From Phytoactinopolyspora halophila (GTDB taxonomy: Bacteria > Actinomycetota > Actinomycetes > Jiangellales > Jiangellaceae), in assembly GCF_003287285.1 (NCBI RefSeq), contig NZ_QMIG01000005.1, forward strand, positions 1 to 64,000: a stretch of 64,000 nucleotides of DNA, read 5' to 3'. How positions within the stretch are numbered: position 1 is the first letter of the stretch; every line of letters starts with the position of its first letter. Both the position numbers and the translations under genes were made by a program. The notes beneath the pieces were generated by a model, which searched no databases, was not told the origin of the DNA, and was given only the letters and a program-made list of their open reading frames with translations. This document shows positions 1 through 64,000 of the stretch, one piece after another.

Positions 1-299
1 TAGGTGTGTAGGGTGTCGAAGATTTGCTGGTTCTTGTCGGTGGGGATGTCATCGAGCCAGTAGACCCGTTCGACCTGATAGAGGCCGGTGTCGCGGCCGT
101 GGCTGTCGGCACACGGGATGTCGAGGCGGCGTCGTGGTTTCGGGCGGGGTTGTGGGGTCATGTGTGTGATGGCGTTGTCGATGTGTTGCTCGACGCGTTC
201 GAGGGCTTCGTCTTCGGTCATGTCGGCTCCGCCTTCTCCGGCGCACGCACCGATGAGAAGCAGCACGGCGGTGATGATGGCTATGACAAGATGTCTCAT
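1..299 (-). CDS. Small lipoprotein, 3' end outside window
   Basis: Reading leftwards from an ATG at 299, the frame stays open to the window edge. It begins with a short basic stretch, a hydrophobic segment and a lipobox ending I-G-A-C (Cys19), so it is probably a membrane-anchored lipoprotein. The mature part is hydrophilic and starts with an acidic helix, followed by a proline/arginine-rich linker and a segment with a single Cys. The start overlaps the stop of the upstream hydrolase gene (TGATG), which indicates translational coupling. No known family is recognised. Partial, at least 99 codons. Confidence 0.7.
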   Translation of the reverse strand, partial: MRHLVIAIITAVLLLIGACAGEGGADMTEDEALERVEQHIDNAITHMTPQPRPKPRRRLDIPCADSHGRDTGLYQVERVYWLDDIPTDKNQQIFDTLHT

Positions 300-1711
300 C
301 ACTGCACCCGGTCGTGCTGACCTGTAACGATGTAGGCGAGATTGTTCCTTGCTTGGTTGCCTTCGTTCCAGTAGCTCGAGTGCCCTCCGATGTCGCTACT
401 GAAATCGGTCGCACCGAACGGACTCACCACGTCGAAAGGCGAGCTCGTGGGCTGCGGGCCGAGCATCCGGTGCGGTGCAAAAGAGATCGGATCCCCCAGG
501 GCCGTGGTGGCGAAGACGTTTTCCGGGTCGATACCGAGCTCGGACACAGTGTCCACCCCCACGCCCGGGCTGGCCACGAAGACCAGATTGTCCACGGGGA
601 CGTCTCCTTCCTTGGCGGCGTGCCCGATCACGGTGGTGCCGTAGCTGTGTCCCAGCAGGGTGTTGTGTGAATCTCCCTCGGCGTGAGTGACGCGCAGTCC
701 TTCCTGGAAGCCGCGCAGACGCGGCGCCCCAGCCTCGGCGGCATCGGGGCTCCAAGCGGTCCTCGACGGGGATTCGACGTCGAGCACGACGTCCTGAGGA
801 GCGTCATAACCCAGCCACATGACCACTGCGGTGGAACCTTGCCCGGCTTCTTGCGCATCCTCGAACATGATGTCCGTGCGCTGGATGTCGGTCCGGATAC
901 GCTCGTCCAGCCGGCTTCCGGTGCCGGGGACGTAGGTGGCGACGTGGCCCGCCTCGTCGGGATTGCCCACCGAGACGACGGCGCGTCCGAACCCGTGGGT
1001 GCTCAGGTCGATCAGGAAGGCCGGTGGTTCGCTCTGGTCGAGCCGTTCCTTGACGACTGACAGCCCGCCCAGGCGCTCCGCGATGCGCGAGGCCTCCTGA
1101 TGGCGGGGGAGGAGCCCGGCCACGTCGGTGGGGGAGACCGGACGGCCGTCGAGATAGAGGGATGTATCGGATCCAGGTTTCTGGATCAGTTCGCCCAACT
1201 CGGTGTGCAGCCGCTCGATTTCGTGATCAAGGACGGTGCGGTTGGCCCGATCCCGCGAGGCAATTGGAACGCCGTCGAGCCGGCCTACGAGGTAAGGGTG
1301 GTACTCGACGAGGTACTCCCGCTCGGTCTCGTCCAGGCCGGCCCACCATTCGTGAACGTCCTCGGGGGAACGCCCGGCCTGGTCGTGGATCTGGTGGCTG
1401 ACGTGCTCGTCGCCGTCGAGTAGATCACCCGGGAAGTGAACCACGCCGTCGTCACCGTGCAATCCGTACGCTTCCTGGTGCACGAGAAGTGTCTCGGCGC
1501 GGCGGTGCCGTTCACGCAAGTCGGGAACGACGGTTTCGAGCTCCCGTTTGGCGGCGGCGAGCCGGGCGAGATTGGTGGTCTCCACTCCGAAGTAGGAAAA
1601 GTCGCGTTCCAGTCCGGGTAGCCAATGGCGTAACCCGTCGAGGGTCCGTTCGAGGTCGTCGACGACCTGGCCGAGGGCGTCGAGATCGATGGAGGCGTAG
1701 CCGTCGTTCAT
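299..1711 (-). CDS. DUF1023-type alpha/beta hydrolase with helical N-terminal domain
   Basis: The protein has 470 residues. The first ~250 are helical and lack a signal peptide. The C-terminal ~220 look like an alpha/beta hydrolase, with nucleophile elbow G-H-S-Y-G-T-T near residue 355, a following segment typical of DUF1023, and a His near the C terminus in G-G-H-S-S-Y-W. Proteins of this architecture are common in actinomycetes next to WXG100-like genes, where export by a type VII-like route is suspected. That fits here, because the upstream gene is WXG-like (4-bp overlap) and the downstream gene is a lipoprotein (overlap). The substrate is unknown. Confidence 0.82.
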   Translation of the reverse strand: MNDGYASIDLDALGQVVDDLERTLDGLRHWLPGLERDFSYFGVETTNLARLAAAKRELETVVPDLRERHRRAETLLVHQEAYGLHGDDGVVHFPGDLLDGDEHVSHQIHDQAGRSPEDVHEWWAGLDETEREYLVEYHPYLVGRLDGVPIASRDRANRTVLDHEIERLHTELGELIQKPGSDTSLYLDGRPVSPTDVAGLLPRHQEASRIAERLGGLSVVKERLDQSEPPAFLIDLSTHGFGRAVVSVGNPDEAGHVATYVPGTGSRLDERIRTDIQRTDIMFEDAQEAGQGSTAVVMWLGYDAPQDVVLDVESPSRTAWSPDAAEAGAPRLRGFQEGLRVTHAEGDSHNTLLGHSYGTTVIGHAAKEGDVPVDNLVFVASPGVGVDTVSELGIDPENVFATTALGDPISFAPHRMLGPQPTSSPFDVVSPFGATDFSSDIGGHSSYWNEGNQARNNLAYIVTGQHDRVQ

Positions 1712-2019
1712 CGGAGGCTGAGGTCGGCGCGCATGGTCTCGGCGACGTCTTCCGGGACGAGATCGTCCATACCGAGCAGCGCCTTCTCGACGTCGTCGGC
1801 GATGCTCGACCGGCCCGCTTCGAGATCACGAGCCGCTGGCGCAAGAGAGTGGTCGTATACCTCGCGGGCGGCCGATCCCGTCCAGGCCGGGCCGGCACCG
1901 ATGGCGTCGGCTGCTGCCGTGATGCCGGCGATATCGTCGACGGCCCGGTTGACGCTGGTCAGCACCTGTTCGAGGGCGGACTTCATCGGGTTGGGAACCA
2001 TCTGCGCCGGATCGGCCAT
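1708..2019 (-). CDS. WXG100-like small helical protein
   Basis: The protein has 103 residues and is almost wholly helical, with a W-T-G turn in the middle (A-W-T-G-S-A-A), matching the helix-turn-helix hairpin of WXG100/ESAT-6-like proteins. The ATG at 2019 is preferred over a GTG at 2043 because a GGAAAGG sequence precedes it. It overlaps the hydrolase gene by ATGA. By family precedent it may be a type VII secretion partner of the hydrolase. No EssC-like ATPase is in this window, so export is inference. Confidence 0.65.
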   Translation of the reverse strand: MADPAQMVPNPMKSALEQVLTSVNRAVDDIAGITAAADAIGAGPAWTGSAAREVYDHSLAPAARDLEAGRSSIADDVEKALLGMDDLVPEDVAETMRADLSLR

Positions 2020-2146
2020 GGTGGTAGTCGCCTTTCCCGTCACGTCGACTCGAGCGGAGCGTTCCGGATAGGTGAACGGTTCAGGAGACTACCGTAAAAG
2101 GAGGGGTGCCCGCTCGCATCCGTGTCTGTGCGGTGCGCGTAGCCCG

Positions 2147-2163
2147 CCGGCAGGCTTTGCCGG
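2147..2163 (-). terminator. Short hairpin after the oxidoreductase operon
   Basis: CCGGCA and TGCCGG are separated by five bases, just beyond the stop codon of the last gene of the leftward operon (2167). The stem is only six pairs and has no T-run, so this is a weak call. Confidence 0.35.
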
Positions 2164-2166
2164 GGG

Positions 2167-3006
2167 TCAGGGCGCGGGAGACTGGCCGGCGTCGAGCACG
2201 TATTCGGCGTAGCGCTGCTTCATCAGGGCAACGACGTCGTCGGGGTTGGTGGCCCAGAGCTCGGCATTGAAGATCTCGACTTCAATGTCGCCGTCATATC
2301 CGGCGTCGTCGACGAGGCGGCGCAGGTACCGAAAGTCGATGTGCCCGTCGCCCATCATGCCGCGAGACAGCAGGGCATCGCCGGGGAACGGGGTGATCCA
2401 GTCGCAGACCTGGAAGCTGGCGATCCGTCCGCGAGCGCGCGCGATCTGGCGTTCGATCTCGGGGTCCCACCACACGTGGAAGGTGTCGACGACGACGCCC
2501 ACGGTGTCGGCAGGATGCTGTTCTGCGATGTCCAGGGCCTGGCCGAGCGTGGACAGGACCCCTCGGTCCGCGCAGTACAGGGGGTGCATCGGTTCGAGGG
2601 CGAGCCGCACGCCACGCTCGCGTGCGTACGGGGCCAGCTCGGCGATCCCGTCGGCGACGCGCTGGCGGGCACCGGCCAGATCCCGGTCACCTTCGGGAAG
2701 CCCTCCGACGACCATCACCAGGCACGTCGTCCCCAGCTCGACGGCCTCGTCGATGGCGCGGCGGTTGTCGTCGATGGTCTGGCGACGAGCCGGTCCCTCG
2801 CGGGCGGTGAGGAAGCCACCGCGGCACAGCGACGACACTCGCAGCCCGGCATCGTGGACCAGCTCGGCGGCCCGTGCCACGCCCGCGTCGTGGACCGGCT
2901 CGCGCCACAGGCCGATGGCCTCCAACCCCGCGCGCACGCACCCGTCGACGGCCTCGTCGACGCCCCACCGGTTGGTGGTCTTCTGGTTCAGCGACAGCCG
3001 CCGCAT
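2167..3006 (-). CDS. Sugar phosphate isomerase/epimerase-like TIM barrel
   Basis: The 279-residue protein belongs to the xylose isomerase-like TIM-barrel (AP endonuclease 2) family. Typical features are the E-P-M-H segment after the central strands, V-V-D-T-F-H-V-W-W with a metal-ligand-type Asp and His, and a late G-D-G-H-I-D. Members isomerise or dehydrate keto-sugars and polyols with a divalent metal. The ATG at 3006 is chosen because GGAGGAGGT lies just upstream; the longer open frame runs backwards through a palindromic repeat and is not credible. It is the last gene of an operon with DUF993 and a Gfo/Idh oxidoreductase, so a role in catabolism of a sugar or cyclitol oxidised by that enzyme is likely. 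Confidence 0.82.
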   Translation of the reverse strand: MRRLSLNQKTTNRWGVDEAVDGCVRAGLEAIGLWREPVHDAGVARAAELVHDAGLRVSSLCRGGFLTAREGPARRQTIDDNRRAIDEAVELGTTCLVMVVGGLPEGDRDLAGARQRVADGIAELAPYARERGVRLALEPMHPLYCADRGVLSTLGQALDIAEQHPADTVGVVVDTFHVWWDPEIERQIARARGRIASFQVCDWITPFPGDALLSRGMMGDGHIDFRYLRRLVDDAGYDGDIEVEIFNAELWATNPDDVVALMKQRYAEYVLDAGQSPAP

Positions 3007-3038
3007 GCCTACCTCCTCCCGCACCCAATCCCGCCATT

Positions 3039-3097
3039 CCCGCTGATCATGAACACTAGGTGAGTACATAGGTCGATTAATGTTCATGATCAGCGGG
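3039..3097. repeat. 59-bp palindromic element, copy 1
   Basis: The arms begin CCCGCTGATCATGAACA and pair perfectly for 17 bases with the right end; the centre is degenerate. It lies inside the leftward operon, between the DUF993 gene and the isomerase gene. The TGA stop of the DUF993 gene is the TGA of the element's TGATCA. Confidence 0.93.
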
Positions 3098-4262
3098 AAG
3101 GCGGTGGAGGGGTGCCGTACGTCTCGAGAAGTGCCGTCATGCGGGCTGCGGCGAGTTCGGGATCGGGAAAGAGTCGTGCCGCGTCTGCCAGCCGGAACGC
3201 TTCCACCAGGTGGGGCAGGCTGCGGGCGGATTGCAGCCCGCCCACCATCGTGAAACCCGCCTGGAACCCGGACAGCCACGACAGGAAGGCCACACCGGTT
3301 TTGTAGTAATACGTTGGCGCCCCGAAGATGTGCCGGGCCAGTGGCAGGGTCGGTGCGAACGCCGCGTCATAGGCGTTGTCGTCGCCGTCGTCCAGCGCTT
3401 GCAAGGCCGCGGACGCCGCGGGCGCGATCGCCGCGAAAACCCCGAGCAACGCGTCGCTGTGGTGCGCGCCGTCACCGCGAATCAGCTCGGGATAGTTGAA
3501 GTCGTCTCCGGTGTACAGGCGCACGCCGGCGGGCAGCTGGGCACGGAACGCCTTCTCGTGGTCGGCATCGAGCAGCGAGACCTTGACACCGTCGATCATC
3601 GACGCGTGGTCCCGGACGAGATCGACGACGTGACCGGTGGCGACGTCGACGTCGTCGGACCCCCAGTACCCCTGAAGGGCGGGATCGAACGCGGGGCCGA
3701 GCCAGTGCAGGATGACGGGGGAATCGACCTGCGCCAGGACGCGATCGTAGACGGCGCGATAGTCGTCGACGCTACGCGCCAGCGCGGCCAGGTGCCGGCT
3801 GGCCATGATGATCACTTGGGCGCCGGCATCCTGAATGGTGCCGATCTGTTCCTCGTACGCGGCCACCACCTCGTCCAGCGTCGTCGCCGGGCCGTCGAGC
3901 TGATCGGTGCCGGCGCCCGCCGCGATACGGGTGCCGGCGGAGGCGGCCTCGGCGGCGCTTCGCCGGATGAGCTCGCGGGTGGCCGGCCAATCCATGCCCA
4001 TGCCGCGCTGCGCCGTGTCCATCGCCTCGGCCACGCCCAGCCCGTGCGACCACAGGTGGCGGCGGAACGCCAGGGTGGAGTCCCAGTCCAGCGCGGCCGG
4101 CGTGCCCGGCGTGTTGTCGGCGAGGGGATGCGCGACGACGTGGGCTGCGGCGAACGCCACGCGGGACCGGAACGGCCGCTGGGGTTTGGGCCAGTCGCGT
4201 GGCTCGTTCAGGGCGTGTTCGATGCGCCCGCCGTCGGGCGTTGGCAGGGTGATCGTGGTCAT
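3090..4262 (-). CDS. DUF993 family, dihydrodipicolinate synthase/aldolase-like protein
   Basis: The 390-residue protein matches DUF993 in length and pattern. This is a TIM-barrel group usually annotated as dihydrodipicolinate synthase family, presumably a class I-type aldolase or lyase. Visible features are G-V-K-V-S-L-L-D, which holds a lysine in a Schiff-base-like position, and T-Y-Y-Y-K-T-G-V-A-F near the C terminus. The ATG at 4262 overlaps the stop of the upstream oxidoreductase gene (ATGA). The stop codon is contributed by the palindromic element. The substrate is unknown; the context suggests cleavage of an oxidised sugar acid. Confidence 0.8.
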   Translation of the reverse strand: MTTITLPTPDGGRIEHALNEPRDWPKPQRPFRSRVAFAAAHVVAHPLADNTPGTPAALDWDSTLAFRRHLWSHGLGVAEAMDTAQRGMGMDWPATRELIRRSAAEAASAGTRIAAGAGTDQLDGPATTLDEVVAAYEEQIGTIQDAGAQVIIMASRHLAALARSVDDYRAVYDRVLAQVDSPVILHWLGPAFDPALQGYWGSDDVDVATGHVVDLVRDHASMIDGVKVSLLDADHEKAFRAQLPAGVRLYTGDDFNYPELIRGDGAHHSDALLGVFAAIAPAASAALQALDDGDDNAYDAAFAPTLPLARHIFGAPTYYYKTGVAFLSWLSGFQAGFTMVGGLQSARSLPHLVEAFRLADAARLFPDPELAAARMTALLETYGTPPPPSR

Positions 4263-5410
4263 AGCGTTAACTCCGGAAGGTCGACGCGTGTGCCCTGGGC
4301 CGACGAGTCCAGCCCGGCTTGGGCGAGGCGGACGCCGCGCGCGCCGGCGAGGAAATCGTACGGATGCGGGGCATCCTCGACGACGTGCCGGACGAAGTCC
4401 TCCCATTGGGCCTTGAACCCGTTGTCGAGCTCGGCGTTGGCGGGGACCTCCTGCCACTGGGAACGGAACGGCTCGGTCTCCACGACGTCCGGGTTCCACA
4501 CCGGGCGGGGTGTGGCGCCGCGGTGCTGGGCGACGCAATGGTGCAGGCCAGCGACGGCGGAACCGTGCGTGCCGTCGACCTGGAACTCGACCAGCTCGTC
4601 GCGGTGCACCCGCACGCACCACGACGAGTTGACCTGGGCGACGATGCCTCCCGCGAGCTCGAAGATCGCGTAAGCGGCGTCGTCGGCGGTGGCGTCGTAG
4701 GGCTTGCCGTTCTCGTCCCAGCGTTGCGGGATGTGGGTGACGGCGCGAGCGGTGACTGCCTCGACCCGGCCGAAGAGGTTTTCCAGGACGTAGTCCCAGT
4801 GGCAGAACATGTCAGAGACGATGCCGCCGCCGTCCTCCTTGCGGTAATTCCAGCTGGGACGTTGCGCCGGCTGCCAGTCGCCCTCGAAGACCCAGTAACC
4901 GAACTCGCCGCGTATGGAGAGGATGCGACCGAAGAACCCGCTGTCGAGAAGCCGGCGCAGTTTGATCAGCCCGGGCAGGTAGAGCTTGTCGTGGACGACA
5001 CCGTTCTTCACGTTCGCTGCCGCGGCCCGGCGGGCGAGGTCGAGGGCCTCGTCCACGGTCTCGGCTACCGGCTTCTCGGTGTAGATGTGCTTGCCGGCCT
5101 CGATCGCCTTGATGATCGATGTCCGGCGAACCGAGGTGAGCTGCGCGTCGAAGTAGATCGGCAGGTCCGGGTCGGCGAGCGCGGCGTCGAGGTCGGTGGT
5201 CCACCGGGTGAGCCCGTGACGTTCGGCGATGTCGCGGAGCTTGGCTTCATTCCGGCCGACGAGCACCGGTTCGAGCTGGACACGGGTGCCGTCGGCGAGC
5301 TCGACGCCGCCCTGGTCTCGGATGCGGAGTACGGATCGGAGCAGGTGCTGCCGGTAGCCCATCCGTCCGGTGACGCCGTTCATGATGACGCCAAGCGATC
5401 TGGCTGGCAT
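4259..5410 (-). CDS. Gfo/Idh/MocA family NAD(P)-dependent oxidoreductase
   Basis: The 383-residue protein starts with a nucleotide-binding region (G-V-I-M-N-G-V-T-G-R-M-G) and has the family hallmark E-K-P at residues 112-114, followed by the C-terminal alpha/beta substrate domain. Such enzymes oxidise hydroxyls of sugars, inositols or glycosides. The ATG at 5410 follows AAGGAG. It is the first gene of a three-gene operon with DUF993 and the TIM-barrel isomerase, and a LacI-type operator lies immediately upstream. The LacI gene at 8121-9161 is the nearest candidate controller. Confidence 0.87.
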   Translation of the reverse strand: MPARSLGVIMNGVTGRMGYRQHLLRSVLRIRDQGGVELADGTRVQLEPVLVGRNEAKLRDIAERHGLTRWTTDLDAALADPDLPIYFDAQLTSVRRTSIIKAIEAGKHIYTEKPVAETVDEALDLARRAAAANVKNGVVHDKLYLPGLIKLRRLLDSGFFGRILSIRGEFGYWVFEGDWQPAQRPSWNYRKEDGGGIVSDMFCHWDYVLENLFGRVEAVTARAVTHIPQRWDENGKPYDATADDAAYAIFELAGGIVAQVNSSWCVRVHRDELVEFQVDGTHGSAVAGLHHCVAQHRGATPRPVWNPDVVETEPFRSQWQEVPANAELDNGFKAQWEDFVRHVVEDAPHPYDFLAGARGVRLAQAGLDSSAQGTRVDLPELTL

Positions 5411-5422
5411 GAGGTCTCCTTG

Positions 5423-5436
5423 GGAAAGCGCTTTCC
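5423..5436. promoter_or_regulatory. LacI-family operator
   Basis: GGAAAGCGCTTTCC is a perfect 14-bp palindrome with the central CG typical of LacI/GalR-family operators. It ends about 12 bases upstream of the oxidoreductase ATG, so bound repressor would block initiation of the leftward operon. The rest of 5411-5686 shows no gene. Confidence 0.8.
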
Positions 5437-5686
5437 ACCGAGCCTACACCACGCATCATCGTGATCGGGAGACCCCCATTCGTCGCCGGCGTTCACCTTC
5501 CCAAGCAGGCCGTGACGTGCGCGTATGTCCATGCTGCATGCAACGCATGCCTGCAAGATCCCGCGGTGCAACGCGAGGCGCACAGGCTCTTCGGCGGGCG
5601 TGAATGACACGCTGGTACGGAACGCCGTCTAGCGGCCTTCCGTACCAGGACTCGGTGATCGGCAGGCAGATGACGAGGAGCATGGC

Positions 5687-7141
5687 GTGAGCGTTGGATC
5701 CGGTGGCTCCACCAGGCGCGTTACACGTCGGCGGACGATCGTGGCGCTGGCCGTAGTCGTCGCGCTCGTGGCCGCGGCGTATGGTGCCGTGGTTGCGTAC
5801 CAATGGTGGAACGGACGATGCGAAGCGCGACTGACGCCGGCGGACCCGGACGATGCTGCCACGCCGGTGGTCGTGACCGCCGAGGAGCTGGACGGCGGCT
5901 CTGTCTCGGACCGCTGGCGTGACGAGCTCACAACGACCTTGCAGACCGGCTCTGAGCAGCGGACTCCCTGGGAGGAGTTCTATGGTGCGCTTGCACCGAC
6001 GATCCACCCCGTGGCGCTGACCGGCGGGACGCTTGTATACCAGACGGAGATCGACGCAGCGACCGCCGTCGTCGGCTCCGACCTCGAAAGCGAGACACCA
6101 GAGTGGGCAGTGGAGCTCGCTGCGGACGATCGTACAGACGTGTCGGTTCTGCCGGCGCGAGAGGACGTTCCCGCTGTGGTGGCGCAGGCCGGTCCCGGGA
6201 CGATACATGTCGGCGGCGTGAGCGGCCCCGAGGGCGGCGGTGGAGAACTGCAATGGTGCCTCGGCCTCGATGGCGATTCGCTGGTCGATGCCGGACTCCA
6301 TCGCGCATCGGGCGACGTCCTGGTGCACGCGCGTCTGGGGGAGGCGTCGCGGTTGACCCGTCTTGACGGCACCAGCGGGGAGAACGCGTGGTCGGTCACC
6401 CTGCCGGATGATGCCCAGCTCGTCGGCGACGCAGCCGCTGGAGTTCAGCTGACGTTCGACGGCGTCGAGATCGTTGCCGTCGATGTGCGCGACGGCTCGC
6501 AGGCGTGGTCCCACGAGCTGCCCGTCGACGGACTGGGCGATGCGCACCTCGTCGGGGTGTCGGATGGGTGGAGCGTCGTCCTTAGTACCGAAGATCGCGA
6601 GCAAGCGCGATCGGGCACGGGCACGACGTCGATGTATGCACTCGGCCCGGACGGCGAGGTGCGCTGGCGCGAGGATGTGGCGTCAGGCGTGGTGCGGCTC
6701 GGGTGGGCGCTGCGCGATGCGGATATGGACGTCGACGACGAGTTCGCGCGTTCGACGGCTGTCGTCGACGGAACGATCCTCGTGGCCGAGGCGGCGGGCG
6801 ATGACAGCTCTGTGGATCAGCAGATGTCGGCCCGGACCGTGCACGGTTTCGATCTTCACTCCGGGCAGCGGCTATGGAGCGACGAGCTCGACGCCGACGT
6901 GCGGCTGGACGAGTCGGTCGTGCTGGATGAGGGTGACGTGATGGTGCCCCTCGGAGGGCCGCTGCTGGCGGACGAGCGCCGGGAACCGGGCATGGTGCTG
7001 GTGGACGTCGCCGAGGGGGCGATCAGCGAACGGTACCTGCCGGATGCGTGGGTGGGTAACTCCTCCACGGCCAGGGTGCTCGCCGACGATAGCTATGTCG
7101 TCCTGCCGGCCGGGGACACGTACGCGGTCTTTCGCCGCTGA
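5687..7141 (+). CDS. Membrane-anchored PQQ-like beta-propeller protein
   Basis: The 484-residue protein has a basic N terminus, one transmembrane helix (about residues 18-38) and a large extracytoplasmic part. Repeated strands such as W-S-V-T-L-P, Q-A-W-S-H-E-L and Q-R-L-W-S-D-E-L, spaced ~40-70 residues apart, are typical of PQQ-like/quinoprotein-type propeller blades. No PQQ-binding or catalytic residues are evident, so a scaffold or binding role is more likely than dehydrogenase activity. The GTG at 5687 is chosen because GAGGAG precedes it and the nearby ATG at 5682 hits a stop after two codons. It appears monocistronic. Confidence 0.7.
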   Translation: MSVGSGGSTRRVTRRRTIVALAVVVALVAAAYGAVVAYQWWNGRCEARLTPADPDDAATPVVVTAEELDGGSVSDRWRDELTTTLQTGSEQRTPWEEFYGALAPTIHPVALTGGTLVYQTEIDAATAVVGSDLESETPEWAVELAADDRTDVSVLPAREDVPAVVAQAGPGTIHVGGVSGPEGGGGELQWCLGLDGDSLVDAGLHRASGDVLVHARLGEASRLTRLDGTSGENAWSVTLPDDAQLVGDAAAGVQLTFDGVEIVAVDVRDGSQAWSHELPVDGLGDAHLVGVSDGWSVVLSTEDREQARSGTGTTSMYALGPDGEVRWREDVASGVVRLGWALRDADMDVDDEFARSTAVVDGTILVAEAAGDDSSVDQQMSARTVHGFDLHSGQRLWSDELDADVRLDESVVLDEGDVMVPLGGPLLADERREPGMVLVDVAEGAISERYLPDAWVGNSSTARVLADDSYVVLPAGDTYAVFRR

Positions 7142-7192
7142 CGGCGCAGGCAACGGCCTTTGCCAGAGGGCCCGGCGGCCCGGAAACATTGG

Positions 7193-7245
7193 TGCAACCG
7201 CAGAGTTGCATTTCCCTCCAATCTAGTGCAACCTATTGGTAGCAC
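7193..7245. promoter_or_regulatory. Two TGCAAC-based inverted repeats, putative ArsR operators
   Basis: TGCAAC-N6-GTTGCA lies at 7193-7210. GTGCAACC-TATT-GGTAGCAC lies at 7226-7245 with one mismatch. Both are upstream of the AHSA1/ArsR operon (start 7276), where self-regulation by the ArsR-type protein would be expected. A further GTTGC half lies at 7252-7256. Confidence 0.6.
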
Positions 7246-7275
7246 ATCAGGGTTGCCCAGTGAATGGAGAAAATC

Positions 7276-7728
7276 ATGAGCACTCAGGATCGGATCGAGC
7301 AGCAGGTCGTGATCGACGCCCCCGTGGCCCGCGTGTGGAAGCTGGTCACCGAGCCCGGCTGGTGGATCGGCGATGGTAACGACCGCACAGGTCAACGGCG
7401 GTACCGCGATGGAGACCTGGACGTGGTCGAGGACCCACGGTTCGGGCGGTTCCCGGTCCGTACCGAAACGACAGAACCGCAGCACTACGTGTCGTATCGA
7501 TGGGCCAGCACGTTTCCCGGGGAAGACCTCCGCCCGGACAATTCCACACTGGTCGAGTTCTGGCTGAGCGAGCACGACGGTGGCACACTGCTTCGCGTGG
7601 TTGAGAGTGGCTTCGCATCCCTCGCGGTTCCCGACGAGGCCCGTGAGCGTTCGGTCAACGGGAACATCGAGGGCTGGGTGGAACAGCTGACGGCGATCCA
7701 GAAGCGCGCGGAGCAGAGCGTGGAATGA
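7276..7728 (+). CDS. SRPBCC/AHSA1-family protein
   Basis: The 150-residue protein begins with the START-like pattern I-E-Q-Q-V-V-I-D-A-P-V-A-R-V-W and ends in a long helix (G-W-V-E-Q-L). This is typical of AHSA1/CalC-type SRPBCC proteins, which form a hydrophobic pocket. The ATG at 7276 has GGAGA five bases upstream; an ATG at 7264 would add four residues. It overlaps the following ArsR gene by ATGA, a pairing widespread in actinomycetes. The ligand is unknown. Confidence 0.85.
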   Translation: MSTQDRIEQQVVIDAPVARVWKLVTEPGWWIGDGNDRTGQRRYRDGDLDVVEDPRFGRFPVRTETTEPQHYVSYRWASTFPGEDLRPDNSTLVEFWLSEHDGGTLLRVVESGFASLAVPDEARERSVNGNIEGWVEQLTAIQKRAEQSVE

Positions 7729-8090
7729 GCGTCGACGAGCATGAGATCGGCACGGTGCTCGTCGCGCTCGCGGACCCGACCCGGCGCGAGCTCCTGGATG
7801 CGCTGGCCGAGGAGGGACAGGCGAGCGCGACGACCCTGGCCGGTCGCCTTCCGGTGTCTCGCCAGGCCGTCGTCAAACACCTTCGAGTCCTGGAGGAGGC
7901 CGGTCTGGTCCGATACGGCCGGTTGGGACGGGAGGTGCTGTACGAAGTTCGCCCGGCACCTCTCGATTCCTCGGCCCGGTGGCTGGCGGAACGCGCTGCG
8001 GCGTGGGACCGTCGCCTCGAAGCGATCAAACGGGTCGCCGAGAACCCGCCGGCCCGCCCATCTGATAAACCCGCTGATCATGAACACTAG
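7725..8090 (+). CDS. ArsR-type winged-helix transcriptional regulator
   Basis: The 121-residue protein has a winged helix: L-A-D-P-T-R-R-E-L-L-D-A-L, then a recognition helix around V-S-R-Q-A-V-V-K-H-L and a wing ending G-R-E-V-L-Y-E-V. No metal-binding Cys pair is present, so it is the non-metal ArsR subgroup that accompanies AHSA1 proteins. It is translationally coupled to the AHSA1 gene. Its last seven residues and TAG stop are encoded by a palindromic element, giving an unusual D-H-E-H tail. Confidence 0.88.
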   Translation: MSVDEHEIGTVLVALADPTRRELLDALAEEGQASATTLAGRLPVSRQAVVKHLRVLEEAGLVRYGRLGREVLYEVRPAPLDSSARWLAERAAAWDRRLEAIKRVAENPPARPSDKPADHEH

Positions 8091-8128
8091 TCGACCTCAT
8101 GGGTCGCTTAGTGTTCATGATCAGCGGG
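8070..8128. repeat. 59-bp palindromic element, copy 2
   Basis: The arms CCCGCTGATCATGAACACTA pair perfectly over 20 bases. The element lies between converging genes and supplies both stop codons: TAG of the ArsR gene at 8088-8090 and TGA of the LacI gene at 8123-8121. It may act as a bidirectional terminator. Confidence 0.95.
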
Positions 8129-9161
8129 CGAGGGGTGGTGTGCTCTGGCGGACGACGACCTCGCCGGGCACGTGGCGTAGCCGGGGCGGCTCGCCCACGG
8201 CGGCATCCAGGGCCAGTTCGAGCGCCATCCTCCCCGCCTTCTCCAGCGGGAGCCGCACCGTGGTCAGTGCAGGGCTGACGTCACGCAGCGTGGTGATGTC
8301 GTCGAACCCGGCCATGGCGATGTCGCGGGGAACGTCGACCCCCCGGTCACGGCAGGCGGTCATCGCTCCCACGGCCATGACGTCGTTGGCGGCGAACACG
8401 CACTCGACGTCCGGGTCGCGATCCAGGAGCTGGGACATCGCGGCGTGGCCGCCGTCGCGAGTGAAGTCGCCGTGAATGACGTTGTCGGTATCGACCTCGA
8501 TGTTCGCCGTGACGAGCCCGTCTTGGAATCCCTGCACCCGATCGCGCGCCGTACGTAGCCTGGCCGAGCCTGCGAGGATGCCGAAGCTGCGATACCCGAG
8601 GTCGACGAGCTCGGCGGCCAGGTTCCGGGCGCCGGCATGGTTCTCGAAGGCAACCGTGTCGACCGGGAGCAGCGGCTGACTGATCATCACGACACGTCCG
8701 CCACCGCGCTCGAATTCGGCAGCCTCCTCGGACAGTGCGTGCAGGGTGTCATCGTCGTCGATGCGGCTGCCCGCCAGGATGGCGGCCTGGCCGTGCTGGC
8801 CACGAAGCGCCGCGAGGTGTTCGATCTCGCGTTGGGGGTGGCGTTCGGTGTGGGCCAGCGTGACCAGCATGTCGTGATCGTCGGCGGCTTGCATGATGCC
8901 GGCGGCGATCGACGAGAAGTAGGGGTCGGCTATGTCGTGGACGAGCAGCCCCACGATGTTCGTCTTCCCGCGAGCGACGGCTTGCGCCTGGAGGTTGGCG
9001 GAGTAGTTGAGCCTGCGGGCGGCCGCGAGTACACGCTCCCGGAGATCCTCGCCGACCTGGCGTTCGCTGCCGTTGATCGCCCTGGAGGCGGTGGCCAATG
9101 AGACGCCAGCCTCGCGGGCGACGTCCAGGAGCGTGGTGGTGCCGCTCCGCGCGTCGGTCAT
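8121..9161 (-). CDS. LacI-family transcriptional repressor
   Basis: The 346-residue protein has an N-terminal LacI helix-turn-helix (T-L-L-D-V-A-R-E-A-G-V-S, then A-T-A-S-R-A-I-N-G) and a periplasmic-binding-protein-like sensor (N-I-V-G-L-L-V-H-D-I-A-D-P-Y-F, A-N-D-V-M-A-V-G, D-I-A-M-A-G-F-D-D). The ATG at 9161 is preferred because GGGAG lies five bases upstream; an ATG at 9173 is possible. It stands alone, so its target is uncertain. The GGAAAGCGCTTTCC operator at 5423 before the Gfo/Idh-DUF993 operon is the nearest plausible site. The stop codon is in palindromic element copy 2. Confidence 0.9.
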   Translation of the reverse strand: MTDARSGTTTLLDVAREAGVSLATASRAINGSERQVGEDLRERVLAAARRLNYSANLQAQAVARGKTNIVGLLVHDIADPYFSSIAAGIMQAADDHDMLVTLAHTERHPQREIEHLAALRGQHGQAAILAGSRIDDDDTLHALSEEAAEFERGGGRVVMISQPLLPVDTVAFENHAGARNLAAELVDLGYRSFGILAGSARLRTARDRVQGFQDGLVTANIEVDTDNVIHGDFTRDGGHAAMSQLLDRDPDVECVFAANDVMAVGAMTACRDRGVDVPRDIAMAGFDDITTLRDVSPALTTVRLPLEKAGRMALELALDAAVGEPPRLRHVPGEVVVRQSTPPLAR

Positions 9162-9346
9162 GGACACTCCCATTCTCAGTCGATCACGCCACGTGGGCTG
9201 GAAGGGGTTCCCATGCTATCGATGTGCTCGACCGGCACCGTCCCGCTCGCGGTCACACATTGGTGACCGCCGCCCGAGGAATCGAGATGACGTCCCGGAC
9301 GGCGGCCATTGCTTCATCGGATGGCCACTCGGACCATGGTGGATGT

Positions 9347-10330
9347 TTAGATCGACCAGGCGGTCAGCGAATGCCGGCGTTGCGGCTCACGCAGCGCTGC
9401 GAGGGCATGCTTCTCTAGCTGGCGCACCCGTTCGCGCGATACGCCTACCTCCTCGGCGACATCTTGGAGGGTGTGCTCGCGGCCGTCGGCGAGCCCGTAC
9501 CGCAACTCGATGATCCGTGCCTCGCGTGGCGGCAGCGAGTCCAGCACGGAGCGCAGCGAGTCCACGAGGGCGTGCCGTTCGGCGATGTCCTCTGCTTGCA
9601 GGACGTCGTCGTCCTCGACGATCTCTCCGACCGACGTATCCCCGTCCTCGCCGATCGGCGTGTCGAGACTGAGCGGGTCACGGGAGACCCGACGCAGTTC
9701 GATGACCCGTTCGACGGGCAACCCGGCCTCCTCGGCCACTTCCTCGACCGTGGCGTCGCGTCCGAGGAGTCGTTGCAGGTCACGGCCGATACGATGCAGC
9801 TTGGCGACCGTCTCGGCGACATGCACGGGCAACCGCACGGTGCGGGTCTGCTCCGCGAGTCCACGCTGGATGGATTGTCGAATCCACCATGTGGCATATG
9901 TGGAGAACTTGAATCCCTTGGTGTAATCGAACTTCTCGACCGCACGCATTAGGCCGAGGTTGCCTTCCTGAATCACATCGAGGAAAGGCAAGCCTCGATT
10001 GGATAGCTTTCGTGCTACCGAGACGACGAGGCGGAGGTTGGCCCGGATCATATGATCTTTGGCCAGTTGTCCGTCTTGCGCAATGGCTTGGAGTTCACGC
10101 CGGTCGTGTGGAGTGAGCTGGCGGTCGCTTTCACCAGCATCCACGGCGCGCAGGAGTTCTCCTGCATACACACCGGCCTCGATCCGCTTGGCCAGCTCGA
10201 CCTCTTCATTGGCGCTGAGTAGCGGTGTCTTACCGATCTGCGCGAGGTATCGACCGACCAGGTCAGGTTCCGCATCGGAGCCGCTCGGCTGACCACGACG
10301 TTGGACGTCGGTGTCGATGCTGACCGTCAT
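9347..10330 (-). CDS. Group 2 sigma-70 factor (SigB/HrdB-like)
   Basis: The 327-residue protein contains region 1.2 (D-L-V-G-R-Y-L-A-Q-I-G), region 2 (R-L-V-V-S-V-A-R-K; D-V-I-Q-E-G-N-L-G-L; region 2.4 Y-A-T-W-W-I-R-Q-S-I), region 3 and region 4.2 (L-Q-D-V-A-E-E-V-G-V-S-R-E-R-V-R-Q). It lacks the long N-terminal extension of the primary sigma factor. Its length matches mycobacterial SigB and Streptomyces HrdA/C/D, so it is a non-essential, stress- or stationary-phase-type sigma factor. The ATG at 10330 follows GGGAGGAG. No anti-sigma gene is adjacent. Confidence 0.92.
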   Translation of the reverse strand: MTVSIDTDVQRRGQPSGSDAEPDLVGRYLAQIGKTPLLSANEEVELAKRIEAGVYAGELLRAVDAGESDRQLTPHDRRELQAIAQDGQLAKDHMIRANLRLVVSVARKLSNRGLPFLDVIQEGNLGLMRAVEKFDYTKGFKFSTYATWWIRQSIQRGLAEQTRTVRLPVHVAETVAKLHRIGRDLQRLLGRDATVEEVAEEAGLPVERVIELRRVSRDPLSLDTPIGEDGDTSVGEIVEDDDVLQAEDIAERHALVDSLRSVLDSLPPREARIIELRYGLADGREHTLQDVAEEVGVSRERVRQLEKHALAALREPQRRHSLTAWSI

Positions 10331-10446
10331 GGCTCCTCCCTTCCTGTCGTCATATCCGGACGATACCCAGATCGCCCGACGAACACACGTTTCATAACGT
10401 TCGAGACGCCCCGCAAAATTCCGAGATACCTGAGAACTTGCTGAGA

Positions 10447-10468
10447 CTTTTCCGGCTGTGCGGAAAAG
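10447..10468. promoter_or_regulatory. Inverted repeat between two divergent sigma-factor genes
   Basis: CTTTTCCG and CGGAAAAG are separated by six bases, about 117 bases upstream of the group 2 sigma gene. The intergenic region 10331-10752 (422 bases) carries no other recognisable gene. It must hold the divergent promoters, but no convincing -35/-10 pair was picked out. The repeat could be an operator or a small hairpin. Confidence 0.4.
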
Positions 10469-10752
10469 CCGCCTCGTGACCCCACCTGGCGAACCACACA
10501 ATCCCCCCGGCCCCGCCTGCGCAATCCGTAGGCCCAACTACGGTACCTTCCGGGCGCGCGATTGTCGCGCATTCTCGGCGCGCTGCATTCAGCTCTTGTC
10601 CATTTCATCTCGGATCTCTTCGTACCCGAGTTGCGTTACCGGAATGTCCGGCGACGAACCGGCATCGCGGCGAGAATGCCGCTGTGCGGTATGTCAGGCG
10701 ATGGCGGGCACGTGCGAGAACCGATCGCGACGATGCTGCGTCTCTACGGGGC

Positions 10753-11289
10753 GTGGAAGGTACGCGTACCGACGACGAGCTCTTGCGCGCCGCCGGCTCC
10801 GGTGACCGCGTGGCGTTTGAGGAGTACTACTCCCGCAACGCCGCGTGGCTGCTGATCCGGCTGCGTCGCCGATGCGGCGACGCGGAGCTCGCTGCTGACG
10901 TGATGCAGGATACGTTCCTGGCGGTGTGGCGGGCCGCGGCGACGTATTCCGGAAGCGGCCAGTCAGGAGGATGGCTGTGGTCGATAGCCACGCGCCGCCT
11001 GATCGACGCGTATCGCCGGCGCGCTGCGCGTCCCGAGTCGGCGGGTGAAGCGTCTGAAGGGCTCGTCTACACATCCTCCGCCGAGGACGAGGCGCTCGCG
11101 TCGTCGTTCGGCGCCGAGCTGGCGGTGGCACTTGACCGGCTCTCGCCGGAACTGCGTGCTGTGCTCCAGGCCACGGTCCTCGACGGGCTCTCGACGAGGG
11201 AGGCCGCGACGTTGCTCGACATTCCGGAGGGAACCGTCAAGACCCGTGTCCGGCGCGCGCGGTTGCTGCTGAAGGAGGCATTGGCATGA
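10753..11289 (+). CDS. ECF-type RNA polymerase sigma factor
   Basis: From the GTG at 10753 the protein has 178 residues: a sigma region 2 (D-V-M-Q-D-T-F-L-A-V-W-R), a short linker and sigma region 4 (L-S-T-R-E-A-A-T-L-L-D-I-P-E-G-T-V-K-T-R). Because the open frame extends to 10684, the true start is uncertain; the GTG is chosen because family homology begins just after it. It overlaps the anti-sigma gene by ATGA. It probably directs this operon, which ends in an ABC exporter, and may respond to a cell-envelope or antimicrobial signal. Confidence 0.88.
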   Translation: MEGTRTDDELLRAAGSGDRVAFEEYYSRNAAWLLIRLRRRCGDAELAADVMQDTFLAVWRAAATYSGSGQSGGWLWSIATRRLIDAYRRRAARPESAGEASEGLVYTSSAEDEALASSFGAELAVALDRLSPELRAVLQATVLDGLSTREAATLLDIPEGTVKTRVRRARLLLKEALA

Positions 11290-12131
11290 GTTGGCACGTG
11301 ACAGGGGAGGCGCTGAGCGCCTATGCGTCCGGTCGCATCGCCGACTCGGACGCGTGGTCCGTCGAGATGCACCTGACGGCGTGTGAGCGATGCCGTGCCG
11401 CTCTCGCCGCCGAGGCAGCAACCGATGTCGATCTCTCGACGGCCATACGGGAGAGCTGGCCGGGCATTGCGGCCAACCTGTCGTCGCAGGGCCGCGTCCG
11501 CCGCGGGTCTCGATCGCGGGAGCTGATCGTCTTGATCGCCGCCGGTCCTGCGGCCCGGTGGGCGTGGTTCACCGCGGCCGTCGTCGTTCTCGCCCTGGCA
11601 GCGGGGCTCGGCGCCGTGACGCCGTTCGGGAGGGGGCAGGAGATCCCGCTCCTCGGCGTCGTGGCGCCGCTCCTCCCGATACTGGGGGTGGCAGCCTCGT
11701 ACGGAAGCGGTCTCGACGATGCGCACGAGGTCATCGCGTCGACACCCGGGGGAGGGATACGGCTCCTGCTGCTTCGCTCCGCGTCGGTCCTGGCCGTCAC
11801 GCTTCCGGTCGGGTTGATAGCGGGGGCGGTAACCGGGTACGGCTCTCCGATTCCCTGGCTGGCGGCGTCGCTGGCGTTGATCTTGACGACGTTGGCTCTC
11901 GCTTCCGTGACGGGCGTCGGGCGCGCCGCCGCCATCGTGGGTGCCGCCTGGGTCACCGGCCTCGCCATGAGCGCCGCGGGAGACGTTACGCAGGCGGCGC
12001 CCGCGTTGCTGGACCCCGACGCGGTCCCCGTCTGGCTGCTCGTGAGCGTGGCGGCCGTCGCGGTCGTCGCATTGCGCCGCCAGGCCTTCAACTACACATC
12101 CCTACCCGCTCACCCCCGTCTGGAGAACTGA
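11286..12131 (+). CDS. Zinc-finger anti-sigma factor with polytopic membrane domain
   Basis: The 281-residue protein begins with an anti-sigma zinc-binding motif H-x3-C-x2-C (His29, Cys33, Cys36), which would hold the ECF factor. About six transmembrane helices follow from residue ~93. It is coupled to the ECF gene by ATGA and followed by an ABC exporter. Most ZAS anti-sigma factors have a single membrane helix, so the six-helix domain is unusual and resembles an ABC-2-like membrane part, perhaps sensing directly in the membrane. Confidence 0.82.
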   Translation: MSWHVTGEALSAYASGRIADSDAWSVEMHLTACERCRAALAAEAATDVDLSTAIRESWPGIAANLSSQGRVRRGSRSRELIVLIAAGPAARWAWFTAAVVVLALAAGLGAVTPFGRGQEIPLLGVVAPLLPILGVAASYGSGLDDAHEVIASTPGGGIRLLLLRSASVLAVTLPVGLIAGAVTGYGSPIPWLAASLALILTTLALASVTGVGRAAAIVGAAWVTGLAMSAAGDVTQAAPALLDPDAVPVWLLVSVAAVAVVALRRQAFNYTSLPAHPRLEN

Positions 12132-12139
12132 GAACTGAC

Positions 12140-12910
12140 ATGAACGCGTCCACCATGATCGGAACGCACGTCGACGTGCGCGATCTCGTCGTCGAGTTCG
12201 GCAAGCGCACCGCCCTGGACGGCGTGGACCTCCAGCTGGACACCGGCGTGCACGGCCTGCTCGGGCCCAACGGGGCGGGCAAGACGACCCTGATGCGCGT
12301 CCTCGCCACCGTGGCCCGGTCCACGTCCGGCTCGGTGTCGTTGCTGGACCACGATCTGAGCAAGCAGCGGGACCTGCGGATGGTGCGGCGCCGGCTCGGC
12401 TACCTGCCCCAGCAGTTCGGCTACTACCCGCGTTTCACGGTGCGCGAGTTCGTCGAGTACTTCGCGTGGTTGAAGGAGATGACACCGTCGGCGGTACCGC
12501 TGGCCGTGGACCATGCGATCGAACGGGTCGGCCTTGCCGATCGTGCCGACGACCGGCTCAAGAAGCTCTCCGGTGGGATGTTGCGGCGGGCCGGCATCGC
12601 GCAGGCGATCGTCAACGACCCCGATGTCTTGCTGCTGGACGAGCCCACGGCCGGGCTCGATCCCGAACAGCGCGTCGAGTTCCGGGAGTTGCTGCGCACC
12701 ATCGGTGTCGACTCGTGCGTGCTGGTGGCCACCCACCTCGTCGAAGACGTGGCCGTGGCGTGCACACATGTGACGGTGGTGAGCGACGGGCGCGCCGTCT
12801 TCCGTGGCACGCCCGACGATCTGGTGGCCGCGGGCGAGGACACCTCCGACGGTGATTCCCCGATCGAGCGGGGATACACGGCGGCCATCCGTGCGGCTCG
12901 GAAGCGCTGA
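12140..12910 (+). CDS. ABC transporter ATP-binding protein (exporter type)
   Basis: The 256-residue ATPase has Walker A G-P-N-G-A-G-K-T-T, a Q-loop in Y-L-P-Q-Q-F, signature L-S-G-G-M and Walker B L-L-L-D-E-P-T-A-G-L-D-P. The signature and Q-loop are of the ABC-2/drug- or antibiotic-export class. The ATG at 12140 lies nine bases after the anti-sigma stop. It pairs with the two membrane proteins downstream. Confidence 0.92.
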   Translation: MNASTMIGTHVDVRDLVVEFGKRTALDGVDLQLDTGVHGLLGPNGAGKTTLMRVLATVARSTSGSVSLLDHDLSKQRDLRMVRRRLGYLPQQFGYYPRFTVREFVEYFAWLKEMTPSAVPLAVDHAIERVGLADRADDRLKKLSGGMLRRAGIAQAIVNDPDVLLLDEPTAGLDPEQRVEFRELLRTIGVDSCVLVATHLVEDVAVACTHVTVVSDGRAVFRGTPDDLVAAGEDTSDGDSPIERGYTAAIRAARKR

Positions 12911-12925
12911 GGGGTGACGTTTTCG

Positions 12926-14338
12926 ATGAGCCGGTTGGTCGCGCGTGTGCTGAAGATGGAGCTGTGGCGTGGAACGGCACCGGTCGCGGCGCTGTCCATC
13001 GCCGTCGCCGGTATCGCGACGCTGTTCAACATGAGCGAGTACTGGGCCGGACGCTGGGCGCCGCTGGCCGAGAACTTGCGCATGATCCTGATCGTGCTGG
13101 TACCACTCGCGGCTGCGGCAGGTGCCTGGCAAGGCGGTCGCGAGCGACGGCGCCGGATCGGTGAGCTGCTCGGCTCGACCGCGCGGTCGCCATGGCAGCC
13201 GCTCCTGGTCTCGTGGACCTCTGTGGTCCTCGGGACGTTCGTCGGACTAGCGGTCACGTGGACGGCCGGCGCCGCCCTCGTGGCCCCGGTGGCGACCTAC
13301 GAGGGCCGGCATTGGTGGTGGAGCGTCGTCGTGGCCTTTGCCGGGCTGGCGGCGGCCAGCGCCGTCGGCCTGGCGGTGGGCCGGCTCATACCCAACCGGC
13401 TTGTCGCTCCGATCCTGGGCATCGTCTTCTACGTTGTCGGGGGCGTGGCGACGTATCAGTCGGGTGGGACTCAGTGGCTGATGCCCACAGTGTCCAATTC
13501 CCGGGATGGCGCGTCCTACCTGGAACCGCAATTCCAGCTGATCCAGATCACCTGGCTGCTGGCGCTCGCGGCCGCCGCGCTCGTCGTGGTGGGAGCGCGC
13601 CGCCGGTGGCTGAGCACCGTCCCCCTGGCCGTGGCAGTGGTGGCGGCCATACCCATCGCGACCGGTCCCGGAGACGGACGCTGGCAGCCCGATCCGCAGG
13701 CCCGCGAGCTGGTCTGTGCCGACGGGGAGCCGCAGGTGTGCCTGGCCCGGGTGAACGCGTTCGTACTCGACGACGTCGCACCCAAGGTGCGAGAGATGCT
13801 CGAACGCTGGGAGGGCGTATCGGGCGGTTTCGAGCGCGCCATCGACCGGACGTCTTTGTCCAGGGACGAGAGGCGACGAGCCATGCCTGGTAACGGGCCG
13901 CAGGGCGACGAGATGCCCGATGGCGAGCAGGACCATGCCTCGGTCACCGAGCCGGGTGTCGATCTCGAACGCACCGTGGTGCTCGACCTGGACAACCTGA
14001 TCTCGTGGAACGCGACGCTTGCCCGGCGTTCCGAACACGGCAAGACGCTCGAACTCGTCGTAGCCGAGGCAGCGCGCGAGGCCTACGGCTGCGAGGTCGG
14101 CGCCGGGGTACCCGAGGCGGCCTGGACGGCCATGTCGGTCGCGCGCCTGTGGGCGGCCGGAATGTCAGACGAGCAGCCCGGCGATGGAACGTGGGTATCC
14201 CAGGAGGAGACGCAGGCGTTCGAACACCTCCGGTCGTTGCCGGAAGCCGAGCAGAAGGCATGGATGGGTGACTATCTCGCCGCGGCTCGCGACTGCGATC
14301 ACGCGGCCTTGACGGAACTCGCCGGGGAACTGCGTTGA
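12926..14338 (+). CDS. ABC-2-like membrane protein with large soluble C-terminal part
   Basis: The 470-residue protein has about six transmembrane helices in the first ~250 residues, then a hydrophilic ~210-residue C-terminal region with Cys residues (V-C-A-D-G-E-P-Q-V-C). It is the likely permease of the adjacent ATPase. The ATG at 12926 is chosen; a GTG at 12914 would add four residues. The stop overlaps the next gene's TTG start. The soluble tail has no recognised domain. Confidence 0.75.
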   Translation: MSRLVARVLKMELWRGTAPVAALSIAVAGIATLFNMSEYWAGRWAPLAENLRMILIVLVPLAAAAGAWQGGRERRRRIGELLGSTARSPWQPLLVSWTSVVLGTFVGLAVTWTAGAALVAPVATYEGRHWWWSVVVAFAGLAAASAVGLAVGRLIPNRLVAPILGIVFYVVGGVATYQSGGTQWLMPTVSNSRDGASYLEPQFQLIQITWLLALAAAALVVVGARRRWLSTVPLAVAVVAAIPIATGPGDGRWQPDPQARELVCADGEPQVCLARVNAFVLDDVAPKVREMLERWEGVSGGFERAIDRTSLSRDERRRAMPGNGPQGDEMPDGEQDHASVTEPGVDLERTVVLDLDNLISWNATLARRSEHGKTLELVVAEAAREAYGCEVGAGVPEAAWTAMSVARLWAAGMSDEQPGDGTWVSQEETQAFEHLRSLPEAEQKAWMGDYLAAARDCDHAALTELAGELR

Positions 14339-15009
14339 TTCCGCAGTCGCGTCCGTCGACGGAGTGGCGCGGGAACCACGCGCGGCGAACCGGCAGGCGT
14401 CGCAGGTTCCTCTGGCTGCACGTCCGCGCCCGCGGTGTCGTGCTGGCGGCGGCAGGCGTGGCGGCCGTGGCGCTGGTGGCGTGGTGGGCCGCGGGGTGGC
14501 TGGTGAATCTCGAATGGACCGGCGGCGCCGATGCGCGGGTTCCGGTGGTGGTCGGGGCTCCGCTGCTCGGTTCCGTCCTCGTCTCTGCCGGTCTGGAGGG
14601 AAAGGACGAGGAATTCGAACGGTCACTGGCGGTGCGATGGCCGGTGTTCCGGTCGATACACGTCGCCGGTGCCGCGCTGGCCATCGGCGCGCCGCTGGCC
14701 GTGACGGGCCTGTGGGAGCCGCGCGTGTACGGCGCGTTCGAGCTGGTCCGAAACACCCTGGGGTTTCTTGGCCTGGTCACGCTGGCGGCCGTCGTTGTGG
14801 GTGCGCGGCTAGCCTGGTTCCTGCCATTCGGCTTCGCCGGAGTGATCTACATCGCCACGCCGCAGCCGCTCACCGAGGCGACAGCGTGGTGGACGTGGCC
14901 GGTGCAGCAGTGGAGCTCCGGCGTGGCCGCGTGGACGGCGGCGGCTCTGTTCGTCGTCGGGACTCTGGCGTACGTCGTTCTGGGTTCCCGCCGCGCTCAT
15001 TCCCGCTGA
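14335..15009 (+). CDS. Polytopic membrane protein of the ECF-ABC operon
   Basis: The 224-residue protein has a very basic N terminus and about five or six hydrophobic helices. It begins at a TTG that overlaps the preceding stop (TTGA) and ends inside a palindromic element, which supplies its TGA. It has no recognised family; position suggests a second subunit of the ABC exporter. Confidence 0.68.
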   Translation: MIPQSRPSTEWRGNHARRTGRRRRFLWLHVRARGVVLAAAGVAAVALVAWWAAGWLVNLEWTGGADARVPVVVGAPLLGSVLVSAGLEGKDEEFERSLAVRWPVFRSIHVAGAALAIGAPLAVTGLWEPRVYGAFELVRNTLGFLGLVTLAAVVVGARLAWFLPFGFAGVIYIATPQPLTEATAWWTWPVQQWSSGVAAWTAAALFVVGTLAYVVLGSRRAHSR

Positions 15010-15060
15010 TCATGAACACTAAGCGACCTATGTAGTCGCTTAGTGTTCATGATCAGCGGG
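15002..15060. repeat. 59-bp palindromic element, copy 3
   Basis: Perfect 26-base arms, beginning CCCGCTGATCATGAACACTA, enclose a 7-base loop. It lies at the end of the ECF-ABC operon, whose last gene stops within the left arm, and upstream of the ribose operon. Confidence 0.95.
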
Positions 15061-15083
15061 AGCCAGCGGGAGCCAGCGGGAGC
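15054..15083. repeat. Three tandem copies of a 10-bp unit
   Basis: CAGCGGGAGC is repeated three times. The first copy starts within the last seven bases of palindromic element copy 3, so the element's end appears to have been expanded by slippage. Confidence 0.85.
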
Positions 15084-15121
15084 GGGGTTGCGAAATCGGC
15101 TTCCGGTCGGCACTATTGGTC

Positions 15122-15151
15122 GTCAACACGAGTTGCGCAATTCGTGTTGAC
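15122..15151. promoter_or_regulatory. 30-bp palindromic operator before the ribose operon
   Basis: The outer arms GTCAACACGA and TCGTGTTGAC are perfectly complementary and the inner TTGCGCAA is itself palindromic; only one pair (15132/15141) mismatches. It lies 40 bases upstream of the LacI-type regulator start, as expected for an autoregulated rbs operator. Confidence 0.85.
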
Positions 15152-15190
15152 ACGAAGCTGGACGAGCTGAGCCGGAGGAGGCGGTAGACC

Positions 15191-16243
15191 GTGACCGTTC
15201 GCCGTGCCGACGTCGCCCGACTGGCGGGGACGTCTCCGGCGGTCGTCAGCTACGTCCTCAACGGAGGGCCGCGCAGCGTCGCCCCCGAGACGCGCGCCCG
15301 CGTCCTGGCCGCCGTCGAGCAGCTTGACTACCGGCCGAACGGTGTCGCGCGCTCGCTGCGCACGAACAAGACGATGACGCTGGGGCTCGTCGTGCCGGAC
15401 ACGTCGAACCCGTACTTCGCCGAGCTGGCGCGAGCGATCGAGGAAGCGGCGTTCTCTCATGGCTACACCCTGTTGATCGGCAATGGCGCGGAAGACGACG
15501 CGCGCCAGACGGCCTACGTCCGGACCTTCCTGCAACGCCAGGTTGACGGCCTCTTTCTCGTGCCGGCGCACGGCGTGGCCAGCTACATTGCCGACCTGGA
15601 ACGCGCCCGCACGCCCTGGATCACGCTCGACCGGCGGCTGCCGGGTGTGACCGCCCCGCCGGCGGTCCTCGTGGACAACCGCGGTGGCGCCCGGGAAGCA
15701 ACGGCCCACCTGCTTGAACATGGCCGCAACACGGTCGCGTGCATCGCGGGTCCGGAGGACGTGATGCCGGCCACCGATCGGGTCGCGGGCTGGCGTGACG
15801 CCTTGGCCTACGCCGGGTTGCCGGCCGACGACGCATACCTGTGGCATGTGCCCTTCGGGCGGCACCCGGGCTACATCGCCGCGCGCGAGATGCTGGGCGA
15901 TCGGTCGATCGACGCCGTCTTCACCGCCAGCGACGAGCAGGCGCTCGGGGTGCTGCGCGCGGTCACTGAGGAGGGGTTGAGCTGCCCCGACGATGTCGCG
16001 ATCACCTCGTTCGACGGGATTGCCGCCGCGGCCTACGCCACGCCGGCACTGACCACGATGGCCCAGCCGTTCGGTGAGCTGGGCCGGGCAGCCGTCGACC
16101 TGCTGCTGGCACGCATGGCCGATCCCGGGGACATGGCGGCGCCGTCGGTGCTTCCCGTGCAGCTGACGCCGCGCGGCTCGTGCGGTTGTGCCGATCCGCC
16201 CGGGGGCGATCTGTTCGACGGTCCGATGAGCGGAGGGCGGTGA
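15191..16243 (+). CDS. LacI-family regulator of the ribose operon (RbsR-like)
   Basis: The 350-residue protein has an N-terminal HTH (A-D-V-A-R-L-A-G-T-S-P-A-V-V-S-Y-V-L-N-G) and a sugar-binding sensor (T-L-G-L-V-V-P-D-T-S-N-P-Y-F; F-T-A-S-D-E-Q-A-L-G). The GTG at 15191 has GGAGGAGGCGG upstream. It is the first gene of the rbs operon and overlaps rbsA by ATGA, so it is co-transcribed with the genes it presumably represses through the palindrome at 15122. The tail C-G-C-A-D-P-P is unusual but not diagnostic. Confidence 0.9.
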   Translation: MTVRRADVARLAGTSPAVVSYVLNGGPRSVAPETRARVLAAVEQLDYRPNGVARSLRTNKTMTLGLVVPDTSNPYFAELARAIEEAAFSHGYTLLIGNGAEDDARQTAYVRTFLQRQVDGLFLVPAHGVASYIADLERARTPWITLDRRLPGVTAPPAVLVDNRGGAREATAHLLEHGRNTVACIAGPEDVMPATDRVAGWRDALAYAGLPADDAYLWHVPFGRHPGYIAAREMLGDRSIDAVFTASDEQALGVLRAVTEEGLSCPDDVAITSFDGIAAAAYATPALTTMAQPFGELGRAAVDLLLARMADPGDMAAPSVLPVQLTPRGSCGCADPPGGDLFDGPMSGGR

Positions 16244-17966
16244 TGGCGATGACGCGGGGAGAGAGCGGGGTCCAGCCACCTGCCGGGGCCGCCGGCGGTC
16301 TGGTGTGCCGGGGACTGACCAAATCGTTCCCGGGGATACGTGCCCTGGACGGTGTCGATGTCGACGTTCCCTACGGGAGTGTCGAGGTGATCCTCGGGGA
16401 GAACGGTGCTGGCAAGTCCACCCTGATGAAGATCCTCTCGGGTGTCCACGGCCCGGACTCCGGGAGCATGACGCTGGACGGCCAGGAGTACCGGCCGGCG
16501 ACGCCCAAGGCAGCCATCGCCGCAGGCGTGGCCATGATCCACCAAGAGATGAACCTGGTGCCGGGCATGTCCGTGGCGGAGAACATCTTCCTGGGGCGCC
16601 AGCCACGACGGCGCGGTGGCGTCGACTATCGCGAGATGACCCGGGCAGCGACCGACATCGTGCGCCGGGTGGGGCTGCGGGTGGACGTGACGCGGCCCGT
16701 GGGCAGCCTGTCGGTGGCCGCGCAGCAGCAGGTGGAGATCGCCAAGGCGCTGTCGCTGGAGGCGCGGATCCTGATCCTTGACGAGCCGACTGCCGCGCTG
16801 GGTGCCGAGGAGTCCGAGCGACTCTTCGAGATCGTCGACGAGCTGCGCGCGGACGGCGTGGGGTTCGCCTACATCACGCACCGCCTGCGGGAAGTGGAAC
16901 GGGTGGGCGATCGTGTCGTCGTCATGCGGGACGGGCGGCGGGTGGCCAGCTGGGACCGCGCGGACGTCGACGTTGACACGCTCGTCGAGGCGATGGTCGA
17001 CCGCACCGTTGACCAGGTGTATCCGGAGCCGCGCGCGCCAGAGTCCGGAGAGCTGCTGCGCGTCGAGGGGCTGGGACGCGCCGGTGCCTTCTCGGGCGTG
17101 TCGTTCACGCTGCACCGTGGCGAAGTGCTGGGCATCGCGGGGCTGGTCGGAGCGGGAAGGACCGAGCTGGCCCGCGCACTGTTCGGTGCCGAACCCGCGG
17201 ACCGGGGCCGCATCGTCGCCGGCGATCGCGAGCTGGAGATCGCCAGCCCGATCGACGCGATCGAGGCGGGGATCGTGCTGGTCCCGGAGGATCGCAAGGC
17301 GTCCGGGCTGGTCCTCGGGATGCCGGTGCAGGACAACGTCGCACTGCCCTCGCTGCGTGATCTCACCGACGGGGGCGTGGTGCGGCGGTCGAGAGTGCGC
17401 GACATGGCCCGGAACCTCGCCCAGCGGTTCGACATCCGTGGCCGGCCCGGCCAGGCGGCCGGCACGCTCTCCGGCGGTAATCACCGGAGGATCGCAAGGC
17501 GTCCGGGCTGGTCCTCGGGATGCCGGTGCAGGACAACGTCGCACTGCCCTCGCTGCGTGATCTCACCGACGGGGGCGTGGTGCGGCGGTCGAGAGTGCGC
17601 GACATGGCCCGGAACCTCGCCCAGCGGTTCGACATCCGTGGCCGGCCCGGCCAGGCGGCCGGCACGCTCTCCGGCGGTAATCAGCAGAAGGCGGTCATCG
17701 CCAAGTGGATTCCGAAGCGGCCGCGCTTGGTGATCTTCGATGAGCCCACGCGGGGGATCGATGTGGGAGCGAAGACGGCGATCTACACGCTCATCGAGGA
17801 GCTCACCAGCGACGGCGTCGGCGTCATCGTCATCTCGTCGGAGCTCTCGGAGGTGCTCGGGCTGGCGCGGCGGGTGCTGGTGCTGTCGCACGGACGCCAG
17901 ACCGGGCTGCTCGAACGGGACGAAGCAACGGAGGAACATGTCATGGCACTGGCGGTGAGCGGCTGA
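16243..17966 (+). pseudogene. rbsA: Ribose ABC importer ATPase, frameshifted by internal duplication
   Basis: This is the two-domain sugar ATPase of the RbsA type. The first nucleotide-binding domain is intact (Walker A G-E-N-G-A-G-K-S-T, Walker B L-I-L-D-E-P-T-A-A-L-G). In the second, 200 bases (17284-17483) are repeated perfectly and in tandem at 17484-17683. Because 200 is not a multiple of three, the frame shifts after codon ~414 and stops at 17733, before the second Walker B. The final part (from about 17520, including L-S-G-G-N-Q-Q-K and I-F-D-E-P-T-R-G-I-D) is intact in another frame. Removing one copy restores a 507-codon gene, the normal RbsA length. Start ATG 16243 overlaps the regulator stop. 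This is either a recent mutation or an assembly error. Confidence 0.9.
17284..17683 (+). repeat. Perfect 200-bp tandem duplication inside rbsA
   Basis: Bases 17284-17483 and 17484-17683 are identical as read. Both begin CCGGAGGATCGCAAGG and end GGCGGTAATCA. No microhomology longer than a base or two is evident at the junction. Confidence 0.95.
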
Positions 17967-18967
17967 TGTCGGCGCTCGTGCGAGATCAGGAGACTCCGGA
18001 TCAAACGGGCCGGAAACCGTCGTGGCGCGCGGTGCTCGACCGGTTCGGGTCGAGCGGGCCACTGCTCGGCTTGTTGCTGCTGGTGGCCATCCTGTCGGTG
18101 CTCTCTCCGGCATTCTTGACCGTGAACAACTTCGTCAACGTCTTCCAGCAGATCTCGGTGCTCGCGATCCTGGCCCTCGGCATGACGGCCGTGATCATCA
18201 CCGCGGGCATCGACCTGTCGGTGGGGTCCGTGCTGGCCCTCGCCGGGGTTACGGCCGGATGGACGTTCGCCGAAGCGGGCATGCCGATGCCGTTCGCGTT
18301 TCTCGCGGGCCTGGGGATCGGCGCGCTGGCCGGGCTGGCGAACGGTCTCATGATCACGCTGGGGAAGCTCCCGCCGTTCATCGCGACCCTGGCGATGCTG
18401 TCCATGGCGCGCGGGCTCGCGCTGGTCATCTCCGACGGCCGGCCGATCTCGGGCTATCCGGACTGGTTCCGCGCCATCACCCGGTTCCAGCTGTTCGGGG
18501 TCGTGCCGCTGTCCGTCCTGCTGGTGGTCATCCTGTTCCTGCTGGGTGCCGCGTACCTGCGGTATCGCCCGTCCGGGAGGGCGCTGTATGCGATCGGCGG
18601 CAACGAGGAAGTAGCGCGCCTGTCCGGCCTCAACGTCAGACGCGAGAAGATCAAGGTGTACACGGTTGCCGGCGCGCTGGCCGGGCTCGGCGGGCTCATC
18701 CTGATGGCGCGGCTCAATTCGGCCCAGCCCACCGCCGGTACGGGAATGGAGCTGGACGTGATCGCCGCCGTCGTGATCGGCGGGGCGAGCCTGGCCGGTG
18801 GGCGCGGGAGCGTGTCCGGGACGCTCGTCGGCGCGCTCATCATCGGGGTCTTGCGCAACGGCCTCAACCTGCTGGACGTCTCGTCGTTCTGGCAGCAGGT
18901 GGTCATCGGCGCGGTCATCGCGATCGCGGTGATGACCGACACCCTGCGCCGCAGATCGAAGCATTGA
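17966..18967 (+). CDS. rbsC: Ribose ABC importer permease
   Basis: The 333-residue polytopic membrane protein shows the RbsC/BPD_transp_2 pattern, including G-M-T-A-V-I-I-T-A-G-I-D-L-S-V-G-S-V and the late G-G-A-S-L-A-G-G-R-G-S-V-S-G-T segment. It forms the translocation pore with RbsA. Its ATG overlaps the rbsA stop (TGATG), so its translation would normally depend on ribosomes finishing rbsA; the rbsA frameshift could therefore also lower its expression. Confidence 0.94.
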   Translation: MSALVRDQETPDQTGRKPSWRAVLDRFGSSGPLLGLLLLVAILSVLSPAFLTVNNFVNVFQQISVLAILALGMTAVIITAGIDLSVGSVLALAGVTAGWTFAEAGMPMPFAFLAGLGIGALAGLANGLMITLGKLPPFIATLAMLSMARGLALVISDGRPISGYPDWFRAITRFQLFGVVPLSVLLVVILFLLGAAYLRYRPSGRALYAIGGNEEVARLSGLNVRREKIKVYTVAGALAGLGGLILMARLNSAQPTAGTGMELDVIAAVVIGGASLAGGRGSVSGTLVGALIIGVLRNGLNLLDVSSFWQQVVIGAVIAIAVMTDTLRRRSKH

Positions 18968-18996
18968 CACCACACGAGAACAAGGGAGTGCAGACC

Positions 18997-19929
18997 ATGA
19001 GACGACTGCTGATCGCGGTCGCCGCGGGTACGGCCGTGGCGCTCACCGCATGCGGAAACGGCGACGAAGGGGGTGGCTCCGATGCCGATGTGACCGTCGG
19101 GCTGTCCATCTCCACGCTCGAAAACCCCTTCTTCGTCACCCTTCGTGACGGCGCCGAGGAGGCAGCGGACGAGGCGGGTGTCGAGCTGCGGGTGTCCGAC
19201 GCGCGCGACGACGCGCAATCGCAGGCCGATGACGTGCAAGACTTCGTCACCCGCGACGTTGACGTTCTGGTGATCAACCCGGTGGACTCCGCCGCGATCG
19301 TGCCGTCCATCGAGGCGGCGAACGATGCGGATATCCCGGTCGTCACCGTCGATCGTGGATCCGAGGGAGGAGAGGTCGCCTCCCACATCGCCAGTGACAA
19401 CGTTCAAGGTGGCCGCCTGGCGGGCGAATTCCTCTTCGAGGAGATCGGTGGATCCGGTGAGGTCGCACAGCTCGAAGGGATCGCCGGGACGTCGGCGGCG
19501 CGGGACCGTGGAGCGGGCTTCGAGGAAGCCCTTGACGCGGCGTCCGGAATCGAGCTGGTGAGCAGCCAGGCGGCAGACTTCAGCCGGGACGAGGGACTGA
19601 CCGTCGCGGAGAACGTCTTGCAGGCCAATGCCGATCTCGGCGGCGTGTTCGCCCAGAACGACGAGATGGCGCTGGGCGCTGTCGAGGCGGCACGCTCGGC
19701 AGGGGTGCTCGACGAGCTGGTGATCGTCGGGTTCGACGCCACCGACGACGCGCTCGCGGCGATCGAGGACGGCGAGATGGATGCCACCATCGCCCAGCAG
19801 CCCGACGAGATGGGCCGGCTGGGGATCGAGACCGCCGTGTCCATCGCGGGCGGCGACGACGTCGAGGCCGAGCAGCCGGTCGAGGTCCAGCTGGTGACGG
19901 CGGACAATGTCGGCGAATTCGCCGAGTAG
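18997..19929 (+). CDS. rbsB: Ribose-binding lipoprotein
   Basis: The 310-residue protein has a lipoprotein signal with lipobox L-T-A-C (Cys19). It then shows the type I sugar-binding fold (V-G-L-S-I-S-T-L-E-N-P-F-F, D-V-L-V-I-N-P-V-D-S-A-A-I, F-A-Q-N-D-E-M-A-L-G-A). The ATG at 18997 has GGGAG upstream; 29 bases separate it from rbsC. It delivers the sugar to RbsC/RbsA. The mature protein is notably acidic. Confidence 0.94.
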   Translation: MRRLLIAVAAGTAVALTACGNGDEGGGSDADVTVGLSISTLENPFFVTLRDGAEEAADEAGVELRVSDARDDAQSQADDVQDFVTRDVDVLVINPVDSAAIVPSIEAANDADIPVVTVDRGSEGGEVASHIASDNVQGGRLAGEFLFEEIGGSGEVAQLEGIAGTSAARDRGAGFEEALDAASGIELVSSQAADFSRDEGLTVAENVLQANADLGGVFAQNDEMALGAVEAARSAGVLDELVIVGFDATDDALAAIEDGEMDATIAQQPDEMGRLGIETAVSIAGGDDVEAEQPVEVQLVTADNVGEFAE

Positions 19930-19945
19930 CGCGGTGCAATCGGGG

Positions 19946-20854
19946 ATGGGGCAACGGACGGCGGTGGCCGTTGCCGGCAGCCTGAACCTGGACGTGGTGA
20001 TGCCGGTACCGCACCACCCCCGCCCGGGCGAGACCGTCCTGGGCGGGGACCACACCCGCCACCCTGGCGGGAAGGGAGCCAACCAGGCGGTCGCGGCGGC
20101 CCGGCTGGGCCAGCACGTCACGATGCTGGGCCGGGTGGGCGATGACGACGCGGGCTCGTTCCTGACGGGAATGCTGGACAGTGCCGGTGTGGACACGTCC
20201 GCGGTGACGGTGACGCCGCAGACCCCCACCGGCATGGCGTACATCGCGGTCGACGAGGCCGGGGAGAACACGATCATCGTGAGCCCGGGCGCCAACGGGA
20301 TGTTCTCGGCCGGCGACGTGGCGTCGTCGGCCGCCGTTCTGGCAGACGCGGACGTGACCCTGCTGCAGCTTGAGGTGCCCCTGGATACTGTCGAGGCAGC
20401 GGCGCGCGCCGCGGGCGGGACCGTCGTGCTGAACCCGGCGCCGGCTCGGGAGCTGAGGCCGGCCCTGCTCGATGCTGTGGACGTGCTCGTGCTCAACGAG
20501 ACGGAACTGGAGGTCCTCGCCGGGCAGCAGTTACCGAGCGGCAACCTCGACGGGATCGTCGATCTGTCCCGGCGCATCAACGGTCCGGACGCGATCGTGG
20601 TGACGCTGGGTGCACGGGGAGCGCTCCTGGTCGATTCGGAGGGCGTGTCGTACGTGCCCGCAGTGGAGGTCGACGTGGTGGATACGACGGCGGCGGGTGA
20701 TGCCTTCTGTGGTGCGTTGGCCGACGCCCTCGTTCGCCGTGAAGGTCTCGGGGCGGCGGTGCGCTGGGCGACGCGTGCCGCGGCCGTGACGGTGACCCGG
20801 GATGGAGCCCAGCCGGCACTGCCCAGCCGCGACGACGTGGAGAACGTGCGCTGA
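19946..20854 (+). CDS. rbsK: Ribokinase
   Basis: The 302-residue PfkB-family kinase has the N-terminal signature (G-G-K-G-A-N-Q-A-V-A-A-A-R-L-G) and the C-terminal catalytic motif D-T-T-A-A-G-D-A-F, with catalytic Asp in A-A-G-D. It phosphorylates D-ribose to ribose 5-phosphate. The ATG at 19946 avoids overlapping rbsB; one at 19907 is possible. It sits between rbsB and rbsD as in many rbs operons. Confidence 0.93.
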   Translation: MGQRTAVAVAGSLNLDVVMPVPHHPRPGETVLGGDHTRHPGGKGANQAVAAARLGQHVTMLGRVGDDDAGSFLTGMLDSAGVDTSAVTVTPQTPTGMAYIAVDEAGENTIIVSPGANGMFSAGDVASSAAVLADADVTLLQLEVPLDTVEAAARAAGGTVVLNPAPARELRPALLDAVDVLVLNETELEVLAGQQLPSGNLDGIVDLSRRINGPDAIVVTLGARGALLVDSEGVSYVPAVEVDVVDTTAAGDAFCGALADALVRREGLGAAVRWATRAAAVTVTRDGAQPALPSRDDVENVR

Positions 20855-20856
20855 GT

Positions 20857-21264
20857 ATGAAAGACCATGGAATCCTGCATCCGAGGCTGTCTGCCGTGGT
20901 CACGGCGATGGGCCATGGCGACACGCTGTGTGTGGCCGACGCGGGCTTACCCGTCCCGCCCGGCGTCGAGCGCATCGATCTGGCCTTCGCTGCCGGGCAG
21001 CCGCGATTCATCGACGTCGTCGAGGCCGTGCTCGCCGAGCTGAGGGTCGAGGCCTACACGATCGCTGACGAATCTCTCGACCACAGCCGTCACCTGGTCG
21101 ATCACGTGCGGCAACGGCTGCACGGGGCCGAGGAGCTGCGGGTGAGCCATGACGTGTTGAAGGAGCAGACGCGGGCGGTTCGCGCCGTCGTACGCACCGG
21201 GGAGTTCACGCCGTTCGCGAATGTCGTGCTGCGCAGCGGGGTTGCCTTTCCGGTGTCCCAGTAG
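20857..21264 (+). CDS. rbsD: D-ribose pyranase
   Basis: The 135-residue protein matches RbsD: G-I-L-H-P-R-L (with the catalytic-type His) near the N terminus, G-H-G-D-T-L-C-V-A-D-A-G-L-P, and T-G-E-F-T-P-F-A-N-V-V-L at the C terminus. It interconverts beta-pyranose and furanose forms of ribose so that ribokinase can use the sugar. It starts two bases after the rbsK stop and is the last gene of the operon. Confidence 0.95.
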   Translation: MKDHGILHPRLSAVVTAMGHGDTLCVADAGLPVPPGVERIDLAFAAGQPRFIDVVEAVLAELRVEAYTIADESLDHSRHLVDHVRQRLHGAEELRVSHDVLKEQTRAVRAVVRTGEFTPFANVVLRSGVAFPVSQ

Positions 21265-21275
21265 CGGGAGCGGGA

Positions 21276-21295
21276 GGCGTCCGGTCATGGACGCC
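21276..21295 (+). terminator. Hairpin after rbsD
   Basis: GGCGTCC and GGACGCC are perfectly complementary around a 6-base loop, beginning 11 bases after the rbsD stop. There is no T-run, as is usual in high-GC actinomycetes. Confidence 0.6.
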
Positions 21296-21320
21296 CGGTC
21301 GAGAGGGCTGGTGGTGGCGC

Positions 21321-21438
21321 CGGTCGTGTGGGCCAGCCGAGGGCCGAGCCAGCAGGTTTGGGCTCGTCGGCAAGAACCGACATTGTCCAGGTCATGGCCG
21401 TGATGATGTCGGTTCCTTGGCTGACACGGTGGGCGCTG
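21321..21438 (+). repeat. ~118-bp direct repeat, copy A
   Basis: It begins CGGTCGTGTGGGCC and ends ACGGTGGGCGCTG, and is nearly identical to 21705-21823. It contains an internal hairpin (AACCGACAT ... ATGTCGGTT). Confidence 0.9.
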
Positions 21439-21586
21439 CCCCGAGGTTCCGCTGCCCGGTGATCGATGCGGAGTTTCGGCTGGGCTGCGGGGAAAAACGG
21501 TCGTGATAGTGGCCCATTCTCTACGCACGACGGGCGGAAACTCCACATCGATCACTCACGGGTCCGGCTCACCAGTCGTGAAGATC

Positions 21587-21667
21587 GTCGTGGTGGCACA
21601 ACCGGTGGGAACCGTCGTGGTGGAACAACCGGTGGGAACTGTCGCGATGGCACAGCCGGTGGGTGTG
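21587..21667 (+). repeat. Three tandem 27-bp repeats
   Basis: Units start at 21587, 21614 and 21641 with the core GGCACAACCGGTGGGAAC. The first two differ at two positions; the third is more diverged. The period is nine codons and the frames stay open across it, but no start, ribosome site or homology supports a gene. Confidence 0.85.
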
Positions 21668-21704
21668 GTGGATGCCGGCCGCAGGCCGAGCCAGCAGGGT
21701 GGCC

Positions 21705-21823
21705 CGGTCGTGTGGGCCGGCCCGGGGGCCGAGCCAGCAGGTTTGGGCTCGTCGGCAAGAACCGACATTGTGGAGGTCATGGCCGTGATGATGTCGGTTC
21801 CTTGCCTGACACGGTGGGCGCTG
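21705..21823 (+). repeat. ~118-bp direct repeat, copy B
   Basis: This is the second copy of the 21321-21438 sequence, with a few substitutions and a one-base length difference. It carries the same AACCGACAT/ATGTCGGTT hairpin. The copies are separated by 266 bases. Confidence 0.9.
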
Positions 21824-21917
21824 TCGTGCTGCGCATCAACGATCACCGACATGGACTTGTGCAGGATCGTCAACGATCAGATGGCTTCATCGTGTGGGCT
21901 TCGTCGTGTGGGGCGGG

Positions 21918-23222
21918 CTAGGGTGTGATCGCGAGGACGGCGGCGTCGGGCGTCTCCAGCCAGTGCGGCCCGGACGTGGCGGGAAAGCGGGCCAGATCGT
22001 CGTGGACCGGGCGGCGGCGTCCCAGCGTGTCGGTGAGGAGCGTGCCCTTGGCATCGACGGCGACCAGCTCGCCGTCCACCCGCAGGAGAGCGGGACCGTC
22101 CCGGCCGGCGGCCACGGCGGTCCGCCCCGCGCGCAACGCGGCCAGGACGGCGTCGGAACCGATGTCCGATGCGGATCCCGGCGCGGCGGTCCGGTCCCCG
22201 TCTCGGGCGACGCCCTCTCCGGTGCGGCCCTCTCCGGCGCGGGCGGTGAGCCGGTCGGCCACATCGTCGTCGACGGCAACCCAGGTGACGGGCACGCCGA
22301 TGGGCCGGCCCTGCTCGGGTGCGTGAAAGTCGCTGCCGCCGACGGGGATCGTGTCCCAGCCCCACGCGTTCCACCAGGACAGCGGGCCGGTCCAGCGGGT
22401 GTCCAGCCAGCTCCAGTGCCAGATTTCGGCCAGCGGCGGACGCTGGGCCAGCGGGTGGTGCCACGCGCAGTCGGCGGCCAGCGGATGGTTGATGGACAGC
22501 AGGCCACCGGTCTCGGCGACCTGCGACACCCAGGTGTCCGGAGGCTGGCGGAAATCGATCCAGGGGATCGCCCCGAAGGCGTTCGCGTGGCCGCGGTCGG
22601 TGGTCACCTCCTGGCCGGGAACGAGCGTGATGCCGTAGGCGTCGCCGATCTGGCCGAGCCCGTCGTGGTGGCTCACGGTGTTGTGGTCGGTGACCGCGAG
22701 CACGTCGAGCCCGGCCTGCACGGCCAGCGCGGCGAGTCCGGCGCGGCCGAGAGCACCGTCAGAATGCACGGTGTGCGCGTGGAAATCGCAGGCCAGCCAG
22801 GTGCGCCCGGAGTCGGCAGGCAGCCGCCGGCGCGGCGGGCGCTCGGGCAGCGGGGGAGCGGGTGGTTCAGCCTCGGGAGGGCCGGATGCGGGCACGTCAA
22901 TCTCGACCGTGACGTCGAGGCCGGCAGCGGGAATGCGGTGCAGGCCCAGCACGACGGACCAGGTACCCGGCTCCAGCTCACCCGGCAGGTAACCGGGGGT
23001 CGCGGCCTCCGGGGTGATCACGTAGCGCTCGCGGTTACCGCCCGACCATCCGCGAAAGCCGTCCGCTCCGGCGCAGCCGAGATCGATCACGCCGCTGCCG
23101 CGATCGTAGGACAGGCGCACTTCCAGCGTCGACGTTCCGGGGCCGATCTCGAAGGGGATGGTCAGGTACGGCGTCTCTGCCCGGTCGTCGGGTGTCAGGG
23201 TTCGCTCGATCCGTGTGGTCAT
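21918..23222 (-). CDS. PHP-domain metallohydrolase (CehA/McbA-like)
   Basis: The 434-residue protein has an N-terminal ~110-residue beta-rich domain, a proline-rich linker, and a PHP phosphoesterase-type domain from ~residue 143. The metal-ligand motifs are D-F-H-A-H-T, V-T-D-H-N-T, P-G-Q-E-V-T, I-N-H-P and G-S-D-F-H-A-P. It has no signal peptide. It is the last gene of an ABC-importer operon, so it probably hydrolyses the imported compound, possibly a phosphodiester or phosphorylated sugar/polyol. The start at 23222 has AGGGAACGGACGAG upstream. Confidence 0.83.
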   Translation of the reverse strand: MTTRIERTLTPDDRAETPYLTIPFEIGPGTSTLEVRLSYDRGSGVIDLGCAGADGFRGWSGGNRERYVITPEAATPGYLPGELEPGTWSVVLGLHRIPAAGLDVTVEIDVPASGPPEAEPPAPPLPERPPRRRLPADSGRTWLACDFHAHTVHSDGALGRAGLAALAVQAGLDVLAVTDHNTVSHHDGLGQIGDAYGITLVPGQEVTTDRGHANAFGAIPWIDFRQPPDTWVSQVAETGGLLSINHPLAADCAWHHPLAQRPPLAEIWHWSWLDTRWTGPLSWWNAWGWDTIPVGGSDFHAPEQGRPIGVPVTWVAVDDDVADRLTARAGEGRTGEGVARDGDRTAAPGSASDIGSDAVLAALRAGRTAVAAGRDGPALLRVDGELVAVDAKGTLLTDTLGRRRPVHDDLARFPATSGPHWLETPDAAVLAITP

Positions 23223-23262
23223 GTCTCGTCCGTTCCCTGGGATCGCCGTGCGGGCGTCGAGA

Positions 23263-24357
23263 TCACGGGGATGTGGGAGTGTCGTCGAGGATGAGTTCGC
23301 CGCTGGCGCCGTCGAACAGCAAGGTCCGATCGATGCGCGGGACGACCCACCCGCGTGCTCCCATCTCGGGCTCGTCGTCCTCGTCGACAACCAGCTGAAT
23401 GAGTGTCCCCCCGGCATCCACCGTGACGAGCGCCGCCGCGCCGAGATTCTCGACGATGGTGGCGCTGCCCTCGATCGAATCCTCGACGGGCTCGGTGGAC
23501 CACCGCAGGTATTCCGGGCGCGCACCCCAGATCACCTCGTCACCGTCGCTGACCCGGCTGCGCGCGGACGGAGGTATCGGGACCGACGAGCCGGCGACCT
23601 TGACGTGCTCGCCGGACACCGTCGCGGTATGCAAGTTCATCGGTGTGGAGCCGACGAACGACGCGACGAACGTGTTGGCGGGCCGGGCAAAGACCTCGCG
23701 CGGGCTGCCGATCTGCTGGATACGTCCCTCCTTCATGATCGCGATCCGGTCGGCGAGCGCCAGCGCCTCGGCCTGGTCGTGGGTGACGAACACGGTGGTC
23801 ACGCCGAGATCGCGCTGCAGCCGCTTGAGGAATGTCCGGGCTTCCAGCCGCAACCGAGCGTCCAGGTTGGACAGCGGCTCGTCGAAGAGGAATACCGTCG
23901 GGTTGCTGGCCACGGCGCGGGCCAGCGCGACCCGCTGCTGCTGGCCACCGGAGAGCTGCCCGGGCCGGCGGTCGATGAGCCCGTGCAGCGCCAGCCCATC
24001 GGCCGTCTCGGCAGCCGTCGCGTGCCGTGAGCTCTTCGGTACCCGCTGGATCTTCAGCGGGTACGAGATGTTGTCCGCGACGGACATGTGCGGGAAGAGC
24101 GCGTAGTCCTGGAATACCATGGCGACGTCGCGCTTTCCCGGAGGCAGCTCGGTGACGTCGCGGTCACCGATGGTCAGGCGTCCCTTGGTAGCGGCCTCGA
24201 GGCCGGCGATGGTGCGCAGCAGGGTGGTCTTGCCACAGCCGGACGGTCCGAGCAGGGCGAAGAACTCGCCGTCGGCGATGGTCAGATCGAGCCCGTCGAC
24301 GGCGCGCACTCCGCCGGGAAACTCCTTGACCAGCTGGTGCGTGGTGATCTCCGCCAT
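23263..24357 (-). CDS. Carbohydrate ABC importer ATPase (UgpC/MalK type)
   Basis: The 364-residue ATPase has Walker A G-P-S-G-C-G-K-T-T, Q-loop V-F-Q-D-Y-A-L-F-P-H-M, signature L-S-G-G-Q-Q-Q-R and Walker B F-L-F-D-E-P-L-S-N-L-D. A C-terminal TOBE-like regulatory domain follows, as in MalK/UgpC. Having a dedicated ATPase in the operon is notable, because many actinomycete sugar importers share one MsiK. The start overlaps the upstream permease stop by ATGA. Confidence 0.94.
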   Translation of the reverse strand: MAEITTHQLVKEFPGGVRAVDGLDLTIADGEFFALLGPSGCGKTTLLRTIAGLEAATKGRLTIGDRDVTELPPGKRDVAMVFQDYALFPHMSVADNISYPLKIQRVPKSSRHATAAETADGLALHGLIDRRPGQLSGGQQQRVALARAVASNPTVFLFDEPLSNLDARLRLEARTFLKRLQRDLGVTTVFVTHDQAEALALADRIAIMKEGRIQQIGSPREVFARPANTFVASFVGSTPMNLHTATVSGEHVKVAGSSVPIPPSARSRVSDGDEVIWGARPEYLRWSTEPVEDSIEGSATIVENLGAAALVTVDAGGTLIQLVVDEDDEPEMGARGWVVPRIDRTLLFDGASGELILDDTPTSP

Positions 24358-25226
24358 CAGCTCTTGATACCTCCGTAAAAGCGGAACCCGTAGCGCCGGC
24401 TGACGAAGAGGTACAGCAGCACCACCGGGATGGAGAACAGCAGGGAGAACGCTGAGATCAGCGCGAGGTTGGGCTGGCCGCCCTCGGTGTAGAACGTGAA
24501 CATCACCACGGCCCCCGGGAACTGCTCGGGTGAGCGCAGCAGGATGAAGGGGATGAGGAAGTTCCCCCAGACCTGCACGACACCCCAGACGGCGATGGTG
24601 GCCAGCCCGGGCCGGGCGATCGGGACGACCACGTGCCGCAGGATCTGCAGCGGCGACGCCCCGTACACCCGAGCGGACTCCTCGTAGGACTTCGGGGTGT
24701 TGTCCATGAAGTCCTTCAAGATGAAGATCGCTGCTGGCAGCAGGCCGCCAGCCATCACCAGGACGACCGCGAGGTAGGTGTCGATCAGCTGGAGCTCGGT
24801 GATCAAGACGAAGATCGGCACCATCGCGGCCGTGCCCGTGACGATGGACGACAGCAGCAGCAGCGAGTACAGCAAGATGTCGCGGCCGGGCACCCGTACC
24901 CGGGACAGCGCGTAGGCGGCGAGCGCGGCCAGAACCAGGACGATTGCCATGGTGCCCACCGCGATGATCACCGAGTTCCACATCGAGCGCAGCGCGTACG
25001 GGTTGTCGATGAGCACCTGGAAGTTCTGGAGGGTGAACTCCGGAACGGACAGGCGTAGCGCCGGTGCCTGGTCGAAAGGCGCGGTGACCAGCCACAGCAC
25101 GGGCAGCGCGAAGAATACGATGACGAACCCGATGAACACGTATCGCCCGATCTTGGCGAGCGTCGTGCGCACGATGCCGACCGCATCGCGGTGCTTCATG
25201 GGTGTGGTCTCGTGGGTGGTCGTCAT
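24357..25226 (-). CDS. ABC importer permease (MalG/UgpE type)
   Basis: The 289-residue protein has six transmembrane helices and the EAA-type loop (Y-E-E-S-A-R-V-Y-G-A-S-P-L-Q-I) that docks to the ATPase. It pairs with the permease encoded just upstream; the genes overlap by ATGA at both ends. Confidence 0.92.
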   Translation of the reverse strand: MTTTHETTPMKHRDAVGIVRTTLAKIGRYVFIGFVIVFFALPVLWLVTAPFDQAPALRLSVPEFTLQNFQVLIDNPYALRSMWNSVIIAVGTMAIVLVLAALAAYALSRVRVPGRDILLYSLLLLSSIVTGTAAMVPIFVLITELQLIDTYLAVVLVMAGGLLPAAIFILKDFMDNTPKSYEESARVYGASPLQILRHVVVPIARPGLATIAVWGVVQVWGNFLIPFILLRSPEQFPGAVVMFTFYTEGGQPNLALISAFSLLFSIPVVLLYLFVSRRYGFRFYGGIKS

Positions 25227-26176
25227 TTCTGGCGTCGCTCCCTCAGCACACGGAGGTAGATCAGCGCGATCGCGAGGTTGATCACGATCATGATCAGGGA
25301 GAATGCCGCGCCCCGGCCGAGCTGGCCGGTTTCGAGCGCCATCCGGTAGATCAGAACCGGGAAGATCTCCGTCTCCTGGCCGGGCCCGCCCTGGGTGAGC
25401 AGGAAGGGCGTGAACACGTTGAACGTCCACAACGTCACCAGGAGCATCACCGTGAGGATGTGCCCGCGGATGTTGGGAAAGACGACGTCGCGCAGTGTCG
25501 CCCAGGTTCCGGCACCGGACATCCGGGCGGTCTCCAGCTGCGACGGCGGTATCGAGGCCAGTGCCGAGCTGAACAGCAGCATCGCGAACGCCGTGCCGTT
25601 GAAGATGTTGAAGGCGATGATCGACTGCATCGGGTACTCGAGCAGCCACGCCGTTTCCCCGGTCCCGAGTAAGGAGTTCAGCGTCCCTTCCCGCCGGTCG
25701 AGCAGTACGAGCCATAGCCACGCGATGACCGACGCGGGGAGGATCCACCCCATCAGCACCAACGTTTCGACGATCCCGCGCAGGGTCTTGCCGGCGGTGC
25801 GCATCAGCCACGCGATGGTGAAGCCGAGCACCATCTGGCCGATCAGGGCGGAGCCGAGAACGAAGACCAGGGTGCGAAAGACGGAATCGAGAAAGCGGTC
25901 GTTGGTGAGGGCGTCGATGTAGTTGTCCAGCCCGACGAACTCCGGCTCGGCGGCCGCCAGACCGGTCAACTGCCAGTTGGTGACCCCGAGATACAGCGTC
26001 CACAGGGCGGGAAAGACCAGGAAGATGCCGATGAGGACGAGTGCCGGTGCCACGAAGGCACTGGCACGTGTCCTGCCCAGGCCGGCGGCGTCCTCGTCGA
26101 GACGGCGCCGCTTGGGCGCCGTCTCGACAACGGGCTGCTCGTCCGGTTCCTGATCAGTTGGCGATGTTCTCGTCAC
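25223..26176 (-). CDS. ABC importer permease (MalF/UgpA type)
   Basis: The protein has six transmembrane helices and an EAA-like loop (L-E-T-A-R-M-S-G-A-G-T-W-A-T). The GTG at 26176 (317 residues) is preferred because GAGGGG lies eight bases upstream and the overlap with the binding-protein gene is then only 23 bases; the frame extends to 26218. The N terminus is a long, charged cytoplasmic segment. Confidence 0.9.
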   Translation of the reverse strand: MTRTSPTDQEPDEQPVVETAPKRRRLDEDAAGLGRTRASAFVAPALVLIGIFLVFPALWTLYLGVTNWQLTGLAAAEPEFVGLDNYIDALTNDRFLDSVFRTLVFVLGSALIGQMVLGFTIAWLMRTAGKTLRGIVETLVLMGWILPASVIAWLWLVLLDRREGTLNSLLGTGETAWLLEYPMQSIIAFNIFNGTAFAMLLFSSALASIPPSQLETARMSGAGTWATLRDVVFPNIRGHILTVMLLVTLWTFNVFTPFLLTQGGPGQETEIFPVLIYRMALETGQLGRGAAFSLIMIVINLAIALIYLRVLRERRQK

Positions 26177-27572
26177 CGACGATCCCCTCGAGCGAGGACT
26201 GGTACTGCTCCGCGGCATCGGCCGGCGACGTGCCGGTCACCACGGCTTCGGTACTTTCCTGCAGGGCTATCGAGACCTCGGGGTACTCCTCCAAACCCGG
26301 CCGGTAGAAGGTGATCGGCAGCACCTCGTCGGTGATGTAGCGGATCATCTCGTCGAGGTCGAGTTCCTCGTTCACGTCGGCCCGCGAGGTGATCCGGGGA
26401 TCGTCGCCGTACCGCTCGAGCAGCGCCTCCTTCGAGTTCATGAAGGACAGCAGCTCCCAGGCGAGTTCCGGATAGTCGGTGTTCGGGTTGAGCACCTGGC
26501 CACCGCCGCCGGACATGCTGACGAAGTCCTGTCCGCCGACGCCGGCACCGGGCTCGACGGCTGGGATCTTCGCCCAGCCGACCACCTCGTCGCGGTCCTC
26601 CATGGGAGCGATGTCGGAATCGGGGGTGATGACCGAGCGCCACAGGTAGTCCCCCTCGATCAGCATCCCGAGCTCGTGCTCGGAGAACATGAGGAACGAG
26701 TTGTCCCGTCCGGCGGCCTCCTGCTGCAGAAGCGGATCGCCGAGCTCCTCCTCGACGTAGATGGTGTTGTAGAAGTCGAGTACCTGCTGCATTTCCGGCG
26801 AGGCACCCATCCAGAGGCTGGCGTCCTCGTCGTAGATCTCGGCTCCGGTTCCGGCGAGCAGTGGCAGGAAGCCCTGCATCGTGGTGGCCTCGCCCATCGG
26901 CGTTCCGGCGTTGATCTGGATCGGGGTCACGCCGTCGAGTTCTTGCAGCTGGCGTGCGGCGTCGAGGATCTCTTCCCAGCTGGTGGGCTGCCAGTCTTCG
27001 GGAAGTCCGGCCTCGGCGAACAGCTCGGTGTTGTAGTAGATCACCCGGCCGTCGGTGCCGACGGGGATCCCGTACCGGTCACCCTCGAAGGACATGTTCT
27101 GCTGGACGGCCTCCGGGACCTGGTCCCAGCCTTCCCAGTCGTCAGCTCCGGAGTAGATCTCGTTCAATGGCTGGATGTAGTCCGCCTGGGCGAACTCTCC
27201 GGTCCAGATGCCGTCGAACCCGCCGATGACGTCGGCGCCCTCGCCGGTCTGCAGGTCGAGGGCCAGCGAGGTCTTGTAGTCCTCGTCGTCGGCGCCGCTG
27301 CCGTCGAATTCGACGGTCACGTCGACCCCGTCTTCGGCCTTCATCTCTTCGAATTCGGGGATGACCCAGTCCTCGACCCACTCGGCGACCTCGGCGTTCT
27401 TTCCGCCTCGGATAGCGTTCTCGGCGATGGTCAGGGTGGCTTCGGTCACTTCTTCACCGTCGGCGGGAGCATCGGAGTCGTCATCCGAGCCGCAGGCGGC
27501 GAGCACGAGCGCGGCGGTGCTGAGGCCGACGGCGAATCCGCCGGCCCGGGAGCGCATTGAGCGAGTTTTCAT
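26154..27572 (-). CDS. Carbohydrate-type ABC substrate-binding lipoprotein
   Basis: The 472-residue protein has a signal peptide and lipobox L-A-A-C (Cys27), an acidic linker, then a type 2 extracellular solute-binding domain (Y-G-I-P-V-G-T-D-G-R-V-I-Y-Y-N, and S-M-S-G-G-G-G-Q in the C-terminal lobe). The start at 27572 follows GGAGG. It is the first gene of the operon binding protein - permease - permease - ATPase - PHP hydrolase. The ligand is unknown; UgpC-type partners and the hydrolase make a phosphodiester or glycerophospho compound conceivable. Confidence 0.92.
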   Translation of the reverse strand: MKTRSMRSRAGGFAVGLSTAALVLAACGSDDDSDAPADGEEVTEATLTIAENAIRGGKNAEVAEWVEDWVIPEFEEMKAEDGVDVTVEFDGSGADDEDYKTSLALDLQTGEGADVIGGFDGIWTGEFAQADYIQPLNEIYSGADDWEGWDQVPEAVQQNMSFEGDRYGIPVGTDGRVIYYNTELFAEAGLPEDWQPTSWEEILDAARQLQELDGVTPIQINAGTPMGEATTMQGFLPLLAGTGAEIYDEDASLWMGASPEMQQVLDFYNTIYVEEELGDPLLQQEAAGRDNSFLMFSEHELGMLIEGDYLWRSVITPDSDIAPMEDRDEVVGWAKIPAVEPGAGVGGQDFVSMSGGGGQVLNPNTDYPELAWELLSFMNSKEALLERYGDDPRITSRADVNEELDLDEMIRYITDEVLPITFYRPGLEEYPEVSIALQESTEAVVTGTSPADAAEQYQSSLEGIVGDENIAN

Positions 27573-27774
27573 CGGTTCCTCCAATGAACAGACATGCCGT
27601 TAGTGGCATCCACAGGGGTCCTGGAACTCGGCTCCCGAACCCTTCGGAGAGTGGCTCCTCCTGCTGTCAGAATGTCATAACCTTCGCACAGCCTAGACTG
27701 TGAGGTCCATAGGCCGCTACCGGCGTCTGGACTAGTGACAGGCAGGTCATGCGAGGATTTTTCGTTAGATGTCC

Positions 27775-27806
27775 ACATGACTGCGTGCTACGCAGGGACG
27801 TCATGT
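27775..27806. promoter_or_regulatory. Nested inverted repeats, candidate GntR operator
   Basis: ACATGAC ... GTCATGT form outer arms at 27775-27781 and 27800-27806. Nested within is CTGCGT-gct-ACGCAG at 27781-27795. The site is between the divergent importer operon (start 27572) and GntR gene (start 27854), 48 bases before the latter. The rest of 27573-27853 holds only promoter-like sequence without a clear consensus. Confidence 0.65.
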
Positions 27807-27853
27807 CTTAACATGCTGATGTCTGCAAACTTGACGACGGGTGAGGGGTCCGG

Positions 27854-28597
27854 ATGGATGATGGCATTCCGCAGCTGGTGGTCGATCGCAACAGCCCGGT
27901 CCCGTTGTATTTCCAGGTCGCCCAGCACCTGGAACAACTGATCGAGTCGGGTGCGTACCCTCCGGGAACGCGGCTGGACAACGAAATCCTCCTGGCAGAT
28001 CAGCTTGGCCTGTCGCGTCCAACCATGCGCCGCGCGATCGAATATCTGGTCGACCGCGGGTTACTGGTGCGCAAACGGGGAGTGGGTACTCAGGTCGTGC
28101 AGCCGAAGGTGCGCCGGCCCGTCGAGCTGTCCAGCCTCTTCGATGACCTGCGTGCCGCCGGGCGGTCGCCGCACACGCAGGTCCTCGCGTTCGACGTGGA
28201 CCACCCGTCGGAGATGATCGCCGAAACGCTCGGTATCGATGTCGACACCGACGTCTACGTCATCGAGCGTCTCCGGTACACCGGTGACGAACCCTTGTCG
28301 ATCATGCGCAACTACATCCCGACCTCGCTGCTGGAGCTGAGCAGCGAGACCCTTGAAGAGAAGGGCCTGTACGATGTCATCCGGGCCGCCGGAATCAGCT
28401 TGAAGATCGCCACCCAGTCGATCGGCGGGCGAACCGCGAGAACGGCCGAAGCGCGGCTGCTGGACGAGAAACCCGGCGCGCCGCTGCTCACAATGACGCG
28501 GGTCGCCTACGACGACGCCGGCCGGGCCATCGAATACGGGTCACACCTGTACCGCGCGTCGCTATACACGTTCGAGCTGACCCTCACCACCCAGTAG
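27854..28597 (+). CDS. GntR-family (HutC-type) transcriptional regulator
   Basis: The 247-residue protein has an N-terminal winged helix (P-L-Y-F-Q-V-A-Q-H-L; L-G-L-S-R-P-T-M-R-R-A-I; G-V-G-T-Q-V) and a C-terminal UTRA ligand-binding domain. It is divergent from the importer/PHP operon, which it most likely represses until the substrate or a derivative binds UTRA. UTRA proteins often sense phosphorylated sugars or amines. Confidence 0.92.
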   Translation: MDDGIPQLVVDRNSPVPLYFQVAQHLEQLIESGAYPPGTRLDNEILLADQLGLSRPTMRRAIEYLVDRGLLVRKRGVGTQVVQPKVRRPVELSSLFDDLRAAGRSPHTQVLAFDVDHPSEMIAETLGIDVDTDVYVIERLRYTGDEPLSIMRNYIPTSLLELSSETLEEKGLYDVIRAAGISLKIATQSIGGRTARTAEARLLDEKPGAPLLTMTRVAYDDAGRAIEYGSHLYRASLYTFELTLTTQ

Positions 28598-28626
28598 CAC
28601 GGCCATGACGGCTCCCGCTCGTGCTA
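28595..28626. terminator. Bidirectional hairpin whose arms contain both stop codons
   Basis: TAGCACG at 28595-28601 and CGTGCTA at 28620-28626 are perfectly complementary. The left arm starts with the TAG stop of the GntR gene; the right arm ends with the TAG stop, read on the other strand, of the converging DeoR-LacI gene. Confidence 0.7.
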
Positions 28627-29799
28627 GCCGCCGGCTGGCACGGACGAGTCACGCACGATGAGCTGCGGGCCCACCACCACGCTGTGGGCTGGCCGGTCGC
28701 CGGTGGAGTCGTGCAGCCTGGCGGTCAGCAGGGACACCGCGGCGCGGCCGATCGCCTCGCGGTGTGGCCGTACCGCCGTCAGTGGCGGATCGCACAGCGC
28801 GGCCACCTGGTCGTCGTAAGCGACGACGGCGAGATCCGTGGGTACGTCGATGCCGCGTTCCTGGCACCGCTCGACGACGGAGATGGCCTCCGGATCGGAA
28901 TGCACGAGCAGCGCCGTCGTCGAGCTGGCGAGGCAGGCGTCGATGATCTCGTTCACCGTGTCCGGCCAGCTCGGGTCCCGGTGATCCATGGTGCGCAGAT
29001 CCGGAACCCCGTCGAGCCGCAGGTGCAGCTCGTCACATGCCTTCTGCCAGCCCCGGCGCACGTGGGGAGTGGTGGGGCTGCCCGCCGTGGCGGTCAGCCC
29101 CACGCGCTGATGGCCGAGCCCGGCCAGATGCCGCACGGCCATGGCAGCGCCGTTGACATGGTCGCTGACCACCGACTCCATGGCCTCGCCGTACGGCCCC
29201 ACCGTGGCTGCCCGCTCGACGAGGACGATCGGCACGGCGGACGTCTCCAGCCAGCGCACCAGCTCCTCGCCCTCCGGGCCGGTGGTGGTGGGAGCCACGA
29301 GCAGACCGTCGACGCCGACCGCCTCGACCAGCCGGGTCAGTTGCTGGCGCTCGTCGGCGGCCTCGTACGTCGCGCCGCGCAGGACGACCCGGGCCGACGA
29401 ACCGGCGGCGGCTTCCCGCACCCCCCGGATGACGTCGGGCCAGTAGTAGTCGAGCGACGGCACGACCATCCCCAGGGTGAGCGAACGGCTGGCCCGGCCG
29501 GGGGACGTGCCGGGATCCTCGATCGCGGCGTCGGCTGGTGGCTCCCCGTGGGCACGCTGGGAATGGTCTGCCGACGTGCCCGTCGCCGACTCGTCGTGGG
29601 GCAACGTGGCGCCGCCGTGTACGCGCCGCAGCAGGCCGCGCCGGGCGAGCAGGGCGATGTCGCGGCGCACCGTGATCGCCGCGACGCCGAGCATCTGGGC
29701 GAGGTCGTTCACCCGCACGGTCCCGTGCCGGCGGACGGCACGCAGCACGCGTTCCCGGCGTTCGTCGGGGAGGAGATCGGGCGCTTCGGGAACGCTCAT
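28624..29799 (-). CDS. DeoR-LacI hybrid transcriptional regulator
   Basis: The 391-residue protein has a DeoR/GlpR-type winged helix at residues ~10-70 (E-R-R-E-R-V-L-R-A-V; V-A-A-I-T-V-R-R-D-I; R-R-V-H-G-G-A). Unlike DeoR proteins, it then has a LacI/GalR-type sugar-binding domain from ~residue 108 (L-G-M-V-V-P-S-L-D-Y-Y-W-P-D-V; V-V-A-Y-D-D). It overlaps the heparinase-like gene by ATGA, so it is co-transcribed leftwards from the divergent promoter at 31.8 kb. The paired 18-bp inverted operators there are its likely targets. Confidence 0.9.
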   Translation of the reverse strand: MSVPEAPDLLPDERRERVLRAVRRHGTVRVNDLAQMLGVAAITVRRDIALLARRGLLRRVHGGATLPHDESATGTSADHSQRAHGEPPADAAIEDPGTSPGRASRSLTLGMVVPSLDYYWPDVIRGVREAAAGSSARVVLRGATYEAADERQQLTRLVEAVGVDGLLVAPTTTGPEGEELVRWLETSAVPIVLVERAATVGPYGEAMESVVSDHVNGAAMAVRHLAGLGHQRVGLTATAGSPTTPHVRRGWQKACDELHLRLDGVPDLRTMDHRDPSWPDTVNEIIDACLASSTTALLVHSDPEAISVVERCQERGIDVPTDLAVVAYDDQVAALCDPPLTAVRPHREAIGRAAVSLLTARLHDSTGDRPAHSVVVGPQLIVRDSSVPAGG

Positions 29800-31763
29800 C
29801 CGAGAACCTCCGTCGTCAGGGCGATATTGCCGGGTTCGTCGTCCGGGATGCGCAACTCGAGCCGGGTCAGATGGCTGCCCCAGACGTCGGTGAGCATCGG
29901 GTCGTCCAGGATACGTCCGGTCAACGAGCCCGCCGCCCGGTCCGGATTCCAGGTGAGCTGGGTGGCGCGCGCACCGTCGAGTGGCCAGACGATCACCCGA
30001 CCGGGACATGGCATGTGGACCTCGCCCGCGAGCAGGTAGTGCAGCGTGGTCGGCTCCACCTCGGCGGCCCCGCCGGTGGGGGAGGGCGCCAGGGTCCAGG
30101 CGTCCTCGATGGTGACCCGGGAGGCACGGGTGTCGAGGCTGGCGTCGCGCCGCCACTCGAGACCGGGCACCGGGTAGGCGGAGCCGAGGTCGACACGCGC
30201 GACGAACCGGTCCGGCTCGCGGGACACGGCGCACCGCCGGGCGTGGAACCGGCGACCCTGGCCCTGCGGCGTGCCACGAACTTTTGGCACGTTGTGCCAG
30301 TCGCTGTGCATGGTCCAGATGGCGTAGCGGTCCGGGCCGAAAGTCTGCGCGGTGTACGTGGGCCGCCCGGCATCGACGACGACGGGCACGCCGTCGACGG
30401 CCACCACGACCGATCCGACGTCGTTGTGATTGTGATGCTCGCCGTTGTGCCCACCCTTCACGGCCAGGGTCAGGCCCGTCGTCGTGCCGGGCCGCTCGCG
30501 TGCCAGCGCCACCTGCACGCCGGGACACCAGGCGCTGCCGACCAGCGGAGGGCGCGACGTCGTGGCCGCGGTCCACTGTGGATCGCAGAGCGCGCCGAGC
30601 AGCCGGCCGAGCCCGTGCCGGGCCGTTGCCACGGGCTCGCCGGGGACCCGGTATGACGCGGCGTGCGCGGCAGCGTCGTGGTCGCCGACGTGCCGGGACC
30701 AGCGGTGGAGCACGGCCCAGGGCTGATCGCGGGGCGGCCGGGCCCGGGCATCGGCGACATTGAGGTACCAGTCTCCACCCAGGTGCATGCGATGGGGGAA
30801 CGCGACGGTCGCGCGGACGACGGGTACCTGGCTCGCGTCGAGTGCGCCGGCCGTGGCGTGCGCGACGACGTCGAGCGCCTCCAGCGCCCGGCACGCGCCG
30901 TTCCACCAGTACTCGTATCCCTCGTCGACCGAACCGTCGGGAGGCAGCGCGGCAAGGAAACGGTCGATACTCTCGATCGCCCACGCGACGGCGGCCACTC
31001 GCTCGTCGCCGTCGGGGATGAGCTGCAAGGCGGCGACGAGGACGTTGCCGCAGATCCACGGGCACCAGTTGTGCACGTCTCCGTCCAGGCCGAGCCAGGG
31101 CCAGTCGCGCCGGCCCAGGAACGGCTCGACGATGCGCTGGCGGACCTCGTGGCGTACCCGCTCCCGGAGCCCGGGGTACCGGGTGTCGAGTACCGGTCCG
31201 AGAACGTGATCGGCCCAGGCGAGCTGCGCGGCGACCTCGCCCGCACCGAGGTCGAGGTAGGGAGCGTGCACGTCGGGGAGGGCGGTTCCGGACTGCCGGA
31301 CGTGCGTATCGTGCGCGGCCCAGCACCACGAACTCTGCTCGCACAGCAGCCAGATGCCGTCGGCAGCCTCGTCCAGCCACGCTGGATCGTCCGTGGCCGC
31401 GGCCAGGACCACCGCGCGGGTGAGCCGTTCCTGCCGGGCAGCGACCTGACTTTCGTATGCGGTGCGGTTGCCGTCCCGGAAGAAGCGCGAGTACTGCGAC
31501 GCCAGTGGCTGTGGCCAGGCAGTACCGTGCTCTGCTTCGGCGCGTGCGCGGATGGCTTCCATGGTGGCGCGATCCGCCTGCCGCCATGCGGGTTCACCGA
31601 TCACCGGACCGGGCAGCGCGCCAGGCGGAAGCGGAAGGGAGGCGCGGTCGAGAAGCTCGGCAGCACGTGTGGCTGACCACGCCGTCAGCAGCGGGCCACG
31701 GTCGCGTTCGGCTCCTGGTGTCGCGAGCTCGGCGTCATGCACCACCCGATCATCTCTGATCAC
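29796..31763 (-). CDS. Heparinase II/III-like protein
   Basis: From the GTG at 31763 the protein has 655 residues: an alpha/alpha-toroid-type helical N-terminal half (W-A-A-H-D-T-H; C-P-W-I-C-G-N) and a beta-sandwich C-terminal half with the Heparinase_II_III segment K-G-G-H-N-G-E-H-H-N-H-N-D-V-G-S. Family members are mostly polysaccharide lyases acting on uronic-acid-containing glycans. No signal peptide is visible, so it probably acts on imported oligosaccharides. The start is uncertain: GTGs at 31763, 31745 and 31742 are possible, and the first overlaps an operator. Confidence 0.82.
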   Translation of the reverse strand: MIRDDRVVHDAELATPGAERDRGPLLTAWSATRAAELLDRASLPLPPGALPGPVIGEPAWRQADRATMEAIRARAEAEHGTAWPQPLASQYSRFFRDGNRTAYESQVAARQERLTRAVVLAAATDDPAWLDEAADGIWLLCEQSSWCWAAHDTHVRQSGTALPDVHAPYLDLGAGEVAAQLAWADHVLGPVLDTRYPGLRERVRHEVRQRIVEPFLGRRDWPWLGLDGDVHNWCPWICGNVLVAALQLIPDGDERVAAVAWAIESIDRFLAALPPDGSVDEGYEYWWNGACRALEALDVVAHATAGALDASQVPVVRATVAFPHRMHLGGDWYLNVADARARPPRDQPWAVLHRWSRHVGDHDAAAHAASYRVPGEPVATARHGLGRLLGALCDPQWTAATTSRPPLVGSAWCPGVQVALARERPGTTTGLTLAVKGGHNGEHHNHNDVGSVVVAVDGVPVVVDAGRPTYTAQTFGPDRYAIWTMHSDWHNVPKVRGTPQGQGRRFHARRCAVSREPDRFVARVDLGSAYPVPGLEWRRDASLDTRASRVTIEDAWTLAPSPTGGAAEVEPTTLHYLLAGEVHMPCPGRVIVWPLDGARATQLTWNPDRAAGSLTGRILDDPMLTDVWGSHLTRLELRIPDDEPGNIALTTEVLG

Positions 31764-31775
31764 ATATGTATGTTT
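31758..31775. promoter_or_regulatory. 18-bp operator copy 1 in divergent promoter
   Basis: GATCACATATGTATGTTT is an inverted copy, with two mismatches, of the site at 31836-31853. It overlaps the presumed start of the heparinase-like gene. Confidence 0.8.
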
Positions 31776-31782
31776 CAAGGTA

Positions 31783-31811
31783 TTGACGCGCCGGTTGCGA
31801 CCGCGTTTACT
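31783..31811 (+). promoter_or_regulatory. Possible promoter of the rightward polysaccharide operon
   Basis: TTGACG is followed after 17 bases by TTTACT, between the two operator copies and upstream of the GTG at 31903. The -10 match is weak. Confidence 0.35.
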
Positions 31812-31835
31812 GGTCTGCCACACATATTCGATCAT

Positions 31836-31853
31836 AAACGAACATATGTGATC
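31836..31853. promoter_or_regulatory. 18-bp operator copy 2 in divergent promoter
   Basis: AAACGAACATATGTGATC is the inverted partner of the site at 31758. The pair brackets the divergent promoter region, 78 bases start to start, suitable for looping by the DeoR-LacI hybrid regulator. Confidence 0.8.
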
Positions 31854-31902
31854 GTGCTGCTGGTGGGATTCTCGCCAGCCACTGTGACGGGAGGTCCCAC
31901 GG

Positions 31903-32913
31903 GTGACGAGCCGACGGCCACACGCCCTACTGGTCATGGCGCAGGAGAGCTTTGCCATGCAATTTCACGAGCCGCAGCTTCGCCGGTTGCACGCGCTTGC
32001 CGAGCTCGGCGAGCCACTCGTGACGGATGAGCTCGACTCGCCCGAGGTGCGCCGGCGGCTGCGCGATGTCGACGTTCTCATGACGTCGTGGGGGTGTCCG
32101 AGGCTCACGGCCGAGCGGCTCGCCGCCGCGCCCCGGCTGAGCGCCGTCTTCCACGCCGCCGGGACCGTGCGAGATCTTGTCAGCGACGACGTCTGGCGGC
32201 GCGACATCCTGGTCACGAACGCCGCCGACGACAACGCCATCCCGGTAGCGGAGTTCACGCTGGCCGCGATCATCTTCGCCGGCAAGGGCGCACCGTTCCT
32301 TGCACAGCACGTCCGGACACACCGCGACGACTGGTCAGGCATCGACCGTGCAGCGCTGAGCAACCGGGGCGGCACCATCGGCGTCGTCGGGTATTCCCGC
32401 ACGGGACGGCGCGTGGTCGAACGCCTACGGAGTCTCGACGTCGACGTGCTCGTCGCCGACCCCTACGTGTCGGAAGCCGACGTCACGACGGCCGGTGCGC
32501 GCCTGGTCGAGCTGTCCGACCTGCTGCTGGCCTGCGACATCCTGACGCTGCACGTGCCTGCCCTGCCGTCGACGCGGCACCTCGTCGGGGCCACCGAATT
32601 GAGCTTGCTGCGCGACGGCGCGACCGTCATCAACACGGCCCGCGGTGCCGTCCTCGACACCGAGGCCCTGGAGAAGGAATGTGCGGCCGGCCGGCTGCAC
32701 GCCATCCTGGACGTCACCGAGCCCGAGCCGCTGCCCGCGTCGTCGGTGCTCTACGAGCTGCCGAACGTCATGATTACGCCGCACATCGCCGGGTCTCTCG
32801 GTTCGGAGACCCAGCGGATGAGCGACAGCGCGCTCGACGAGCTGGAGCGCTTCGTCTCGGGCCAGCCGGCGCGAGCATCCGTCGACCCGAGCGAGCTGGA
32901 GGCCAGCGCATGA
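31903..32913 (+). CDS. D-isomer-specific 2-hydroxyacid dehydrogenase family protein
   Basis: The 336-residue protein has the NAD-binding loop G-V-V-G-Y-S-R-T-G-R-R. The family catalytic residues are Arg in I-N-T-A-R-G-A-V, Glu in D-V-T-E-P-E-P and His in T-P-H-I-A-G. GTG 31903 has GGGAGG upstream. It is the first rightward gene of the polysaccharide locus and overlaps the DUF2264 gene by ATGA. It may reduce a 2-keto acid from uronic-acid breakdown; the exact substrate cannot be read from sequence. Confidence 0.88.
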   Translation: MTSRRPHALLVMAQESFAMQFHEPQLRRLHALAELGEPLVTDELDSPEVRRRLRDVDVLMTSWGCPRLTAERLAAAPRLSAVFHAAGTVRDLVSDDVWRRDILVTNAADDNAIPVAEFTLAAIIFAGKGAPFLAQHVRTHRDDWSGIDRAALSNRGGTIGVVGYSRTGRRVVERLRSLDVDVLVADPYVSEADVTTAGARLVELSDLLLACDILTLHVPALPSTRHLVGATELSLLRDGATVINTARGAVLDTEALEKECAAGRLHAILDVTEPEPLPASSVLYELPNVMITPHIAGSLGSETQRMSDSALDELERFVSGQPARASVDPSELEASA

Positions 32914-35126
32914 CTACCGGCATCTCGCCGATCACCGGCTGGACCCGCGAAAGCTGGACCCGCCTGGCCGACCACATGCTGCGCGCGCTGCGCCCGTATG
33001 CCTCGCCGGGACATGGACGCATCACCCTGCCCGGCCCACCGGGTGGACTCGGTACGGACGTCGACGGCCTGGAGGGTTTCGCGCGCACGTTCTTGCTGGC
33101 CGGTTTCCGGCTCGCGGGCGAGAACGGTCGCGAGCCGGAGAACGTTCCGGGCCTGGCCGGGTGGTACGCGGAGGGAATCGCTGCGGGGACCGACCCCTCG
33201 GCCAGTGATCGCTGGATCCGGCCGGACGAGCATCGCCAGGCGAAGGTGGAAGCCGCCTCGATCGCGTTGATCCTCGACCTGACCCGGCCCTGGATCTGGG
33301 ACCAGCTGTCGTCCGGTGTCCAGGAGCGCGTCGTCGATTACCTCGCCACCGTCGTGGGTGACGACGATTATCCGCGCAACAACTGGCTGTGGTTCCGGCT
33401 GGTGGTGCAGACGTTCCTGTGGTCGGTGGGCGGGCCGTGGTCCCCGGACGACGTCGAGGCCGACCTCGCGCTGCACGATGCCTTCTACCGCGCGGACGGC
33501 TGGTACGCGGACGGAGACGAGCGGGCGTTCGACCATTACGTCGGGTGGGCGATGCACCTGTATCCGATCCTGTGGATGCGCATGCGCGGCATGCCCGCCT
33601 CCGGCGGCGTCGATGGGCACCCCGGCGGCGCGGCCGTGACCCCTGCGACGCTCGCCGCGCAGCGCGGTGATCTCGACACCTGGCGGCTACGGCGCTTCCT
33701 GCAGGACTACGTGCGTCTCATCGGTGGTGACGGTTCCCCTCTGGTGCAGGGCCGTAGCTTGACGTACCGGTTCGCGGCGGCCGCATCGTTGTGGGCCGGC
33801 GCCCTGGCCGGCATTGACGAGCCGGGTCCGGGCGCGCTACGCCGCGCCGCGTCCGGGATCGTCGACCATTTCACGCGCCATGCGGTGCCCGACGAGCGCG
33901 GGTTGCTGACCTTGGGCTGGCACCACGAATGGCCCGGCATCGCGCAGAGCTACTCCGGACCGTCGTCGCCGTACTGGGCGGCCAAGGGGATGCTCGGTCT
34001 GGCCCTGCCCGCCGATCACCCGGCGTGGACCGCGACCGAACAGCCGCTGCCGGCCGAGGGAGGCGACCACGTCTGGGCCGCACCCGTTCCCAGCTGGCTG
34101 ATCAGCAGCACGCGCGACGACGGCATCGTACGCGTCGTCAACCACGGCACCGATCACGCGTTGCCGGGCTCGTCGGCGGGTGATTCACCGCTGTACGCCC
34201 GGCTGGGCTACTCCACGGCGACGGCGCCCCTGATGTCGCCGGACGCCTGGGAATCACCTGTCGATCAGTCGGTGACGCTGCTGGATGCCGACGGCCGCGC
34301 GACGCATCGAGCGGGGATGCAGCCGCTGCGCACGGACATCTTGCGCACGGAAAGCGCCGACGAGACGGCAGGCGACGACGGCTCGGGGAGCGCTGACGAC
34401 GCGACAGGCTCCGACGGCGGTCCCCGGTGCGCCGCCGTCGGAGCCTCGGTCGCGCGTGCGCGCTGGGTCGTGCCCGCACCGGGGCAACGTGATCACGGGT
34501 CGGGCCGATCCGGCGAGGTGCACGATGCCGGCGCGGTGAGCGTGCTCTCGGTGGTACGCGGCGCATGGGAGATCCGGTGCGTGCGGGTGGACGCCCTCCC
34601 CGAGGACGCGAAAGCGCTTTCCAGCGCGCGGCGGCTGCGCATCGGCGGGTGGCCGATCGCCGACGCCAGCGCCCCTCGCTGGACGGTGGACGGGCCGCGC
34701 GGCGATGGGCGCGAACGACCGCGGGGCGCGTCGCGGACCGCCGAGGTCACATCCGCCCGCGCGGTGTCCGTGATCGTCGTCGATGAGGGATTCGACGAAG
34801 CCGGTGTACACCGGCAGGTGGACGCGAGCCCGCTCGGCGCACACAGCGCAACCCCTTGGGTAGCAGGTCCGGTCACGGCCGGTGTCTGGCACGCCGTCGT
34901 GATCGGCCTGTACGAACACGCCCGCGAGCAGCCGCCACAGGTGGATCTGAACGGCACCCCGGACGGTGCGGCAACCCGGCTGCGAATCACCTGGCCTGGT
35001 GGCCAGTGGACGGTGGTCGACCTGCCGGAGGCACCGGCGAAGCATGTCCCGGCCCGGGTGGTGGCACCGGGACCGGCACCGGATTCACGCCGGATCGACG
35101 CCGGGAAGGAGAGCACGACGCCATGA
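32910..35126 (+). CDS. DUF2264 family protein
   Basis: The 738-residue protein begins with the DUF2264 pattern (W-T-R-E-S-W-T-R-L-A-D-H-M-L; P-G-G-L-G-T-D-V-D-G-L-E-G-F-A-R) and helical-barrel motifs (N-N-W-L-W-F-R; S-L-T-Y-R-F-A-A). A less conserved beta-rich C-terminal part contains an acidic insert at ~490-510. It has no signal peptide. Some DUF2264 members have, from memory, been linked to glycoside hydrolysis of uronic-acid-capped glycans; this is unverified here. It is coupled by ATGA to the dehydrogenase gene and overlaps the next frame. Confidence 0.82.
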   Translation: MTTGISPITGWTRESWTRLADHMLRALRPYASPGHGRITLPGPPGGLGTDVDGLEGFARTFLLAGFRLAGENGREPENVPGLAGWYAEGIAAGTDPSASDRWIRPDEHRQAKVEAASIALILDLTRPWIWDQLSSGVQERVVDYLATVVGDDDYPRNNWLWFRLVVQTFLWSVGGPWSPDDVEADLALHDAFYRADGWYADGDERAFDHYVGWAMHLYPILWMRMRGMPASGGVDGHPGGAAVTPATLAAQRGDLDTWRLRRFLQDYVRLIGGDGSPLVQGRSLTYRFAAAASLWAGALAGIDEPGPGALRRAASGIVDHFTRHAVPDERGLLTLGWHHEWPGIAQSYSGPSSPYWAAKGMLGLALPADHPAWTATEQPLPAEGGDHVWAAPVPSWLISSTRDDGIVRVVNHGTDHALPGSSAGDSPLYARLGYSTATAPLMSPDAWESPVDQSVTLLDADGRATHRAGMQPLRTDILRTESADETAGDDGSGSADDATGSDGGPRCAAVGASVARARWVVPAPGQRDHGSGRSGEVHDAGAVSVLSVVRGAWEIRCVRVDALPEDAKALSSARRLRIGGWPIADASAPRWTVDGPRGDGRERPRGASRTAEVTSARAVSVIVVDEGFDEAGVHRQVDASPLGAHSATPWVAGPVTAGVWHAVVIGLYEHAREQPPQVDLNGTPDGAATRLRITWPGGQWTVVDLPEAPAKHVPARVVAPGPAPDSRRIDAGKESTTP

Positions 35127-35179
35127 GCAACGGACGACGGGACCTCGACGAGGAGTCCCGAAGAGAGGAGAGAACGCAT

Positions 35180-36457
35180 ATGCCGCGACGCCTCGTGTCA
35201 AGCCTTGGCACCACAGCGGTGCTGTCGCTGGTCCTCGCCGCCTGCGGCGGCGACGGAGATGCCGACAGCGCGACCGGTGACGGCGGAGACGGAACCCTGA
35301 CCGTCTCTGTCTGGAACCTTGAAGGCACGCCGGAGTTCCAGGCGCTGTTCGACGCCTTCGAAGAAGCCCACCCGGACATCACGGTCGAACCGGTGGACAT
35401 TCTCGCCGACGACTACGAGGAGAAGCTCACGGCGATGCTTGCCGGTGGCGACCAGACCGATGTGATCACCATCAAGAACGTCATGGAGTACGGGGAATAC
35501 GCCAACCGCGGGCAGCTTCTCGACATCACCGACGTCGTCGAATCGGCGGACACATCCGACCTTGCCGGCCTGGAGGCGTTCGACGTCGACGGTTCCTACT
35601 TCGCGATGCCGTATCGCCAGGACTTCTGGGTGATCTACTACAACAAGACGCTCTTCGACGAGGCCGGTATCGACTATCCGGACACGATCACGTGGGACGA
35701 GTACGTCGACATCGCCGAACAACTCACCGAGGGCGAGGACGAGGACAAGGTGTACGGGACGTATCACCACACCTGGCGATCGGTGACCCAGGCGATCTCC
35801 GCGGCGCAGACCGGCGGTGACCTGCTCGGGGGAGATTACTCGTTCTTCGCCGATCAGTACGAGGTGGCCGTCGGGCTCCAGGAGTCGGGTGCGGCCATGG
35901 ACTTCGGCACCGCCAACGCGCAGCAGGCGAGCTACCAGACGATGTTCGAGACCGGTGCCACGGCCATGCTTCCCATGGGTACCTGGTACATCGCCGCCAT
36001 CCTCGCGGCCGAGGAGAGGGGAGACACGGACGTCGACTGGGGCATCGCTCCCATGGCACAGCGCCCGGACACGGACGAGGTGATCTCCTTCGGCTCGCCC
36101 ACGGCGTTCGCGGTGAACGAGAACGCCGCGAACGCGGATGCCGCGAAGGAGTTCGTCGAGTTCGCCGCCAGTGCGGAGGGAGCGAAGGCGATCGCGGAGA
36201 TCGGCGTGGTTCCTGCACTGCAGACCTCGGAGATCACCGAGACGTATTTCTCCCTCGACGGTATGCCCGACGACGAGCTGTCGAAGAAGGCGTTCGAACC
36301 GGACGTCGTCGAACTGGAGATGCCGGTGAGCGAGCGGACGGCGGACATCGACGAGATCCTCAACCAGGAACACGAGCTCATCATGGTCGGCGACAAGTCG
36401 ATCGAGGACGGCCTGTCGACCATGAGCGAGCGCGTGCGCACCGAAGTGCGCGACTGA
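35180..36457 (+). CDS. Sugar ABC substrate-binding lipoprotein
   Basis: The 425-residue protein has a lipoprotein signal with L-A-A-C (Cys22) and a family 1 solute-binding fold (V-S-V-W-N-L-E-G-T-P-E-F-Q; Y-R-Q-D-F-W-V-I-Y-Y-N-K). GAGGAG lies just before the ATG at 35180. An in-frame ATG at 35123 overlaps the DUF2264 stop but would add 19 charged residues before the signal. It captures oligosaccharides for the two permeases downstream. A palindromic element separates it from the first permease gene. Confidence 0.93.
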   Translation: MPRRLVSSLGTTAVLSLVLAACGGDGDADSATGDGGDGTLTVSVWNLEGTPEFQALFDAFEEAHPDITVEPVDILADDYEEKLTAMLAGGDQTDVITIKNVMEYGEYANRGQLLDITDVVESADTSDLAGLEAFDVDGSYFAMPYRQDFWVIYYNKTLFDEAGIDYPDTITWDEYVDIAEQLTEGEDEDKVYGTYHHTWRSVTQAISAAQTGGDLLGGDYSFFADQYEVAVGLQESGAAMDFGTANAQQASYQTMFETGATAMLPMGTWYIAAILAAEERGDTDVDWGIAPMAQRPDTDEVISFGSPTAFAVNENAANADAAKEFVEFAASAEGAKAIAEIGVVPALQTSEITETYFSLDGMPDDELSKKAFEPDVVELEMPVSERTADIDEILNQEHELIMVGDKSIEDGLSTMSERVRTEVRD

Positions 36458-36477
36458 GACCGCCCCCGCCCCCAGCG

Positions 36478-36537
36478 CCCCATGATCATGAACACTAACT
36501 CGGCATATACGGCGATTTAGTGTTCATGATCATGGGG
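36478..36537. repeat. 60-bp palindromic element, copy 4 (variant ends)
   Basis: The arms CCCCATGATCATGAACACTA(A) are perfectly complementary over 21 bases. The outer bases (CCCCATG instead of CCCGCTG) change in both arms together, so pairing is preserved. It lies between the binding-protein gene and the permease gene of one operon, the position where REP elements stabilise malE-type mRNA in enterobacteria. Confidence 0.93.
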
Positions 36538-36557
36538 AGGGGCCTACGGAGAACACC

Positions 36558-37502
36558 ATGGCTCACCCTTCGATCCCCTCGGCTGCGCCCCAACCGGTGG
36601 CGCCCGACCCGCCCCGCCGGTCCTCCCGCCGCCGGCTGATCCGGCGCGAGACGCTCGTCGGCTGGAGTTTCATCCTGCCCAACTTCGCCGGATTCGCCCT
36701 GCTCACGCTCGTTCCGGTGCTGATGGCCTTCGCCCTGGCCTTCATGCGGTGGGACTCCTACGGATCGCCGGAATGGCTCGGCCTGGACAATTTCCGGCGC
36801 CTGGTGAGCGACGAGACGTTCCACATGGCGCTGTTCAACACCGTCTATTACGCGGCCGGGCACATTCCCTTGACGCTCCTGGCGTCCCTGGGCCTGGCCA
36901 TCGCGTTGAACCGGAAGATCCCGGGTCTAGGCATCTTCCGGACCGCGGCGTTCTTCCCGTACATCACCTCGCTCGTCGCCGTGGCGGTCGTGTGGAACAT
37001 GCTGTTCAACCCCTCCTTAGGGCCGGTCAATCAGTTCCTCGAAGCCATCGGCATCGCCGAACCGCCGGGCTGGACGGCCAGCACCGCGTGGGCCATGCCA
37101 GCGGTGATCATCACGAGCGTGTGGCGCGACATGGGCTACTACATGGTGCTGTATCTGGCCGGCCTGCAGACGATCCCGCAGGAGTACTACGAGGCGGCCC
37201 GCGTCGACGGGGCCAACGCCTGGCAGCGGTTCTGGCACGTGACCCTGCCCGGCCTGCGGCCCATCACCTTCTTCGTCGTCGTCATCCTCACCATCCAGAG
37301 CTTCAAGGTCTTCGACCTCATCTTCGTCATGACCGAGGGCGGACCCGGCCGCAGCACGCTGGTGCTGTCCCAGCTGATCTACCAGGAGGGCATTAGCCAG
37401 GGACGGTTCGGCTACTCGTCGGCGGTGGCGCTCGCGCTGTTCTTCCTGGTGTTCATCATCACCGTGGTCCAGTTCCGGCTGAACAAGAGAGGGGAGTCGT
37501 AG
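36558..37502 (+). CDS. Sugar ABC importer permease (MalF type)
   Basis: The 314-residue protein has six transmembrane helices after a proline/arginine-rich N terminus, and the EAA loop Y-E-A-A-R-V-D-G-A-N-A-W-Q-R-F. It forms the membrane channel with the next gene product; their genes overlap by one base (stop TAG / start GTG). No ATPase gene is nearby, so a shared MsiK-type ATPase elsewhere is presumably used. Confidence 0.93.
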   Translation: MAHPSIPSAAPQPVAPDPPRRSSRRRLIRRETLVGWSFILPNFAGFALLTLVPVLMAFALAFMRWDSYGSPEWLGLDNFRRLVSDETFHMALFNTVYYAAGHIPLTLLASLGLAIALNRKIPGLGIFRTAAFFPYITSLVAVAVVWNMLFNPSLGPVNQFLEAIGIAEPPGWTASTAWAMPAVIITSVWRDMGYYMVLYLAGLQTIPQEYYEAARVDGANAWQRFWHVTLPGLRPITFFVVVILTIQSFKVFDLIFVMTEGGPGRSTLVLSQLIYQEGISQGRFGYSSAVALALFFLVFIITVVQFRLNKRGES

Positions 37503-38401
37503 TGGCCACCCTGCACGCTCCGGTCGGCGAGGATGCCCCGCTCGCACCGCAGCCATCGGCGGCACCACGGCGGCGTGGCGCGCGGGACCTGCTGCGCATG
37601 ATCGCGACCTATACCATTCTCATCTTTCTCGCGCTGCTGGTCCTGGTCCCGTTCATCTGGATGATCTCGTCGTCGCTCAAGCGCAACAACGAGGTCTTCA
37701 CGGTCCCGATCCAGTGGATCCCCGAAGAGTTCCAGTGGTCGAACTTCGTGGAGATCTGGGATCGGATCCCCATGCACACGTACCTGCGCAACTCCGCGTT
37801 CCTCGCCACGGTGATCACGTTTCTCCAGGTGCTCACGGGCAGCTTCGCAGCGTACGGGTTCGCCAAGGTCCGTTTTCCCGGACGTGACGCGCTGTTCCTC
37901 GGCTACGTCGCCACCGTTGCCATTCCCTGGCAGGCGTACATGGTGCCGCAGTACATCATGATGCAAAACGCCCAGCTGACGAACACGCATCTGTCGATCA
38001 TCCTGATCCAGGCATTCGGAGCGTTCGGTGTCTTCCTGATGCGCCAGTACTACATGTCGATCCCGGACGAGCTGGTGGAGGCGGCGCGCATCGATGGGTT
38101 GAGCGAGTACGGCATCTACTGGCGGATCATCCTTCCCCTCTCCAAGCCGGCGCTGGCCAGTCTCGCGCTGCTCACGTTCGTGAATACCTGGAACGACTAC
38201 ATGGGGCCGTTTATCTATCTCACGAGCAACGAGCTGTGGACCGTGCAGCTGGGTCTGCGCTCGTTTGTCGGCCAGTACGACGCCGAATACGCCATGATCA
38301 TGACTGGCGCCGTGCTGTCCGTGCTTCCCGTCGTCCTCGTCTTCCTGCTCGGCCAGCGCTACTTCATCCGGGGTATCGCGACCACCGGGCTGAAGGGGTG
38401 A
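37502..38401 (+). CDS. Sugar ABC importer permease (MalG type)
   Basis: The 299-residue protein starts at GTG and has six transmembrane helices and the EAA loop V-E-A-A-R-I-D-G-L-S-E-Y-G-I-Y. It is the second half of the importer pore. A DUF624 gene follows after seven bases. Confidence 0.93.
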   Translation: MATLHAPVGEDAPLAPQPSAAPRRRGARDLLRMIATYTILIFLALLVLVPFIWMISSSLKRNNEVFTVPIQWIPEEFQWSNFVEIWDRIPMHTYLRNSAFLATVITFLQVLTGSFAAYGFAKVRFPGRDALFLGYVATVAIPWQAYMVPQYIMMQNAQLTNTHLSIILIQAFGAFGVFLMRQYYMSIPDELVEAARIDGLSEYGIYWRIILPLSKPALASLALLTFVNTWNDYMGPFIYLTSNELWTVQLGLRSFVGQYDAEYAMIMTGAVLSVLPVVLVFLLGQRYFIRGIATTGLKG

Positions 38402-38408
38402 ACGCTTC

Positions 38409-39122
38409 ATGGGCACCACGGCTGTTGCCCGCGTGCTGCGACCGGCTCCGCAGGCGACCTACGAGAAGATCTTCGGCACGGTCTACGTCGGCCTGATGGT
38501 CAACGTCCTGCTGGCCGTGGCGTGCTCGCCACTGCTGCTGGCGCTGGCGATCGTGCGCGATCCGATCGCGTCCTGGCCGTTCTTCCTCGCGATGTCCGGA
38601 CTGTGCGCGCCCGCGTTGGCCGGGGCGTTCGGCTGTTTCGCCCGGATGGGCGAGGACGGTGGAACGCGCGTGCTCCATCCGTTCTGGACCACATACGCGC
38701 GCACCGCCCGGCGCGCCGTCGGGGTCTGGATGATCGGTGCCGTGCTTGTCGGCGTGCTGCTGTTCGATGCCCTGCTGGTCGCGCGGATGGCGTGGGGTCC
38801 GGCGCTGGTGCCGTTCTTCATCACGACATCGGCGCTCGCCGGCACCGTCGTCGTCGGCGTTATCGTGCTGGCCGTCGACCGTCCCGACCTCGGACTGCGC
38901 CAGATGGTGCGGTCGTGCGTCTACCTGCTGGCTCGCCGCTGGTACCTCGCGACCGCGAACGTCGCTGTCCTGGGGCTGGCCGTCGCTGTCGTCCTGGTCA
39001 AACCCGTGATCGGGATGCTGGTGGCGTGCGCGCCCCTGCTCTACGTGGCGTGGGCGAACACCCGCTACGCCCTCGCCCCGCTGCTCCCTGCCGATGATCA
39101 TCGGCACTTTGCCCAGCCATAG
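38409..39122 (+). CDS. DUF624 (YesL-like) membrane protein
   Basis: The 237-residue protein has about five or six transmembrane helices and the DUF624/YesL pattern near the N terminus (Y-E-K-I-F-G-T-V-Y-V-G-L). YesL-like proteins accompany importers for plant cell-wall oligosaccharides, but their role is not established. The last residues (D-D-H-R-H-F-A-Q-P) and TAG stop are encoded by a palindromic repeat. Confidence 0.83.
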   Translation: MGTTAVARVLRPAPQATYEKIFGTVYVGLMVNVLLAVACSPLLLALAIVRDPIASWPFFLAMSGLCAPALAGAFGCFARMGEDGGTRVLHPFWTTYARTARRAVGVWMIGAVLVGVLLFDALLVARMAWGPALVPFFITTSALAGTVVVGVIVLAVDRPDLGLRQMVRSCVYLLARRWYLATANVAVLGLAVAVVLVKPVIGMLVACAPLLYVAWANTRYALAPLLPADDHRHFAQP

Positions 39123-39144
39123 TGCTTGAAAATGCCGATGATCA
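39095..39144. repeat. 50-bp palindromic element of a second, related family
   Basis: The arms TGATCATCGGCACTTT and AAAATGCCGATGATCA pair with one mismatch over 16 bases. They share the TGATCA core with the 59-bp family but differ otherwise. The stop codon of the DUF624 gene lies in its loop. Confidence 0.8.
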
Positions 39145-39184
39145 CGGGAGGGTTCATGGATCCACCCCCGGTGAAAGGAGTGCC

Positions 39185-42100
39185 ATGATCCACCGACGAC
39201 ATCGCACCGCCCGAACGTTAGCGTTAACAACGGCAGCGGCGACGACGCTCGCCGCGGTCCAGGCGGCGGTGCCGGCCACATCGGCGACCGAGGCGGTGAA
39301 CGAGCCGGCGACGGAGGCCGCTGACGAGCCGGCGAGCTCGGTCACGGTCCAGATCGACCCCTCGTACCAGCAACCCGAGTTCGAAGGCTGGGGAGCGAGC
39401 CTCGTCTGGTCGGCGAACATCACCGGCGGCTACCCGGATGAGATCCGCGACCGGCTCGTCGACATGGTCTTCGGCGAGGACGGCCTGCGGCTCAACATCG
39501 CCCGGTACAACATCGGCGGCGGGAACGCCCCGGACGTGCGCGACGATTACATGAAGCTCGGGGCCACCATGGAGGGCTTCTGGAACGCGCCCGAGGGCAT
39601 CACGCAGGAAGATATGGACTGGTGGGACCCGGACAATCCGGATCACTGGAACTGGGACGCCGACGCGAACCAGCGGTGGTGGATCGATGCGATCAAGGAC
39701 CGCGTGGACCACTTCGAGGCGTTCAGCAACTCTCCGCCCTGGTTCCAGACGGTCAACGGCTACGTCTCCGGGCCGTTCACCGCCGGTGAGAACTCCATCC
39801 GGGAGGACACGCTCGACGACTTCGCCACCTACCTCGTGCGCGTCGTCGAGCACCTGGAAGACGCCCACGACATCGAGTTCGACACGGTCGAACCGCTCAA
39901 CGAGGCGAACACCGACTACTGGACCACCACGCTCGGCCCGGACGGGCAGCCCACCGGGGGACGTCAGGAGGGCGTGCACGCCGATCCGCAGCTGCAGGAG
40001 AAGGTCATCCAGGCGCTGTCCGACGAGCTCGACGGCGCCGACACCGACGCCGTGATCTCGGCCATGGACGAGACGAACCCCGGGCTCTTCGTGGAGAACT
40101 GGAACGCCTACTCTGCCGGGACGCGTGCGGACGTGGAGCAGCTCAACGTCCACACGTACGGCACCGGGCAGCGCACGTCCGTGCGTGACATCGCCAAGGG
40201 CGAGCACAAGAAGCTCTGGATGAGCGAGGTGGAGGGCAGCTTCCACTCGCCGACGGATTACACCACCATGGAAACCGGCCTGGGCATAGCCAATCGGATC
40301 GTCAACGATCTGCGCGAGCTGGAGCCGTCCGCCTGGGTGCTGTGGCAGCCGATCGAGGACACCGGTCCGCAGGTGGAGGGCGGAGGTAACTGGGGCAGCA
40401 TCCACGTCCCGTTCACCTGCACCGACGAGGACACTCTCGAGACGTGCGAGATCCAGACCAACACCAAGTACGACACCATCCGCAACTTCACCCACCACAT
40501 CCGGCCCGGTGACCGGATGGTGAAGGTGGACGACACGTCGAGCGTCGCCGCCATCAAACAGTCCGGTGATGCCGCGACAGTGGTGCACGTCAACGACACG
40601 ACGGAAGCGCGCGAGGTCACGCTCGACCTGTCGCTGTTCGACAACGTGAGCGGTCAGGCCAGCGTGACACCTGTCGTCTCCAGCGCCGACGGCGGGCTGA
40701 TCGACGGTGATCCGGTCGCGGTCACCGGCGATTCGGCGAGCCTGGTGGTGCCCGGCAAGTCCGTGACCACGTTCGTCGTCGATGGCGTGAGCGGCGTCGA
40801 TGATGACGCCGAGCTGGTACAGCCCGACCACGTCTACCGGCTGCAGGGCGTGCAGAGCGGGCTCTCGCTCGCGCCCGGCGACGGGGGCGACGGGGTCGTG
40901 ATCCGGGACAACGCCGACGTGCCGGAGCAGCTGTGGTCGGTGCGCAAGCTGACCGGCGGTGTCGGTAACCGGGAGCGTCACGTGCTGGCCAACGTCGATA
41001 TCGGGCAACGGCTTGCCGAGCGGGACGGGTCCCTCGTCCTGGAACCGGATGAGGGGGAGGCCGACGACGCCGCGCAGTGGATCATGTCCACGACCGGTGA
41101 CGGCACGTACACCTTCGTTAACGCGGGGACCGGCCGGCTGATCGACGTGTCCGGCGAGGCCACGGACGACGGTTCGCCGGTGACCACGTGGACCCCTACG
41201 TCGGGTGCCAACCAGCGCTGGACGGTCCTGGACGAGACCCTGCTGGGAACCGAGACCGTGGAACTGTTCACCGTGCCCGAGCTGGCCCCTGAACTGCCCG
41301 AAACGGTGCCCGGTGTCTATCGGGACGGTGTCCGCGGCGAACTCCCGGTGGTGTGGGAGGACGCCCGGCCCAACCAGTGGAAGAATCCGGGCACGGTCCA
41401 GGTAAGCGGGGAGGCCACCGACGCGCTGGGCCAGACGTATCCCGCGGAGGCCGAGGTCACGGTGGACGTTCTGACGTCCACCCGTCCGGGCCGGGCGAAG
41501 ACCTACGTGGGTGCCGCTCCGGAGGAGCTGCCGGACACCGTCGTCGGCGTCGGCGAGCACGGCGGCGCGGTGGACCTGCCGGTGAGCTGGGAATCCGCCC
41601 CGGACGGCGCGTTCGACGCTGCGGGCGTGGTGACGCTCGACGGCGTGGCCGAGGTGATGGACGGCAGCACCCTGCCCGCCACGGTCGAGGTGCAGGTCAC
41701 CGAGCCGATCGAGGTGAACGTCGCGCGCGCCGACGGCGTCACGGCCGAGGCCACGTTCACCGAGGACGGCTACTCCGCGGACCGGCTGCGCAGCGGCAAT
41801 ACCACCGAGAAGGCGTGGTCGAACTGGAAACCGGGCGACACCAAGAATCCCTCGGACGCCATCACGGTCACGCTCCCGGCGGAGCGTGACGTGAACCGCG
41901 TGGTGACTCACTTCTACAAGGATGGCACCAACACCAGCGTGGCCGAGAGCTTGCAGGTTCAGATCCGGGACGCGGGCGGCCAGTGGGTGGACGCCGGCGA
42001 CGATGTCGACATCGAGTGGACCGCTGACGATCCGGCTCCGGCGATTGACGTCGCGCTGGACGCGGCGACGGATGCGATCCGGGTGGTGATGTCAGCCCGG

Positions 42101-42418
42101 CCGGGCGGTTACATGACGCTCAGCGAGATCGAGGTCTTCGCGGACGCACCGGGCACGTCGTCGGATGCGGCGGCCGGATCGATCGAGGTCGACGGCGAGG
42201 AGATCGACGGCTTCGATCCCGATTCGACCGAGTACCGGATGGTGACCCGGCCACCGCACCGCAGTACGGTCACGGCCGAGGCCCGCGATCCGTACGCGAC
42301 GGTGAACGTGGCCGAGCTCGACTCCTCGGAGCGGGGCTCGCGAGATTTCGGTGTCACGGTCGAGAGTGAGGACGGCTCGGCGAGGACGGTATACCACGTC
42401 ACCCTCGCCCGCCGCTGA
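39185..42418 (+). CDS. Secreted multidomain GH30 glycoside hydrolase
   Basis: The 1077-residue protein has a twin-arginine-like signal region, then a GH30 catalytic domain (about 55-480) with F-E-G-W-G-A-S-L, R-Y-N-I-G-G-G, acid/base Glu240 in P-L-N-E-A-N and nucleophile Glu348 in W-M-S-E-V-E. Next come a ricin-type beta-trefoil (~540-700; two Q-x-W-type repeats), two bacterial Ig-like domains (~700-840), an F5/8-type-C-like carbohydrate-binding domain (~845-985) and a short beta-rich end. The pattern is closest to the endo-beta-1,6-galactanase branch of GH30. The start follows AAAGGAG. It would cut glycans outside the cell to feed the importer upstream. Confidence 0.9.
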   Translation: MIHRRHRTARTLALTTAAATTLAAVQAAVPATSATEAVNEPATEAADEPASSVTVQIDPSYQQPEFEGWGASLVWSANITGGYPDEIRDRLVDMVFGEDGLRLNIARYNIGGGNAPDVRDDYMKLGATMEGFWNAPEGITQEDMDWWDPDNPDHWNWDADANQRWWIDAIKDRVDHFEAFSNSPPWFQTVNGYVSGPFTAGENSIREDTLDDFATYLVRVVEHLEDAHDIEFDTVEPLNEANTDYWTTTLGPDGQPTGGRQEGVHADPQLQEKVIQALSDELDGADTDAVISAMDETNPGLFVENWNAYSAGTRADVEQLNVHTYGTGQRTSVRDIAKGEHKKLWMSEVEGSFHSPTDYTTMETGLGIANRIVNDLRELEPSAWVLWQPIEDTGPQVEGGGNWGSIHVPFTCTDEDTLETCEIQTNTKYDTIRNFTHHIRPGDRMVKVDDTSSVAAIKQSGDAATVVHVNDTTEAREVTLDLSLFDNVSGQASVTPVVSSADGGLIDGDPVAVTGDSASLVVPGKSVTTFVVDGVSGVDDDAELVQPDHVYRLQGVQSGLSLAPGDGGDGVVIRDNADVPEQLWSVRKLTGGVGNRERHVLANVDIGQRLAERDGSLVLEPDEGEADDAAQWIMSTTGDGTYTFVNAGTGRLIDVSGEATDDGSPVTTWTPTSGANQRWTVLDETLLGTETVELFTVPELAPELPETVPGVYRDGVRGELPVVWEDARPNQWKNPGTVQVSGEATDALGQTYPAEAEVTVDVLTSTRPGRAKTYVGAAPEELPDTVVGVGEHGGAVDLPVSWESAPDGAFDAAGVVTLDGVAEVMDGSTLPATVEVQVTEPIEVNVARADGVTAEATFTEDGYSADRLRSGNTTEKAWSNWKPGDTKNPSDAITVTLPAERDVNRVVTHFYKDGTNTSVAESLQVQIRDAGGQWVDAGDDVDIEWTADDPAPAIDVALDAATDAIRVVMSARPGGYMTLSEIEVFADAPGTSSDAAAGSIEVDGEEIDGFDPDSTEYRMVTRPPHRSTVTAEARDPYATVNVAELDSSERGSRDFGVTVESEDGSARTVYHVTLARR

Positions 42419-42427
42419 TTCGCTCGT

Positions 42428-42472
42428 CCGGGGAACGTCCGGCGGCCGCGCGACGCGTCGGACGTTCCCCGG
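42428..42472 (+). terminator. Strong 14-bp stem terminator after the GH30 gene
   Basis: CCGGGGAACGTCCG and CGGACGTTCCCCGG are perfectly complementary around a 17-base loop, beginning 10 bases after the stop. There is no T-run. Confidence 0.8.
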
Positions 42473-42546
42473 AGCCTTCCCTGACGGCGCGCGTCGTGGC
42501 AGCGTTCGCCGCGGGCCAGGTGATGAATTTCCCAGCATATTGCGCT

Positions 42547-42580
42547 CTCCGCTATGTGGATATTCTCCGCTTTTTGGATA
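42547..42580. promoter_or_regulatory. Two tandem IclR-type half-palindromes before the ThuA gene
   Basis: CTCCGCTATGTGGATA (42547) and CTCCGCTTTTTGGATA (42565) are 16-base direct repeats at an 18-base period. Each has TCC-N7-GGA. They end just before TTGACA at 42583, a -35-like hexamer. The same TCC-N7-GGA layout occurs at 49340 and 61720, next to IclR genes. Confidence 0.6.
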
Positions 42581-42582
42581 AC

Positions 42583-42612
42583 TTGACAGAATTCGAATAT
42601 AGCGCCAAGGTT
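42583..42612 (+). promoter_or_regulatory. Possible promoter of the ThuA gene
   Basis: A perfect -35 hexamer TTGACA lies in an AT-rich stretch (42530-42660) unlike the surrounding DNA. A -10 is unclear; AAGGTT at 42607 has an 18-base spacing. Confidence 0.4.
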
Positions 42613-42678
42613 TAGGTCAATTAGCTGATTTAGCGCATTTCATCGTCGTCATATCGGCACTACAGATGGGCGAAAGGC

Positions 42679-45600
42679 ATGAGACGACTGCGACTCCTGT
42701 TAGCGCTCACAACAACCCTTGGCCTGCTCAGCGTCGCCCTGTGGGGCGCTACCGTCTCCACGGCGGCGGAGGAGAGCGCCGAAAACGGGTACGACGTCCT
42801 GTTCTTCCACCACACCACCGGATTCCGGCACGACTCGATCGAGGACGCGCTGGCGGCCGTGGAAGAGCTGGGCGCCGAGCACGGTTTCTCCGTGACCGAA
42901 ACACAAGACCCCGAGGTCTTCGACGACGAAGAACTCCAGAATTATGCCGCGGTCGTGTTCTACACCGACGGTGAGGGAACGCTGAATGCGGAACAGCGCA
43001 CCGCCTTCGAGCGCTATCTGCATCGCGGTGGCGGCTTCGTCGGGCTGCACTCCACCGCGAACATGGACACCACGGACTGGCCGTGGTGGTCCGAGCTGAT
43101 GGGCAACGCGCTGTTCGACAACCATCCGCCCATCCAGAGCGCGACCATGAACGTCGAAGACGGCGGCCACCCCGCCACCACGCATCTGGGTGACACCTGG
43201 GAGTGGGCCGACGACGAGTGGTACAACTTCACCGCGAACCCGCGCGATGCCGGGGCGCACGTCCTGCTGACGGTCGACGAGACGACGTACGACGGCGGCG
43301 AGATGGGCGAGGATCACCCGATCGCCTGGTGCTCGGAGTACGACGGTGGCCGGACGTTCTACACCGCGATCGGGCACTCGGCGAGCCACTACGAGGATCC
43401 CGACATGCGCCAGCACATCCTTGGTGCGATCGAGTGGGCGGCCGGTGCCGAGGATGGCGACTGTGGTGAACCCCGCGAGGGCCCGCCCACCGAGGCGGCC
43501 TTCGAGAAGGTGGCACTGGACGACAACACCGCCAACCCGATGAAGATGGACATCGCCCCGGACGGGCGCGTCTTCTACGTCGAGCTGGGCGGGACGCTCA
43601 AGGTCTGGCACCCCGACACGCAAGCGGTGAACATCGCGGGCGAGCTCGACGTGTTCCGCGAGCACGAGAACGGGCTGCTCGGCGTCGCGCTCGACCCGGA
43701 TTTCCAGGAAAACAACTACCTGTATCTTTACCACAGCGATCCCGAAGAGTCCGAGGTCGACGGGACGGTCGGTGGGGTCCAGCAGCTGTCCCGGTTCGAG
43801 CTGGATCCGGAGAGCGAATCGCTGATCATGGACTCCGAGGTGGTGCTCCTGGAGGTCGAGCACCAGCGGCAGGAATGCTGCCACTCGTCGGGCGACATGG
43901 AGTTCGACTCGCAGGGCAACCTGTACATCTCGACGGGAGACGACACGAACCCGTTCGGCTCGCAGAATTTCGCGCCGCTCGACTACCGCGACGGCCGTGC
44001 CCCCTGGGACGCGGCACGCAGCGCGGGCAACACGAACGACCTGCGCGGGAAGATCTTGCGCATCACCCCCATGGACGATCCCGGCGACGAGCCCGGGCTC
44101 GGCAGCACGTACACGGTGCCCGACGACAATCTCTTCACCGAGGCCAACGACACGCATCACGATCTCTTTCCGGGCGGCGAGTACGATCCCGACCTGGTTC
44201 GCCCGGAGATCTATGCGATGGGCTTGCGGAATCCGATAGCCATCGCGATCGACCCGGAGACCGACTGGCTGTACGTGGGCGACGTCGGCCCCGACGCGAA
44301 CCCGTCCGGCGGGTTCGACGAGGACCGGGGACCGCGGGGATACGACTCCTGGACGCAGGTCCGCGAGGCCGGCAACTACGGGTGGCCGTTCTGCTACATC
44401 GCGCAGGAGCCCTATCGCCAGTGGGACTTCGAGACGGAAACGCCGGGTGACTTCTACGACTGCGACGGCGGGCCGGTCAACGACTCGCCACGGAATACGG
44501 GGCTGGAACAGCTGCCCCCGGTGACATCGCGGACCATCTGGTATCCGTACTGCCCCTTCACCGCGCCCCAGGAGTTTCCCGAGATTCCCAGCGGCGACGT
44601 CTCGGGTGGCCAGAACTACGGTTGTGGCCGCGCCGCCTACGCGGGCGATGTGTACAACTACGACGCCGGCGTGGACGCCGAGGGCCAGTTCCCGGAGCAT
44701 TACGACGGCAAGCCGTTCCTGATGGAGTGGGAGCGAGACATCGTCGCCAGCATCGATCTGGACGCCGACGGCGAGTACGTCCGGGAGTCGTTCGAGGAGT
44801 TCGGATTCCGGTGGCGCCTCGACGACGAGACGAGGTTCCGCAAGCCGCACGACATGGCATTCGGGCCGGACGGCAACATGTACCTGATCGAGTGGGGCGA
44901 CGAGTTCAACTTCGCCGGTGGCGGGGTGAACCCGGACTCCGGGCTGTATCGGATCAGCTATGTCAAGGGCGGCCGCACCCCGGTGGCCGAGACGTCGGCG
45001 TCGCCGGACAGCGGCCAGGCACCGCTGGAGGTCAGCTTCTCGTCCGAGGGCAGTCACGATCCGGATGGTGAGGACATCACCTACGAGTGGAACTTCGGTG
45101 ACGGGACGACGAGCACGGAGCCGAACCCGACGCACACCTACACCGAGGAAGGTGTCTACCAGGTTCAGCTGACCGTCACGGACACGACGGACCGGTCCAG
45201 CAGTTCGAACACCACGGTGACTGTCGGCAACACCCGGCCGGACGTGACCATCGAGATCCCCAAGCACGGCCAGATCTTCGACTGGGGCGACGAGGTCCCA
45301 TTCGAGCTGAGCGTGACCGACGCCGAGGAGGGATCGACAGACGACGGCGGCATCGACTGCGCGGACGTCACGGTCCAGCGGGGACTGTGGCACTCCAGCG
45401 GCGAGAGCGCGCACGTACACCCGGGCCCGAGCCAGAACGGCTGCGAAGGCACGATCGTCACCCAGGCCGACGCCGACCACGGCGAGGACGCCGATCTCGC
45501 GACCGTGGTGACGGCCACGTACACCGACGAGGGCGACCATCCCGACGCGCAGCCGCTGACCGGCGGTGTCACGCACCTGCTCCAGCCGGACCGCAAGCAG

Positions 45601-48219
45601 GCGCAGTACTTCGACGAAGCGTCCGGGGTGAGCGTCTCTGCCGCGAACGACGAGCAGACCGGCGGGCGGGACGCCGTCGCCGGGCAGGACGGCGCCTGGG
45701 CCTCGTACGAGCCGTTCGACCTGAGCACCGTCGATGAGATGACGCTGCGCGCGTCGGCGCTCACCGATACCACGGTCGAGGTGCGGCGGGATGCGCCCGA
45801 CGGCGAGCTCCTGGGAACCGCCGAGATCGAGGCGTCGGCCGAGATCGGCCGGATCGGCGGTCCGGACGGCTTCGGAAGCGCCCTCCAGCTCAACAGCTCC
45901 AGCCCGCACGAATACGTGGAGATGCCGCAGGGCGTCGTCAGCGATGTCGACGAGTTCACCATCTCCACGTGGGTGAACTGGGACGGCAGCCAGACCTGGA
46001 CGCGGATCTTCGATTTCGGCTCCGGTACGGGTACGTACATGTTCCTCACGCCGAGCGCCGGTGACTCGAACAGCATGCGCTACGCGATCACGACGACCGG
46101 CGGTGGTGACGGCGAGCAGCGGATCGACGCCCCGGAGGCGTTGCCCACGGACGGGTGGCAGCACGTCGCGGTCACGCTGTCCGGGACCACCGGAACGCTG
46201 TACCTCAACGGTGAGCCGGTCGGGACCAACGAGAACATGACGCTGAGCCCGTCCGATCTGGGCGAGACCGAGCAGAATTGGATCGGTGACTCGCAATGGG
46301 AGGCGGATCCCCTCGTCGACGCGGCCGTCGACGACTTCCAGATCTTCGACCACGCGCTCGGTCAGGAGGAGATCCAGTCGTTGATGGACGGCCCGGGCGG
46401 CAACGTCGGCGGCGGTAACGTGGCCTGGTACGAGTTCGACGAGGATGGTGGCGGCACCGCGGTCGACTCGTCCGGGCAGGACAACCACGGCACGATCGCC
46501 GTCTCCGATTCGATCGCTGCTTGGCAGAACGTGACGTTTGGCCTCGAGGAGACCAGCGGCACGTTCCCGCTGCATCTCGTGTTCCCCGAGGGGCAGGCTC
46601 GGGTGAACTGGATGCACTTCGGCGATCCGCCGGATGACCCCGGAGATCCCGATCCCGAGCAGCCCATATGCGAGGACGAGCTGATCGTGGATCGTGATGA
46701 CTTCGACGGGGATGCGCTCGACGACGGCCGGTGGACGGTCGTCGAGCCCGACCCGGACAACCTCGCCGTCGATGATGGTCAGCTGCTGATCCAGACCGTG
46801 GAGGGCCGGGATTTCTACGCCGACGGCGGCACGCTGCCCAACGTCGTCGTGCAGGAGCTACCCGGCGAGGCCCGCACGGTCACCGCCTCGATGGACTGGG
46901 CACCGGCGCAGAACTGGCAGAACGCCGGTCTGGTGATCTGGGACGACGAGGACAACTACATCAAGGCCGGCATGGTGCACGCGGACGGGCGCGCGTTCGA
47001 GCTGATCAAGGAGCTCGGCGGGAGTCCGGAGTTCCTCGGCAACGAGGTCGCCGGCGATGACTTCCCGGGCGGCTTTCAGCTTCGCTACGTCTTCGACGGC
47101 GACGAGCTCGAAGCCCAATACTCGGCGGACGGCGAGTCGTGGTCGACGATCGGGGCGACGGACCTATCCGGTCTGAACGATCCGATGGTCGGGGTGTACG
47201 CGACCAACTCGACCGGTGCCGATGCGACCGACCCGCCGCAGGCCGGGTTCGACTGGTTCGAGGTGGAATTCGCCGGTGCCGCGCCGGAGCGGTCGGTGAG
47301 CGACGACTTCTCCGGTACCGAGCTGGACGGCTGCCGCTGGGACAGCGTCGTGCGCTATGACACCGACCTGCTGGACGTCTCTGACGGCGCGCTGCATGTC
47401 ACGACGACCAGCCAGGACATCTTCGGTGGTGACAACACCGATCTGCCCAACCTGGTGTTGCAGGAAACGCCGGACGAGGACTGGTCGGTCGAGACCAAGA
47501 TGCACGCACCGCTAGAGCAGGGCTTCCAGAACGCGGGTCTCTTGGTGTATGGCGACGACGACAACTACCTGAAGGCTGGCATCGTCGCGACGAACGAACC
47601 CGGCGAGTCGCGCGCGCTCAGCGCCGAGGTCGCCACGGAGTCCGGGGCGGAACCGGAGGTGTCCAATGAGGACGTGCCGGGCGACGTCGACGGCTGGTGG
47701 CTGCGCCTGTCCAAGGAGGGCGCCGAGTACACGTTCGAATGGCGCCCGGAGGGCGCGGACGAGTGGACCGCGTTCGGGACGAACCCCTCCATCGAGCTCT
47801 CCGACCCGGCATTCGGCCTGTACGCGACCGGCAGCGCCGAACAGGGGGATGACGAAGAGATCACCGTCAGCTGGGAATGTTTCGCCCTCGGCGGGGAGAA
47901 CGAGGGCGTCTGCCCGGCGGATGATCCCGCTCCGAGCGAGTGTGCTGATCCCGACACGCGAGAGACGGTGGTGATCGGTGATGTGGACAGCGGCGTCTCC
48001 AACCACGAGGTGGGTGACGGCTGCACGGTGAACGATCTCATCCGGGACGGCGAGGAGTGGCCCAACCACGGGCATTTCGTCCGGCACGTCCGCGAGGTCA
48101 GCGGCGATCTCGTTGAGCGCGAGGTCCTGACACAGCGCGAGGCCCGGGACATTCACCAGGCGGGTAGCCGCAGCGTCATCGGCCGGCACGGAACCCGGGG
48201 CCGGGGTGGCACGGTCTGA
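42679..48219 (+). CDS. Giant secreted ThuA / sugar dehydrogenase multidomain protein
   Basis: The 1846-residue protein has a signal peptide (~1-30) and a ThuA-like domain (37-262; F-F-H-H-T-T-G-F-R-H-D-S and V-G-L-H-S). Then comes a glucose/sorbosone dehydrogenase-type propeller (~272-764), a PKD domain (~767-850; D-P-D-G-E-D-I-T-Y-E-W-N-F-G-D-G) and a further beta domain (~850-970). After that is a CBM6-like domain apparently interrupted by a LamG domain (~971-1316), two consecutive DUF1349-like beta-sandwiches (~1328-1530, ~1535-1737) and a C-terminal tail without a sorting signal. PQQ-type propellers oxidise sugars; ThuA is linked to trehalose/sugar oxidation. It stands behind its own promoter. 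Confidence 0.88.
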   Translation: MRRLRLLLALTTTLGLLSVALWGATVSTAAEESAENGYDVLFFHHTTGFRHDSIEDALAAVEELGAEHGFSVTETQDPEVFDDEELQNYAAVVFYTDGEGTLNAEQRTAFERYLHRGGGFVGLHSTANMDTTDWPWWSELMGNALFDNHPPIQSATMNVEDGGHPATTHLGDTWEWADDEWYNFTANPRDAGAHVLLTVDETTYDGGEMGEDHPIAWCSEYDGGRTFYTAIGHSASHYEDPDMRQHILGAIEWAAGAEDGDCGEPREGPPTEAAFEKVALDDNTANPMKMDIAPDGRVFYVELGGTLKVWHPDTQAVNIAGELDVFREHENGLLGVALDPDFQENNYLYLYHSDPEESEVDGTVGGVQQLSRFELDPESESLIMDSEVVLLEVEHQRQECCHSSGDMEFDSQGNLYISTGDDTNPFGSQNFAPLDYRDGRAPWDAARSAGNTNDLRGKILRITPMDDPGDEPGLGSTYTVPDDNLFTEANDTHHDLFPGGEYDPDLVRPEIYAMGLRNPIAIAIDPETDWLYVGDVGPDANPSGGFDEDRGPRGYDSWTQVREAGNYGWPFCYIAQEPYRQWDFETETPGDFYDCDGGPVNDSPRNTGLEQLPPVTSRTIWYPYCPFTAPQEFPEIPSGDVSGGQNYGCGRAAYAGDVYNYDAGVDAEGQFPEHYDGKPFLMEWERDIVASIDLDADGEYVRESFEEFGFRWRLDDETRFRKPHDMAFGPDGNMYLIEWGDEFNFAGGGVNPDSGLYRISYVKGGRTPVAETSASPDSGQAPLEVSFSSEGSHDPDGEDITYEWNFGDGTTSTEPNPTHTYTEEGVYQVQLTVTDTTDRSSSSNTTVTVGNTRPDVTIEIPKHGQIFDWGDEVPFELSVTDAEEGSTDDGGIDCADVTVQRGLWHSSGESAHVHPGPSQNGCEGTIVTQADADHGEDADLATVVTATYTDEGDHPDAQPLTGGVTHLLQPDRKQAQYFDEASGVSVSAANDEQTGGRDAVAGQDGAWASYEPFDLSTVDEMTLRASALTDTTVEVRRDAPDGELLGTAEIEASAEIGRIGGPDGFGSALQLNSSSPHEYVEMPQGVVSDVDEFTISTWVNWDGSQTWTRIFDFGSGTGTYMFLTPSAGDSNSMRYAITTTGGGDGEQRIDAPEALPTDGWQHVAVTLSGTTGTLYLNGEPVGTNENMTLSPSDLGETEQNWIGDSQWEADPLVDAAVDDFQIFDHALGQEEIQSLMDGPGGNVGGGNVAWYEFDEDGGGTAVDSSGQDNHGTIAVSDSIAAWQNVTFGLEETSGTFPLHLVFPEGQARVNWMHFGDPPDDPGDPDPEQPICEDELIVDRDDFDGDALDDGRWTVVEPDPDNLAVDDGQLLIQTVEGRDFYADGGTLPNVVVQELPGEARTVTASMDWAPAQNWQNAGLVIWDDEDNYIKAGMVHADGRAFELIKELGGSPEFLGNEVAGDDFPGGFQLRYVFDGDELEAQYSADGESWSTIGATDLSGLNDPMVGVYATNSTGADATDPPQAGFDWFEVEFAGAAPERSVSDDFSGTELDGCRWDSVVRYDTDLLDVSDGALHVTTTSQDIFGGDNTDLPNLVLQETPDEDWSVETKMHAPLEQGFQNAGLLVYGDDDNYLKAGIVATNEPGESRALSAEVATESGAEPEVSNEDVPGDVDGWWLRLSKEGAEYTFEWRPEGADEWTAFGTNPSIELSDPAFGLYATGSAEQGDDEEITVSWECFALGGENEGVCPADDPAPSECADPDTRETVVIGDVDSGVSNHEVGDGCTVNDLIRDGEEWPNHGHFVRHVREVSGDLVEREVLTQREARDIHQAGSRSVIGRHGTRGRGGTV

Positions 48220-48390
48220 CTGCCTGTTCACAATTGACCAGCAATTATCCGTATGGTGGATGTGAGCGCGTACATTGTCGAAGAGATTCGCCGCTGAGCT
48301 GACTTCGATACCGAGGCGTGCGTCTATTCGCCGTTTTGGCGGTGTTTTCGCGCGTCTGAGTGTCAAAGTCGGCGTCCGTGTCCGGGCAAG

Positions 48391-49203
48391 CTAGGTATGG
48401 ACGCTCTTGAGCTGGTCGAGTGCTTCGTCGTCGGTGTGGCCAGCTCGCAGGGACGCGGATAGTGCGGCGGCGATACGGGTCATCTCGGCCAGCAGCCGGT
48501 CTTGCTGCCGGGTCTCCAGCCGGGCAGCCGGGCCGGAGACGGAGATCGCGGCAACGGGCTGGCCCACGACGAATACCGGCACGGCGATGCACCGCACGGC
48601 TTCTTCCTCCTCGCCCGCGTCTACGGCGTAGCCCTGCCGGGCTACGGTGTCGAGTTCGGTGGCGAAGTGCTCCCACTCGGTGATGGTCGCGGCGGTGCGG
48701 CGGGGAAGGCCGGTGCGCTCGATGATCCTTTCCGCCTCCTCGCGGGGTGTGAACGCCAGCAGTACCTTGCCCACGGCACTCGAATGGGGCAAGACGCGGT
48801 TGCCGACATGCGTGAACATGCGCAGCCGCCGTTGGGGCGCTCCGACCTGGGCGATGTAGACGACGTGGCTGCCATCGAGGACGGCGAGGTTCGCCGTTTC
48901 CTGGCTGACATCGGCAAGTTCGGCCAGATGCCGCTGGGCCCAGACGCCGAACAGCCTCGTGTAGGGCTCGCGCAGCTTCAGCACGCTGGGCCCGAGGAGG
49001 TACCGGCGAGATTCCGGGTCCTGCCGGATGTAGCCGCGTGCGGCCAGCGTTGTCAGCAGGCGATGAACCGTGGCCAGGGGCAGGCCGGTCTCCTGGATGA
49101 GCGTGGTGAGCCCGAGCGCGCCGTCCGCCTGGGCGAGTGCTTCGAGGACATCGAGCGCGCGCTCGACAGACTGGACTCCGCTGGCGTTCTTGCTCTTCGC
49201 CAC
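48391..49203 (-). CDS. IclR-family transcriptional regulator
   Basis: From a GTG at 49203 the protein has 270 residues. GGGAGG lies five bases upstream of this GTG; an ATG at 49218 is an alternative. It has the IclR winged helix (G-V-Q-S-V-E-R-A-L-D-V-L-E-A-L; L-A-T-V-H-R-L-L) and the effector domain (L-P-H-S-S-A-V-G-K-V-L-L-A). It is divergent from glcD-glcE-glcF, with an operator-like site between them, so it probably responds to glycolate, glyoxylate or a precursor. Confidence 0.92.
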   Translation of the reverse strand: MAKSKNASGVQSVERALDVLEALAQADGALGLTTLIQETGLPLATVHRLLTTLAARGYIRQDPESRRYLLGPSVLKLREPYTRLFGVWAQRHLAELADVSQETANLAVLDGSHVVYIAQVGAPQRRLRMFTHVGNRVLPHSSAVGKVLLAFTPREEAERIIERTGLPRRTAATITEWEHFATELDTVARQGYAVDAGEEEEAVRCIAVPVFVVGQPVAAISVSGPAARLETRQQDRLLAEMTRIAAALSASLRAGHTDDEALDQLKSVHT

Positions 49204-49339
49204 GTCTGCCTCCCTCATGACCACGCCCGACCCTCGGGACCTGCGCACGGTCTGGAGCGGTCCACGACATCGATGGTCCAGCCACCATTGACGATGTATT
49301 CACGCGACCGTAACATCCTATCCATATTAAAACACACTA

Positions 49340-49356
49340 TATCCACCTATCGGATA
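49340..49356. promoter_or_regulatory. IclR-type operator before glcD
   Basis: TATCC-N7-GGATA is a 17-base inverted repeat, ending 13 bases upstream of the assigned glcD start and facing the divergent IclR gene. It has the same architecture as the site at 61720. Confidence 0.7.
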
Positions 49357-49369
49357 GTGGGGAGTGGTC

Positions 49370-50824
49370 GTGGTGAAGTCCGAGTTGCAGCGCGACCTCC
49401 TCGACATCCTCGGAGCCGACGGGCTGGTGACGGAGTGGGCGCAGCGCCGCACCTACGAGGCCGACGGCCTCGCCGCGTACCGGTCCGTTCCGGCACTCGT
49501 GGCGCTTCCGAGTTCTGCGGATGACGTCGCGGCCGTGATGCGTGCGTGTGTCCGGCACGGTGTGCCGGTGGTTCCCCGGGGCGCCGGAACCGGCCTGTCC
49601 GCTGGAGCACTCCCGCATCCCGAGGGTGTGCTGATCGTCATGTCCCGGATGCACCGCATCCTCGACATCGACCCGGTGAATCAGCGGATCGTGGTCGAAC
49701 CGGGTGTCACCAACGCGGCGATCAGCCGTGCGGTCAGCGAGCACGACCTCTATTACGCGCCGGACCCGTCGAGCCAGATCGTGTGTTCCATCGGCGGCAA
49801 CCTCGCCGAGAACTCGGGCGGGGCGCACTGCTTGAAGTACGGATTCACGACGCATCACGTGCTGGGATGTGAGCTCGTGCTGCCGGACGGTGAGACCGTC
49901 GAGCTCGGCTCTTCCACCCTCGATCCGCCCGGATATGACCTGCGTGGCGTGCTCGTCGGCTCGGAGGGAACGCTCGGCGTGGTCACGAAGATCACGCTAC
50001 GGCTGTTGCGCCGTCCGGAGGCCGTCCGCACGCTGGTCGCCGACTTCGAGAGCCCGGCCGCGGCCGGCGTCGCGGTGAGCGCGATCGTCGCTGCCGGGAT
50101 CGTGCCGGCGGCGGTGGAGATGATGGACAATCTCGCCATCCAGGCGTGCGAGGAAGACGCGGCGGCAGGGTTCGACGTGTCCTCGGGCGCGGCATTGATC
50201 GTGGAACTGGACGGCCCGGCGGCCGAGTGTGACGCCGCGTTCGCCGAGACGGTCGCGTTATGCCAGGAATCCGGGTCGACGGCGATTCGCGTTGCCGACG
50301 ACCCGCAAGAGCGTGCTCTGGTGTGGAAGGGCCGCAAGGCCGCGTTCGCGGCCATGGGCCGGCTGGCGCCAGACTACTTCGTCCAGGACGGCGTCATCCC
50401 GCGCACGCGGCTGGGCGAGTGCCTCGCCCGGATCGCGGAGATGGCCGCGGAAGCCGATCTCCGGGTGGCGAATGTGTTCCACGCCGGTGATGGAAACTTG
50501 CATCCACTCGTCCTCTACGACAGTGCGAATCCCGGCGAGGGTGAACGCGCGGAGTCGCTGTCTGCGCGGATCGCCGAGCTGTGCGTCGAGTTCGGAGGCT
50601 CGCTCTCGGGCGAGCACGGCATCGGCGTGGACAAGGCGTGTTCGATGCCGACCATGTTCGGCGCCGACGATCTCGCCGTCATGGACCGCGTACGCGCGGC
50701 GTTCGATCCGGCGGGCCGCTGCAACCCCGACAAGGTGCTGCCGACGCCGCGGCTATGTGGCGAGAAACCCGGACCGTACCGGCCGCACCCCCTGGAGGCG
50801 GCCGGCGTGATCGAGCGGTTGTGA
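49370..50824 (+). CDS. glcD: Glycolate oxidase, FAD-binding subunit
   Basis: The protein has about 484 residues, an FAD-binding PCMH domain ([23 protein letters not shown]) and a C-terminal FAD-linked oxidase domain with H-A-G-D-G-N-L-H-P and G-E-H-G-I-G. It oxidises glycolate or a related 2-hydroxy acid to the oxo acid. Several GTGs (49364, 49370, 49373) are possible starts after GGGGAG. The glcE and glcF genes follow directly, giving the classic three-subunit arrangement. Confidence 0.93.
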   Translation: MVKSELQRDLLDILGADGLVTEWAQRRTYEADGLAAYRSVPALVALPSSADDVAAVMRACVRHGVPVVPRGAGTGLSAGALPHPEGVLIVMSRMHRILDIDPVNQRIVVEPGVTNAAISRAVSEHDLYYAPDPSSQIVCSIGGNLAENSGGAHCLKYGFTTHHVLGCELVLPDGETVELGSSTLDPPGYDLRGVLVGSEGTLGVVTKITLRLLRRPEAVRTLVADFESPAAAGVAVSAIVAAGIVPAAVEMMDNLAIQACEEDAAAGFDVSSGAALIVELDGPAAECDAAFAETVALCQESGSTAIRVADDPQERALVWKGRKAAFAAMGRLAPDYFVQDGVIPRTRLGECLARIAEMAAEADLRVANVFHAGDGNLHPLVLYDSANPGEGERAESLSARIAELCVEFGGSLSGEHGIGVDKACSMPTMFGADDLAVMDRVRAAFDPAGRCNPDKVLPTPRLCGEKPGPYRPHPLEAAGVIERL

Positions 50825-50826
50825 GC

Positions 50827-52167
50827 ATGATGCATCCCGAAGCGGGGACCGTTGCCGAAGCGCAGGCGAGCTATCGCCCGGCGGAGCTGGCGGGCGCCCG
50901 GGAGGCGGTGCTCGCGGCGCGGCAGGCGGATACGAACGTGCTGGTGCGCGGCAGCGGCTCGAAGCTGCGGTGGGGTGCCCGCCCGGCCGGTGAGCGGCCG
51001 TGGTCGGTCATCGACACGCGTGCGCTGAATCGGCTGATCCACCACGAGCCGGGTGACATGACCGCCACGGTTCAGGCGGGGATGCCGCTGCACGAGTTGC
51101 AGGAGCAGCTCGCCGTCGCCGGCCAGGAGCTGGCCGTGGATCCGCCGCGGGCGGCACGTGGCGCCACCGTCGGGGGCGTCTACGTGGCGAACGACGCCGG
51201 TCCGCGCCGGCTGGCCTATGGCGGCATCCGTGACCTCGTGATCGGCACCACCGTGGTGCTGGCTGACGGAACGGTGGGGCGAAGCGGCGGGACCGTGATC
51301 AAGAACGTCGCGGGCTACGATCTCAACCGGCTCTGGTGTGGCTCGCTGGGCACGCTCGCGCTCGTCGTCGAGATGACCGTGCGGCTGCACCCGCGGCCGG
51401 AGGCCTCGCGCACGGTGCTGATTCCGGCGTCGGCTGGGGACGCGACGGCATTCGTGCTCGACGTGCTGGCCAGCCCGGTCGAATGCGCCCTTCTCGAATG
51501 GTCCGCCCCCGCTCCCACCCAACCCCAAGACCCGCTGATCATGAACACTAATCGACCTCATAGGTCGATTAGTGTTCATGATCAGCGGGGTCAGGCCGGG
51601 GGTGGCGGGTGGCTGCTTGTCGGGCTGGAAGGCCGGGCGGCCGGGCTCGACGCCCGGGTGGACCAGCTAGTCGACGTCGCACGGCGGCACGACCTGGCTG
51701 CCGAACCCGCTGACGGCGAGGACGGGCTGTGGGACGCCTGGCGGGAGGCGCACGCCGGCACGGCGGGCGACGACGGCGCTGAGGGGGAAGCCGAGGGGGA
51801 AACGGTCGCGCGAGCGGCGACGCTGCCGAGCCAGCTGGCGGACGTCGCCGGCGGCCTGCATCGTGCCGCCGACGCGAGCGGCGTCGAGGCGCGCCTGCAC
51901 AGCCACGCTGGCCTGGGCCTGCACGATGCGATCATCACCGGCGCCGATCCGGCCGCACACGCGGCGACGGTCACGGCCTGGCGCGAGCACGTGTGCGCGC
52001 TCGGCGGGAGCGTCGTCGTCCGGGACCGTCCGGACGGCCTGGACGGCCTGGTGGACCCGTGGGGCGAGCCCCGATCCGCGCAACTAGTGAAGCTGTCGAG
52101 ATCGGTGAAGCGGGCGCTGGACCCGGAAGGACGGTTCGCACCCGGCCGATTCTTGGGAGGCCTGTAG
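50827..52167 (+). CDS. glcE: Glycolate oxidase GlcE subunit carrying an in-frame palindromic insertion
   Basis: The 446-residue protein has an FAD-binding PCMH domain (V-R-G-S-G-S-K-L-R-W-G; G-G-T-V-I-K-N-V-A-G-Y-D-L) and a C-terminal region typical of GlcE (~350-420 residues is usual). Around residues 235-255 a palindromic repeat is translated in frame, giving P-L-I-M-N-T-N-R-P-H-R-S and V-H-D-Q-R-G between a Pro/Ala-rich stretch and a Gly-rich stretch. This separates L-L-E-W from W-L-L-V-G-L-E-G, two adjacent core strands in GlcE proteins. The reading frame is otherwise intact, so function may be retained. It starts two bases after the glcD stop and abuts glcF. Confidence 0.9.
   Translation: MMHPEAGTVAEAQASYRPAELAGAREAVLAARQADTNVLVRGSGSKLRWGARPAGERPWSVIDTRALNRLIHHEPGDMTATVQAGMPLHELQEQLAVAGQELAVDPPRAARGATVGGVYVANDAGPRRLAYGGIRDLVIGTTVVLADGTVGRSGGTVIKNVAGYDLNRLWCGSLGTLALVVEMTVRLHPRPEASRTVLIPASAGDATAFVLDVLASPVECALLEWSAPAPTQPQDPLIMNTNRPHRSISVHDQRGQAGGGGWLLVGLEGRAAGLDARVDQLVDVARRHDLAAEPADGEDGLWDAWREAHAGTAGDDGAEGEAEGETVARAATLPSQLADVAGGLHRAADASGVEARLHSHAGLGLHDAIITGADPAAHAATVTAWREHVCALGGSVVVRDRPDGLDGLVDPWGEPRSAQLVKLSRSVKRALDPEGRFAPGRFLGGL
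51531..51589. repeat. 59-bp palindromic element, copy 5, inside glcE
   Basis: The arms are 28 bases each, perfectly complementary around a 3-base loop, starting CCCGCTGATCATGAACACTA. This is the most perfect copy in the window. It is read in the only one of the three forward frames that has no stop codon. Confidence 0.97.
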
Positions 52168-53433
52168 ATGGACCGCGAGCTGATCGACGACTGTGTGCAC
52201 TGTGGGTTCTGCCTGCCGGCGTGCCCGACGTACAGCCTGTGGGGCGAGGAGATGGACTCGCCCCGGGGCCGGATCTACCTGATGAAGACCGCGCTCGAGG
52301 GCGACACGCCGATCGACTCCACGTGGGTCGGGCACATGGACGCGTGCCTGGGCTGCATGGCCTGCGTGCCGGCGTGCCCGTCGGGCGTGAAGTACGGCGA
52401 GCTGATCGAGTCGGCGCGGGCGACCATCGAACGGGATTACCGGCGCCCGTGGCGGGACCGGCTGTTCCGTTCGCTGCTGTTCCGGATGTTCCCCGGCCGG
52501 CGACGGCTGCGGCTGGCGGCCGCATTGGGCTGGCTCTACCAGCGCTCGGGCCTGGCCACCCTGGTGCGGCGCAGCGGCGTGCGCGGCCGGCTTCCCGCGC
52601 GCTTGCAGGCCCTCGAATCGCTGATGCCGTCCACGACGCTTCGCGCTGTCACCCGGCGTACCCCGCGGCTGACGCCCGCGGAGGGTGAGCGCCGCCAGCG
52701 GGTCGGGTTCCTCACGGGGTGCATCCAGGAGGTCTTCTTCGGCGACGTGAACGCCGCTACGGTCCGGGTGCTGGCCGCGGAGGGGTGCGAGGTGGTCGCC
52801 CCGCCCGCGCAGGGCTGCTGCGGCGCGCTCGAACTGCACGGCGGGCGGGAGGCGGGCGCCCTGGATCGGGCCCGCTCCGTCGTCGACGTCTTCGCGCCGC
52901 TGGAACTCGACGCGATCGTGGTGAACGCGGCCGGGTGCGGATCGGCGTTGAAGGACTACGGCCGCCTGCTGGCCGACGATCCCGATTACGCCGAGCGGGC
53001 CGCCGCGTTCGCCGGCAAGGTTCGGGACGTCACCGAGGTACTGGCCGGCTTGCCGCCCCGGCAGAGTTATGGCCAGCTCGACGTGACGGTCGCGTACCAC
53101 GACGCGTGCCATCTCGCCAACGCGCAGCGCATTACCTCCGAGCCGCGGAACCTCCTGCAGCGGGTGCCCGGCCTCCAGCTGCGCCCGGTGCTGGACGACG
53201 GCATCTGCTGCGGCTCGGCCGGTATCTACAACCTGGTCGAGCCGGAGGCCGCGGGCGAGCTGGGCCGGCGCAAGGCGGAGGCGCTCGCGTCCACCGGTGC
53301 GCAGATGGTGGTCACCACGAATCCGGGTTGTGCCCTTCAGATCGCGCGGGAGCTCGATCGCCCGGTGGTGCATCCGGTCCAGATCCTCGCGTCGGCGCTG
53401 GGCGAGCGGGCGCTGGAGGCGAGCTCATCATGA
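52168..53433 (+). CDS. glcF: Glycolate oxidase iron-sulfur subunit
   Basis: The 421-residue protein has two 4Fe-4S motifs, C-x2-C-x2-C-x3-C-P at Cys9-19 and Cys60-70, and two CCG-type domains (G-C-C-G-A-L-E and C-C-G-S-A-G-I-Y). It passes electrons from the flavin subunits to the respiratory chain. Its ATG follows directly on the glcE stop, with GGAGG upstream. Confidence 0.95.
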   Translation: MDRELIDDCVHCGFCLPACPTYSLWGEEMDSPRGRIYLMKTALEGDTPIDSTWVGHMDACLGCMACVPACPSGVKYGELIESARATIERDYRRPWRDRLFRSLLFRMFPGRRRLRLAAALGWLYQRSGLATLVRRSGVRGRLPARLQALESLMPSTTLRAVTRRTPRLTPAEGERRQRVGFLTGCIQEVFFGDVNAATVRVLAAEGCEVVAPPAQGCCGALELHGGREAGALDRARSVVDVFAPLELDAIVVNAAGCGSALKDYGRLLADDPDYAERAAAFAGKVRDVTEVLAGLPPRQSYGQLDVTVAYHDACHLANAQRITSEPRNLLQRVPGLQLRPVLDDGICCGSAGIYNLVEPEAAGELGRRKAEALASTGAQMVVTTNPGCALQIARELDRPVVHPVQILASALGERALEASSS

Positions 53434-53482
53434 TCATCAAGGTCGTGATCGCCAGGAAGGCGAGCCGAGGAGGGAAGAGCTG

Positions 53483-54715
53483 ATGCCGACCGTGATCTTG
53501 CTGGGAACTCTGGACACCAAGGGCGAGGAGTACGACTTTCTCCGCCGTTGCCTGACCCGTTCCGGCGTGGACGTCCTGATGGTCGACTGTGGTGTGTATC
53601 CGCCGCGGGGCGACGGCCCGGATGTCGGGGCAGAGGACGTCGCGGCGGCGGGCGGGGCGTCGCTGTCCGAGTTGCGCGAGTCGGGTGATCGCGGCCGGGC
53701 GGTGTCGGTGATGGCTGAGGGCGCGGCGGCCGTGCTCGCCGGTTTGCTCGCGGACGGCCGGCTCGACGGGGTGCTCGCCATGGGTGGTTCGGGTGGCACC
53801 TCGCTGGCGGCGCACGCCATGCGGACGCTGCCGGTCGGTGTCCCCAAGCTCATCGTGTCCACGGTCGCCTCGGGAGACACCCGCCCGTACGTGGGTGCCA
53901 GGGATATCGCGATGATGTACTCCGTCGTCGACATCGCGGGAATCAACCGGCTCTCGGCGCGCATCCTGGCCAATGCCGCCGGTGCGATGGCCGGAATGGT
54001 GCGCGCGGAGCCCCCGGACGTGGCCACGCGCCCCCTCGTCGGCGCCACGATGTTCGGGGTCACGACGCAATGCGTCACGGCGGCACGCGAGCGTCTGGAA
54101 GAGTCGGGGTACGAGGTACTCGTCTTCCACGCCACCGGAACGGGCGGGCAGTCGATGGAGGCGCTCGCGGCCGACGGATACCTGAGCGGCGTTCTCGACA
54201 TCACGGCGACGGAGCTGGCCGACGAGCTCGCGGGCGGCATCATGAGCGCCGGGCCCGATCGTCTCGAGATGGCCGGGCGGCTGGGCCTGCCACAGGTGGT
54301 GTCGCTGGGTGCCCTCGACATGGTCAATTTCGGTCCCCTCGACAGCGTGCCGGCGCGCTACCGGGACCGCCGCCTTTACCAGCACAACGAGAACGTGACC
54401 CTGATGCGCACGACGCCCGGCGAGTGCGCCGAGCTGGGCCGCCGGCTCGCCGGGAAACTCAACGCCGCGACCGGACCCGCCGCCCTGTTCGTCCCGCTGC
54501 GTGGTGTGTCCGCGATCGCGGTCGACGGAGGGGCGTTCCACGATGCCGACGCGGACGCCGCGTTGTTCGAGGCGGTGCGCGCGAACCTGGACACCCGGCG
54601 GGTCGAGCTGGTCGAGATGGACACGCACATCAACGATCCGGCCTTCGCCACGGCGATGGCCGACCGTTTCGAGGAGATGACACGTGAACACGCGAGCAAG
54701 GAGGCAGGGGTCTAG
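53483..54715 (+). CDS. UPF0261 / Tm-1-like ATP-binding protein
   Basis: The 410-residue protein matches the UPF0261 family (L-G-T-L-D-T-K-G-E-E; G-G-S-G-G-T-S-L-A; M-F-G-V-T-T; H-A-T-G-T-G-G-Q-S-M-E). Its plant homologue is the N-terminal half of the tomato resistance protein Tm-1, with an ATP-binding Rossmann-like domain. The start at 53483 has GGAGGGAAG upstream. It abuts a PEP-hydrolase-like gene, a pairing corresponding to the two halves of Tm-1. Bacterial function is not established; the glcDEF and malate synthase context suggests a lyase or activation step that yields a C2 acid. Confidence 0.85.
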   Translation: MPTVILLGTLDTKGEEYDFLRRCLTRSGVDVLMVDCGVYPPRGDGPDVGAEDVAAAGGASLSELRESGDRGRAVSVMAEGAAAVLAGLLADGRLDGVLAMGGSGGTSLAAHAMRTLPVGVPKLIVSTVASGDTRPYVGARDIAMMYSVVDIAGINRLSARILANAAGAMAGMVRAEPPDVATRPLVGATMFGVTTQCVTAARERLEESGYEVLVFHATGTGGQSMEALAADGYLSGVLDITATELADELAGGIMSAGPDRLEMAGRLGLPQVVSLGALDMVNFGPLDSVPARYRDRRLYQHNENVTLMRTTPGECAELGRRLAGKLNAATGPAALFVPLRGVSAIAVDGGAFHDADADAALFEAVRANLDTRRVELVEMDTHINDPAFATAMADRFEEMTREHASKEAGV

Positions 54716-55546
54716 ATGAATCGGGGTGAAGCACTCGCGCGGCTGCACCGGGTCGTGGCCGACGGTGGTGCCGTCATCGGGGCCGGCGCGGGCACGGGGC
54801 TGTCGGCGAAGTGCGCCGAGGCCGGCGGGGTCGATCTGATCATCATTTACAACTCGGGCCGCTACCGCATGGCCGGGCGCGGGTCGCTGGCAGGGCTGCT
54901 GTCCTATGGCGATGCGAACGCCATCGTCGTCGACATGGCCCGCGAGGTGCTTCCCGTCGTCCGGGAGACGCCCGTGCTCGCGGGGGTGTGCGGCACCGAT
55001 CCATTCCGGCGCATGGACGTCTTCCTGCGCGAGCTCAAGGCCCTGGGCTTCGCCGGGGTGCAGAACTTCCCGACGGTTGGCCTGATCGACGGCGTGTTCC
55101 GCGCCAATCTCGAAGAGACCGGGATGAGCTTCGATCTCGAGGTCGACATGGTCCGGCAGGCTCACGAGCTGGACATGCTGACCGCGCCGTACGTCTTCAC
55201 CCCTGAAGAGGCCGAGAAGATGGCGGCGGCCGGCGCCGACGTTCTCGTGCCGCACATGGGTCTCACGACGTCCGGGACCATCGGCGCGCAGACGGCGATC
55301 ACGCTCGACGAGGCGGTCGAGCGCGTCCAGGCGATGCGGGATGCGGCTGTGAGCGTTAACAGCGACGTCCTCGTCCTCTGCCATGGCGGGCCGATCGCCG
55401 AGCCCGACGACGCCGCATACGTCCTGCAACGAACGTCCGGGGTGGTTGGCTTCTTCGGCGCGTCGAGCATGGAACGCCTGCCGACGGAGGTGGCCATGAC
55501 CGAGAACATGCGCCGGTTCAAGGCGCTACGACCGGCGCATCCGTGA
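54716..55546 (+). CDS. Phosphoenolpyruvate hydrolase-like TIM-barrel protein
   Basis: The 276-residue protein has the PEP_hydrolase/TIM-barrel signal transduction family pattern ([36 protein letters not shown]). It corresponds to the C-terminal half of Tm-1. It starts directly after the UPF0261 stop, which implies a stoichiometric partnership. Members may be C-C bond lyases or hydrolases on 2-oxo acids; the reaction is unproven. Confidence 0.83.
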
Positions 55547-55559
55547 TCAGGAGGATTCG

Positions 55560-55991
55560 ATGAAACTGAGCCAGATCGACCCGCACAGCCGGCCGACCAT
55601 GACGTTCGACTGGGGCACCGTCAAGTGGTTCGTGCAGCCGGACACCACGCCGGGCGCCACGCTGTCGTTCGGTGAGGTGGTGTTGAACCCGGCCAAGGGG
55701 CACGAGCGGCACAACCACCCGACCGCCGAGGAAGTGCTGTACGTCCTCTCCGGCACGGGTGAGCAGATGCTGGACGATCAGGAGCCGTTCCTGGTGCATC
55801 CCGGCGACGTGATCTACGTGCCGCAGGGCATGTACCACGCGACGTTCAACACGGGCTGGTCGCCGATGCGCCTGATCGCCCTGTACAACCCGGGTGGCGC
55901 GGAGGAGCGAGCGCTGGCGGAGCTACCTGACTATACCGAGCTCCCTCCCGGCAGCGTGCCGACCTTCACGCGCAGTTTCGGGAACGGCTGA
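55560..55991 (+). CDS. Small cupin-domain protein
   Basis: The 143-residue single-cupin protein has motif 1 G-H-E-R-H-N-H-P-T-A-E-E-V (metal ligands His, His, Glu) and motif 2 H-P-G-D-V-I-Y-V-P-Q-G-M-Y-H. It may be an isomerase, decarboxylase or dioxygenase of the imported substrate. A GGAGG site precedes the ATG. It is followed two bases later by the Liv-type permease gene. Confidence 0.88.
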   Translation: MKLSQIDPHSRPTMTFDWGTVKWFVQPDTTPGATLSFGEVVLNPAKGHERHNHPTAEEVLYVLSGTGEQMLDDQEPFLVHPGDVIYVPQGMYHATFNTGWSPMRLIALYNPGGAEERALAELPDYTELPPGSVPTFTRSFGNG

Positions 55992-55993
55992 CG

Positions 55994-56857
55994 ATGGACC
56001 AGATCCTGACCATCGGCCTCAACGGGTTGACGGTCGCGTCCCTGTACTTCCTCGTGGCCAGCGGGCTGACGCTGATCTTCGGGATGATGCGCATCGTCAA
56101 CCTGGCCCACGGCGCGTTCTACCTCCTCGGCGGGTACGTCGCGTTCAGCGTGCTCCAGGGCACGGAGTCGTGGAGCCTCGGGCTGCTGGCGGCGCTCGCC
56201 GCCGTCGGGGCGGTGGGCGTCGTCATGCATCAGGTGCTGCTACGGGCCATCGAGCACGAGGACATGCGGGTGGCGCTGGTGACCATCGGCGTCTCGCTGA
56301 TCCTCGCCGACCAGCTGCTTGTCTACTACGGAGGTGTGGCCCACTCCGTGGTGCCGCCGGACTTCCTCAGTGGCGGGATGGAACTGGGGGTGGCCGGTAT
56401 CGTCTACCCGCGATACCGGATCTTCGTCCTCGGCCTGGCGATCCTGGTCGGCATCGCGCTGTGGCTCTTCATCAGCCGGACCCGGTTCGGAATGATCATC
56501 AGGGCGGGCGTCGACGACCGGGACATGGTGTCGGCGACGGGCATCAACGTCCGCGTGGTCTTCGCCGCCGTGTTCTTCATCGGCTCGGCGCTGGCGGGAC
56601 TGGCCGGTGCTGTGGGGGCCGGAGCGTTCTCCCTGGCGCCGGGAACCGACGTCGAATACCTGCTGTACTCGCTGATCGTCGTGATCGTCGGCGGGATGGG
56701 AAGCATTCCGGGCGCGGCGATCGGCGCCCTGCTGGTTGGCCTGGTGTCGCAGTTCGCCCTGGGCTACACGCCCGCTGTGGCCTCCATCGTCACGTTCGCG
56801 CTGATGATCGGCGTGCTCGCGGTGCGCCCGCAAGGTCTACTGGGGAGGACGGCATGA
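55994..56857 (+). CDS. livH: Branched-chain-type ABC importer permease (LivH type)
   Basis: The 287-residue membrane protein shows the LivH pattern (G-L-T-L-I-F-G-M-M-R-I-V-N-L-A-H-G-A; late G-G-M-G-S-I-P-G-A). Substrates of this class include amino acids, urea, amides and aromatic or short acids. It is one of five adjacent importer genes inside the glycolate locus, so the ligand is probably not a branched-chain amino acid. The stop overlaps the next ATG. Confidence 0.9.
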   Translation: MDQILTIGLNGLTVASLYFLVASGLTLIFGMMRIVNLAHGAFYLLGGYVAFSVLQGTESWSLGLLAALAAVGAVGVVMHQVLLRAIEHEDMRVALVTIGVSLILADQLLVYYGGVAHSVVPPDFLSGGMELGVAGIVYPRYRIFVLGLAILVGIALWLFISRTRFGMIIRAGVDDRDMVSATGINVRVVFAAVFFIGSALAGLAGAVGAGAFSLAPGTDVEYLLYSLIVVIVGGMGSIPGAAIGALLVGLVSQFALGYTPAVASIVTFALMIGVLAVRPQGLLGRTA

Positions 56858-58071
56858 CTGGCCCGGATCTGGTAGCCCGCGATCCCCGGCGGAATTCCCC
56901 GCCCGACGCGGATTCCCGGCGCGGGTGGCGGCGGATATTCGAGGGCTCGAAGGGAGCCGGCATCATCGCCGCGGCAGTGCTCCTGCTCGTGGCCTTCCCG
57001 TTCGTCGTTCCGCAACCGCAGTTCTGGGTGGTCAGCATCGCGATCCGCTCGTTGTGGCTGGGTGTGGTCGCGCTGAGCCTGATCTGGCTGGCCCGCAACA
57101 CGGGTATGCTCTCGCTCGGTCAGATGACGTTCTTCGCCGTCGCCGGATACACCGTCGGCGTTCTCACCACGCAGAACGATGTCCCCTATGTGGTCTCCAT
57201 ACCCGCGGGAATCCTGCTGGCCACCGCCGTGGGTGCGGTCGTCGCGCTGATCGCGGTGCGTACGCAGGGCGTCTACTTCCTGATGCTCACGCTCGCGGTA
57301 TCGCAGCTGTTGTACTTCCTGGTCTTGAACGCGGCGACGCTGACCCGCGGGTATCAGGGAATCAGCAACATCACCCGGCCGGAGCCGTTCGGGTTGTCGC
57401 TGGACAACCGGAACGTCTTCTACTTCCTGGCGCTCGCCATCGCCGCCGGTGCGTTCGCGTTGTGCTGGTATGTCTCGCGGACACCGTTCGGCCTGGCGCT
57501 GCGCGGTATCCGGGACAGTCCGGAGCGGATGCGGGCGTTGGGATACAACGTCTACCTCTATCGGATGTTAGCGTTCACGTTCGCTGCCTTCATCGCCGCA
57601 GTCTCGGGTGCGCTCGCCTTCTTCTACCACGGCGGGATCACGCCGGGAGCGATCGACCTGCTCCGGTCGATCGATGTGCTGATCGTGTCCGTGCTCGGTG
57701 GCATCAACTCCCTCTGGGGCGCCTTCGCCGGAGCGCTGGGGCTGACGATGCTGCAGAACTTCGCCCAGGCCGGATGGATCCCGATGCGGCGGGTCACGCT
57801 GACCGGCGTCGTGTTCGTCGTGGTCCTGCTGTTCTTCCGGGGCGGCATCGTCGACCTGCCACGGCAGCTGCGGGAGTACGGGCGCACAGGGCGACGGGCA
57901 TGGAACGGATGGCGCGGTCGCGACCTGGGCGGGGACCGACCCGCGTCCGGTCGCGACGGTGACGGAACACGTCCGGAACGGGTCGCGGTGGGATCGAAGC
58001 TTTCACCGCCGGGCCGGTCCGGTCCCCAGATCGACGACGGTACGCGCTCGACACGAACCGGAGAAAGGTGA
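56854..58071 (+). CDS. livM: Branched-chain-type ABC importer permease (LivM type)
   Basis: The 405-residue membrane protein has the LivM pattern (G-M-L-S-L-G-Q-M-T-F-F-A-V-A-G-Y; G-G-I-N-S-L-W-G-A-F). Hydrophilic extensions at both ends include a ~70-residue basic C-terminal tail. Its stop overlaps the next GTG. It completes the importer pore with LivH. Confidence 0.9.
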   Translation: MTGPDLVARDPRRNSPPDADSRRGWRRIFEGSKGAGIIAAAVLLLVAFPFVVPQPQFWVVSIAIRSLWLGVVALSLIWLARNTGMLSLGQMTFFAVAGYTVGVLTTQNDVPYVVSIPAGILLATAVGAVVALIAVRTQGVYFLMLTLAVSQLLYFLVLNAATLTRGYQGISNITRPEPFGLSLDNRNVFYFLALAIAAGAFALCWYVSRTPFGLALRGIRDSPERMRALGYNVYLYRMLAFTFAAFIAAVSGALAFFYHGGITPGAIDLLRSIDVLIVSVLGGINSLWGAFAGALGLTMLQNFAQAGWIPMRRVTLTGVVFVVVLLFFRGGIVDLPRQLREYGRTGRRAWNGWRGRDLGGDRPASGRDGDGTRPERVAVGSKLSPPGRSGPQIDDGTRSTRTGER

Positions 58072-59411
58072 AGGAGATGCGACAACGACGCACGTTGGGC
58101 CGCCGACTGTGGGCCATGCCCGTCGCGGCGGCGCTGGTCCTCGCGGCCTGCCAATCGGATGAGGGCGACGAGGCGGACATGGGCTCGCCGGATATGGACG
58201 CGCCAGGCGAGGAGAACGGCGAGGACGGCGACGGCGAGGGAACCGATGCCGGCGATGCGGAGGGCGAGCCCATCGTCATCGGGAGGATCAGCGCACTGGA
58301 AGGTCCGTACGCGGCGGGCGCCGAGGACGGTGAACGTGGCGTGGAGATGGTGCTGGAGGAGTTCGATCACGAAGTCGCCGGGAGGCCGATCGAGGTGATC
58401 GTCGAGAGCTCCGACACCACGCCCGAGACCGCCGTGGACCGGGCACGCAAGCTGGTGGAGCAAGATGGCGTGAACCTCATCCACGGCCCGCTCTCCGGCG
58501 CCGAGGGTGAGGCACTGGCGAGCTATGCGCACGACACGGAGCACGTGACGATCGTCGACGCCGCCTCGGGCGCGAGCACGACCACGCTGTCGGACCCGGC
58601 GCCGAACTACTTCCGCTGGCACTCCGAAGGCGCGATGTGGACCGCGCCGCTGGGGCCGCACGTGATCGACGAGCTCGGTTACGAGCGCGTGGCCACGCTG
58701 GCAGAAGACTACGCGTTCCCGCACGCGCAGGTCGGCGGCTTCCTCGAAGGGTTCTGCGAGGCCGGGGGCGAGCTCGCCAGCACGCACTGGGTGCCGCTCG
58801 GCGAGAGCGACTACAGCTCCGTCATCGCGTCGATTCCGGACGACATCGACGCGATCTTCGTGGCCCTCGGTGGTTCGGACGCCGTGGACTTCCTGTCCCA
58901 AGCCATCGACTTCGGCCTGGAGAAACCGATCATCGGTGGCTCCTTGCTGGTCGGCTCGGACGTACTGGAGTCGGAAGGTCGCGTGCGCGAGAACGTCGAG
59001 GGCATCGTCACGTCGATGGTGTACCCGCCGTCCAGTGCCGACGTGTACGAGTGGCAGGACTTCGTCCAGCGTTACCAGGAGATGTTCCCCGACGAGGGCT
59101 TCGAAACGCCGTCGAACTTCGCCATCCTCTACTACAACAGCTTCAAGTCGCTGCTGCTGGGCATCGAGGAGGCCGGCGGCGTCGTCGAGGAGGACGACGG
59201 CGAGTCGCTGCGGGCAGCCATGAGCGAGATGAGCTGGGAGTCGCCGATCGGCCCGCTCGAGCTGAACGAGAATCGGCAGGCCGAGACCGACGTCTTCATC
59301 TCCGAGGTGGTCGAGAACGACGGCGAGCTGACCACCGAACTGCGCGAGGTCGCCGAGCAGGTGGAACAGCCCGACACACCCTGGGAACGCCTGGATGAGT
59401 GCCCCTCCTGA
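58068..59411 (+). CDS. Liv-type ABC substrate-binding lipoprotein
   Basis: The 447-residue protein has lipobox L-A-A-C (Cys28), a ~38-residue linker made almost entirely of Asp, Glu and Gly, and a type I periplasmic binding (Peripla_BP_6) fold (I-S-A-L-E-G-P-Y-A-A-G-A-E-D-G). The GTG at 58068 overlaps the livM stop; an ATG at 58077 is possible. Its ligand would identify the substrate of the whole glycolate locus. Confidence 0.9.
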   Translation: MKEMRQRRTLGRRLWAMPVAAALVLAACQSDEGDEADMGSPDMDAPGEENGEDGDGEGTDAGDAEGEPIVIGRISALEGPYAAGAEDGERGVEMVLEEFDHEVAGRPIEVIVESSDTTPETAVDRARKLVEQDGVNLIHGPLSGAEGEALASYAHDTEHVTIVDAASGASTTTLSDPAPNYFRWHSEGAMWTAPLGPHVIDELGYERVATLAEDYAFPHAQVGGFLEGFCEAGGELASTHWVPLGESDYSSVIASIPDDIDAIFVALGGSDAVDFLSQAIDFGLEKPIIGGSLLVGSDVLESEGRVRENVEGIVTSMVYPPSSADVYEWQDFVQRYQEMFPDEGFETPSNFAILYYNSFKSLLLGIEEAGGVVEEDDGESLRAAMSEMSWESPIGPLELNENRQAETDVFISEVVENDGELTTELREVAEQVEQPDTPWERLDECPS

Positions 59412-60186
59412 GCCCGCCGTGCCAGCATCGCACGCGGATGCCGTGCTGGCCATTCGTGGCCTGGACAAGCGATTCGGCGGCGTGCGCGCCGTGGCCGATC
59501 TCGATCTCGACATCGGCCACGGCGAGCGGGTCTCCGTGATCGGGCCAAACGGTGCTGGCAAGTCGACACTGTTCAACGTCATCGCTGGCGATCACCGGCC
59601 GACCGGCGGGCGGATCGTCATGTTCGGTACGGACATCACCGGCGAGTCGACGCGCAAGCGCGCGCATCGCGGCCTGGCCCGCACGTTCCAGACGTCGAAA
59701 CTGTTCAGCACCCTGACCGTCGGGGACAACCTCTATCTCGCGCTCTGCGGGCGGCCGGGATCGGTGCGGCGGTTGCGCAATGCCAACCGGGATCGCGCCC
59801 GCCGGGCGCGGGCGGCCGAGTTCGCCGAGCGCGTCGGCCTGGGCGAGCGGCTGCGAACCGAGGTCGGCGAGTTGTCGCATGGCGAGCAGCGCCAGCTGGA
59901 GCTCGTGATGGCACTGGCCACGCAGCCGCGCCTGCTCATGCTCGACGAGCCGGCCGCCGGGCTCTCCCCGGCCGAACGGGGTGGCTTGATGGACGTGCTC
60001 ACCAGCTTGGATCGCGACGTCACGTTGCTGCTGATCGAGCACGACATGGACATCGCGCTCGTGGTCGGCGAGCGCGTCGTCGTGATGGCCGACGGGGAGA
60101 AGGTCCTGGAAGGCGGGCCGGACACGGTGCGGTCGAGCGATCTGGTGCGGCGGATCTACCTGGGAGGTGCTCCGGATGGGCGATGA
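59395..60186 (+). CDS. livG: Liv-type ABC importer ATPase 1
   Basis: The 263-residue ATPase has Walker A G-P-N-G-A-G-K-S-T, signature L-S-H-G-E-Q-R-Q and Walker B L-M-L-D-E-P-A-A-G-L-S-P, typical of LivG. It overlaps the binding-protein gene by 17 bases and the second ATPase gene by 11. Confidence 0.93.
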   Translation: MSAPPEPAVPASHADAVLAIRGLDKRFGGVRAVADLDLDIGHGERVSVIGPNGAGKSTLFNVIAGDHRPTGGRIVMFGTDITGESTRKRAHRGLARTFQTSKLFSTLTVGDNLYLALCGRPGSVRRLRNANRDRARRARAAEFAERVGLGERLRTEVGELSHGEQRQLELVMALATQPRLLMLDEPAAGLSPAERGGLMDVLTSLDRDVTLLLIEHDMDIALVVGERVVVMADGEKVLEGGPDTVRSSDLVRRIYLGGAPDGR

Positions 60187-60886
60187 GGACGGCCGCTTGG
60201 TCGTCGACGGGCTCAACGTCTACTACGACCGCGTCCACGTCCTGCAAGACGTGGGTTTCGAGGTGGGTGCGGAACCGGTAGCGATGGTCGGGCGCAACGG
60301 CATGGGCAAGACGACGCTCGCGAAAGCGTTGCTGGGGCTGGTGCCGGCCGCGTCGGGCTCGGTGCGGTTCGGCGGCCAGGAGCTGCTGGGCGCGAGCCCG
60401 TACAAGATCGTCAAGGCGGGCATCGGCTACGTGCCCCAGGGCCGGCGGATCTGGCCGTCACTGAGCACGCACGAGCACCTGGTGATGGTCGGGGCGAAGG
60501 CAGGATCACGCTGGACGGTCGACACCGTGTACGACGTGTTTCCCCGGTTGGCCGAGCGCCGCGACGTCAGCGGCGCCAACCTGTCCGGCGGCGAGCAGCA
60601 GATGCTCGCCATCGCCCGGGCCCTGCTCACCAACCCCAGGCTGCTCGTCATGGATGAGCCGTCCGAAGGTCTGGCGCCCGCCATCGTCGAGCATCTCGCG
60701 TCAACGCTGCGCTCGCTGGTCGACGAGGGACAGAGCGTGTTCCTCGTCGAGCAGAACCTCCGGTTCGCCACGGAACTGGGCGATCACATCCTGGTGATGG
60801 TCAACGGGCGCATCGCCACGGATCTGCGGTCCGAGGAGCTGCTCGCCGACGAGGAGAAGCAGAACCTCTACCTTGGTGTGGCATGA
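60176..60886 (+). CDS. livF: Liv-type ABC importer ATPase 2
   Basis: The 236-residue ATPase has Walker A G-R-N-G-M-G-K-T-T, a Q-loop in Y-V-P-Q-G-R-R-I-W-P, signature L-S-G-G-E-Q-Q-M and Walker B L-V-M-D-E-P-S-E-G-L-A-P, typical of LivF. The ATG at 60176 has GGGAGG eight bases upstream. Its 3' end overlaps the converging IclR gene by 19 bases. Confidence 0.93.
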   Translation: MGDEDGRLVVDGLNVYYDRVHVLQDVGFEVGAEPVAMVGRNGMGKTTLAKALLGLVPAASGSVRFGGQELLGASPYKIVKAGIGYVPQGRRIWPSLSTHEHLVMVGAKAGSRWTVDTVYDVFPRLAERRDVSGANLSGGEQQMLAIARALLTNPRLLVMDEPSEGLAPAIVEHLASTLRSLVDEGQSVFLVEQNLRFATELGDHILVMVNGRIATDLRSEELLADEEKQNLYLGVA

Positions 60887-61638
60887 GAGAACTCGTCGGC
60901 CAGCACCGTCGCGATGCGGCACATGACCGGGACCACGTGCTCGGCAGAACTGGTGCTCAGCCGCGTGTCGGGGGCCGATATGGAGATGGCCGTCGGCGTC
61001 GGGGCGTCCGGAACGGGGACGGCGAAGCAACACACGCCGATCTCCTGTTCCCCGTCGTCGACGGCATATCCGCGGCTGCGTACGAGCTCCAGCTCGGCGA
61101 GCAGGGTGTCGAGGTCAGTAATGGTCCGGGGCGTCTGGGCGGGCAGGTCGGAGCGGCCGAGAAGGGAGCGAGCATCGTCACCGGGTAGCTGCGCGAGAAC
61201 CGCCTTTCCGACGCCGGTGCAGTGCAGGTGTACCCGGCGTCCCACCTCGGTGAACATCCGCATCGAGTGTCGTGACGGCACCTGGGCGACGTAGACGACC
61301 ATGTCGCCGTCGAGCATGGCCATGTTGGCCGTCTCGCCCAGCTCTTCAACGAGCTGCGCGAGGTGCGGGCGGGCCCAGGCGCCGAGGGCGCGGCCGGCGT
61401 TTTCCCCGAGCGGGACGAGCCGGGGGCCGAGCGCGTAACGGCGCGACGGCAGCTGGCGGGCATAGCCGCGCCGGACGAGGGTGCCGATGAGGCGGTGGAT
61501 GGTCGGCATCGGCAGGCCGGACTCTGCGGCGAGCTGGCTCAGCCCGATCTCACCGCCGGAGTCGGCCATGAGCTCGAGGAGATCCAGCACCCGCTCGACT
61601 GACTGGACACCGCGATGGGCGGATGGTTCAGGTGTCAC
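60868..61638 (-). CDS. IclR-family regulator divergent from malate synthase
   Basis: The 256-residue protein starts at GTG and has the IclR winged helix (G-V-Q-S-V-E-R-V-L-D-L-L-E; M-P-T-I-H-R-L-I) and effector domain (L-H-C-T-G-V-G-K-A-V-L-A). It is divergent from aceB, with an ATTCC-N7-GGAAT site between them, which matches the classic IclR control of glyoxylate-cycle genes. It is the second IclR gene of the locus; the first lies at 48391. Confidence 0.93.
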   Translation of the reverse strand: MTPEPSAHRGVQSVERVLDLLELMADSGGEIGLSQLAAESGLPMPTIHRLIGTLVRRGYARQLPSRRYALGPRLVPLGENAGRALGAWARPHLAQLVEELGETANMAMLDGDMVVYVAQVPSRHSMRMFTEVGRRVHLHCTGVGKAVLAQLPGDDARSLLGRSDLPAQTPRTITDLDTLLAELELVRSRGYAVDDGEQEIGVCCFAVPVPDAPTPTAISISAPDTRLSTSSAEHVVPVMCRIATVLADEFSHATPR

Positions 61639-61719
61639 CGCCGGTGGCCTTCCTTCGTCTCGGGTGGCTGCGTTGATGCTGACGGGAATCCACAGCGTAC
61701 ATCAGATGAGGCATTGAAA

Positions 61720-61736
61720 ATTCCGCAACATGGAAT
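61720..61736. promoter_or_regulatory. IclR operator before malate synthase
   Basis: ATTCC-N7-GGAAT is a perfect inverted repeat in an AT-rich stretch between the divergent IclR gene (start 61638) and aceB (start 61791). Confidence 0.8.
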
Positions 61737-61790
61737 ATAACATCCACGAAGTGGTAGTTCAGCCATGATTCACAGGGAGAGGCAGAGCAG

Positions 61791-63383
<1,593 letters not shown>

Positions 63384-63420
63384 CCCCGGCCACCGCTCCT
63401 CCTTCCGAATGATCATGTGC

Positions 63421-63591
63421 CGGAACGGCGAGCCGCCGGAGGAGGGACGACGGAGGCGGCGAGCGTGACCCAGGGGTCGGAACGGCGAGCCGCCGGAGGA
63501 GGGACGACGGAGGCGGCGAGCGTGACCCAGGGGTCGGAACGGCGAGCCGCTGGAGGAGGGACGACGGAGGCGGCGAGCGTGACCCAGGGGT
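63421..63591 (+). repeat. Three tandem 57-bp repeats
   Basis: Units start at 63421, 63478 and 63535 and differ at only one position (63551). Each begins CGGAACGGCGAGCCGC and ends GTGACCCAGGGGT. The period equals 19 codons, and one frame is open across and beyond the array, but without a ribosome site or homologue. The region 63384-63732 has no other supported gene. Confidence 0.95.
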
Positions 63592-63600
63592 TGGTACGTT

Positions 63601-63644
63601 TTCTCGGGCCGCAACATGGCTGCAGACGTGTTACGGCCCGAGAA
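63601..63644. terminator. 11-bp stem hairpin after the tandem repeats
   Basis: TTCTCGGGCCG and CGGCCCGAGAA are perfectly complementary around 22 bases, with four more inner pairs (AACA/TGTT). It could terminate aceB transcription or belong to the repeat unit. Confidence 0.55.
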
Positions 63645-63732
63645 CTCCTGGTACGGCACGGTCCCGACAATCCTGGGCCAGCACGCCGCGACAGCATCTG
63701 GCAGCGCCGTCCGGCTGGCCGCGCCGACCCGG

Positions 63733-64000
63733 CTATGGCGTCTGAGCGGTGGATCCGCGGATCGTGTCTAGCGCCGTCTGGGACGCGTCGTCGGCTGCCC
63801 GGTAGACGACGAGGCGCTGGTCGCGGTCGTCGAGCGGGGTGAGCGCGTCGAAGTCGATGTCGATCCGGCCGGCTTCCGGATGCCGCAAGCGCTTGCGTCC
63901 CCGACCGTTCACCCGGACGTCGTGCTCGTCCCACAACCGGGCAAACTCGGCGCTCTGCGAAGTCAACTCGTCGATCAGGGTGGCCATCTCCGGGTCATCG
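63733..64000 (-). CDS. XRE-family regulator, C-terminal MmyB-like ligand-binding part (partial)
   Basis: The leftward frame is open to the window edge. The last ~88 residues match the end of the MmyB-like ligand-binding domain of actinomycete XRE regulators: D-P-E-M-A-T-L-I-D-E-L, F-A-R-L-W-D-E-H-D-V-R, K-R-L-R-H-P-E-A-G and L-V-V-Y-R-A. The DNA-binding HTH would lie beyond the right edge. Such regulators usually control a divergent dehydrogenase/reductase gene, not visible here. Confidence 0.85.
   Translation of the reverse strand, partial: DDPEMATLIDELTSQSAEFARLWDEHDVRVNGRGRKRLRHPEAGRIDIDFDALTPLDDRDQRLVVYRAADDASQTALDTIRGSTAQTP

Follow-up and report, generated by a model that had tools for sequence, protein, structure and literature searches.

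The palindrome inside glcE is probably one copy of a dispersed, non-autonomous family of mobile palindromes resembling REPs and RPEs, whose in-gene members would be the survivors that entered in an open frame at a tolerant place. It was found in a stretch of 64,000 nt, hereafter the window, with the following features at the locus.

49364-50824, plus strand: glcD, upstream partner of glcE (NF008408, E 1.5e-167, under its cut-off)
50827-52167, plus strand: glcE, FAD-binding subunit of glycolate oxidase, 446 aa (PF01565, PF02913, and NF008439 with E 8e-52, under the model's cut-off)
51508-51530, plus strand: left flank, C-rich and translated as Pro/Ala-rich residues, belonging to the inserted unit
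51531-51589, unstranded: perfect palindromic element in glcE, 28-nt arms, 100% complementary
51536-51584: core of the palindrome, TGATCATGAACA...TGTTCATGATCA, common to 105 extracted copies
51590-51612, plus strand: G-rich right flank, read as Gly-rich residues, partial complement of the left flank
52168-53433, plus strand: glcF, downstream partner of glcE (NF008434, E 1.8e-100, over cut-off)

The two arms (51531-51558 and 51562-51589) are separated by a 3-nt loop, and RNA folding of 51505-51620 gave -81.2 kcal/mol, with a z of -11.3 against shuffles of the same sequence. The element is read in the glcE frame as CTG ATC ATG AAC ACT AAT CGA CCT CAT AGG TCG ATT AGT GTT CAT GAT CAG, and the remaining two forward frames end at CGC-TGA and CAC-TAA. 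The first-pass annotation had described a palindrome lying in frame inside glcE and translated in the only open frame of the three, and both statements were borne out: the 28-nt arms are exact, glcE is open from ATG to TAG, and homologues in five relatives lack the element at this site. It had also called this the most perfect copy, which holds for the window, where it is the sole fully complementary member of the family; other perfect copies are present elsewhere in the genome.

The translated insert corresponds to about residues 236-255 of GlcE. Compared with the element-free glcE of G008, which belongs to another genus, the gene has 118 nt in place of 31 nt, which makes it longer by 87 nt or 29 codons, and the flanks are thus part of the insert. 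The Pro/Ala and Gly stretches that had been noted on either side are missing in element-free homologues, and they are present because most copies genome-wide have a C-rich flank on the left and a G-rich one on the right (consensus CCGC and GCGG, mutually paired). Aligning GlcE with insert-free homologues, as had been proposed, separated five relatives without the element from two with it. In the five that were checked closely (G004, G005, G008, G013 and Phytoactinopolyspora limicola, G007) the site was read through, and P. halotolerans (G010) and P. endophytica (G012) carry the element at the same site and in the same frame, each with its own lineage's inner stem. A concatenated tree grouped the draft genome containing the window (G000) with these two species (support 85/91), so that one ancestral insertion behind the three glcE copies is possible. 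Third codon positions at identical residues outside the insert agreed at only 52-57% among the three glcE genes, while the arm codons of the insert, many of them T-ending, were nearly unchanged, suggesting that the nucleotide sequence of the insert was either kept or renewed. An AlphaFold model of GlcE built from six sequences was of low confidence (mean pLDDT 61); it agreed with the earlier placement of the insert between two core strands, with residues 231-259 modelled as disordered (pLDDT < 50) between strands 222-227 and 261-269.

With up to two mismatches allowed, the window has 11 occurrences of the word TGATCATGAACACTA, where shuffled sequence would give 0.02. The further palindromes in the window were as follows.

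3044-3092, unstranded: second copy, intergenic, at the 3' end of one of two tandem minus-strand genes
8075-8123, unstranded: third copy, between convergent genes, containing one of their stop codons
15007-15055, unstranded: fourth copy, its first TGA being the stop of gene 14440-15009
36483-36532, unstranded: fifth copy, directly behind a plus-strand gene
39095-39144, unstranded: sixth palindrome, of sister subfamily TGATCATCGGC, overlapping the stop codon and 3' end of gene 38433-39122

Across the whole draft genome (5.04 Mb, 77 contigs) there were 180 exact matches to the 15-mer TGATCATGAACACTA and none to the reversed control word. A relaxed pattern gave 119 closed pairs, and the superfamily total, sister subfamilies counted, was 158. 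The family itself is put at 100-150 copies. From regions fetched around pattern matches, 105 complete copies were extracted. Their 12-bp arms, TGATCATGAACA, were 93-100% conserved, and the core was exactly 49 nt in 81 of the 105 and 47-50 nt in all but one. The inner stem and flanks varied yet stayed paired, with z up to 8 beyond shuffled flank pairs. The copies have terminal inverted repeats and no transposase coding capacity, as is characteristic of MITEs. Near position 1841 of L189 in the same genome, one copy appeared to be nested at the centre of an apparently older palindrome (CCCGTGATCATGGTTCCGG ... CCGGAACCATGATCACGGG).

Several other identities were considered and rejected. A single motif of the DNA-uptake type was rejected because the arms are almost always paired, with one loose two-mismatch word in the window. 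Plasmid or phage origin was rejected for lack of any meaningful match among plasmids, phages and viral contigs. Known RNA families gave nothing above threshold, only resemblances to hairpin models such as miRNAs, and a canonical intrinsic terminator was dismissed because the hairpin has no T-tract behind it.

Gene context, taken from our own codon-score gene finder and not from a standard annotation, placed the copies of G000 between 38 convergent, 45 tandem and 10 divergent gene pairs (convergent versus divergent, p 6e-5). The adjoining gene 3' ends lay inside the copy or at most 60 nt away in 122 of 126 cases, and 61 of them ended inside the element. The location pattern was alike for 86 copies from Phytoactinopolyspora loci.

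Four of the 105 copies in G000 lie within genes (GlcE, CydD, PaaD and an acyl-CoA ligase), every one in an open frame. Each adds about 17-20 residues in a loop or linker and yields a peptide of the type (M/L)IMNT...SVHD(H/Q). The three copies besides that of GlcE were located in their proteins as follows.

CydD, residues about 346-362: insert at the junction of the membrane and ATPase domains (TIGR02857, 631 bits, over cut-off)
PaaD, residues about 134-150: insert separating the FeS-assembly domain from the zinc ribbon (TIGR02159, over cut-off)
Acyl-CoA ligase, residues about 400-416: insert between PF00501 and PF13193

Homologues of CydD and PaaD within the family are without the element. Long alignments had raised the possibility that PaaD of G010 and G012 shared it, which was ruled out since their linkers contain other sequence. 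Outside G000, P. halotolerans has one copy in a 740-aa protein that matched no protein family, and a NUDIX protein of P. endophytica carries another at its end. An E2 acyltransferase of G008 includes a translated copy of the TGATCATCGGC subfamily, which separates its E3-binding domain from the catalytic one. A further palindrome, GTGGCGGAGAAGCATGCCAC (loci L222, L230, L262-L267), is unrelated to this family and has complementary, locus-specific outer stems; it was seen in G011 and G004. It also stands in frame (SVAEKHATE or SVAEKHATD) in the CydD linker, once in G008 and twice in G005, and this is the same linker that the first family uses in G000.

Mobility of the family was well supported by comparing orthologous sites, several of which are occupied in one species and vacant in another, so that copies have been gained or lost. 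The cleanest pair was a 62-nt TGATCATTAACC insertion in P. endophytica that is empty in P. halotolerans, with a changed end of the upstream gene; this single clean pair belongs to a sister subfamily, and for the GAACA subfamily the direct pairs are at loci that have diverged. By our reading of both sequences of the L098/L077 pair, the empty species has a small GC hairpin where the other has the element. No target-site duplication was evident at the filled/empty pairs. Because two or three genera share some occupied sites, the interiors being lineage-specific, these sites may be either recurrent target sites or sites at which copies were rewritten; ancient elements homogenised in place would also fit. 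The transposase domain Y1_Tnp (PF01797) was found in 0 of 22 family genomes, compared to matches in 5 of 14 control genomes, and RAYT/IS200 mobilisation was rejected on this ground. No autonomous IS with TGATCAT-type ends was found in the parts read, where small contigs stand as N.

Most arms without a partner stood at contig ends, where an unrelated IS-like sequence had broken the contig. Nine contig ends of G000 (L138, L140, L142, L161, L164, L172, L187, L200, L207) break at this sequence, which is inserted at CATG in the palindrome loop and has the ends GGCAGGTTCAATCGGTGCTTGCAA and GGCGGGCTCAAGCGGTGCTTGCAA; the same ends occur in L337 and L006. The IS-like sequence had no plasmid match. REPs are known IS targets (PMC1525189).

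The relatives searched also included a Jiangellaceae MAG (G003). A pattern search did not find the GAACA form in twelve genomes of genus g2 or in two of g6. The superfamily was defined more widely as TGATCAT...ATGATCA over 48-51 nt with variable but self-complementary interiors, and the corresponding pattern TGATCAT-N34-37-ATGATCA gave 2-113 copies of other subfamilies in the g2 and g6 genomes. Nearly all Jiangellaceae genomes searched had 2-188 copies, with 188 in P. limicola and zero only in the incomplete genome G002; the reversed control gave at most one per genome. Outside Jiangellaceae, a few Actinomycete families (G026, G050, G101, G168) had true palindromes in low numbers, and many single matches in other genomes were unpaired chance matches. 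The broader proposal is that these palindromes form an undescribed actinomycete mobile superfamily of many subfamilies with lineage-specific stems, which would spread without a RAYT-type transposase, repeatedly enter enzyme domain linkers in frame, and be kept or rewritten in place with fixed ends and stems that change by genome. We consider the chances of this proposal to be evenly balanced.

In the mechanism that we favour, copies would spread through an enzyme acting on the palindrome or on its single-stranded hairpin. Insertions into coding sequence would survive only in the one stop-free frame and only where about 20-30 extra residues are tolerated, such as the strand-connecting loop in GlcE and the domain linkers in the other enzymes. 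In the two stop-containing frames, insertions would survive only near the 3' end, and the element would then supply the new stop codon. From survival only in an open frame at a tolerant place it follows that the glcE copy is most likely a tolerated passenger. A putative effect of the hairpin on glcE-glcF expression is possible and would be masked under translating ribosomes.

The strong bias toward gene 3' ends and convergent pairs, the very stable hairpin, and pairing that is kept though the sequence varies could also indicate that the repeats are selected functional 3'-end elements, either bidirectional terminators or mRNA-stabilising hairpins, with the glcE copy acting as an attenuator or polarity element. 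However, among 210 flank sides only 1 had a T-tract, glcE showed no terminator-like site, and by a count on the gene list only one of about five convergent pairs in the window has a copy. The copy number also varies from 2 to 188 among relatives, and for REPs, which have the same 3' bias, a general role in termination is unproven (PMC3733652). We regard this explanation as rather unlikely, although it is the strongest competitor to a mobile family.

If the palindromes were binding sites of a DNA-binding protein, such as one in chromosome organisation, they would have been shaped by that protein and not by transposition, and the near-invariant 12-bp half sites with nearly fixed spacing (49 nt in 81/105), conserved across genera, are what this would predict. 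Yet half sites nearly always occur in closed palindromes, only TGATCAT is common to several subfamilies, and filled and empty sites differ by entire hairpins plus flanks, and we regard this origin as improbable. It is more doubtful still that selection has favoured the glcE insert for its peptide, as a useful segment of the protein. That three species have the insert in frame in GlcE, and may owe it to a single ancestral event (clade support 85/91), would agree with such selection, but the same type of peptide occurs in unrelated enzymes, the inner residues differ among species where the nucleotide arms do not, the insert codons are those of the element and not of the host, and GlcE is intact in relatives without the insert. 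A mobile palindrome family with tolerated in-gene copies remains the preferred interpretation.

The first-pass annotation had regarded translated palindromic repeats as known mainly from Rickettsia, which proved too narrow, since in-frame copies of REP, ERIC and Correia elements have been published (PMC2229807, PMC3733652). In-frame palindromic repeats are also described from Wolbachia, and for YPAL, the 107-bp Correia element and ERIC (PMC2229807); in-frame fusions with genes are reported for these three element types as well as for RPEs (PMC2229807; PMC10969869). Intragenic GTAG/CGTC REPs occur in several species, with the most in Opitutus terrae and R. conorii, and Di Nocera et al. argued that elements inserted into flexible linkers may be neutral (PMC3733652). 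Their paper makes no mention of Actinobacteria, and no actinomycete example of a translated palindromic repeat was found in the literature searched. A text search with the repeat's sequence words, judged by title and abstract and with subscription journals outside its scope, returned no paper on the element. With the present case the range of translated palindromic repeats comes to include a high-GC actinomycete family that is free-living, and the same logic of one open frame and loop or linker tolerance applies there. It also offers a many-genome system for the spread of palindromic repeats without a RAYT transposase, with changing stems and fixed ends, and a warning for annotation that gene ends and linkers in Jiangellaceae may consist of repeat DNA.

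Among known systems, RPEs (Ogata et al. 2000, 2002), as far as the review PMC2229807 describes them, are similar in being both intergenic and intragenic, with one frame translated in unrelated conserved genes. In contrast to their length of about 105-150 bp, the core here is 48-51 nt, or 59 nt with the perfect arms of glcE. RPE sequences of R. conorii end in a CGTC tag (PMC3733652), whereas the present ends are TGATCAT with no tag in a GC-rich host, a distinction made by description. GTAG/CGTC REPs share the short, high-copy palindromes behind genes at convergent and tandem ORFs, some intragenic copies, and complementary stem changes in hairpins (PMC3733652). Unlike these, the present family lacks a terminal unpaired GTAG or CGTC tag, since the CCGC and GCGG flanks pair, and has near-fixed length and conserved symmetric ends; the cognate Y1/RAYT transposase of the GTAG type was not found in the 22 Jiangellaceae genomes. 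YPAL/RU-2, ERIC and the 107-bp Correia element are likewise MITE-like and sometimes form in-frame gene fusions, and YPAL targets lie in or beside dyad symmetry, with filled and empty sites known (PMC2229807); these elements are about 100-170 bp, come from other phyla and were set apart by description. As a variant among repeats of a known kind, the family departs from REPs in the tag and RAYT and from RPEs in length. Set apart by tag, RAYT and length, and partly by description, the actinomycete palindrome family appears to be new.
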